From Candidatus Bipolaricaulota bacterium (GTDB lineage Bacteria; Bipolaricaulota; Bipolaricaulia; UBA7950; UBA9294): a stretch of DNA of 33,385 nt. The stretch is taken from assembly GCA_030603215.1 (NCBI GenBank), contig JAUVYF010000009.1:1-33385 (forward strand). Direction: 5' to 3'. Made by a program: the position numbers and the translations under genes. Every line of letters begins with the position of its first letter. Position 1 is the first letter of the stretch. This document shows, one piece after another, positions 1 to 33,385 of this stretch. A model generated the notes under the pieces. It did no database searches. It was not told the DNA's origin and worked only from the letters and a program-made list of their open reading frames with translations.

Positions 1-418
1 CACGGATATACACGGATTAAGAAACCACAACAGACAATTAGAAGAGGGTTAAAATCAGCGTCCATCAGTGTTAATCCGTGGTCGGAATGTGTATCAGTGT
101 TCAGTTATTCAGAACAAGCTTTCAGCTTTCAGTTCTTCCCATTCAACCATTGGACTATTCAACTATTTAACTTGCCTTTTCTCGGCTCTCGACTCCCGAC
201 TGTCTTTTTCCCTTCACTCAACGAACCCAATGAACTCAATGAACCCTACGAACCCTTGTTCCCATTCAACTATTTGACTCGCCTTTGCGTTTCCCATTTG
301 ACCGTTCGCGTGCAGTTGCGCAGGTAGTTCCAAATTAGTGGGATGGGTTATATTTACTTTGGATAGATATCCTTTCCTGTTAGATTACTGTTCGGGGACA
401 GTTCAATTCATCGTTTTT
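1..418. repeat. Gene-free tract of short word-like repeats
   Basis: No gene is supported here. The tract opens with CACGGATTAA (11-20), whose exact reverse complement TTAATCCGTG lies at 71-80. From about 120 it consists of short recurring words: TTCAGCTTTCAG, CCATTCAACCATTGGACTATTCAACTATT (split across the 140-170 region), GACTCCCGACT, and a near-tandem series of GAACCCAATGAACTCAATGAAC type at 221-255. The same words recur near 4.35-4.5 kb and 32.2-32.9 kb. Short open frames in this tract only read through the repeats, have no ribosome binding site, and are not annotated. Confidence 0.75.
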
Positions 419-2349
<1,931 letters not shown>

Positions 2350-2368
2350 CACAATGTAGTGGTTATGC

Positions 2369-2392
2369 GGAAAGCGCCTTAAGGCGCTTTCC
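2369..2392 (+). terminator. Palindromic hairpin after gyrB
   Basis: A 24-nt perfect palindrome (GGAAAGCGCC-TTAA-GGCGCTTTCC) begins 20 nt after the gyrB stop. No long T-run follows, only TTTT about 15 nt later. It may be a weak intrinsic terminator or an mRNA 3'-end stabiliser. Confidence 0.6.
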
Positions 2393-2499
2393 TGAAAGGG
2401 TAGTTGTTTTACTAACCTCGTGCGTAGCAGTAAGATAAGTACGGCTCAAACAGTAGTTTATCGGGGAAAGAAGAAGGGAATACGTCTTTAGTCCTGGAT

Positions 2500-3948
2500 G
2501 TGAAGTTGCAGGCGATGCCGACACTCAGTGAACTGTCGAGATCTATAGCGCGGGTACCTTGTTCAGCCTGGGACGAAGTAATCATCTCAGGAATTACGGA
2601 CGATTCGCGCCGCGTCCAATCGGGTTATCTGTTTGTCGCAATTGCCGGTTATCTCGACGATGGCCATAGGTACATAGATGAGGCAATTGCGCGAGGGGCA
2701 TGCGCCGTTGTCGTTGAGCGAGCCACTACTTGCTCAGTTCCAGTAATCTGTGTTAGCGACGCGAGGTTAGCCTTATCACATCTTTCCGCTGCGTTTGCCG
2801 GAAATCCAACGCGCAAATTGTTCACTGTTGGGGTTACGGGAACAAATGGGAAGACCACAGTATGTCACTTTATTGCGCATGTGCTGGGAGAGGTGAAGAC
2901 CGCGCTTGTCACTACAGTGGCTAACGAACAGCGAAATCTACATGCGGTTACCACTCCTGGAAGCCCAATTATCCAACAACTTGCAAAGATGGCGCTACTA
3001 GAAGGCAAAGCGAACTTTGTATTGGAGGTTTCCTCGGCTGGTCTTATGCTCAAACGGGTTGCAGGAGTAGATTTTGATGTTGCCGTATTCACCAATCTTA
3101 CGCACGATCACCTTGACTTCCACATCGATAGAAGACGATACCTAGATGCCAAGCTCCTCCTGTTCCGGAACTTGAAAGTAGGCGCCTGTGCTATCGTCAA
3201 CATAGATGATCCCGCTTCAGAGGAAGTAATCGCCTCTACGAACGCCACAGTGGTAACCTACAGTGTTCACCGTAGCGCGGATTTTCGAGCGACGAATATC
3301 TCCTATGACTCCCAACGAACAGTATTTACACTCCAAGCCAGCAACAACAAAGTAATTACAGAATTACATCTTCCTGGAGAGCACAACGTGTATAATGCTG
3401 TTGCAGCAGCAGCAGCAGGCAATGCTCAAGGGATGTCCCTACAAGCGATTTCTCACGCGCTTGGAGAAAGTCATGGTGTTCCAGGTCGCTATCAGTTCTT
3501 TCGAGCGAATAATGGGGCAACTGTAGTTGTCGATTTTGCGCATAGCCCCGATTCTCTGGAGAAGATGCTCCAATCACTTCGCCCATTTCACAGGAAAGTT
3601 ATATGTGTCTTTGGTTGTGGTGGCGAGTGTGATGCGGAGAAACGCCCCATGATGGGGAGGATCAGTGGAGAACTTGCTGATTTTACTATTCTTACAAATG
3701 ATAACCCAAAAACAGAAGATAGAGAGGAAATCATTGCTCAGATTGAGAAGGGTATACGGGCAACTGCTGGCGTGTATGAGAAGATCGTAAGCCGTCGTCA
3801 AGCCATTCGGCGGGCCATTACTATTGCTGCATCAGGCGATGTAGTCCTGCTTGCTGGCAAAGGGCACGAACCTTATCAGATTGTTGGGCATGAGTTCGTT
3901 CCTTACAGCGATGCTGCTTTCTTGCGGGAAGAACAGCTGGCAGAGTGA
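2500..3948 (+). CDS. murE: UDP-N-acetylmuramoyl-dipeptide ligase (MurE)
   Basis: Cytoplasmic Mur ligase that adds the third amino acid to UDP-MurNAc-L-Ala-D-Glu in peptidoglycan synthesis. An N-terminal UDP-binding domain (SGITDDSRRVQSGYLFVAI) is followed by the ATP loop GVTGTNGKTT near residue 110, the central FTNLTHDHLDFH motif, and the C-terminal VDFAHSPDSLE and FGCGGECDAEKRPMMG blocks typical of MurE. The specificity motif that reads DNPR in meso-DAP ligases reads DNPK (TNDNPKTED) here, so the third residue of the stem peptide cannot be assigned from sequence. The start is GTG 2500. ATG 2515, five codons in, is equally possible and neither has a good ribosome binding site. The gene stands alone rather than in a dcw cluster, 150 bp after gyrB. 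Confidence 0.93.
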   Translation: MKLQAMPTLSELSRSIARVPCSAWDEVIISGITDDSRRVQSGYLFVAIAGYLDDGHRYIDEAIARGACAVVVERATTCSVPVICVSDARLALSHLSAAFAGNPTRKLFTVGVTGTNGKTTVCHFIAHVLGEVKTALVTTVANEQRNLHAVTTPGSPIIQQLAKMALLEGKANFVLEVSSAGLMLKRVAGVDFDVAVFTNLTHDHLDFHIDRRRYLDAKLLLFRNLKVGACAIVNIDDPASEEVIASTNATVVTYSVHRSADFRATNISYDSQRTVFTLQASNNKVITELHLPGEHNVYNAVAAAAAGNAQGMSLQAISHALGESHGVPGRYQFFRANNGATVVVDFAHSPDSLEKMLQSLRPFHRKVICVFGCGGECDAEKRPMMGRISGELADFTILTNDNPKTEDREEIIAQIEKGIRATAGVYEKIVSRRQAIRRAITIAASGDVVLLAGKGHEPYQIVGHEFVPYSDAAFLREEQLAE

Positions 3949-4111
3949 CCGATAAGGAATCTGGCAGAGGCTCGAAAAGCTGTCTGCTGTCGTATTCTGA
4001 CAGGCCGGTAAGTAGGAAAACATCTTCTTCATTCCTCTTAACCGCAGAGGAGGCAGAGGAAAGCAGAAAAGGAAGTTATTAGTTTTCAGTTATGAGTTAT
4101 CAGTTGAACCC

Positions 4112-4220
4112 AAGAATATGCAGACCGTGTGTAGCGTCGGGGTTCATCCCCGACGTTAAGCGTAACGTAGCAAGAATACGCAGACCGTTCGTAGCGTTGG
4201 AACCTGTGTCCAACGTTAAA
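4112..4220. repeat. Paired hairpin repeat (alpha-beta), copy 1
   Basis: Two hairpin units share the lead-in AGAAT(A)(T/C)GCAGACCGT. The first, 4134-4156, is GCGTCGGGG-TTCAT-CCCCGACGT. The second, 4194-4216, is GCGTTGG-AACCTGTGT-CCAACGT. The same ordered pair occurs twice more at 32.34-32.42 and 32.73-32.81 kb. The second unit has a T-A pair where the other copies have C-G, so the stem is preserved by a compensatory change. Confidence 0.8.
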
Positions 4221-4277
4221 GACAACGTCGCACACCCCAGTGCAATAGGATTGCACAGGGCAGGTAAAGTACGACAC

Positions 4278-4324
4278 TCCCCCTCCCTTCAATTCCCTCC
4301 CTCGATCGGGGAGGGAAGATTGTT
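4278..4324. repeat. 47-bp dispersed repeat with internal inverted repeat, copy 1
   Basis: The segment from TCCCCCTCCC to GAAGATTGTT is identical to 32620-32666. It contains an imperfect inverted repeat, CCCTCC-CTCGATCG-GGGAGGG. No coding capacity is visible. Confidence 0.85.
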
Positions 4325-4349
4325 TAATATTCCTCGCTTTTTGTTTGGT

Positions 4350-4500
4350 AAGCTCTACGAACCCAATGAACCCTATGAACCCTATGAACCCTACGAACTC
4401 TTGTTACCATTCAACCAATCAACCAATCAACTATTTGACTTGTCTTTTCCTTCCCATTCAACCAATCGACCATTCAACTATTGGACTGGTTCATCGCTCT
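4350..4500. repeat. 9-bp tandem repeat and word-like repeats
   Basis: A tandem of the 9-mer GAACCCTAT (variants GAACCCAAT, GAACCCTAC) runs at about 4359-4396. It is followed by CCATTCAACCAATCAACC and related words, similar to 220-330 and 32430-32880. The stretch 3949-4546 as a whole holds only repeats. Just before them, at 4040-4065, is a CCGCAGAGGAGGCAGAGG word. No gene is supported. Confidence 0.75.
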
Positions 4501-4546
4501 TGGCGTCTTGAGTGAGTGAAACGAACGGGGGAGAAATAGAAGAAAA

Positions 4547-4619
4547 TGGGCGAAGCAGGGCTCGAACCTGCGACCTTTCGGATGTGACCCGAACGCTCTT
4601 CCAGCTGAGCTATTCGCCC
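4547..4619 (-). tRNA. tRNA-Val (anticodon CAC)
   Basis: On the minus strand a complete cloverleaf of 73 nt can be drawn. The acceptor stem GGGCGAA pairs with TTCGCCC. The D arm is GCTC-AGCTGGAA-GAGC. The anticodon stem TTCGG/CCGAA holds the loop GTCACAT, giving anticodon CAC. The T arm GCAGG-TTCGAGC-CCTGC is normal and the discriminator is A. CCA is not encoded. It lies 42 nt downstream of rng on the same strand, so it may be cotranscribed with that operon. A pyrimidine-rich run (TTTTCTTCTATTTCTCC) follows the 3' end and could act as a terminator. Confidence 0.96.
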
Positions 4620-4661
4620 AATACTCATAGTCTATTATTCTAGCGCTGATACCCCAGCGGA

Positions 4662-5906
4662 TCAAGGATCAAAGTCGGCGTTCTCCAACATGCCAGCTAG
4701 ACTCTCGCCTTCACACTTACGGGTAATCTCCATCAGACTAAGAGGCGTAAGGTCGATGAAATCAGCGGAGACTCGGTCCTCGTTTAGTACTTTTTTTACT
4801 TCATCGATCAATTTCTGTACGGCGCTGGGTTCTTCCATGTCAATGAAGTCAACTATGATTATTCCGCTGATTTTGCGCAATCGCAGCTGTCTCGCGATTT
4901 CCTTCGCTGCTTCCAGATTCGCGTTTAGTATCGCGGCTTGCTGATTTCGATGCCTTACATCAGCCCCACTATTAACATCGATTACCGTTAGTGCCTCCGT
5001 TTCGTCAATTACTACGAAGCCACCACCACTTAGGTCGACGCGGGACGATAGTGTTTCCTGAATTTGCTCTTGTACGTGGTAATGCTCGAACAAAGGGGTC
5101 TTACCTTTATATAATCGGATCCGACCTCGATATTCCTCCATATGTAGATATTCAAGGAACGAGAGTATCTTCTCGCGGAAAAATGGTGAATCTACAATCA
5201 CTTCGCTCACATCAGGAAGAAGTCTATCACGAAGAATTGTTTGTACTAGCCCCATAGATTTGTAAAGAAGCTTAGGGGAAGACGGGCCCTGAGCCGCTAG
5301 TTCAATTGCCTCCCATGTTTCGGCAAGCCATAGATAATCGCGCTCTAGCTCTGCTTTGCTTGCCCATTGAGCAGCGGTGCGTGCAATTAGCCCCTGGCCT
5401 TCTTGTTTCAGATCTTGCGCAAGCCGTCGCAAGCGGTTATGCAAGTCCACGGACTCAACCCGTCTAGAAATACCGACTCGGTCTTCGTTAGGCAAAAGGA
5501 TCCAAAAGCGCCCCGGCAGACTCATTTTAGTCGTTCCTTGTGGATTCTTGGAGCCAATGCCAGCTCGTCTTACTTGCAGAATTAGTGATTGGTTGGGCCG
5601 CAGAACCTTGTTGATAGGAATTTCCCGATGGCGTGCCTTAAGTCCACGGCTTAGCAATATAGCGGTGTTAATTTCTCCCTGGGAAAGGAAGAGGCTTTCA
5701 TTAATGCCAACATCAACGAATGCGGATCCCAGACCAGGAAGAACATCCTCTACTCGTCCCTTGTAGATATTTCCGAGAATCTTCTCTTTCCATTGATGAC
5801 CATAATCGATCTCCATTAAGCGATCATCTTCAAGGATCGCTACGCGCGTACGCTTGCTGTTATCGTTATTTGAGTCAAGTGAAATCAGGATTCTTTTGCC
5901 TTTAAT
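4662..5906 (-). CDS. rng: Ribonuclease E/G family endoribonuclease, short form
   Basis: Single-strand-specific endoribonuclease for rRNA/mRNA processing. Starting at ATT 5906, the N-terminus reads KGKRILISLD and TRVAILEDDRL, matching the family start. It continues into the S1 domain (GNIYKGRVEDVLPGLGSAFVDVG). The DNase I-like catalytic domain has both metal-binding aspartates, in VIDVNSG and IIVDFIDME. The first in-frame ATG (5816) would delete 30 family-typical residues. ATT 5906 has an AGGAGG 8 nt upstream and no ATG, GTG or TTG is available in frame. It overlaps folK by 22 nt. The protein ends at ITRKCEGESLAGMLENADFDP, just where the CPxCxGxG Zn-link that dimerises RNase E/G should begin, so that link is missing. 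I expect 414 residues. It is the last protein gene of the operon. Confidence 0.9.
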   Translation of the reverse strand: MKGKRILISLDSNNDNSKRTRVAILEDDRLMEIDYGHQWKEKILGNIYKGRVEDVLPGLGSAFVDVGINESLFLSQGEINTAILLSRGLKARHREIPINKVLRPNQSLILQVRRAGIGSKNPQGTTKMSLPGRFWILLPNEDRVGISRRVESVDLHNRLRRLAQDLKQEGQGLIARTAAQWASKAELERDYLWLAETWEAIELAAQGPSSPKLLYKSMGLVQTILRDRLLPDVSEVIVDSPFFREKILSFLEYLHMEEYRGRIRLYKGKTPLFEHYHVQEQIQETLSSRVDLSGGGFVVIDETEALTVIDVNSGADVRHRNQQAAILNANLEAAKEIARQLRLRKISGIIIVDFIDMEEPSAVQKLIDEVKKVLNEDRVSADFIDLTPLSLMEITRKCEGESLAGMLENADFDP

Positions 5907-6388
5907 TTTGTGACCCTCCTCGTATTGTTAACTTGCGCCAGTATGTCTCTGTAAGTTCTCTTATCTCGTGGATCCTTAACCATAGGGGCTATTTCGACAA
6001 GTGGTACCAGAACAAACCTCCGTTTGGTCATGCGCGGGTGCGGAATTACAAGGTTGGCTTCTTCAATGACCAGTTCCTTGTACAACAAGATGTCAATGTC
6101 GATTGTTCGTGGGCCAAACCTAAACTCGCTTTCCCTGCGGCCGAGTGCCTGTTCGATCTGTTTGCAGACCGCGAGCAAGTCATGAACTTCAAGATCGGTG
6201 TTGGCGGCAAGGACAACATTCAGAAAATAGGACTGCTCCTCAATGCCAACTGGTTGTGTTTCGTAGAGGGAAGAGCATCGCACGATTCTCAAGCCATTAC
6301 CGCGTAATGCGCTAATGGCTCTATCTATCTGCCATTCTCTTCTCCCCACATTGGATCCCAGGCAGAGAAATACCAAATCTTTATTCAT
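5885..6388 (-). CDS. folK: 6-hydroxymethyl-7,8-dihydropterin pyrophosphokinase
   Basis: Transfers pyrophosphate from ATP to 6-hydroxymethyl-dihydropterin in folate synthesis. The 167-residue length is normal. LCLGSNVGRRE near the N-terminus, SSLYETQPVG, FLNVVLAANT and the signature RFGPRTIDIDILLY are all present, followed by IPHPRMTKRRFVLVPLVEIAP. The ATG overlaps the folB stop (ATGA), so translation is coupled. The last 22 nt hold the start of rng. FolB and FolK together do consecutive steps of the pathway. folE and folP are not in the window. Confidence 0.95.
   Translation of the reverse strand: MNKDLVFLCLGSNVGRREWQIDRAISALRGNGLRIVRCSSLYETQPVGIEEQSYFLNVVLAANTDLEVHDLLAVCKQIEQALGRRESEFRFGPRTIDIDILLYKELVIEEANLVIPHPRMTKRRFVLVPLVEIAPMVKDPRDKRTYRDILAQVNNTRRVTKLKAKES
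5904..5920 (-). promoter_or_regulatory. Strong ribosome binding site with ATT start codon for rng
   Basis: AGGAGG (plus positions 5915-5920 read on the minus strand), an 8-nt spacer GTCACAAA, and ATT (5906-5904) lie inside the 3' end of folK. The reading frame is closed by TAA a few codons upstream, and every codon between the stop and ATG 5816 was read without another stop. ATC and CTG further in are poorer starts because their spacing to AGGAGG is too long. Confidence 0.7.
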
Positions 6389-6765
6389 TGTCTTACTCTT
6401 ACTAGCTCTATTGCCGCCGATGATACAGCTCCCATTCCAGGAGGACTGAGCTTAGCAAGGTGAAGGGAGAGCTTCGTAATCTTTGGAAAGCGCTCTAGCA
6501 GTTCATTCACGATTGCATCAGCAAAGGTCTCGATCAACTTATATTGCTGTGCTTTATTAACCTTGTGAATGGTTTCTACAACTTGACGGTAATCAATGCT
6601 ATCGCGGAGCAGATCGCTCTTGAGCGCACCCCTAAACCTGCCTTCAATCTTGAGATTGACTCGGAAGTCATTGCCGTCCTTCCTCTCCTGAGCATCGTGA
6701 CCATGGAATCCAAAAAGCTCTATTCCCGTAAGTAGAATGCAAGCCTCATCTTTGATTGTTGTCAC
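6385..6765 (-). CDS. folB: Dihydroneopterin aldolase
   Basis: Cleaves 7,8-dihydroneopterin to 6-hydroxymethyl-dihydropterin and glycolaldehyde, supplying FolK next door. The 126-residue protein has the family pattern: GIELFGFHGHDAQERKDGNDF at the start, DSIDYRQVVETI, the KLIETFADAIV segment with the conserved Glu, and LHLAKLSPPG with the lysine. The GTG start at 6765 overlaps the glyS stop (GTGA) and the end overlaps folK (ATGA). This tight packing indicates translational coupling in one operon. Confidence 0.93.
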   Translation of the reverse strand: MTTIKDEACILLTGIELFGFHGHDAQERKDGNDFRVNLKIEGRFRGALKSDLLRDSIDYRQVVETIHKVNKAQQYKLIETFADAIVNELLERFPKITKLSLHLAKLSPPGMGAVSSAAIELVRVRQ

Positions 6766-8864
6766 CGTTTCTCTTGTGCAGAAGCAGACTTGGTTTCGCG
6801 AGAGTCGCTGGTGGTGATCACTTTGCTTAGATCTCCTATGTGGTAGAAGAGCCCTGCAAGTGCGCCCAGGAAACCTAGTCGGTTCTGCCTAAGACTTACT
6901 TCTTTTGCCATCACCAATACATCTTCAAAGTAGCAATTGATTGGGTCTCTGAGGGATAGTAGCAGCTTGATTCCCTGTTCGTAGTTTCCTTCCTCAAGAA
7001 GACTGGTCAGCGAACCTTCTACCTTCAAGTATTCTCTCCATAATGCTTTCTCGGCCCCGGCTTTGAACAACGATGGGCCAAAGTCCATCTCAGCGGTATT
7101 CTTTGTTATGTTACATACGCGAGAAAAAGCGGCAATCAGTGAATGGAAGTCCTTGCTTTCATGCCAGGTTGTGACCGCTCGGGCCCGGAGAAGGATGCGA
7201 TAGAAATTGCCGCCTCTCACTGCAGTAACACAGGCAACTACATCGGGTGCAATTCCATACTTCTGCCGTAGGAGCTGCGCTACTCGTCCACTGATAAACT
7301 GTCTTACATCGGAAATGGCACTCTTCCGCTCAATTACTAGATATGTTTCCTCGAGACTTTCAATCAGCTCAAAGAAGTCTAGGTCCACTTTGCCCTCAAT
7401 AGCCAAACGAATCAGGCCATTTGCTTGTCGCCTTATTCCATAGGGATCGCGAGAGCCAGTTGGCTGCTCTCCAACAAGAACTGCGGCAATGACAGTATCT
7501 AGTTTGTCAGCCAAGCCCACTATAGTTCCCACTCTACTTTTCGGTAAACTGGCTTCGCTAGATATGGGGAAATAGTGCTCAGAAATCGCGTCTGCAACCA
7601 CATTCGACTCATCATCAAGTCGTGCGTAAAGCCCTCCGGCTATTCCCTGTAATTCGGGGAATGCCTGCACCAGCTCAGTAACAAGATCGGCCTTGCACAA
7701 GAAAGCAGCGCGATCGACTTCCTGGCCTAAGCCATCTCCAGTATGATCGGCTATTGCACCTGCTAGAGCACGAATTCTTTCCACCTTCTCCCATAGGGAT
7801 CCAAGCCGCGCATCATAAACCATGTTGTGTAAGTCTCTCACTTTTTCTGCCAGCGTACTCTGGCGGTCCCTGTCAAAGAAGAAACGAGAATCACGCAGTC
7901 TGGCCTGTACAACTCGTTCGTAGCCAGCGCGTACAATTCCCTTTTTATCGGGCATTCCATCGCGAAACCCCATGAAGCATGGAGAGGTACCGTCCGCAAG
8001 AGAGAATGGAACAAACTTCCCCTCTTCCCGCAAGGTAGCATGTACGATTTCCGTTGGTAAATTGACAAACTCCTCTGAGATACTGCCAAAGATTGGAGTA
8101 GGATGTTCTGTTCCGTTGACAATACGGCTGAGAAGCTCGTTATCAATAAGGTAATCCGCGCCGAGCCTATCTGCTTGTTCCCTGAGCGCATCCAGAACCA
8201 TGGTCTGCCTCTCCCCTGGATCCACTATGACTGAGGAGTCCGCCAGGCTTTGCACGTAGCTTGTGGCCCCATCAAGAACGACCTCCTCTTGCTCCAAGAA
8301 CCGATGACCATAGGTTTTTCTTCCCGCGCGAAGGTGCCCGAGTTCTATGGGGATGAGCTCGTTGTCATAAAGACAAACAAGCCACCGAAGTGGACGAATG
8401 AAAGACAAGCCAGAGGAGTCCCATCGCATCGTCTTCTTGGGGTGCAAATCCATGATAATCCTGGGGAGGATAGCAAGTAGCACCTCAGACGTTTCCTTGC
8501 CAGGGATCGACCGTTTGACAGCTGTATAGATCTTAGCACCATTCTTAACTTGCCCCAGTTCTGTTACTGTTACTCCTTGACTTTGTGCGAAACTGATTCC
8601 TGCTTGGGTGGCGCATCCTTTAGAGTCGAATGCAACAGCTGTTGGTGGCCCCTTTATACTCCTCACTCGTTCTTCTTGTTGCGTCTTAAGGTCGCGCACA
8701 AGTATGGCAAGACGTCGAGGCGTGTAGTACACATCAATCTGCCGATAGGATAAAGCCTCCTGAGTGAATACCTTGCTTGTCGTAGCCTGAAGTTCCTGGG
8801 CAAGACAAGGAATATCTAATGCAGGCATCTCCTCTGCGCCAATCTCAAGTAGTAGGGCAGGCAT
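6762..8864 (-). CDS. glyS: Glycyl-tRNA synthetase beta subunit
   Basis: Beta subunit of the heterotetrameric bacterial GlyRS, needed for tRNA recognition. The 700-residue length is normal. The start LLLEIGAEEMPALDIP is the typical beta-subunit N-terminus. GHRFLEQ, the central HD-like segment, LADKLDTVIAAVLVGEQPTGSRDPYGIRRQANG and the C-terminal anticodon-binding-like DALR region (FEDVLVMAKEVSLRQNRLGFL) all follow. The ATG at 8864 sits 5 nt after GGGAGG, inside the last codons of glyQ (20-nt overlap). This two-subunit enzyme sits in one operon with ribosomal proteins and IF3. Confidence 0.96.
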   Translation of the reverse strand: MPALLLEIGAEEMPALDIPCLAQELQATTSKVFTQEALSYRQIDVYYTPRRLAILVRDLKTQQEERVRSIKGPPTAVAFDSKGCATQAGISFAQSQGVTVTELGQVKNGAKIYTAVKRSIPGKETSEVLLAILPRIIMDLHPKKTMRWDSSGLSFIRPLRWLVCLYDNELIPIELGHLRAGRKTYGHRFLEQEEVVLDGATSYVQSLADSSVIVDPGERQTMVLDALREQADRLGADYLIDNELLSRIVNGTEHPTPIFGSISEEFVNLPTEIVHATLREEGKFVPFSLADGTSPCFMGFRDGMPDKKGIVRAGYERVVQARLRDSRFFFDRDRQSTLAEKVRDLHNMVYDARLGSLWEKVERIRALAGAIADHTGDGLGQEVDRAAFLCKADLVTELVQAFPELQGIAGGLYARLDDESNVVADAISEHYFPISSEASLPKSRVGTIVGLADKLDTVIAAVLVGEQPTGSRDPYGIRRQANGLIRLAIEGKVDLDFFELIESLEETYLVIERKSAISDVRQFISGRVAQLLRQKYGIAPDVVACVTAVRGGNFYRILLRARAVTTWHESKDFHSLIAAFSRVCNITKNTAEMDFGPSLFKAGAEKALWREYLKVEGSLTSLLEEGNYEQGIKLLLSLRDPINCYFEDVLVMAKEVSLRQNRLGFLGALAGLFYHIGDLSKVITTSDSRETKSASAQEKR

Positions 8865-9708
8865 CGATTCCTCCCGTTCCTAAGTAACCCTGTGCGCATG
8901 CCTTGGCTAGTTCACGAATCCGAGCGATAAAGCTCTCTCTCTCCGTAATGCTAATCGCGTGGCGGGCGTCTAGAATGTTGAATAGGTGCGAACACTTCAA
9001 TGTATAGTCGTAAGCGGGGAAAACCAGCCCGGCCACAAGACTGGCTTGACACTCTTCTTCACAAAGGGTGAACATCTTCTGGATGCGCTCCACCGCTGCC
9101 GACTCAAAATTGTAGACGGAGAACTGCCTTTCTTTTTCCCGCCACAGGGTGCCATAGGCTATCCTATCATTCCACCTGAGGTCATAGGCGCTTTCTACGC
9201 CCTGCAAAACCATGGCAATCCTTTCCAATCCATAGGTCAACTCCACTGAAACAGGATCGAGAGTGATCCCCGCCATCTGCTGAAAGTAGGTAAACTGGCT
9301 GATCTCCATCTCATCAAGGCAGACTTGCCACCCGACACCCCATGCTGCAAGTGTTGGTGATTCCCAGTCATCTTCGGCAAACTTGACATCATGCTCAGCC
9401 AGGTTCATCCCCAACTCTTCCAAGCTATCCAAGTACATTTCCTGAATATTGGTTGGGGGCGGTTTGAGAACTGTTTGGTATTGGTGATGCAATCGTAAGC
9501 GAATTGGGTTTGTCCCGTATCGCCCATCTGTTGGCCGTCGGCTTGGCTCCAAGTATGCAACTCTCAATGCATCGGGTCCAAGTGTCCCGAAGAAAGTGGC
9601 AGGATTAAATGTCCCGGCACCGGTCTCTATATCGTAGGGGTGTAGGATCAAACATCCGTGGCCGCGCCAGAAGTTGTGTAAACGGAGCACAATGTCCTGG
9701 AAATCCAT
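8845..9708 (-). CDS. glyQ: Glycyl-tRNA synthetase alpha subunit
   Basis: Catalytic alpha subunit of the heterotetrameric GlyRS, a class II synthetase activating glycine. The 287-residue protein has the expected segments: FWRGHGCLILHPYDIETGAG, the GPDALRVAYLEPSRRPTDGRYG block, the LRLHHQYQTVLKPPP block, and VSVELTYGLERIAMVLQ. The ATG lies one base after the rplT stop (TAAG-ATG) and has no good ribosome binding site of its own, so it is probably translated by coupling to rplT. Confidence 0.96.
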   Translation of the reverse strand: MDFQDIVLRLHNFWRGHGCLILHPYDIETGAGTFNPATFFGTLGPDALRVAYLEPSRRPTDGRYGTNPIRLRLHHQYQTVLKPPPTNIQEMYLDSLEELGMNLAEHDVKFAEDDWESPTLAAWGVGWQVCLDEMEISQFTYFQQMAGITLDPVSVELTYGLERIAMVLQGVESAYDLRWNDRIAYGTLWREKERQFSVYNFESAAVERIQKMFTLCEEECQASLVAGLVFPAYDYTLKCSHLFNILDARHAISITERESFIARIRELAKACAQGYLGTGGIDACPTT

Positions 9709-9709
9709 C

Positions 9710-10072
9710 TTAGTTCTCGCTTGCCGCTTGTTTGCTTAGCTCCGCCAGAGTCGCAAATACTTTTGTGTCGCGCACGGCGATATCGGCAAGCATCTTACGG
9801 TTAAGCTGGATGCCTCTCCTTCTAAGGCCACCGATAAGCGTTGAATAGGAAACACCATTCAGTTTGGCGGCAGCACTAATTCTCGCGATCCATAATCGGC
9901 GGAAATCCCGTTTACGCCGCCGTCGATCAATATAGCTGTTACGGAGGGCCTTCATCACTGCTTGTTTAGCGATGCGATGCGATGTTCCTCTTTTCCCCTT
10001 GAATCCCTTAGCACGAGCCATTATCTTCTTGCGGCTTTCCGTGCGTTTATTTCCTCCACGCGCTCGTGGCAT
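9710..10072 (-). CDS. rplT: 50S ribosomal protein L20
   Basis: Large-subunit assembly protein that binds 23S rRNA. Basic N-terminal tail (PRARGGNKRTESRKKIMARAKG), then KQAVMKALRNSYIDRRRRKRDFRRLWIARI and LNRKMLADIAV, all standard L20 segments. Two ATGs stand in tandem at 10075 and 10072. AGGAGG is only 2 nt from the first and 5 nt from the second, so I chose 10072, giving 120 residues starting MPRARGG. It follows rpmI by 20 nt in the conserved infC-rpmI-rplT order. In other bacteria L20 represses this operon post-transcriptionally. No specific L20 site could be identified here. Confidence 0.96.
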   Translation of the reverse strand: MPRARGGNKRTESRKKIMARAKGFKGKRGTSHRIAKQAVMKALRNSYIDRRRRKRDFRRLWIARISAAAKLNGVSYSTLIGGLRRRGIQLNRKMLADIAVRDTKVFATLAELSKQAASEN

Positions 10073-10092
10073 CATATCCTCCTGCGACCATT

Positions 10093-10287
10093 CTAGTTAC
10101 CGATCATCTTCCTGATCACTTTTATCTGTCCGCCTTTAAGTTCCTTAGCTTGTCGTGCTTGCCGTGTAGCCTTCGATCGCTTCTTCGTGTTCTTATGAAA
10201 GTAATTGGACATATGGTGAAATATCCTACCCTTCTTTGAGAGCTTGAAACGCTTTCTTGCTCCACGGTGTGTCTTCTGTTTTGGCAT
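10093..10287 (-). CDS. rpmI: 50S ribosomal protein L35
   Basis: Small basic ribosomal protein of 64 residues. It opens with MPKQKTHRGARKRFKLSKKG, has the family's central RIFHHMSNYFHKNTKKRSK, and ends basic. It lies 12 nt after infC and 20 nt before rplT. The upstream GAGAGCAGAAA gives a modest ribosome binding site. An overlapping frame at 10122-10325 is a shadow. Confidence 0.96.
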   Translation of the reverse strand: MPKQKTHRGARKRFKLSKKGRIFHHMSNYFHKNTKKRSKATRQARQAKELKGGQIKVIRKMIGN

Positions 10288-10299
10288 TTTCTGCTCTCC

Positions 10300-10797
10300 T
10301 CATTTCTGTTGGTCAACGGGAACAAGCAGCATTTGCAGCACTTTCCCTTTTTGCGAGGGTTGGTGATCTAGTTTAGCGATATCACTTACCATCTCTGCTA
10401 CCTTGTCCATCAATGCATGTCCGCGATCAGCATGTACTATTTCTCTTCCTCGGAAGAAAATGGTTACCCGTACCTGGTTTCCAGCGGATAGAAATGTACG
10501 TACACGACGCATTTTGGTCTCGAAGTCGTGCTTTCCTATCTTGATGGTAAACTTTACTTCTTTTAGACGGGTTTGCCGCTTTTGTTTCCGTTGGCGTTTT
10601 TCCTGACGATAATGGTGTTTGCCATAATCAACAACTTTACACACTGTGGGCTTGGTAGCAGAAGCGATCTCGACCAAATCAAGCCCCTTATCTTTTGCTT
10701 GCGCCAAGGCTGTTTCTATCGACACTATCCCAAGGTTCTCACCATTTTCAGCAATGAGCCGAACCTCTTTCTCTCTGATCTGCTCGTTCACTCTCAT
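10300..10797 (-). CDS. infC: Translation initiation factor IF-3
   Basis: Binds the 30S subunit, checks start codon-anticodon pairing and prevents premature 70S formation. The 165-residue protein has the N-domain (RVNEQIREKEVRLIAENGENLGIV), a basic linker (YGKHHYRQEKRQRKQKRQ) and the C-domain (KEVKFTIKIGKHDFETKMRR, VTIFFRGREIVHADRG). In many bacteria infC starts with ATT and is autoregulated through that codon. Here an ordinary ATG at 10797 preceded by AAGGA serves, while the unusual ATT start in this operon is at rng. GTG 10791 is an alternative start. It is 53 nt after nadD. Confidence 0.96.
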   Translation of the reverse strand: MRVNEQIREKEVRLIAENGENLGIVSIETALAQAKDKGLDLVEIASATKPTVCKVVDYGKHHYRQEKRQRKQKRQTRLKEVKFTIKIGKHDFETKMRRVRTFLSAGNQVRVTIFFRGREIVHADRGHALMDKVAEMVSDIAKLDHQPSQKGKVLQMLLVPVDQQK

Positions 10798-10850
10798 GCT
10801 TCCTTTTATCTCTGCCTCCCCTGTTTATGGATTATTCTCTGTAGCCCTTT

Positions 10851-11468
10851 CTAACATAGCTTAGCCAGTTCCTTATTCTGATACAAACCACGCTCTTCAA
10901 TGTAGGTAGCCACAATTGGCGGCACGCATTCTGTGATAGATTCTCCATGAAGTACTCGCTCGCGTATCCAGGTTGAGGAAAGGTCTATCTCTTCCATCTC
11001 GAGGAAATGTATCTTTGCTCGGTGAAATGGTGGTCGCGAGAACACTTCTTGCTTAACATCATCTCTCGGCGCGACCACAAATGGAATAGCTTCTAGCAAG
11101 GCTTCCGGATCCTTCCATGTGTTGATTTGCGCAAGGAGGTCTGCTCCAACAATAAAACAGAGCCTCTCTGAACAACTTCTCTTCATAGCGCGGATTGTGT
11201 CAACAGTATACGCCGGTCCAGCACGATCGATCTCAATCCGCGAAAGAGAAAACTTTGGGTAAGATGCAATTGCCTCCCTTACCATCTCGTAGCGTATCTC
11301 TTTACCAGTCCCAAATGCCACTTCCTTGTGCGGCGGAATGCCACTGGGGATAAACACTATTTCAGATAACGATAGCTCGCGAAGCGCTTGTTGCGCCACA
11401 AGTAAATGCGCATTATGTAAGGGATTGAATGTTCCTCCAAACAGCCCGATTCTAGTCGCGAAACTCAA
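10851..11468 (-). CDS. nadD: Nicotinate-nucleotide adenylyltransferase
   Basis: Adenylates nicotinate mononucleotide to deamido-NAD in NAD synthesis. It is a Rossmann-like nucleotidyltransferase with GLFGGTFNPLHNAH at the N-terminus (HxxH nucleotide motif), IPSGIPPHKE, the FIVGADLLAQINTWKDPEAL block, FVVAPRD, and the C-terminal DLSSTWIRERV (ISSTxIR). The gene overlaps the end of obg. Three in-frame starts exist: ATG 11477 directly abuts AGGAG, TTG 11474 is 3 nt from it, and TTG 11468 is 9 nt from it. I favour TTG 11468 on spacing, which gives MSFATRIGLFGG. The longer forms cannot be excluded. Confidence 0.92.
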   Translation of the reverse strand: MSFATRIGLFGGTFNPLHNAHLLVAQQALRELSLSEIVFIPSGIPPHKEVAFGTGKEIRYEMVREAIASYPKFSLSRIEIDRAGPAYTVDTIRAMKRSCSERLCFIVGADLLAQINTWKDPEALLEAIPFVVAPRDDVKQEVFSRPPFHRAKIHFLEMEEIDLSSTWIRERVLHGESITECVPPIVATYIEERGLYQNKELAKLC

Positions 11469-12720
11469 GCTCAACATCTCCTATCCGTAAAAGGTCTCCT
11501 TCAGTAATACCGCGACGTACCAGTTCACGCACTACCCCCATCTTCTCGAGACGACCGCCTAGGTATTCCCACGCGTCCTCGCTGTCAAGCACGAGTTTCT
11601 GGACCAGCTGTTCAATAGTCTCTCCTGTTAAGATGAAAACGTCACCTTCACGCCTCACAGAGAAGCTCGCTTTATCGGAATATCGATATACACGCCATGG
11701 TACCGCAGTCTTGCCCTTGTGTATTGTCGTTTCCTGCAAGACGTCATAAATCTTCGTTATCAACTGAGGGATTCCTCTTCCTGTAACAACAGATGTCGGC
11801 AGCAACTGAATACCATTCTCAGCAAATCGAGCCACTAGCGCTTCTACTGCATTGTCCTCAACCAGATCGATCTTGTTCCCTACAACAAGCTGCCGACGTT
11901 CAGCCAAACGAGGGTTAAAGGAGGCAAGCTCTTTGTTAATCTCTTCGTAAGCTTGAAGTGGATCCTGTCCTTGAGCTCCTGCCAGGTCTACCATGTGAAC
12001 AAGCACCCGCGTCCGCTCAATGTGTTTCAGAAACCGATCCCCAAGACCTTTACCAGTATGCGCTCCCTCGACTAAGCCTGGAACATCGACTATTACAAAC
12101 TGATGTATGTCATCGACATTCACCACGCCTATGTTGGGGATAGTGGTAGTAAATGGGTAGTCAGCTACCTTTGCTTGCTTTCCCGAAATAAGCGAGATAA
12201 GACTTGATTTTCCAGCATTAGGTCGGCCAATTATCCCTGCGTCTGCGAGAATCTTCAATTCAAGACGTAGGGCATTGCTCTGGGGCTTTGCTCCGCGTTC
12301 ACAGATTCGCGGTGCCTGCCGAGTAGAAGTGGTAAAGCTCTTGTTGCCCCTTCCACCTTCTCCGCCACGCGCGACTACTACTTCGTCCCCCGCGGACAAC
12401 AGATCTGCAATCTGCCTGCCACTGCTTCGATCAAAAACCAGTGTTCCTATAGGGACAGGGATAATAATATCCTTGCCCTGCGCGCCTTTCTTATTATTAT
12501 TGCCCCCATTGCTTCCAGGCTTGCCACGAAATATAGTGTCACTCTGAAACCGATACAAAGTAGATATACCTGCTTCGGCGCACACTATTACGGCTCCACC
12601 GCTTCCACCACTTCCTCCGTCTGCGCCCCCTCTTATGCGGTAACGATTAGAAGCAAAACTTATTATGCCATTGCCTCCACGCCCTCCATGCACATATATG
12701 TCTGCTTGATCAATAAACAT
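11452..12720 (-). CDS. obgE: Obg/CgtA GTPase
   Basis: Ribosome-associated GTPase acting in 50S assembly and growth control. Three domains are clear in 422 residues: the glycine-rich Obg fold (residues 1-155, FIDQADIYVHGGRGGNGI with many GG pairs); the G domain with GRPNAGKSSLI, DVPGLVEGAH and NKID; and a C-terminal OCT domain from about residue 330 (WRVYRYSDKASFSVRREGDV). The OCT domain is present in some lineages and absent in others. It follows rpmA by 32 nt and overlaps nadD, the common rplU-rpmA-obg arrangement. Confidence 0.96.
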   Translation of the reverse strand: MFIDQADIYVHGGRGGNGIISFASNRYRIRGGADGGSGGSGGAVIVCAEAGISTLYRFQSDTIFRGKPGSNGGNNNKKGAQGKDIIIPVPIGTLVFDRSSGRQIADLLSAGDEVVVARGGEGGRGNKSFTTSTRQAPRICERGAKPQSNALRLELKILADAGIIGRPNAGKSSLISLISGKQAKVADYPFTTTIPNIGVVNVDDIHQFVIVDVPGLVEGAHTGKGLGDRFLKHIERTRVLVHMVDLAGAQGQDPLQAYEEINKELASFNPRLAERRQLVVGNKIDLVEDNAVEALVARFAENGIQLLPTSVVTGRGIPQLITKIYDVLQETTIHKGKTAVPWRVYRYSDKASFSVRREGDVFILTGETIEQLVQKLVLDSEDAWEYLGGRLEKMGVVRELVRRGITEGDLLRIGDVELEFRD

Positions 12721-12752
12721 GAAGACACCACGAGGTAAACATGAGAAGAGAA

Positions 12753-13010
12753 CTAGTCCTTCTTGACCGGCAGCACGCTAACGTATTTCTTGCTACGTCC
12801 CTCAAATCGGACATAGCCTGGAGAGGTGGCATAAATCGTGTAATCTCGGCCCAGGCCAACGTTCCGCCCTACACCGTACTTGGTTCCATGTTGGCGAATG
12901 ATAATGCTTCCTGCGTTCACCCACTGGCCCCCATATCGCTTCACTCCGAGACGCTGACCAGGGCTATCCTTAAAATTACTGGACGAACCAGTACTCGTTT
13001 TATGTGCCAT
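12753..13010 (-). CDS. rpmA: 50S ribosomal protein L27
   Basis: Ribosomal protein whose N-terminal tail reaches the peptidyl-transferase centre. The 85-residue protein starts directly with [20 protein letters not shown] and continues with [20 protein letters not shown] and [11 protein letters not shown]. It therefore has the mature-type N-terminus and lacks the leader ending in FF that Firmicutes L27 carries and Prp removes. This matters because a Prp-family gene lies 12 nt upstream. Confidence 0.96.
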
Positions 13011-13022
13011 ACTACTCCTTAC

Positions 13023-13346
13023 CTATACACGTACTTCCGCCCCAGCCTCACGCACCACAAGATCATGGGGGTATTCTTCATCTAACATCTTTAGCCCAAT
13101 CAGCAGAGTCTCCATAATCGCATCTATTTCCCTGTCCAAATGGGGATCACTTCGGTCAATCGTCAGAACGAATTCCTTTCCCGCTGAGAAGGTCGGTCTA
13201 ATATGCAAATAACCACTCACCGAGGCAGCCGTTGCCCGCAACAAGTGTACCGCACTTGCTGAAGCGGTTGTGTCTGTTTGCATTCCTTGCAGCGTAAAGC
13301 CAACAAGTCTGCCATCTTCATCGCGTCTGACAAGGACTTCGCCCAC
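13023..13346 (-). CDS. Prp-family protein (L27-processing protease homologue) lacking the catalytic dyad
   Basis: A 107-residue protein between rplU and rpmA, exactly where the cysteine protease Prp is encoded in Firmicutes and Thermotogae. The fold pattern agrees: EVLVRRDEDGRLVGFTLQG at the start, a central helix, and LLIGLKMLDEEYPHDLVV near the end, like the Prp C-terminal helix and strand. The active-site His of the GHA motif is replaced (GMQ), and the DIVCAAVS segment with the catalytic Cys is replaced by a shorter ASASAVHLL. There is no cysteine in the whole protein. It is thus predicted to be inactive as a protease, consistent with the leaderless L27. GTG start with AGGAG 5 nt upstream, so it is well translated. 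It may keep a binding or assembly role. Confidence 0.8.
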   Translation of the reverse strand: MGEVLVRRDEDGRLVGFTLQGMQTDTTASASAVHLLRATAASVSGYLHIRPTFSAGKEFVLTIDRSDPHLDREIDAIMETLLIGLKMLDEEYPHDLVVREAGAEVRV

Positions 13347-13356
13347 TTTATCTCCT

Positions 13357-13671
13357 CTACGGCTCTATCTTAGTAATTAGTGTTGTCATAAACGGCTGAC
13401 GGTGACCACGCTTGCGCCGATATCCCGTCTTGCTCTTGTACTTGTAGACAACTATCTTTTTCGACTTCGCTTGCGCTTGTACCTTACCTTTGACTACCGC
13501 ACCATCTAAGTAAGGAGTTCCTACATGGGCACCGCTGTCGTCAACGAGAAGAACAACCTTGTTGAATTCTACTGGCTTTCCAGAATCAAGGCCCTGAATC
13601 AGCTCGTGCTCCAAGAGCATTCCCTCTTCGACTCGATATTGTTTTCCACCTGTTTGAATTACCGCATACAT
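13357..13671 (-). CDS. rplU: 50S ribosomal protein L21
   Basis: Large-subunit protein binding 23S rRNA, 104 residues, starting MYAVIQTGGKQYRVEEG and containing KSKKIVVYKYKSKTGYRRKRGHRQPFM, both typical of L21. An open frame extends 7 codons further upstream, but ATG 13671 matches the family start and has GAGGTG 6 nt before it. It is the first gene of the operon, with a clear promoter whose predicted start leaves a leader of about 17 nt. The stop overlaps the ribosome binding site of the following prp-like gene. Confidence 0.96.
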   Translation of the reverse strand: MYAVIQTGGKQYRVEEGMLLEHELIQGLDSGKPVEFNKVVLLVDDSGAHVGTPYLDGAVVKGKVQAQAKSKKIVVYKYKSKTGYRRKRGHRQPFMTTLITKIEP

Positions 13672-13694
13672 TTCCAGCACCTCAAGTAACACAG

Positions 13695-13723
13695 ATTTTA
13701 GCAGGCTACTTCTTGTTTTTCAA
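13695..13723 (-). promoter_or_regulatory. Promoter of the rplU-to-rng operon
   Basis: On the minus strand TTGAAA (plus 13718-13723) and TAAAAT (plus 13695-13700) are 17 bp apart. Transcription should start near 13688. A 6-bp inverted repeat with a 14-nt loop at 13758-13783 (CCAACG/CGTTGG) lies between the metG stop and this promoter and might be a weak terminator for metG. Confidence 0.82.
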
Positions 13724-13889
13724 TACACCCACCCAACTTATGATTTCTCATCAGCTACCAACGCTAGGCGCTGCTACCGTTGGATCAAGAGATTGTGTTC
13801 CAGGTCCATCACAACTAGCGGAATCTACCCGCGAGACTGCTCGCCCACTAAGATAAGATCAGGTGCCGATAACCAGCTCAAGTGATATT

Positions 13890-15518
13890 CTAGTCCGCTT
13901 TTGGTGGTCTAGTGCGTTCTTCTATCTCATCTATGTCAATGGGAGGGATAAGGACGCGCTCCTTGGTAAGTGGCTTTTTGTCGGCTACCCTTGTTATTGT
14001 TTCCCAAGACGGGCAAGAGATCCCCATAGCTGCAAGAACGGAACCAGCAAATCGAGGAACAAACGGTAGGAGCGTCACCGTCATTGCCTTCACGAGATGG
14101 AAGGCGCTTGTTACTGCACGCCGATCATCAGATGACCAGGGTTCCTTACGTTGAAAATACTCATTCCCGAAAACCGCCAAAGCACAGGTAGTACGCAAAG
14201 CGCGGCTCAAATTTCCTGCGGCCATCTCCGCTTCATAGTTTGAAATTGCCGTTGCTATATGTTCAATAACTTCGGGGTCGAGATCATTGGAGGGGACTTC
14301 TCCTTTGTAGCGAGTTTGAATGAAGGAAAGCACACGATTAGCAAGGTTGGCCACATTGGAGATGAAGATTCCATTGATAGCCTTTCCCAATTCCTGCCAC
14401 GAGAAATTAACGTCGCGTTCCTCTGGCCGATTGTGAAGCAGGTAGAAGCGCCATAGCTCAGGATCCATTACCTGGGCTGCTTGATCGCAGTAAAGCCCAA
14501 CACTACGACTCTTGGAAAACCTGCTTCCGTCAATCCAGTTCAAGTATTCTGTAGCGGCAATCTGATCCGGAAGATGATATCCCTCGCCAGAAGCAAGCAG
14601 TTGCCCCGGGAAAATCAGCGTATGAAACGGAATATTATCCTTGGCCATCGTGTAAATCTGCCAAACATCGTCGCCGAACCAAAACTCCTTCCACTTATCT
14701 TCTCCCCCGAAGTGTTCGATTGTTGCTGAAACATAGCCTAGAGCAGCTTCACCCCATACATAGATAACCTTTTCCTCCGCTCCCGCAAAGGGGGCGGGAA
14801 TTCCCCAGGAAATATCCCGGGTCATTGCCCTGGGCCGTAGACCTTCGTCCAACATCTGTTTCGTGAATCGGTAAACGTTCTTCCGAAACTCCCTTCCATT
14901 GACATAACTGGTCAACAGGGGTGTCAGTTTTGGCAGATCGAGGTACCAATGCTGACTCAAACGAAACTCGATGTTGCCCTGTTCACAAATACTGCAGGCA
15001 GGATCTATCAACTCTTCCGGTTCAAGCATTGCCCCACATGAGCTACACTGGTTTCCCATTGCTCCGTTCGCGCCACAACGGGGGCAAATACCAGTAATGA
15101 ACCGATCAGCCAGAAACATCTGACACCGACCACAGTAGGCTCTGTTTTCCCGTGCACGAGTAATGTAGCCCTGCTGCTCCATTTGAAGATAGATGTTACG
15201 CACAAAGTGTTTATGTGTTGGCGACTCTGTAGTGGTATAGCTGTCAAATTGTATGCCAAATGCATCAATTACGGAGAGTATCTCCTTGTGTTGCTGTAGA
15301 GATAGCTGAGCCGGAGATATACCGAGTCTCGTCGCTTCGTACTCAATTCGTGCCCCGTGCGTATCGGTTCCTGATACGTAGAGAACCTCATGCCCGCGTA
15401 GTCGGTAATATCGAGCGAACACATCGCCTGAAAGCAGCGAAGAAACCAAGTTTCCCAGATGGGGAACCCCAGAGGCATATGGCCAGGCACTACAGACGAG
15501 CACCTTCTTCTTGTTCAC
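13890..15518 (-). CDS. metG: Methionyl-tRNA synthetase
   Basis: Charges tRNA-Met. Class I signature PYASGVPHLGN at the N-terminus. The zinc-binding insertion has four CxxC-type pairs (CGRCQ, CPRCG, CSSCG, CSICE near residues 120-175). WGIPAPF and VIYVWGEAALGY follow, and the KMSKS loop reads RFSKS (DGSRFSKSRSVG). The alpha-helical anticodon domain follows. The protein ends after that domain (542 residues), without the C-terminal tRNA-binding/dimerisation domain of longer MetRS. I chose GTG 15518 because AGAGG lies 8 nt upstream and NKKKVLVCSAWPYA fits the family start. An ATG-less extension further upstream would run into the promoter. Confidence 0.95.
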   Translation of the reverse strand: MNKKKVLVCSAWPYASGVPHLGNLVSSLLSGDVFARYYRLRGHEVLYVSGTDTHGARIEYEATRLGISPAQLSLQQHKEILSVIDAFGIQFDSYTTTESPTHKHFVRNIYLQMEQQGYITRARENRAYCGRCQMFLADRFITGICPRCGANGAMGNQCSSCGAMLEPEELIDPACSICEQGNIEFRLSQHWYLDLPKLTPLLTSYVNGREFRKNVYRFTKQMLDEGLRPRAMTRDISWGIPAPFAGAEEKVIYVWGEAALGYVSATIEHFGGEDKWKEFWFGDDVWQIYTMAKDNIPFHTLIFPGQLLASGEGYHLPDQIAATEYLNWIDGSRFSKSRSVGLYCDQAAQVMDPELWRFYLLHNRPEERDVNFSWQELGKAINGIFISNVANLANRVLSFIQTRYKGEVPSNDLDPEVIEHIATAISNYEAEMAAGNLSRALRTTCALAVFGNEYFQRKEPWSSDDRRAVTSAFHLVKAMTVTLLPFVPRFAGSVLAAMGISCPSWETITRVADKKPLTKERVLIPPIDIDEIEERTRPPKAD

Positions 15519-15554
15519 GTTAATATCCTCTTTATAGCCTATAGATAAGTCTGT

Positions 15555-15560
15555 ATTATA
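15555..15560 (-). promoter_or_regulatory. Likely -10 box for metG
   Basis: TATAAT is read on the minus strand at these positions, about 37 nt before the GTG start. The corresponding -35 at 17 bp spacing is TGGCGG, a poor match, so an activator or a different arrangement may be involved. Confidence 0.55.
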
Positions 15561-15670
15561 CTTGGCGGTGAATAGGGCCGCCACTTGAACGCTTGTTAGC
15601 CAGGATTTGGCTCAAATGGCCTGCATCGTTAAGCGCCTTCTCCTAGAAACCTGATGGTTGCTTTGCTTGG

Positions 15671-18600
15671 CTAGAACTGTGCTGCGATGAAAAGACTAAA
15701 CAATACGCTATGATAGAACTTGGTTGTATGTGTTTCTCCCGCGATGTAAGAGACAGCAAGCGAAGCATGCCAAGAATCGGAAAGCCTGTAGTCAACAATC
15801 CCGCCAAGGGTTAAGCTAAGATTGTTTCCAGTCGCAGTCTCACTAATCTTGTAGCGTCCATCAAGGCTAAGCCGCGCAGAAGTGTATTGGGAGATGGTGT
15901 AGGAAAAGGTGTTTAGTACAGAAGCGGTGATCTCATCACTCTCATTGACCCTAAGCGCTAAGGAGAGATCATTGCGGTGGTTAGCCTGTGGCGGTGCCCA
16001 CAAAAGCCGCCCAGTAAGGATATGATCCCCGCTGGAACGTGTTTCGTCCTTGTAAACAACAATGTTGACACCTCTGGTATAGGAAACAGTTGGCCTGAGG
16101 TATGGAATGCCTGAATACCCGAGGCTTAAGGTAAAGGTATCATCGTATTGCACCTGCCCTTGCGGAACTTGTAGCACTTTCTTGCGGTAGGCAACTTGAG
16201 CAAAGACTGCATCTAGCTCTACGCGTACACTAGCTCGTCCATCCCAGGCGATAGTTCCTGCCTGTGTCTCAAATTCAAGGTTCAGTATGGGTAGAAATCT
16301 CAGGCCAAGAAGAGCAAACTCGTTGAAGCCAAGGTCAATGGACGCGGTATGAATCATGAAAAGACTCTCATCGGACAGGAAGCGGCTGGCAGACAGCTCA
16401 TACTTTCCGCTTACATTAACCACCTCGCCAAGGCTGCGGGACAGGCTAACGGAGAGGTTTCTCTTCTCGCTTCTCTGTGCACCGGTCGCATCAAGAATCA
16501 GTGGGTATTCCCAGCTTCCCGCGATAGAGAATCCGGAGAGTATCTGGTAGGTTCCCGTAAAGCTAAGCCCGCTGTCCCGGCGGTAATAATCTTGGGAGAT
16601 AGCTGTCTCAAACGAATCATTCCAGGCTACGGCAAGCGAAAGAGTATCGTCAAAGAATCCGTTTTGTAGGCCAACGCTGTAAGAAAGAGCTGTGCTATCA
16701 GCTCCCATGTGTAGCCAATCATCATCCACCATTTCGCTTCTTAGGGAAAAGCTGAATAGGGGACCAAATTGCCATGCAAAGGACAGCTGGTTATCCATGA
16801 TGTCCCTTTGCTCGTCGCTCCTCTGGTCAATCATATGATAACCATGGGAAGCAAGGATAGTGATCCCTTCTGCCAAAGTGGCAGCTACTGAAACATTCCA
16901 ACCGGTTACATCGCGGCGGCCTGGACGGCCTATGGACGAGAAACCTGGAGCGACACTCTCGAAGTCTCCAGAGATTCTGAATGTACCTACGTCGCGGTTG
17001 AAACTTGCTCTAGCGAATAACCCCTGGTATCTATGCTCGTCTGCTGGGATATCTCTAAACCTGGTCTTGTCGCGCCCATCGATTCCCATTACGTAATTGG
17101 TGAACGTTTCTAGCTCACTATTGGCCCGCCACACGTTCAATTGATAGCTAGAATCTGCGCGGCTTCCAATCCATAAATCCCCGTCTGCTGAGCTAGTCAG
17201 CGCGGTTATCGACCAATCATCGATGAACGGTTTCTGGTCCGAGACACGGTAAAGACCGTGATCAGTCGCGTACCATATATCTCCATTGACCATGGCGGTC
17301 GCCCGAACTGCCTTGCCAAATACAAGCCACCCGCAACCCATTCCCTTATCAAAGGAACGAAGTCCAATCTCTGAGCTAGCATACAGGAGTCTGTCAATCA
17401 GCACTAGATTTCCAACTGCGATGTCACTCATCCCGTGAAGTTCAGTCATTTCTTCTCTTGCTATGTCAAAGGAGAATAAACCGTGATCTGTGCCGATATA
17501 CAGTGTGGTGTTATCTCCAGCAAGCGCGAGAATGCCTCTCATATCCGGAAATAGATCAGGGGTGTACGTTTTCCAAGCCTCAGCGGTTTCGATTTCTTCT
17601 GGCTTGACTCGCGCTAAGCCACCTGTGGTTCCGATCCACAGGGTTTCGCCGACAAGCGCAAGCGCGCGGACTTCTGAACTTGGCAGGCCATCGTTTTCGT
17701 AAAAGCGCTGCCAGTTCTCGACGTGGGCCAGCGGGGATACTCCCTCCAAATGGAGTACTGTAAGCCCTGAGTCGGTGCCAATATATACACTGTTTCCATC
17801 GCTTACCATGTCGCGAACTCGATTTCCGGAAAGACCGGCTCCGGCGGTGTAGTTTCTCCAGAAGCCGTTGCTATATGCGCTAATCCCATTCAAGTTCCCA
17901 ACAAGAACATACTGAGGAAGAACCAAGATCGTGCTTACCAGATTGGGAAGATTTAGCCGCAGATTGTCATCGAGTGGGAAGGAATCATTACTATATCCGA
18001 GCACAACATTAGCACGGAAGCCATCCAAGTCAATTGTTCCGCTCACCCCGGAGATAGTGTGAGTGTTTGGCATAGTATGGGCCTTTGCGGGGTCACTAAG
18101 CGGCATAGGATTATCAGCAGCTTGCAGTAGGCTCAATCTGAAGTCAAGCGATTCAGTGGCAGGAAGCTCAAGGGTAAGCCCGTAGAAGTTGCGTGAATAC
18201 TCAGCGCCGCTTCCCAGGCCGCCACGGAAACGTTCGTAGTCAATCTGGATCGTATCTTCCTCGGCTACTTCAAGGAACAATATCAGCACGCCAACTTCGT
18301 AGTCAATAGAGTAATCTATGTCACGCTTGAGAAGTTCTCCATTTAGGTAGACCTTCTCACTTCCTTGCACAATAGATAGCCCAAGAATGAACACATCTCC
18401 AGACACGGCGTAGTCAAATGAGACTCTTGCCGCGTTCTCCGCTTCCCGAAAGAACTGTTCAGGGAAGTCAAATTCAATGATTCCCTCACTAAGAAATGGG
18501 TATGCATTATATTCGGGCAGATCGGCTTCAGTGATCGGCAGAAACGTCCCGCCATGTAAGCTTACTTCCACCACGATCGAGCCCTCTTTCAGGTCAGTGT

Positions 18601-19591
18601 GGCCAAGATAATAGAAACGCTGTTGTTTTCCCGTCGTAAGCGGATATTCACTTCCCTCAACTTCTAGATAACAGAAAGACATAAGGTGATTAAGAAAGGC
18701 TTGTTCATAGTCGCTTCCGATAATGAATGGATAGCGCTTCTCTTCCGAATCATCAAGCTGTGTCTCCTCGTTGTATTGTCTGATGTACTCCTGTACCCAC
18801 CTTCGCAACAGGATTTGCGGCTCGCTCTTGAGGATGAGGAAGTCTTGCTCTCTGCTAACAACAGAAAAACGTGTTCTGGAAAGGTCTTGAGATGGAGATT
18901 TAGTGATATCTTCAAATAGATAGCCAAGCCCGTAGGCGATAAGGTGGGAGTTCAGGGCTTGATTGGCCACCAACTCAATGGTCGCGATGGAGAACCCTTC
19001 AATGAAAGGCTCTTCTAGCTCAAAATGGTACAACCCCTGAAGGTTGAGCAAGTATGGCTGTCTAACCCACGGTTGTTCAGGAGAATACAAAGAGAAAGTC
19101 ATCTCTTCGTGCGCTGTTCGGCCGACAAATGTCTTTGATTCCGAGATCCCTTCAACCTGAGAGAGAATACCAGATAGTCGTGCTTTGCCCATCTGATAAT
19201 CTAGGCGTATGCCTCTGAGCTCCTTATTGTAAGCCAGAAAAGTGTTCTGCTGGGAGATAGGAAAATCACCGAATGTGCCTTGCAAATCGCCAGCGTCTAG
19301 GTCAACTGTCAACGACTGCATGTTCATGGGTTTCTGATCGTCAAATTGAGCATTGATTGTAAGAAAGGAAAGTGCTTTCCCTGTAATGTTTACAGCGAGT
19401 GACTGATCAAGATGTAGCTGATTTGGAGCCATGCCAGCCTGAGCTAATCCGTGCGGGGAGCCGAAACCATAGCGTAGGTGCCAGGTCTTCTCTCCAGTGA
19501 TGGTAGCTTCAAAGGTCTGCTCCTGTCCCTGAGATAGCAAGGAAACCCCAATTACAAGCAATGTAACGATCACCAAATAGCGCAGTTTCAC
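15671..19591 (-). CDS. Large outer-membrane beta-barrel-type protein with internal beta-propeller
   Basis: A 1306-residue exported protein with a signal peptide (KLRYLVIVTLLVIGVSLLSQ). Residues about 25-400 are beta-rich. Near 415-435 a motif VYLNGELLKRDIDYSIDY-EVG-VLIL resembles the recurrent element of large outer-membrane proteins such as SprA. Residues about 555-835 hold six or seven two-component-regulator type propeller blades (VYIGTDSGL, LWIGTTGGL, LYIGTDHGL, IWYATDHGL, DLWIGS). The last 470 residues alternate like a transmembrane beta-barrel and end in SLFIAAQF, with the terminal Phe of BAM substrates. GTG start with AAGGAG close before it, 9 nt after the PorV-like gene. I do not recognise a named family for the whole protein. 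A role as translocon, receptor or surface anchor is inference. Confidence 0.78.
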   Translation of the reverse strand: MKLRYLVIVTLLVIGVSLLSQGQEQTFEATITGEKTWHLRYGFGSPHGLAQAGMAPNQLHLDQSLAVNITGKALSFLTINAQFDDQKPMNMQSLTVDLDAGDLQGTFGDFPISQQNTFLAYNKELRGIRLDYQMGKARLSGILSQVEGISESKTFVGRTAHEEMTFSLYSPEQPWVRQPYLLNLQGLYHFELEEPFIEGFSIATIELVANQALNSHLIAYGLGYLFEDITKSPSQDLSRTRFSVVSREQDFLILKSEPQILLRRWVQEYIRQYNEETQLDDSEEKRYPFIIGSDYEQAFLNHLMSFCYLEVEGSEYPLTTGKQQRFYYLGHTDLKEGSIVVEVSLHGGTFLPITEADLPEYNAYPFLSEGIIEFDFPEQFFREAENAARVSFDYAVSGDVFILGLSIVQGSEKVYLNGELLKRDIDYSIDYEVGVLILFLEVAEEDTIQIDYERFRGGLGSGAEYSRNFYGLTLELPATESLDFRLSLLQAADNPMPLSDPAKAHTMPNTHTISGVSGTIDLDGFRANVVLGYSNDSFPLDDNLRLNLPNLVSTILVLPQYVLVGNLNGISAYSNGFWRNYTAGAGLSGNRVRDMVSDGNSVYIGTDSGLTVLHLEGVSPLAHVENWQRFYENDGLPSSEVRALALVGETLWIGTTGGLARVKPEEIETAEAWKTYTPDLFPDMRGILALAGDNTTLYIGTDHGLFSFDIAREEMTELHGMSDIAVGNLVLIDRLLYASSEIGLRSFDKGMGCGWLVFGKAVRATAMVNGDIWYATDHGLYRVSDQKPFIDDWSITALTSSADGDLWIGSRADSSYQLNVWRANSELETFTNYVMGIDGRDKTRFRDIPADEHRYQGLFARASFNRDVGTFRISGDFESVAPGFSSIGRPGRRDVTGWNVSVAATLAEGITILASHGYHMIDQRSDEQRDIMDNQLSFAWQFGPLFSFSLRSEMVDDDWLHMGADSTALSYSVGLQNGFFDDTLSLAVAWNDSFETAISQDYYRRDSGLSFTGTYQILSGFSIAGSWEYPLILDATGAQRSEKRNLSVSLSRSLGEVVNVSGKYELSASRFLSDESLFMIHTASIDLGFNEFALLGLRFLPILNLEFETQAGTIAWDGRASVRVELDAVFAQVAYRKKVLQVPQGQVQYDDTFTLSLGYSGIPYLRPTVSYTRGVNIVVYKDETRSSGDHILTGRLLWAPPQANHRNDLSLALRVNESDEITASVLNTFSYTISQYTSARLSLDGRYKISETATGNNLSLTLGGIVDYRLSDSWHASLAVSYIAGETHTTKFYHSVLFSLFIAAQF

Positions 19592-19600
19592 TTTCTCCTT

Positions 19601-20452
19601 CTAGAACCTGAATGTGAGAGACAGATAGTGACTATCAGGAAGATCTGCGTGCAAAACGTAAGCCCAATCGACTTGATAAGTTTCGAAACGCAGCGTTAAG
19701 CCAATTGTGGACTGACTTGTGGCATAGCCAATCCTCGCTGCAAAGTCTTCCATCCACACCTCAACGCCTCCTGTTATCTGCGGCTTGGCAGCGAGAATGT
19801 CTGCAATGCTCACTGCCAAGTTCCAATAGGCTGCAGGGAACGGCTGCATGGTCAGGGCAGCTCCAATGTTAACCCTGGTAGGCCAATGTTCATCATGACC
19901 GTTCTCAAAAGCAAGGTCTCCTGAAATAAGATTCTCCACGATAACGCCAATTTTCACACGATTGATCGTAATAAGACAAGCGGGATCAATCGCCCATCCT
20001 TGTCCGGACAAGGGCTGGGAAAGACGATAGATCTTTGCTCGGGCGCCTAGGGCAAAGACACCAGCTGCAACACCGACCGAGATGGTTGCCGCCTGGCTTA
20101 CGTAACGAAAAGCCCCTTCTTCAGTCGTGATCAATCCCGAATCTAGTTGCATCCCCACAATCCCGAAATGGGGAACAGCGATACCAACTGCTCCATAGCT
20201 GAAGGCTCCGAAGGGCCGCGAGAACAAGGAAGTGAATCGGATATCCTTGATAGCGCCTAAGCCTGCTGGGTTAGAAAATATGGCATTCTCGTCATCCGCC
20301 AGGGCGATAAGGGTATTACTCATTCCTATGGAACGTGTTCCTGTTGCCAATTGGAAGATAGCCGCAACGTTCGCAAAATCCTCTCCCGGCGCCATTACAG
20401 AGACAAGAAGCAACATAAGGAGTACCGCCCATGGCATGCGCCGCGAGATCAT
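19601..20452 (-). CDS. PorV/PorQ-like outer-membrane barrel protein
   Basis: A 283-residue protein with signal peptide (MPWAVLLMLLLVSVMAPGED). The mature start FANVAAIFQLATGTRSIGMSNTLIALADDENAIFSNPAGLG is the hallmark of PorV/PorQ-type, FadL-like barrels: A-DD--A-FSNPAGL. It ends HYLSLTFRF, with a C-terminal Phe suited to BAM insertion. PorV carries substrates to the cell surface in type IX secretion, and PorQ-like relatives occur in several phyla without full T9SS. The ATG overlaps the stop of the protease gene and the large barrel gene follows after 9 nt, so the three are an operon. Family assignment is firm; function by context only. Confidence 0.85.
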   Translation of the reverse strand: MISRRMPWAVLLMLLLVSVMAPGEDFANVAAIFQLATGTRSIGMSNTLIALADDENAIFSNPAGLGAIKDIRFTSLFSRPFGAFSYGAVGIAVPHFGIVGMQLDSGLITTEEGAFRYVSQAATISVGVAAGVFALGARAKIYRLSQPLSGQGWAIDPACLITINRVKIGVIVENLISGDLAFENGHDEHWPTRVNIGAALTMQPFPAAYWNLAVSIADILAAKPQITGGVEVWMEDFAARIGYATSQSTIGLTLRFETYQVDWAYVLHADLPDSHYLSLTFRF

Positions 20453-22560
20453 CTGATGATCACCAATCGCCCTATCTCCGAGGAGTTACCCCCAGCCATG
20501 ATCGTATACAAGTAGAGTCCATTTGCCAGTAGTCTGCCCAGGCTGTCAATAAGATCCCATTCATATTGGCTGGATTCTGGGTCAACCTCCTGCTGGAAAA
20601 GCAATGCTCCTACAATATTGTAGACTTGTAGCGTTGCCTGTGTTGCTCCTTCGGGGAGCGTGTACGTAAACAGAGCACGGTTCCTGACAGGATTGCTTGA
20701 CACGGTTACTGTAGGAGAATATGTTTCGCTTTCCTCGGGATCGTATATCGAAGTGACCGCTTCGTAAGCATTTGCCTTTCCATATCCCCAACTTGTGTTA
20801 GGGATGAGCCCGGTAAATGCGTCACTTGCAGAAGTCTCCATGAGTTTCATTCTTATTTCTTCGTTGATCAACTGTGGATTGTACGAAAGCATCAATGCTA
20901 TTACGCCGCTCACATGGGCAGCAGAGAAACTGGTTCCTCTGAGCAGGGTATGCATTGGGTCGGGCAAGCCTTCCCTGAAACTGTTACTGGATAGAGCGGC
21001 AGCTATCCATGCTCCTGGAGCCGTAAGTTCCGGTTTTTGTCGCCCATCCCGAGTCGGCCCCCGGCTGGAAAAATAAGAGATCTCGCCAATTCCATTCTCC
21101 GTAGGGAAATCGGGCAATTCCTTGGTGTTGAATGACCCTACAGTGATTACGCCGTATGCGTTTCCTGGTTCGTCAATCGTACAGTGTGTATCTCCTTCAA
21201 GAATTGTGGCGCCCGTGTTTGTGATAATCCATCCGTCAAACCGACCGCCGCCGCCTTCATCGGTTATCGTGAAGCTCCACCTGCTTCCCGGAGTTACCCC
21301 GATCAAAGACACCTGGATCTCATTATCTCCGTTATTTGGGTTTGTCCCATCAGAAGCGTTGTCCACATATAGATTCTCCGCTTGAGAGCTTGCGTAGCTG
21401 CCTGTGTCTACTGTCAACGAAGAACCAACTGGTGAGGTGACGGTAAGGGAGAAGCTGGATTCACCCGGATACCATAGCTGCAGCTTAAGCGAAGGAGAAA
21501 TAGGATTGATGGTGAAGGTAAAAGAGTTTCCGTGAAGCTCCTGCCCTACGTGGATGTTCGCATCACCCTCATTCCCTGCGGATACAACAATTGCCTGCCC
21601 ATATTGTTGTGCTAGCTCGGATAGGCCTTGCTCAAACAAACTCGTTCCATCGTGTGGCCCTTCGTGCCCACCTAGGCTCAGATTTACTACGGCTGGCAGA
21701 CCAAGCATATCTGCTTGTTCAAAGATATATCTCACTCCGCTGATAATATCCAAGGTGTAGAAAGAGGTCTTGACCATAACGATTGTCGCCTCCGGAGCCA
21801 CTCCAATCAGGCCGGTATCAGACGACGATCCATCACCTGCCGCAATTCCCATCAGATGTGTCCCGTGACCGTTTGTGTCTGCTTGATGGACCTGTCCGCT
21901 TTCCGGACCGAGCCCAAGGGCGATGTCACTTTCGATCTCGTCATTGCCATAATACGCGCCTAGAGAACCACTAGTTTGATCCCAGATAGAAAAGATGCGA
22001 GACGATTCTTCGATGCCATCACCGTCTGAATCATAACGGAAGTCAAGATGCGAATAATCGATCCCTGTGTCTACTGAGCCGATAATCACTCCTTCTCCTG
22101 TTAGTGGTGGTACGGCTGAGTGTAATTGATCGGCCCCTATTACGGGAACGCTGTAATCGAGTTTTGGCTCTGTCTTCCATGAGGGCTCAATGTAGACAAC
22201 TTGCGGCGAATTGGCCAGGAGTAACAGCTCTGTTACGCTAACTTGCATACCGATAATAGTTCCCGTATTCACCAGTATGGGAATACCAAGGAAGGTTCGC
22301 CCAAACAACCCCTGATGCGTTTGCACCAATACTCCAAATTGCCATTCAACTGGATCAACATGAGTGCTCGTCGTGCGTTTCAATGGGAATATCTGTAGAT
22401 GGCTGACAAAGCCGCCAAGTTTAATACTCGTGTCTTGGGCTAGTTGCTGGAGAATGCTGCGTAGCGACGGATGAAGTACTGCTTCATCTCCTGTTGCGTA
22501 TGATGCAATAACGATGGAAATGCTTGTGGCAACGAACAGAAGTTTGAGAAACGTTCTCAT
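20449..22560 (-). CDS. Secreted subtilisin-like serine protease (S8) with C-terminal sorting-type domain
   Basis: A 703-residue exported protease. After a signal peptide (FLKLLFVATSISIVIASYA) and a propeptide-like region to about residue 135, the S8 domain has all three catalytic residues: Asp in SVDTGIDYSHLDF (~160), His in NGHGTHLMGIAAG (~227) and Ser in RGTSFSAAHVSG (~541), with the oxyanion Asn in VVSAGNEGD. An insertion between His and Ser (about 330-470) is beta-rich and PA/jelly-roll like. The last 85 residues (SSNPVRNRALFTYTLPEG, then LQVYNIVGALLF, then NGLYLYTIMAGG and RLVIIR) match the FlgD-Ig/type A C-terminal sorting domain fold seen on type IX substrates. It is the first gene of the three-gene unit. 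ATG is preceded by GAGGGTGA. Confidence 0.92.
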   Translation of the reverse strand: MRTFLKLLFVATSISIVIASYATGDEAVLHPSLRSILQQLAQDTSIKLGGFVSHLQIFPLKRTTSTHVDPVEWQFGVLVQTHQGLFGRTFLGIPILVNTGTIIGMQVSVTELLLLANSPQVVYIEPSWKTEPKLDYSVPVIGADQLHSAVPPLTGEGVIIGSVDTGIDYSHLDFRYDSDGDGIEESSRIFSIWDQTSGSLGAYYGNDEIESDIALGLGPESGQVHQADTNGHGTHLMGIAAGDGSSSDTGLIGVAPEATIVMVKTSFYTLDIISGVRYIFEQADMLGLPAVVNLSLGGHEGPHDGTSLFEQGLSELAQQYGQAIVVSAGNEGDANIHVGQELHGNSFTFTINPISPSLKLQLWYPGESSFSLTVTSPVGSSLTVDTGSYASSQAENLYVDNASDGTNPNNGDNEIQVSLIGVTPGSRWSFTITDEGGGGRFDGWIITNTGATILEGDTHCTIDEPGNAYGVITVGSFNTKELPDFPTENGIGEISYFSSRGPTRDGRQKPELTAPGAWIAAALSSNSFREGLPDPMHTLLRGTSFSAAHVSGVIALMLSYNPQLINEEIRMKLMETSASDAFTGLIPNTSWGYGKANAYEAVTSIYDPEESETYSPTVTVSSNPVRNRALFTYTLPEGATQATLQVYNIVGALLFQQEVDPESSQYEWDLIDSLGRLLANGLYLYTIMAGGNSSEIGRLVIIR

Positions 22561-22670
22561 ATGCTCACCCTCAACAGAAGAACAATTCTAGCTTGGCGTG
22601 TATCATGTCACAGCGAGATGACCAGTTCGCGATAGCAGCCCCAATATTCCACCTGACTCCTCTTGCAGCA

Positions 22671-23978
22671 CTACTCTTCAGGGTTTGTGGGGGGAATATG
22701 CCGTACCTTCCGCTCTATAGGCAAGGGTTCGGGGAGGTCTTTTGTTTCCGCGTTCAGTTCCTTAAAGCGTCTTGCGGCAGGGAGTAGTCGCTGCTGCAGT
22801 GATCCTACGGCGGCATCGTAGGCATTGATTGTTTGTCCCAAGCACTTGCCCGTGTTCTGCAGGTGGTGGACGAAAGTGACTATGCGTTCGTATAATTCCT
22901 GGCCTTGCCTAGCAATCTGCTGAGCATTATCAGCGATCTCATGCTGTTGCCATCCATACGCCACTGCTCGAAGAAGGCCGAGCAGGCTTAGTGGTGTTGC
23001 GATTAGTATGTGTCTGCTAATAGCAGATTCCAGAAGTTCGGCATCCAGCTCAAAAGCGGCTGCAAGGCAGGGTTCACTTGGCACAAACATGATGAGAATC
23101 TCTGGCGCTTGCTCAAACTGGGCCCAATACTGCTTACGCCCGAGTTCCCGTACTCGCTGTCGGATCGCTTGAACGTGGGCTCTTAGCTTCATCTTGCGTT
23201 CTTCCTCGGTCTTAGCCTTTACGGCGTCGAAATAGGCCTGCATTGGCGTCTTAGCGTCGACTGGTAGGATTCCCTTATTAGGAAGGTACACGATCATGTC
23301 TGGTCTACCCTTATCAGTTGTAACTTGCTCGGCGAAGTCTACATTTGCCGTCATACCAGCAAGTTCTACTACGCGTCGCAGCTGGAACTCCCCCCACTGC
23401 CCTCGCACAGTAGATGATCGAAGGGCTTGCGCAAGGGTAACGGTTGTGTCCCTAAGCTGGGTATGAGCCTGCGAAAGGGAAGCAAGATGTTGCTCTAGAC
23501 TTCTATACGCTCCCTCGCGTTTTTCCTCCAGTGTCCGTAGCTGCATGTCCATGGTTACCAGGGTCTTTTCGAGTGGCTGAACAAGGTTTCTTACTTCTTC
23601 CTTTTGCGTGCCCCAATCACCCTTTATCCCAGTAAGAAGGGTGTTAAGCTGCTCGTGGCTGCGTTTCAAGAATGCATCAGCGTTCGATCGTAGCGCCTTA
23701 CTAGCCAAGGCCTCGAATGCTTCTCGCAGCCGTTCTTGCGCCTCTTCTACCCATCGCGCCTTTTCTGAATCAAGTTGGTGTTCCTTCTGCGATTGAGCCT
23801 GTTGGATCTTGAGTGTTATGTTTTCCTCACGCAGGCGTTCATCTTCCACAACTCTATCTTCGGCAACAGCAAGGCGCTCTCTTAGTCGGGTCCTCTTACT
23901 GGTGTTATGCATGTATGAAGCAAGGAAACCAATTCCTATTCCTACAAACAGTGCTAAGAATTGTAGAGCTAGTTCCAT
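22671..23978 (-). CDS. rmuC: RmuC family protein
   Basis: A putative nuclease-like protein that limits inversions and rearrangements at repeats in E. coli. In 435 residues there is one N-terminal membrane anchor (LALQFLALFVGIGIGFLASYM), a long charged coiled coil (residues ~25-190), and the RmuC domain with VRGQWGEFQLRRVVELAGM, GRPDMIVYLPNKGILPVDAKTP and the LIATPLSLLGLLRAVAYGW segment. ATG 23978 has GAGGTAG 6 nt upstream. It is divergent from ligA and 110 nt upstream of the protease gene. A weak TAGAAT lies in that gap, so the protease operon may have its own promoter. Confidence 0.92.
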   Translation of the reverse strand: MELALQFLALFVGIGIGFLASYMHNTSKRTRLRERLAVAEDRVVEDERLREENITLKIQQAQSQKEHQLDSEKARWVEEAQERLREAFEALASKALRSNADAFLKRSHEQLNTLLTGIKGDWGTQKEEVRNLVQPLEKTLVTMDMQLRTLEEKREGAYRSLEQHLASLSQAHTQLRDTTVTLAQALRSSTVRGQWGEFQLRRVVELAGMTANVDFAEQVTTDKGRPDMIVYLPNKGILPVDAKTPMQAYFDAVKAKTEEERKMKLRAHVQAIRQRVRELGRKQYWAQFEQAPEILIMFVPSEPCLAAAFELDAELLESAISRHILIATPLSLLGLLRAVAYGWQQHEIADNAQQIARQGQELYERIVTFVHHLQNTGKCLGQTINAYDAAVGSLQQRLLPAARRFKELNAETKDLPEPLPIERKVRHIPPTNPEE

Positions 23979-24110
23979 TAGAATCTACCTCGCAGTACTC
24001 TGATCTGCCCTTGTCGACCAGGCATGTTGTCCACAGTTAAGCTGTTCACTGGGGCACTATGGCCTGACATCTCTGATAAGCAAGATCCCAAGCCTATACT
24101 ATTACAATAG

Positions 24111-26213
<2,103 letters not shown>

Positions 26214-26417
26214 CATTGGAGCACAAACATCTTTCGCTTGCGAACCCAGCAATGCGGAAAGGGTTGAATGCAGTATTCATCCTTGGCGTGTTGATGGTTT
26301 CAAAGTTTCGCTAGTGTTATCGTTTTGAGCCGAGCAGTTTCTTCTGTCTCGAGGCGTGGAGAGGCTAGCTGAAGGAAAGATGAATATGGTGTTAAGCTGT
26401 TGGCGAGTGGGGAGTGC

Positions 26418-27305
26418 TCATTCTAGCAACAGATTGCGAAAGTACTCCAAGCTGCGATAGCTCCACTTCGCGGTAACCTTGGCCAATCCCTCTTGTACAA
26501 GTTGACGCGCACGTTCGCGGCTTATTTCCATCACTCTACCTACTTCGGCCAAAGAGTAAGGTATCCCATCTTCCAGTCCGTAGTGCAGACGCAGCGCAGA
26601 GGCTTGTCGTGCGGGAATGTAGTCGATGATGTCGCGCAGCTCTTCCTGAAAGAGAAGTCGCAGCGCTTCCCTTTCTGGCCCCGGTGTAGTTGTGTCTTCT
26701 AATACTTCTTCCAGTGTCTCTTCGCCACTAGCTCCAACAAGCTGATCCAAGGAACGCAGATCCCTCACTTTTCTCTCGATTTGTTCCAAACGCTCCACCG
26801 AGAGACCACTAATCGTTGTGATCTCTTGTTCATTTGTCTCTGCCTTACCTTGAGACAAGTCTCGAATCTGTTTCAGCTGGCGCAGAGCACGGAACAAGTA
26901 GTCAGGTATACGGATCATTCGCGAGTATTCAGTAATAGCCGAAAGAATAGCACGGCGCACCCACCAAGTCGCATATGTGCTTAACCTATAGCCCCGTTCA
27001 ACGTCAAAGCGATCGATGGCCTCAATCAAACCAAGATTGCCTTCTTGAATAAGGTCAATAAGGTCAACGCCAGAATCAGCATACCCTTGAGCTATCTTAA
27101 CGACTAAGCGAAGATTGGAAATGATTAACCGTTGTCGCGCTCCATCTATTCCTTTGGCCATAGACCGGGCTAGTTTGCGCTCCTCCTCTGCGGTTAGAAG
27201 AGGAAAGCGAGATATCTCACGATAGTAGATCTGCAGGAGATGAGAAACATCCGTTGTTGCTAAGTCCCAGTTCGTCTCCCTTTCTGTTTTTGCCATTGCT
27301 TTCAC
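26418..27305 (-). CDS. RNA polymerase sigma factor, sigma-70 family (short RpoD-like)
   Basis: Directs RNA polymerase to promoters. About 296 residues with regions 1.2 (VSHLLQIYYREISRFPLLTAEEE), 2 (RLIISNLRLVVKIA, DLIQEGNLGLIEAIDRFD), 3 and 4 (SLAEVGRVMEISRERARQL). Region 1.1 is absent. In region 2.4, the helix WWVRRAILSAITEYSRMIRIP differs from RpoD's WWIRQAITRAI at the positions equivalent to E. coli Q437 (Arg), T440 (Leu) and R441 (Ser), two of which read the -10 element. It may therefore be a group 2 or alternative sigma rather than the housekeeping one. Starts TTG 27311, GTG 27305 (AAGG 7 nt upstream, chosen) and ATG 27296 are all possible. It follows pus10 by about 45 nt on the same strand and converges on ligA; the 204 nt between them hold no clear terminator. 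Confidence 0.92.
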   Translation of the reverse strand: MKAMAKTERETNWDLATTDVSHLLQIYYREISRFPLLTAEEERKLARSMAKGIDGARQRLIISNLRLVVKIAQGYADSGVDLIDLIQEGNLGLIEAIDRFDVERGYRLSTYATWWVRRAILSAITEYSRMIRIPDYLFRALRQLKQIRDLSQGKAETNEQEITTISGLSVERLEQIERKVRDLRSLDQLVGASGEETLEEVLEDTTTPGPEREALRLLFQEELRDIIDYIPARQASALRLHYGLEDGIPYSLAEVGRVMEISRERARQLVQEGLAKVTAKWSYRSLEYFRNLLLE

Positions 27306-27349
27306 CGCCAAACCTTACGCAATTAGAACACCTACTTGCAACCATCTGC

Positions 27350-28603
27350 TCAATATGGAAACAGGGACGAGGTTACTTCGACTACATCTAACGCAATGAC
27401 ATGAGCAGCAATTCCAAGGCAACTAGCCAGACTTGGCGCTGTACGACCATTATCACCTGAGACAAGTTCCTTAATGTACAGACCTCCTTCGCTCTTCACC
27501 GTGATGTTTGCCTGATGGGGGGATACTAGCTCTCCTCCGATTTCATGGATCCTGCGAGTACGTGTCAGGTCAGCCCGGCGATGAACAACTCGTTGCGGAG
27601 TTCGCTGTTTGATCTCTCCGACAAGCTTACACAATGCTTCACGCAGGCTACCGCTAGAAATATCGCCTTCAAATGACACCAGCGCCTCATATGTCTTGGC
27701 TGCGCGTATCTCCTTGATCTTCGATACCATCATGCGCGAAACAAACTTCAACTTCCCTATTCTTATCTTGCCTCCTTGCGTCTTGTTAACCTCAGCCTGA
27801 AGCGATACAAGATCCAGCTCACGCCTACGCGGCGAACAAACCTCGAGCACAAATGGCCGGCCGGACCCAAGCATACGAGCATCTATGTCTTCCCGTCCGG
27901 CTCCGTGCAAGTGGCCGCTATTCGAGCCTGCTGCGTCCAGAAATGCCTTTTCCATAAGCTCTTCTACTGATTCTTCGTATTGCTTTCCTGTGGAATTGCA
28001 GTGATCGCATCCTTTGCCCCTGCAGTGACGGCACGGCCAGCGAGTCTGAGGAATCCCACGCGTCAGCTTTTGATACCGCCCGTAGATAAATAGGGAAAGA
28101 ACCCGAAGCTCGATCGTATTCCGGACAAGGTCAATAACAAAGGAAAGATGAGGCTTCTCAATATCAAGCGTCCCATGTGTAACCTGTGCCTCAAATGCTT
28201 TGCCAATCCTACGATTTATCGCGTGTTTGAGTGACTCGGCACGGTTCGTACAGAATCGCTCACTAAACAGCCTTTCCATCTCGATAAGTCTTGGGGTAAG
28301 CTTCACGCCAAATAGGTAACTGTCAAAGTTGATTCCACTAGACAATGCAACAGCACGACTCGCCCAGGAATCCACATCTCTAAGGAAACCCTCACAAATC
28401 CAGCATGAACCCGCTTTATCCTCTATCCCGAGCATAGAAAGTATGATTCGTAGAGACTTCCCGCGCTCGCTGTTCGCAAGACCATGTCCGAGCTGTGCAA
28501 AGGCGCGCCCCAGGCATTCATCACAAATGGCGCCGCTCTGAACGATGTTGGCTGCCTGCGTAAGTACCTTTCCGGGGTCATCACTCCACATTCGCTGGCT
28601 CAC
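27350..28603 (-). CDS. pus10: Archaeal-type tRNA pseudouridine synthase Pus10
   Basis: Pus10 makes pseudouridine 54 (and 55) in tRNA of archaea and is also found in eukaryotes. Bacteria normally use TrmA and TruB for these sites. The 417-residue protein is full length. Its N-terminal zinc site has CDECLGRAF (Cys 27/30) and CWIC (Cys 67/70). A THUMP-like region leads to the archaeal CRHCRGKGCDHCNSTGK ribbon. The catalytic block GAGREDIDARMLGSGRPFVLEV holds the active Asp at about 241. TYEALVSF and the final GLYIKELVSGDNGRTAPSLA block complete the family signature. GTG start with GAGG 5 nt upstream. It sits upstream of the sigma gene, probably cotranscribed. Inference: acquired from archaea or a deep relic. 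Confidence 0.93.
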   Translation of the reverse strand: MSQRMWSDDPGKVLTQAANIVQSGAICDECLGRAFAQLGHGLANSERGKSLRIILSMLGIEDKAGSCWICEGFLRDVDSWASRAVALSSGINFDSYLFGVKLTPRLIEMERLFSERFCTNRAESLKHAINRRIGKAFEAQVTHGTLDIEKPHLSFVIDLVRNTIELRVLSLFIYGRYQKLTRGIPQTRWPCRHCRGKGCDHCNSTGKQYEESVEELMEKAFLDAAGSNSGHLHGAGREDIDARMLGSGRPFVLEVCSPRRRELDLVSLQAEVNKTQGGKIRIGKLKFVSRMMVSKIKEIRAAKTYEALVSFEGDISSGSLREALCKLVGEIKQRTPQRVVHRRADLTRTRRIHEIGGELVSPHQANITVKSEGGLYIKELVSGDNGRTAPSLASCLGIAAHVIALDVVEVTSSLFPY

Positions 28604-28738
28604 CTCTTCCTCTCACTGATTGGCTAGTTCATCCTTAGCGCAGTTCAATTGACAAGTGCCAACTACCTCAACTACTTAACTCTCACTTTTCTTCCCTGAT
28701 TCGGGTAACTACCTTACTCGGGTAACATCTTTAAAAGG

Positions 28739-28766
28739 GTATCACTCCCTATTCACCTGTTGTCAA
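28739..28766 (-). promoter_or_regulatory. Candidate promoter for pus10
   Basis: On the minus strand TTGACA (plus 28761-28766) and TGATAC (plus 28739-28744) are 16 bp apart, about 135 nt upstream of the GTG start. The -35 is perfect and the -10 is weak. Just downstream, on the plus strand, CGGGTAAC occurs twice in tandem (about 28703-28727), in TTCGGGTAACTACCTT and CTCGGGTAACATC. These could be operator half-sites between the divergent pus10 and MerR-like genes. Confidence 0.5.
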
Positions 28767-28874
28767 CCAGTTTCCGCCGATCATCTATCTATGGAATCAC
28801 GCGTGTTCTCCTCATTATTTGCGATCGACTTGCTTATTGCCTACCGATATCCTATTGTAACTCTTGAGGTGGAT

Positions 28875-29321
28875 ATGTACACGATTAGTGATCTGCGAAA
28901 GCTATTAGGCCTAGAAACCGCCAACCAAGTGCGCAACCGTATTAGCGCAATAAGAGGTATTCTCAGTAGTTGTTTGCGACATGGGCCAAACAACCAGATC
29001 CTTATTACCAAGGAAGGGCTCGGCCTGCTGGGGCAACTTCAAGAGTTGTACGATACCGGACTAACGCTCCACGAGGCGGGCGATGTTATACGACATTCGA
29101 GGGGTGTGAACGCACTTACCGGAGTACACATAGCTGGCAGTTCCGCACAAAACCCAGTCAATCGTGAGCAACAGGACCAATTAGTCGCCATACTAAGGGA
29201 CGAGATCGCATTCCTCCGAAAACGAGTAGCTCTACTGGAAGAGGGTAACCTTACGCCTGGTAAGTCAGAACAGCGTCATGAATGGTGGGAAGACATGAAG
29301 CAGGAAATCGATCTGAGCTAG
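28875..29321 (+). CDS. MerR-like winged-helix regulator with coiled coil
   Basis: A 148-residue protein starting MYTISDLRKLLGLETANQVRN, a MerR-type helix-turn-helix, followed by a wing-like NNQILITKEGLGLLGQLQ and the segment LYDTGLTLHEAGDVIR. Residues about 105-130 form a short coiled coil (DQLVAILRDEIAFLRKRVALLEE). The start is ATG 28875 with GAGGTGG just before it, not the longer frame from 28791, which has no ribosome binding site. A possible promoter TTGCTT-N17-TATTGT (28830-28858) would leave a leader of only about 10 nt. No effector-binding domain is present, so the signal sensed is unknown. It is divergent from pus10. Confidence 0.8.
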   Translation: MYTISDLRKLLGLETANQVRNRISAIRGILSSCLRHGPNNQILITKEGLGLLGQLQELYDTGLTLHEAGDVIRHSRGVNALTGVHIAGSSAQNPVNREQQDQLVAILRDEIAFLRKRVALLEEGNLTPGKSEQRHEWWEDMKQEIDLS

Positions 29322-29718
29322 GGTAATCCCTTCGTCGAGGTTCAGCGGAACCCTGCCGGCAATATCGAATACTTACTTATCCCTGTTGGCCTGCTAGAAA
29401 CAGAGGCCTTTGTGGGTGCTTCGTTCTCGATCTTTTCTAGGTGTCCAGTTTACAGTGCTTGCAGAGCTGATCCCGAGCAGGCATATGGCAATCGCATGAG
29501 AGGCTCATAAATGGCTTCTATGAGGTCAACCGGGGGAAACCTAGGCTTTGAGGTCCTTAGTGGAGATGTGGGTGAAAGTCGTGTAGCTGGCAAGAATAGG
29601 GGCTTCTAGGGACGCGTAGTGGTAATTCGCAACAAAAGTAATCTTTTGTTGCGACACGTGTCCACATAAACATCTCCAAATCTTTGTAGCCTGTGCATGC
29701 AAGAAAAAGGAGAGATCG
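29322..29718 (+). other. Structured noncoding stretch upstream of the recombinase
   Basis: About 400 nt without a gene. Small inverted repeats occur at 29339-29351 (GGTTC/GAACC) and 29388-29408 (GGCCT/AGGCC), possible transcript ends for the MerR-like gene. Further right, TGGAGATGT (29561-29569) is matched by ACATCTCCA (29670-29678), bracketing the nested palindrome at 29610-29663. A small RNA or recombination region is possible. No known RNA family was recognised. Confidence 0.5.
29627..29654. other. 28-bp perfect palindrome, candidate dif-like recombination site
   Basis: TCGCAACAAAAG-TAAT-CTTTTGTTGCGA has 12-bp perfect arms. Read as 11 + 6 + 11 bp it has the exact layout of a Xer dif site (11-bp arms, 6-bp centre), and the right arm TTTTGTTGCGA shares its inner part with the E. 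coli XerD arm TTATGTTAAAT. An outer 8-bp pairing, GGACGCGT (29610-29617) with ACGTGTCC (29656-29663), extends the structure with one G-T pair. It lies 64 bp before the tyrosine recombinase start. No T-run follows, so it is not a typical terminator. An operator or RNA hairpin is the alternative. Confidence 0.55.
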
Positions 29719-30327
29719 ATGTCTCTTGAGATAACCCAGGAGGATTTTCTTACGCTTGAACAGGTGTCGAAATTAAAGAACCATTGTAGAGAACGCGCGA
29801 CTAGCAGGGAGAGAAATGCTGTCAGAAACTGGGCTATCCTTCATGTGGCGCTAGATACTGGCTTGCGTGTATCCGAAATCTGTTCCCTTAGGATAGGGGA
29901 TATCATCCTAGGAGAAGAGCATGGCTCGCTAATTGTGCGCGACGGAAAGGGTCACAAGAAGAGAGGGGTCAACTTGGGAGACCCGCTACGGCAGCACTTG
30001 ATCGAGTTTGTTGCCTGGAAAGAGAAAACTGCGCAGTCCATCAGGGCTTCTGCTAGTCTATTCATCTCCTCCCGCGGTGGAGGGCCGCTGACTCGTACTG
30101 CAGTCTACCGGATCTTTAAAACCAATGCATGCGTGCTTGGGTTCCCTTCTCGCTTTTCGATCCACTCCTGCCGTCATACGTACGCTTCACTCCTCTACCG
30201 CGCGTCAAAGTACAATATACGCCTCGTCCAAAAACAGCTCGGTCATCGCTCCATCCAGACAACGCAGGTGTATGCCGATGTGCTGAGTGAAGACGCTGTC
30301 ATTGCAGTAAACAAACTCCCTCAATAG
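29719..30327 (+). CDS. Tyrosine recombinase, catalytic domain only (Xer/integrase family)
   Basis: Site-specific DNA recombinase. The 202 residues cover the catalytic domain with all key residues: Arg in DTGLRVSEICSLR, Lys in RDGKGHKKR, His-x-x-Arg in IHSCRHTYASLL, His in QKQLGHRS, and the nucleophile Tyr in TTQVYADV. The N-terminal SAM-like DNA-clamping domain of XerC/XerD (about 90 residues) is absent. Because AAGGAG lies 6 nt before the ATG, this is the true start and not a broken gene. The nearby 28-bp palindrome is a candidate target or operator. Whether it serves chromosome dimer resolution, a mobile element or an inversion switch is open. No terminal repeats of a mobile element were found. 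Confidence 0.9.
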   Translation: MSLEITQEDFLTLEQVSKLKNHCRERATSRERNAVRNWAILHVALDTGLRVSEICSLRIGDIILGEEHGSLIVRDGKGHKKRGVNLGDPLRQHLIEFVAWKEKTAQSIRASASLFISSRGGGPLTRTAVYRIFKTNACVLGFPSRFSIHSCRHTYASLLYRASKYNIRLVQKQLGHRSIQTTQVYADVLSEDAVIAVNKLPQ

Positions 30328-30670
30328 CTGCTCAACCCACGATCTGACCACGAGCAACTAAGGATCTTTGTTGGTATTATGGGGTTTCGTTGAAAACCTA
30401 CCGTAGTAGAGGATGCCAAAAGGCCTATAGATAGGATAGATAATGGGCGGACATGAGCCGGAGCGAGGCGGTTTCATGCTGTATGAGAACAATACTCATT
30501 GTGCCTTACATATTCGGGGTTTGCCTGCCTATGAACAGTATTGTTGCTCTGTTCACTACCAGAAAGGGAGAGAAAAGTGAGAGATGGACATAAGCGTATG
30601 CTATGGCTAAGCAATCGGTTTGCGGTGTTGTGTTGCACACGAGTTTGCCAAGCTGTAGAGATGCCTTACA
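30328..30670 (+). other. Intergenic stretch with candidate promoter for the agmatinase-family gene
   Basis: No gene is supported. A short inverted repeat (GGTTT/AAACC near 30383-30400) follows the recombinase. TTGCAC (30633-30638) and TAGAGA (30656-30661) are 17 bp apart and could drive the next gene, with transcription starting near 30668. The -10 match is weak. Confidence 0.4.
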
Positions 30671-31615
30671 ATGGGAACAATGATGTCCTCTAACACGATT
30701 GAACCCAGTCACCGAAGAGCGTGGAGCGGTCTGAAGAGCAGTGATCCTGAGGCGGAAATAGGTGTGCTGGGGGTTCCATTTGACAGAGCAAGCAGTTTTC
30801 GTAAGGGGTCCGCCTTTGCTCCACGGAGAATCCGTGAGCTGACACCCCACATTGCGCCAGCCACTGAGGAGGGAGTCTCTCTTAGTGGCCTACGTATCTT
30901 CGACTATGGTGATGTAGTTAGTGACGTAGACTGGCAGCGATATTTTGGTACAGTTGAAGAGCGTGCAGCTAGGGTCTTGCGTCATCCTTTCTCGCTATTC
31001 CTAGGCGGGGACCATTCTGTGACGATCCCACTTACCAGGGCATTCAGCAAATCGATAAAGGGAGAGTTTGGGGTGGTCCACATCGACGCGCATCTCGATC
31101 TTGCCGATACATTTGAGGGACACCGCTGGTCGCATGCATGTACAGAACGCCGTGTTTTGGAACTTCCTAACATGAAGTCCCGTAAGTTGTCAATGGTTGG
31201 GATCCGTTCCTTTATGGAGGATGAGCTTTCGTTTGTTGGAGAGCATCCAGAAATTGGTATACATACGGCACGCAGTGTCTATATGCATGGAATCAAGAAT
31301 GTCGCGCATGATGTTGTGGAACAGCTGGGAGGTGTGGGAGCAGTATATATAACGCTTGACATCGACGCCCTCGATCCTGCTTTTGCTCCGGGAACGGGTA
31401 CACCGGAGGCGGGTGGCCTTTCCACTCGCGATGTGCTGGAACTGTTGCGCGTTCTCTTTTCGAAGCTGCCGGTCCGAGCTCTTGACATAGTTGAGGTATC
31501 TCCACCACTTGACCACGCTGATATTACGTGCGTTGCCGCGGCTAAGGTGATCTACGAAGTCTTTGGTTGGGTGAAAAGAAGTACCGCCTTCCGGGTGGTT
31601 GGCGAGACACGGTAG
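30671..31615 (+). CDS. speB: Agmatinase/arginase family ureohydrolase
   Basis: Manganese-dependent hydrolase releasing urea from agmatine (or a related guanidino compound), putatively for polyamine synthesis. The 314-residue protein has the metal-site motifs in order: LFLGGDHSVTIPL, VVHIDAHLDLAD, the SHACT segment, and the DIDALDPAFAPGTGTPEAGG block. GVLGVPFDRASSFRKGSAFAP near the start and DIVEVSPPLDHADITCVAAAK near the end fit agmatinases better than arginases, but substrate is not decided by sequence. ATGs at 30671, 30680 and 30683 are all possible. GGGA lies 6 nt before the last. No polyamine gene neighbours. Two 8-bp inverted repeats follow it. Confidence 0.88.
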   Translation: MGTMMSSNTIEPSHRRAWSGLKSSDPEAEIGVLGVPFDRASSFRKGSAFAPRRIRELTPHIAPATEEGVSLSGLRIFDYGDVVSDVDWQRYFGTVEERAARVLRHPFSLFLGGDHSVTIPLTRAFSKSIKGEFGVVHIDAHLDLADTFEGHRWSHACTERRVLELPNMKSRKLSMVGIRSFMEDELSFVGEHPEIGIHTARSVYMHGIKNVAHDVVEQLGGVGAVYITLDIDALDPAFAPGTGTPEAGGLSTRDVLELLRVLFSKLPVRALDIVEVSPPLDHADITCVAAAKVIYEVFGWVKRSTAFRVVGETR

Positions 31616-31987
31616 TGAACACGCGGCTACTCAACATATCGTCCTTGATCGTGTTCAGGAAACTTGGACATCCGCGACAGAGCGTTCTTCCCTTGTTTCA
31701 GGGTGACCAAGTTCTCACACCGCCAACAAGGGCCTTGCCTTCTCAGTTCTAGAGTTATTGTGTATTGTTGCCAGGGCTTGTAAACGCTGTTGATATAAGG
31801 CTTTGAGGTGTATTAAGATACGGTGTTTTGTGGCGCTCTCATTCGCTTGACTCACCACAAGGCGGCGGTGTATATTGGCTTGGGAAGTGACCATCTGTAA
31901 GATAAGAGTTGCCGCATACGGTACTCTGGCTGTAAATCCTAATCAGAGCTTCACTCCCTTAATATATCCGAAGCTAGGAGGGCAATA
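31616..31987 (+). other. Intergenic stretch with two inverted repeats and a leader region
   Basis: No gene is supported. TGAACACG (31616-31623) pairs with CGTGTTCA (31650-31657), and CCCTTGTT (31690-31697) pairs with AACAAGGG (31725-31732). Both are long-loop hairpins directly after the agmatinase-family gene, without T-runs. The rest, from 31847, is promoter and leader for the small gene that follows. Confidence 0.5.
31847..31876 (+). promoter_or_regulatory. Promoter for the 69-residue small gene
   Basis: TTGACT (31847-31852) and TATATT (31871-31876) are separated by 18 bp. Transcription should start near 31883, giving a leader of about 105 nt before the start codon. Confidence 0.68.
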
Positions 31988-32197
31988 GTGATGGAAGATC
32001 AGCAAACGTTATGCGGCAGTGAGGTAATAAACAAGAATTTGCTTGTGGGATTAGCAATCGTTGCTAAGACGAATAATCACTCAATTCTTGAGGAGCTAAA
32101 CCTTGCCCTCTACTCTTATGTCACGGAGCACCTCCCTGAGAAAGTCCACGATGAACCTCTGGCCTCTGTAGCACTACAGGATTCCCAAAACTACTGA
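31988..32197 (+). CDS. Small ribbon-helix-helix-like protein (hypothetical)
   Basis: A 69-residue protein with a good AGGAGG 6 nt before GTG 31988 (9 nt before ATG 31991) and its own promoter, so it is very likely expressed. The segment VINKNLLVGLAIVAKTNN followed by HSILEELNLALYSYVTEHL looks like a ribbon-helix-helix DNA-binding fold: a first helix, a polar turn, and an EELNxALxxY second helix as in Arc/MetJ/CopG proteins. A short strand would precede it. No toxin gene is visible next door. An antitoxin or a small repressor is possible. The rest of the sequence is not recognised. Confidence 0.62.
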   Translation: MMEDQQTLCGSEVINKNLLVGLAIVAKTNNHSILEELNLALYSYVTEHLPEKVHDEPLASVALQDSQNY

Positions 32198-32337
32198 TCT
32201 GCAACAGAACTCACGCTGGTTGTCAACTATTTGCTTTTCAGTTCTTCCTTTCTTATTTGCGACTCACGACTCTAGATTGCTGGCTGTCTTTCCATGCATT
32301 ATGGTTGGCAGGAAAGAAGGTTATCAGTTATCAGGCT

Positions 32338-32458
32338 GTCTGTAGCGTCGGGTCTTGCGCCCGACGTTAAGGATAAGAACGCGTAGACCGTTTGTAGCGT
32401 CGGAACCTGTGTCCGACGTTAGACCTGCTTAACCATTCAACCAATCAACTATTTAACT
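32338..32458. repeat. 121-bp direct repeat containing paired hairpins, copy A
   Basis: Nearly identical to 32730-32850 (a few differences near the first loop and at AAGGATAAG versus AAAGGCAAG). Hairpins: 32345-32367, GCGTCGGG-TCTTGCG-CCCGACGT, and 32397-32419, GCGTCGG-AACCTGTGT-CCGACGT. They are followed by the words CTTAACCATTCAACC and AATCAACTATTTAACT. Confidence 0.88.
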
Positions 32459-32619
32459 CGCCTTTTCCTTCCCATTCAGCCAATCAACTATTTAACTGCT
32501 TCATTGCTTCTTACCTTTCACCCGTTACCCATCACTCATTACTGTCTTTCGGCCTTGGACGCTGGACATTGGACATTGGACTGGTTCTATCTTACCCATC
32601 ACCCATCACTGTCCTTTTC

Positions 32620-32666
32620 TCCCCCTCCCTTCAATTCCCTCCCTCGATCGGGGAGGGAAGATTGTT
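32620..32666. repeat. 47-bp dispersed repeat, copy 2
   Basis: Identical over its length to 4278-4324, about 28 kb away, and likewise sits between paired-hairpin units and word-like repeats. Only the bases after GATTGTT differ. Confidence 0.87.
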
Positions 32667-32673
32667 GATAATC

Positions 32674-32697
32674 CCTCTCCCTCGATGAAGGGAGAGG
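32674..32697. repeat. Inverted repeat CCTCTCCCT/AGGGAGAGG
   Basis: Perfect 9-bp arms (32674-32682 and 32689-32697) around CGATGA, followed by CTAGGTGAGGGTGAGG. The CCCTCTCCCT...GGGTGAGGG pattern resembles an intergenic repeat seen in many unrelated bacteria. No coding role is visible. Confidence 0.7.
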
Positions 32698-32729
32698 CTA
32701 GGTGAGGGTGAGGAAGCAGTTGTAAGACC

Positions 32730-32850
32730 GTCTGTAGCGTCGGGTCTTGTGCCCGACGTTAAAGGCAAGAACGCGTAGACCGTTTGTAGCGTCGGAACCT
32801 GTGTCCGACGTTAGACCTGCTTAACCATTCAACCAATCAACTATTCAACT
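32730..32850. repeat. 121-bp direct repeat containing paired hairpins, copy B
   Basis: Second copy of 32338-32458. Hairpins at 32737-32759 (GCGTCGGG-TCTTGTG-CCCGACGT) and 32789-32811 (GCGTCGG-AACCTGTGT-CCGACGT). Between the two copies, 32459-32729 holds date-like words such as CCCATCACCCATCAC and GGACATTGGACATTGGAC. No gene is supported in 32198-32980. Confidence 0.88.
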
Positions 32851-33011
32851 GTTTTTTCTCTTCCTGGTCTTTCCCCGTTACTCATCACGCATTACTTGTT
32901 ACTGCTTCTCGACTCCCGACTCTAGACCAACGAACGCAGTATGTCGTAGAATGGTGAATGAAAGGGATAACATAACTACGTCAATCACAGAGGCGAGCAA
33001 AGGAGAAAACC

Positions 33012-33140
33012 TCTGAGACAAAGGCAAACCGCTCGAGAGGGCGGGGCGCAAAACAAGGGGCCTTACTCAAAAGGACAACATAAGAGCTTTCAAATCCCAA
33101 ATCGAAGCTCTAGCTCTTAGAGAAGGCAGCCCAGTTACCA
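33012..33140 (+). ncRNA. Cyclic di-GMP-I (GEMM-I) type riboswitch
   Basis: ACAAAGGCAAACC (33018-33030) is the GEMM-I signature. It leads into a hairpin CCGCTC-GAGA-GGGCGG (33029-33044) with a GNRA tetraloop, as in the known P1b, then GGGCGCAAAAC for the usual GGGACGCAAAGC. The second arm GCCTT-A-CTC (33060-33068) pairs with GAG-AAGGC (33120-33127) and encloses a long insert with its own hairpin. The 3' part GGCAGCCCAGTTACC matches the family's 3' strand and ends 3 nt before the AAAGGAGG of the next gene, so ligand binding could control ribosome access. An extra hairpin CAGAGG/CCTCTG (about 32988-33015) precedes it. The promoter is not clear. Confidence 0.78.
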
Positions 33141-33154
33141 AAAGGAGGCAACAA

Positions 33155-33385
33155 GTGAAAAGACTCGCGGTGAGTTTGACGATGTTACTATTGGTTGCGG
33201 GGGTGGCGCTAATCGGCGTAGCAGCAACAACTTGCGACCAGACTGTAAGCTGTGAGGTTGCGACGATTCAAGTGATATCGGTATCCGCTAGCCCAGCAGC
33301 GCTCATAATCAATTCGGCGACTGCTGGTTTCGAGCCTGACAGCGCCACAGATGCCACAACTACATATTCCATAACGGTAAACAAA
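33155..33385 (+). CDS. Secreted protein, 5' part, cut by the window end
   Basis: GTG 33155 has AGGAGG 6 nt upstream. The 77 visible residues start with a clear signal peptide (KRLAVSLTMLLLVAGVALIG, cleavage likely after GVAA). A threonine-, alanine- and serine-rich exported region follows, containing TTCDQTVSCEVATIQVISVS and ending TTTYSITVNK at the window edge with no stop. Two cysteines sit close after the signal peptide. The family is not recognised. Its leader carries the c-di-GMP-type riboswitch, so a surface, matrix or adhesion role is likely by context. Confidence 0.8.
   Translation, partial: MKRLAVSLTMLLLVAGVALIGVAATTCDQTVSCEVATIQVISVSASPAALIINSATAGFEPDSATDATTTYSITVNK

Follow-up and report, generated by a model that had tools for sequence, protein, structure and literature searches.

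An archaeal-type Pus10 and its partner enzyme TrmY in the bacterial phylum Bipolaricaulota, with a probable archaeal route to the tRNA T-loop

Two reviews state that the pseudouridine synthase Pus10 is absent from bacteria (PMC7912444, PMC9957541), and the abstract of a third paper says the same (PMC5682645). Archaeal Pus10 (COG1258, TIGR01213) is in many Euryarchaeota paired with TrmY (COG1901, PF04013), the archaeal m1-pseudouridine-54 methyltransferase, which works only on tRNA first treated by Pus10 (PMC9508554). The Pus10 of P. furiosus makes Psi55 only, and the T-loop scheme of the Thermococcales combines Pus10 for Psi55 with an m5U54 methylase, the TrmA-like TrmU54 (PMC7912444). Bacterial TruB (COG0130), the standard enzyme of bacteria for this purpose, has the same expected product, Psi55 of the tRNA T-loop, the best-conserved modification of tRNA, but belongs to a separate pseudouridine synthase family. 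The bacterial branch of COG1901 comprises methylases without known function or substrate (PMC5041015).

Here, we have analysed a pus10 gene from a member of the Bipolaricaulota (Acetothermia), a deep-branching bacterial phylum. The window, i.e., the whole stretch of DNA that was analysed, is one entire contig of 33,385 bases, from a genome of 1.74 Mb in 153 contigs that is 87% complete. Its Pus10 resembles the archaeal protein in domain layout, cysteine ribbon and invariant active-site motifs, the bacterial proteins are 38-45% identical to archaeal members, and the pairing with TrmY is found in Bipolaricaulota as well. The differences lie in the host, a bacterium lacking TruB and Cbf5-type genes, in the separate clade that the bacterial proteins form, and in one lineage of the phylum that has TrmFO as partner instead of TrmY. 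The open-licence literature that we searched contains no earlier report of Pus10 in Bipolaricaulota, and we cannot exclude a report elsewhere; automatic annotation has likely named these proteins already.

The pus10 gene and its surroundings

The gene and its parts are as follows:
27350..28603, minus strand: pus10 gene, 417 aa, GTG start (open reading frame with profile, sequence and fold matches)
28514..28525, minus strand: first CxxC pair (C27, C30), invariant in a 33-row alignment
28394..28405, minus strand: second CxxC pair (C67, C70), invariant in the same alignment
28130..28366, minus strand: THUMP domain of archaeal-type Pus10 (residues 80-158; PF22023, E 1.3e-15)
27374..28090, minus strand: Pus10_C catalytic C-terminal domain (residues 172-410; PF21238, E 1.8e-68)
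27998..28033, minus strand: CRHCRGKGCDHC cysteine ribbon (residues 191-202), cysteines at least 90% conserved
27887..27889, minus strand: codon of the presumed catalytic Asp239 (GRED), invariant in 33 Pus10 sequences

By gene identity, this open reading frame is a complete and true Pus10; its catalytic activity and target positions are inferred. Its score on the Pus10 equivalog TIGR01213 is 482 bits (E 1e-144; cut-off 200), and it carries the GREDID motif at residues 236-241 and the YIKELVSGDNGRT motif at residues 376-388. Asp239, which we take to be the catalytic residue from what is established about Pus10, aligns with the GRED of human PUS10. The latter is the closest solved structure by sequence (2v9k, E 4.5e-34) and the top match of the predicted fold (E 1.3e-34, TM-score 0.76 by query), with other pseudouridine synthases far behind. 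The structure model, for which 33 relatives from bacteria and archaea were used, has a mean pLDDT of 91.7. The protein has no match to the Pfam domain TruB_N, and Cbf5 models reach 22 bits on it, below their cut-offs (238 and more).

Two neighbours matter for the question of whether the gene belongs to this bacterium:
26418..27311, minus strand: sigma-70 family factor adjoining pus10 (Pfam), in a neighbourhood kept in the window's GTDB family (f1)
24111..26213, plus strand: NAD-dependent DNA ligase, ligA (Pfam), near pus10 across the same family

Archaeal contamination or a chimeric contig could in principle explain the presence of pus10: most genomes of the phylum are metagenome bins, and one record (L125) bears a misleading "Thermotoga" title. 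Against this, RmuC, the ligase and the sigma-70 factor near pus10 are all confirmed by Pfam and are bacterial genes, and the gene order around pus10 is conserved in the family. The ligA and sigma-factor surroundings were found again in seven other genomes of that family; hence, the contig is not chimeric at pus10. Furthermore, the gene occurs across the phylum in separate genomes that include two single-contig ones (G004 and G005), and the clade formed by the bacterial sequences is their own. Contamination is thus all but excluded, and we treat pus10 as a gene of the bacterium. The initial annotation had proposed an intact Pus10 in this open reading frame, flanked by bacterial sigma factor, ligA and rmuC genes. 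Both claims held, with every named motif found and the position exact, and the chimera at 27.3-28.6 kb that it had named as a refutation is excluded by the conserved bacterial neighbourhood.

Some minor observations concern the same records. The apparent Thermotogota carrier of Pus10 (L125, DYGJ01000072.1, titled Thermotoga sp.) was rejected as such: its Bipolaricaulota-type Pus10 is 81% identical to that of Bipolaricaulota genus g17 and nests inside it, and the record is probably a mislabelled genome bin. Two IMG/VR matches to Pus10 were disregarded, as their alignments are limited to 21 residues of the cysteine ribbon. At 29719-30327, some 1.1 kb from where pus10 starts, the window encodes a tyrosine recombinase of only 202 aa (Phage_integrase). 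The open reading frame at 4092-4511, with the low-complexity repeat YEPYEPYEPYE, is probably no real gene and lies beside a tRNA-Val gene.

Distribution of Pus10, TrmY, TruB and TrmA in the phylum

Pus10 is present in 85 of 100 Bipolaricaulota genomes and in 36 of 39 genera. Among the 38 genomes of at least 90% completeness, 35 have it. The 15 genomes without a match are very probably incomplete bins for the most part, but a few of them exceed 90% completeness (G007, G055 and G083). A contig scan gave at least 576 relatives, of which only the best 80 were retained. The only survey outside the phylum concerned ten bacterial control genomes, none of which has Pus10.

The enzymes expected in a bacterium were sought in the same 100 genomes. 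TruB was found in none of them, either by TIGR00431 or by PF01509, two independent profiles that were each positive in 14 of 14 control genomes. Methylases of the TrmA/RlmD type (PF05958) were likewise found in none above the cut-off; weak PF05958 matches of at most 22 bits were discounted. In bacteria, truB usually follows the infB-DUF503-rbfA operon. This operon is present in the phylum, with truB missing from it (infB and DUF503 were named by reading of the open reading frames). Of the 100 genomes, 86 encode TrmD, which makes m1G37 in bacteria; in this respect at least, tRNA modification has remained bacterial. A search of other genomes of the phylum and a check for the absence of truB and trmA had been proposed by the initial annotation, along with an archaeal-style T-arm enzyme standing in for TruB and TrmA. 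Both checks were run, and the proposal is supported, with activity inferred, on a wider scale than suggested, that of the whole phylum. Pus10 proving common in ordinary bacteria would have counted against it; on this point we have only the ten negative controls.

Two further observations can be made on gene content. In G061 (family f9; L212, L213), the distance from pus10 to rbfA is about 5 kb; both genes share a strand, and pus10 is upstream of infB. Strong matches to TrmI/GCD14, the m1A58 methyltransferase, are almost confined to family f3 and a few genomes of f6 and f9. The genus of the window gave no match, strong or weak, so that A58 may be methylated in some lineages of the phylum and not in others.

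TrmY, a companion that the initial annotation had missed, is present in 79 of the 100 genomes, including that of the window:
10535-11101 of contig C74 of the window's genome (G000): trmY (profile match)

This copy scores 206 bits on the TrmY equivalog NF002560, against a cut-off of 183, and the phylum's TrmY passes that cut-off in the members tested. TrmY of Bipolaricaulota matches M. jannaschii MJ1640 at 131 bits and Vibrio VC_A1059 at 56 bits. This preference matters because the bacterial branch of COG1901 has no known function. The copies of the window's family differ from archaeal TrmY by a C-terminal addition of roughly 75 aa, with weak similarity to DUF2007 (E 0.008). This extension was seen in family f1 (L181:2036-2860, which is G000:C74, and L182-L187) and not in copies from other families. 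The distance between pus10 and trmY is no more than about 14 kb in family f9 (G061:C3, L212/L213; G064:C51, L214).

The proposed T-arm pathway and genus g20

Gene identity, phylum-wide presence, the absence of TruB and TrmA, the presence of TrmY and the tree positions given below are shown. From these we infer that TruB and TrmA/TrmFO have very probably been displaced by an archaeal T-arm pathway, Pus10 followed by TrmY, which would yield Psi55 and probably m1Psi54. That the enzymes are active, at which positions they act, that the two genes were transferred together and in what order genes were gained and lost are likewise inferences, made without tRNA chemistry. A likely substrate is encoded in the window itself:
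4546..4620, minus strand: tRNA-Val gene, T-loop TTCGAGC, with U54 and U55 (tRNA search)

U54, U55 and C56 are found in 24 of 24 distinct tRNA genes in the Bipolaricaulota DNA examined. In the proposed mechanism, Pus10 would bind tRNA via its THUMP-containing N-terminal part and isomerise U55, and in most lineages U54 too, through Asp239. TrmY would then convert Psi54 by methylation into m1Psi54, which is isosteric with m5U54 of bacteria.

Genus g20 departs from this arrangement. TrmFO, the bacterial m5U54 enzyme, is above the cut-off in seven of its eight genomes and in no other genome of the phylum, and TrmY is absent from all eight. In the rest of the phylum, TrmFO matches are weak, fall short of the cut-off and align with part of the model only; we read them as related FAD proteins, which is an inference. 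The Pus10 of g20 has changed at sites that are at least 97% conserved among 131 Pus10 sequences (P185A, Y209A/S and E254K/S/T), with zero to one changes at such sites in twelve other Pus10 clades. Two of these positions, P185 and Y209, are located in the stretch from the GRY motif to the catalytic Asp. By analogy with P. furiosus, the Pus10 of g20 may have been freed from acting on U54; with TrmY lost and TrmFO present, it would be expected to yield Psi55 only. This inference rests on a correlation in one evolutionary event. Like the Thermococcales, g20 combines Pus10 with an m5U54 enzyme and lacks TrmY, but its enzyme is the folate-dependent TrmFO and not a TrmA-like one. These genomes offer a direct handle on the residues that enable Pus10 to act on U54.

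One could object that Pus10 replaces TruB only, giving Psi55 alone, and that the TrmY homologues have a different RNA as substrate; tRNA position 54 would then not be m1Psi. The product of the P. furiosus enzyme, the bacterial methylases of unknown substrate in COG1901 and family f4, which has Pus10 without TrmY, all speak for this reading. We consider it unlikely, since Bipolaricaulota TrmY fits the archaeal equivalog and MJ1640 and not the Vibrio homologue, and since TrmY is missing exactly where TrmFO occurs. Such mutual exclusion is expected if both enzymes serve position 54. We thus favour the two-enzyme pathway. A bolder version of it, which we regard as likely with the modifications themselves inferred, is that the entire phylum makes its T-loop the archaeal way, with Psi55 and m1Psi54 and without TruB or TrmA/TrmFO, and that g20 and the halophiles of f4 are natural experiments. 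If Pus10 and TrmY have taken the place of TruB and TrmA/TrmFO, the archaeal nucleoside m1Psi54 is predicted in bacterial tRNA. The extent of this replacement across the phylum would mean that transfer between domains, followed by fixation, is possible for a core tRNA modification pathway related to folding.

Origin of the bacterial Pus10 and the halophiles of family f4

The Pus10 tree was built without long branches, and its root was not inferred. Bipolaricaulota Pus10 from all families except f4 make up a single clade (support 97/98), sister to Halobacteria among the Halobacteriota with moderate support (79/91). The TrmY of the phylum is nearest Halobacteria too, weakly (TrmY clade 29/75), in a tree with archaeal TrmY from named loci and without row L194 and the divergent copy L180. 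The initial annotation had left the choice between lateral gain and an old retained gene; the tree favours the former. We consider an old lateral gain of archaeal pus10 near Halobacteria likely, with the donor and the root resting on limited archaeal sampling. In this scenario, an early member of the phylum would have gained pus10, probably with trmY alongside, from an archaeon related to Halobacteria/Methanosarcinia, and TruB and TrmA/TrmFO would then have been lost, an order that is inferred. Joint transfer of the two genes is possible, as a weakly supported inference.

Alternatively, Pus10 could be an ancient gene that was already present in the ancestor shared by bacteria and archaea, was kept in Bipolaricaulota and disappeared from other bacteria. 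Its phylum-wide presence, with mostly vertical descent within the phylum, fits this reading, and in the absence of an inferred root the main bacterial clade stands opposite all other rows on one branch. The reading is nonetheless unlikely: the main clade is placed beside Halobacteria inside the Halobacteriota, not outside archaeal diversity, TrmY has the same neighbour, if weakly, and Pus10 is missing from the bacterial controls. Lateral gain remains the preferred explanation.

Bipolaricaulota Pus10 as a whole does not have a single origin, which is rejected with p-AU 2.6e-4 (log-likelihood difference 88.6), and the exception, also missed by the initial annotation, lies in family f4. TrmY was found in none of its six genomes, and TrmFO in none above the cut-off. 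Two sequences, of G044 and G046, have an uncertain place in the tree and bacterial neighbour genes. The Pus10 of G042, G043 and G045 are closely similar. Trees that include two of these sequences put them with Nanohaloarchaea (100/100), and the change P250E is common to all three and to Nanohaloarchaea. The nanohaloarchaeal-type pus10 is flanked by bacterial frr and F-type ATPase genes (by reading of the open reading frames), and these neighbours argue for a second acquisition and not for contamination. It is therefore likely that this halophile subgroup re-acquired Pus10 from Nanohaloarchaea; its own Pus10 would have been swapped for the nanohaloarchaeal one, with no detectable TrmY. The Nanohaloarchaea examined have no TrmY either. 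One record of this subgroup (L106) has an isolate name beginning with GSL, which we take to be Great Salt Lake.
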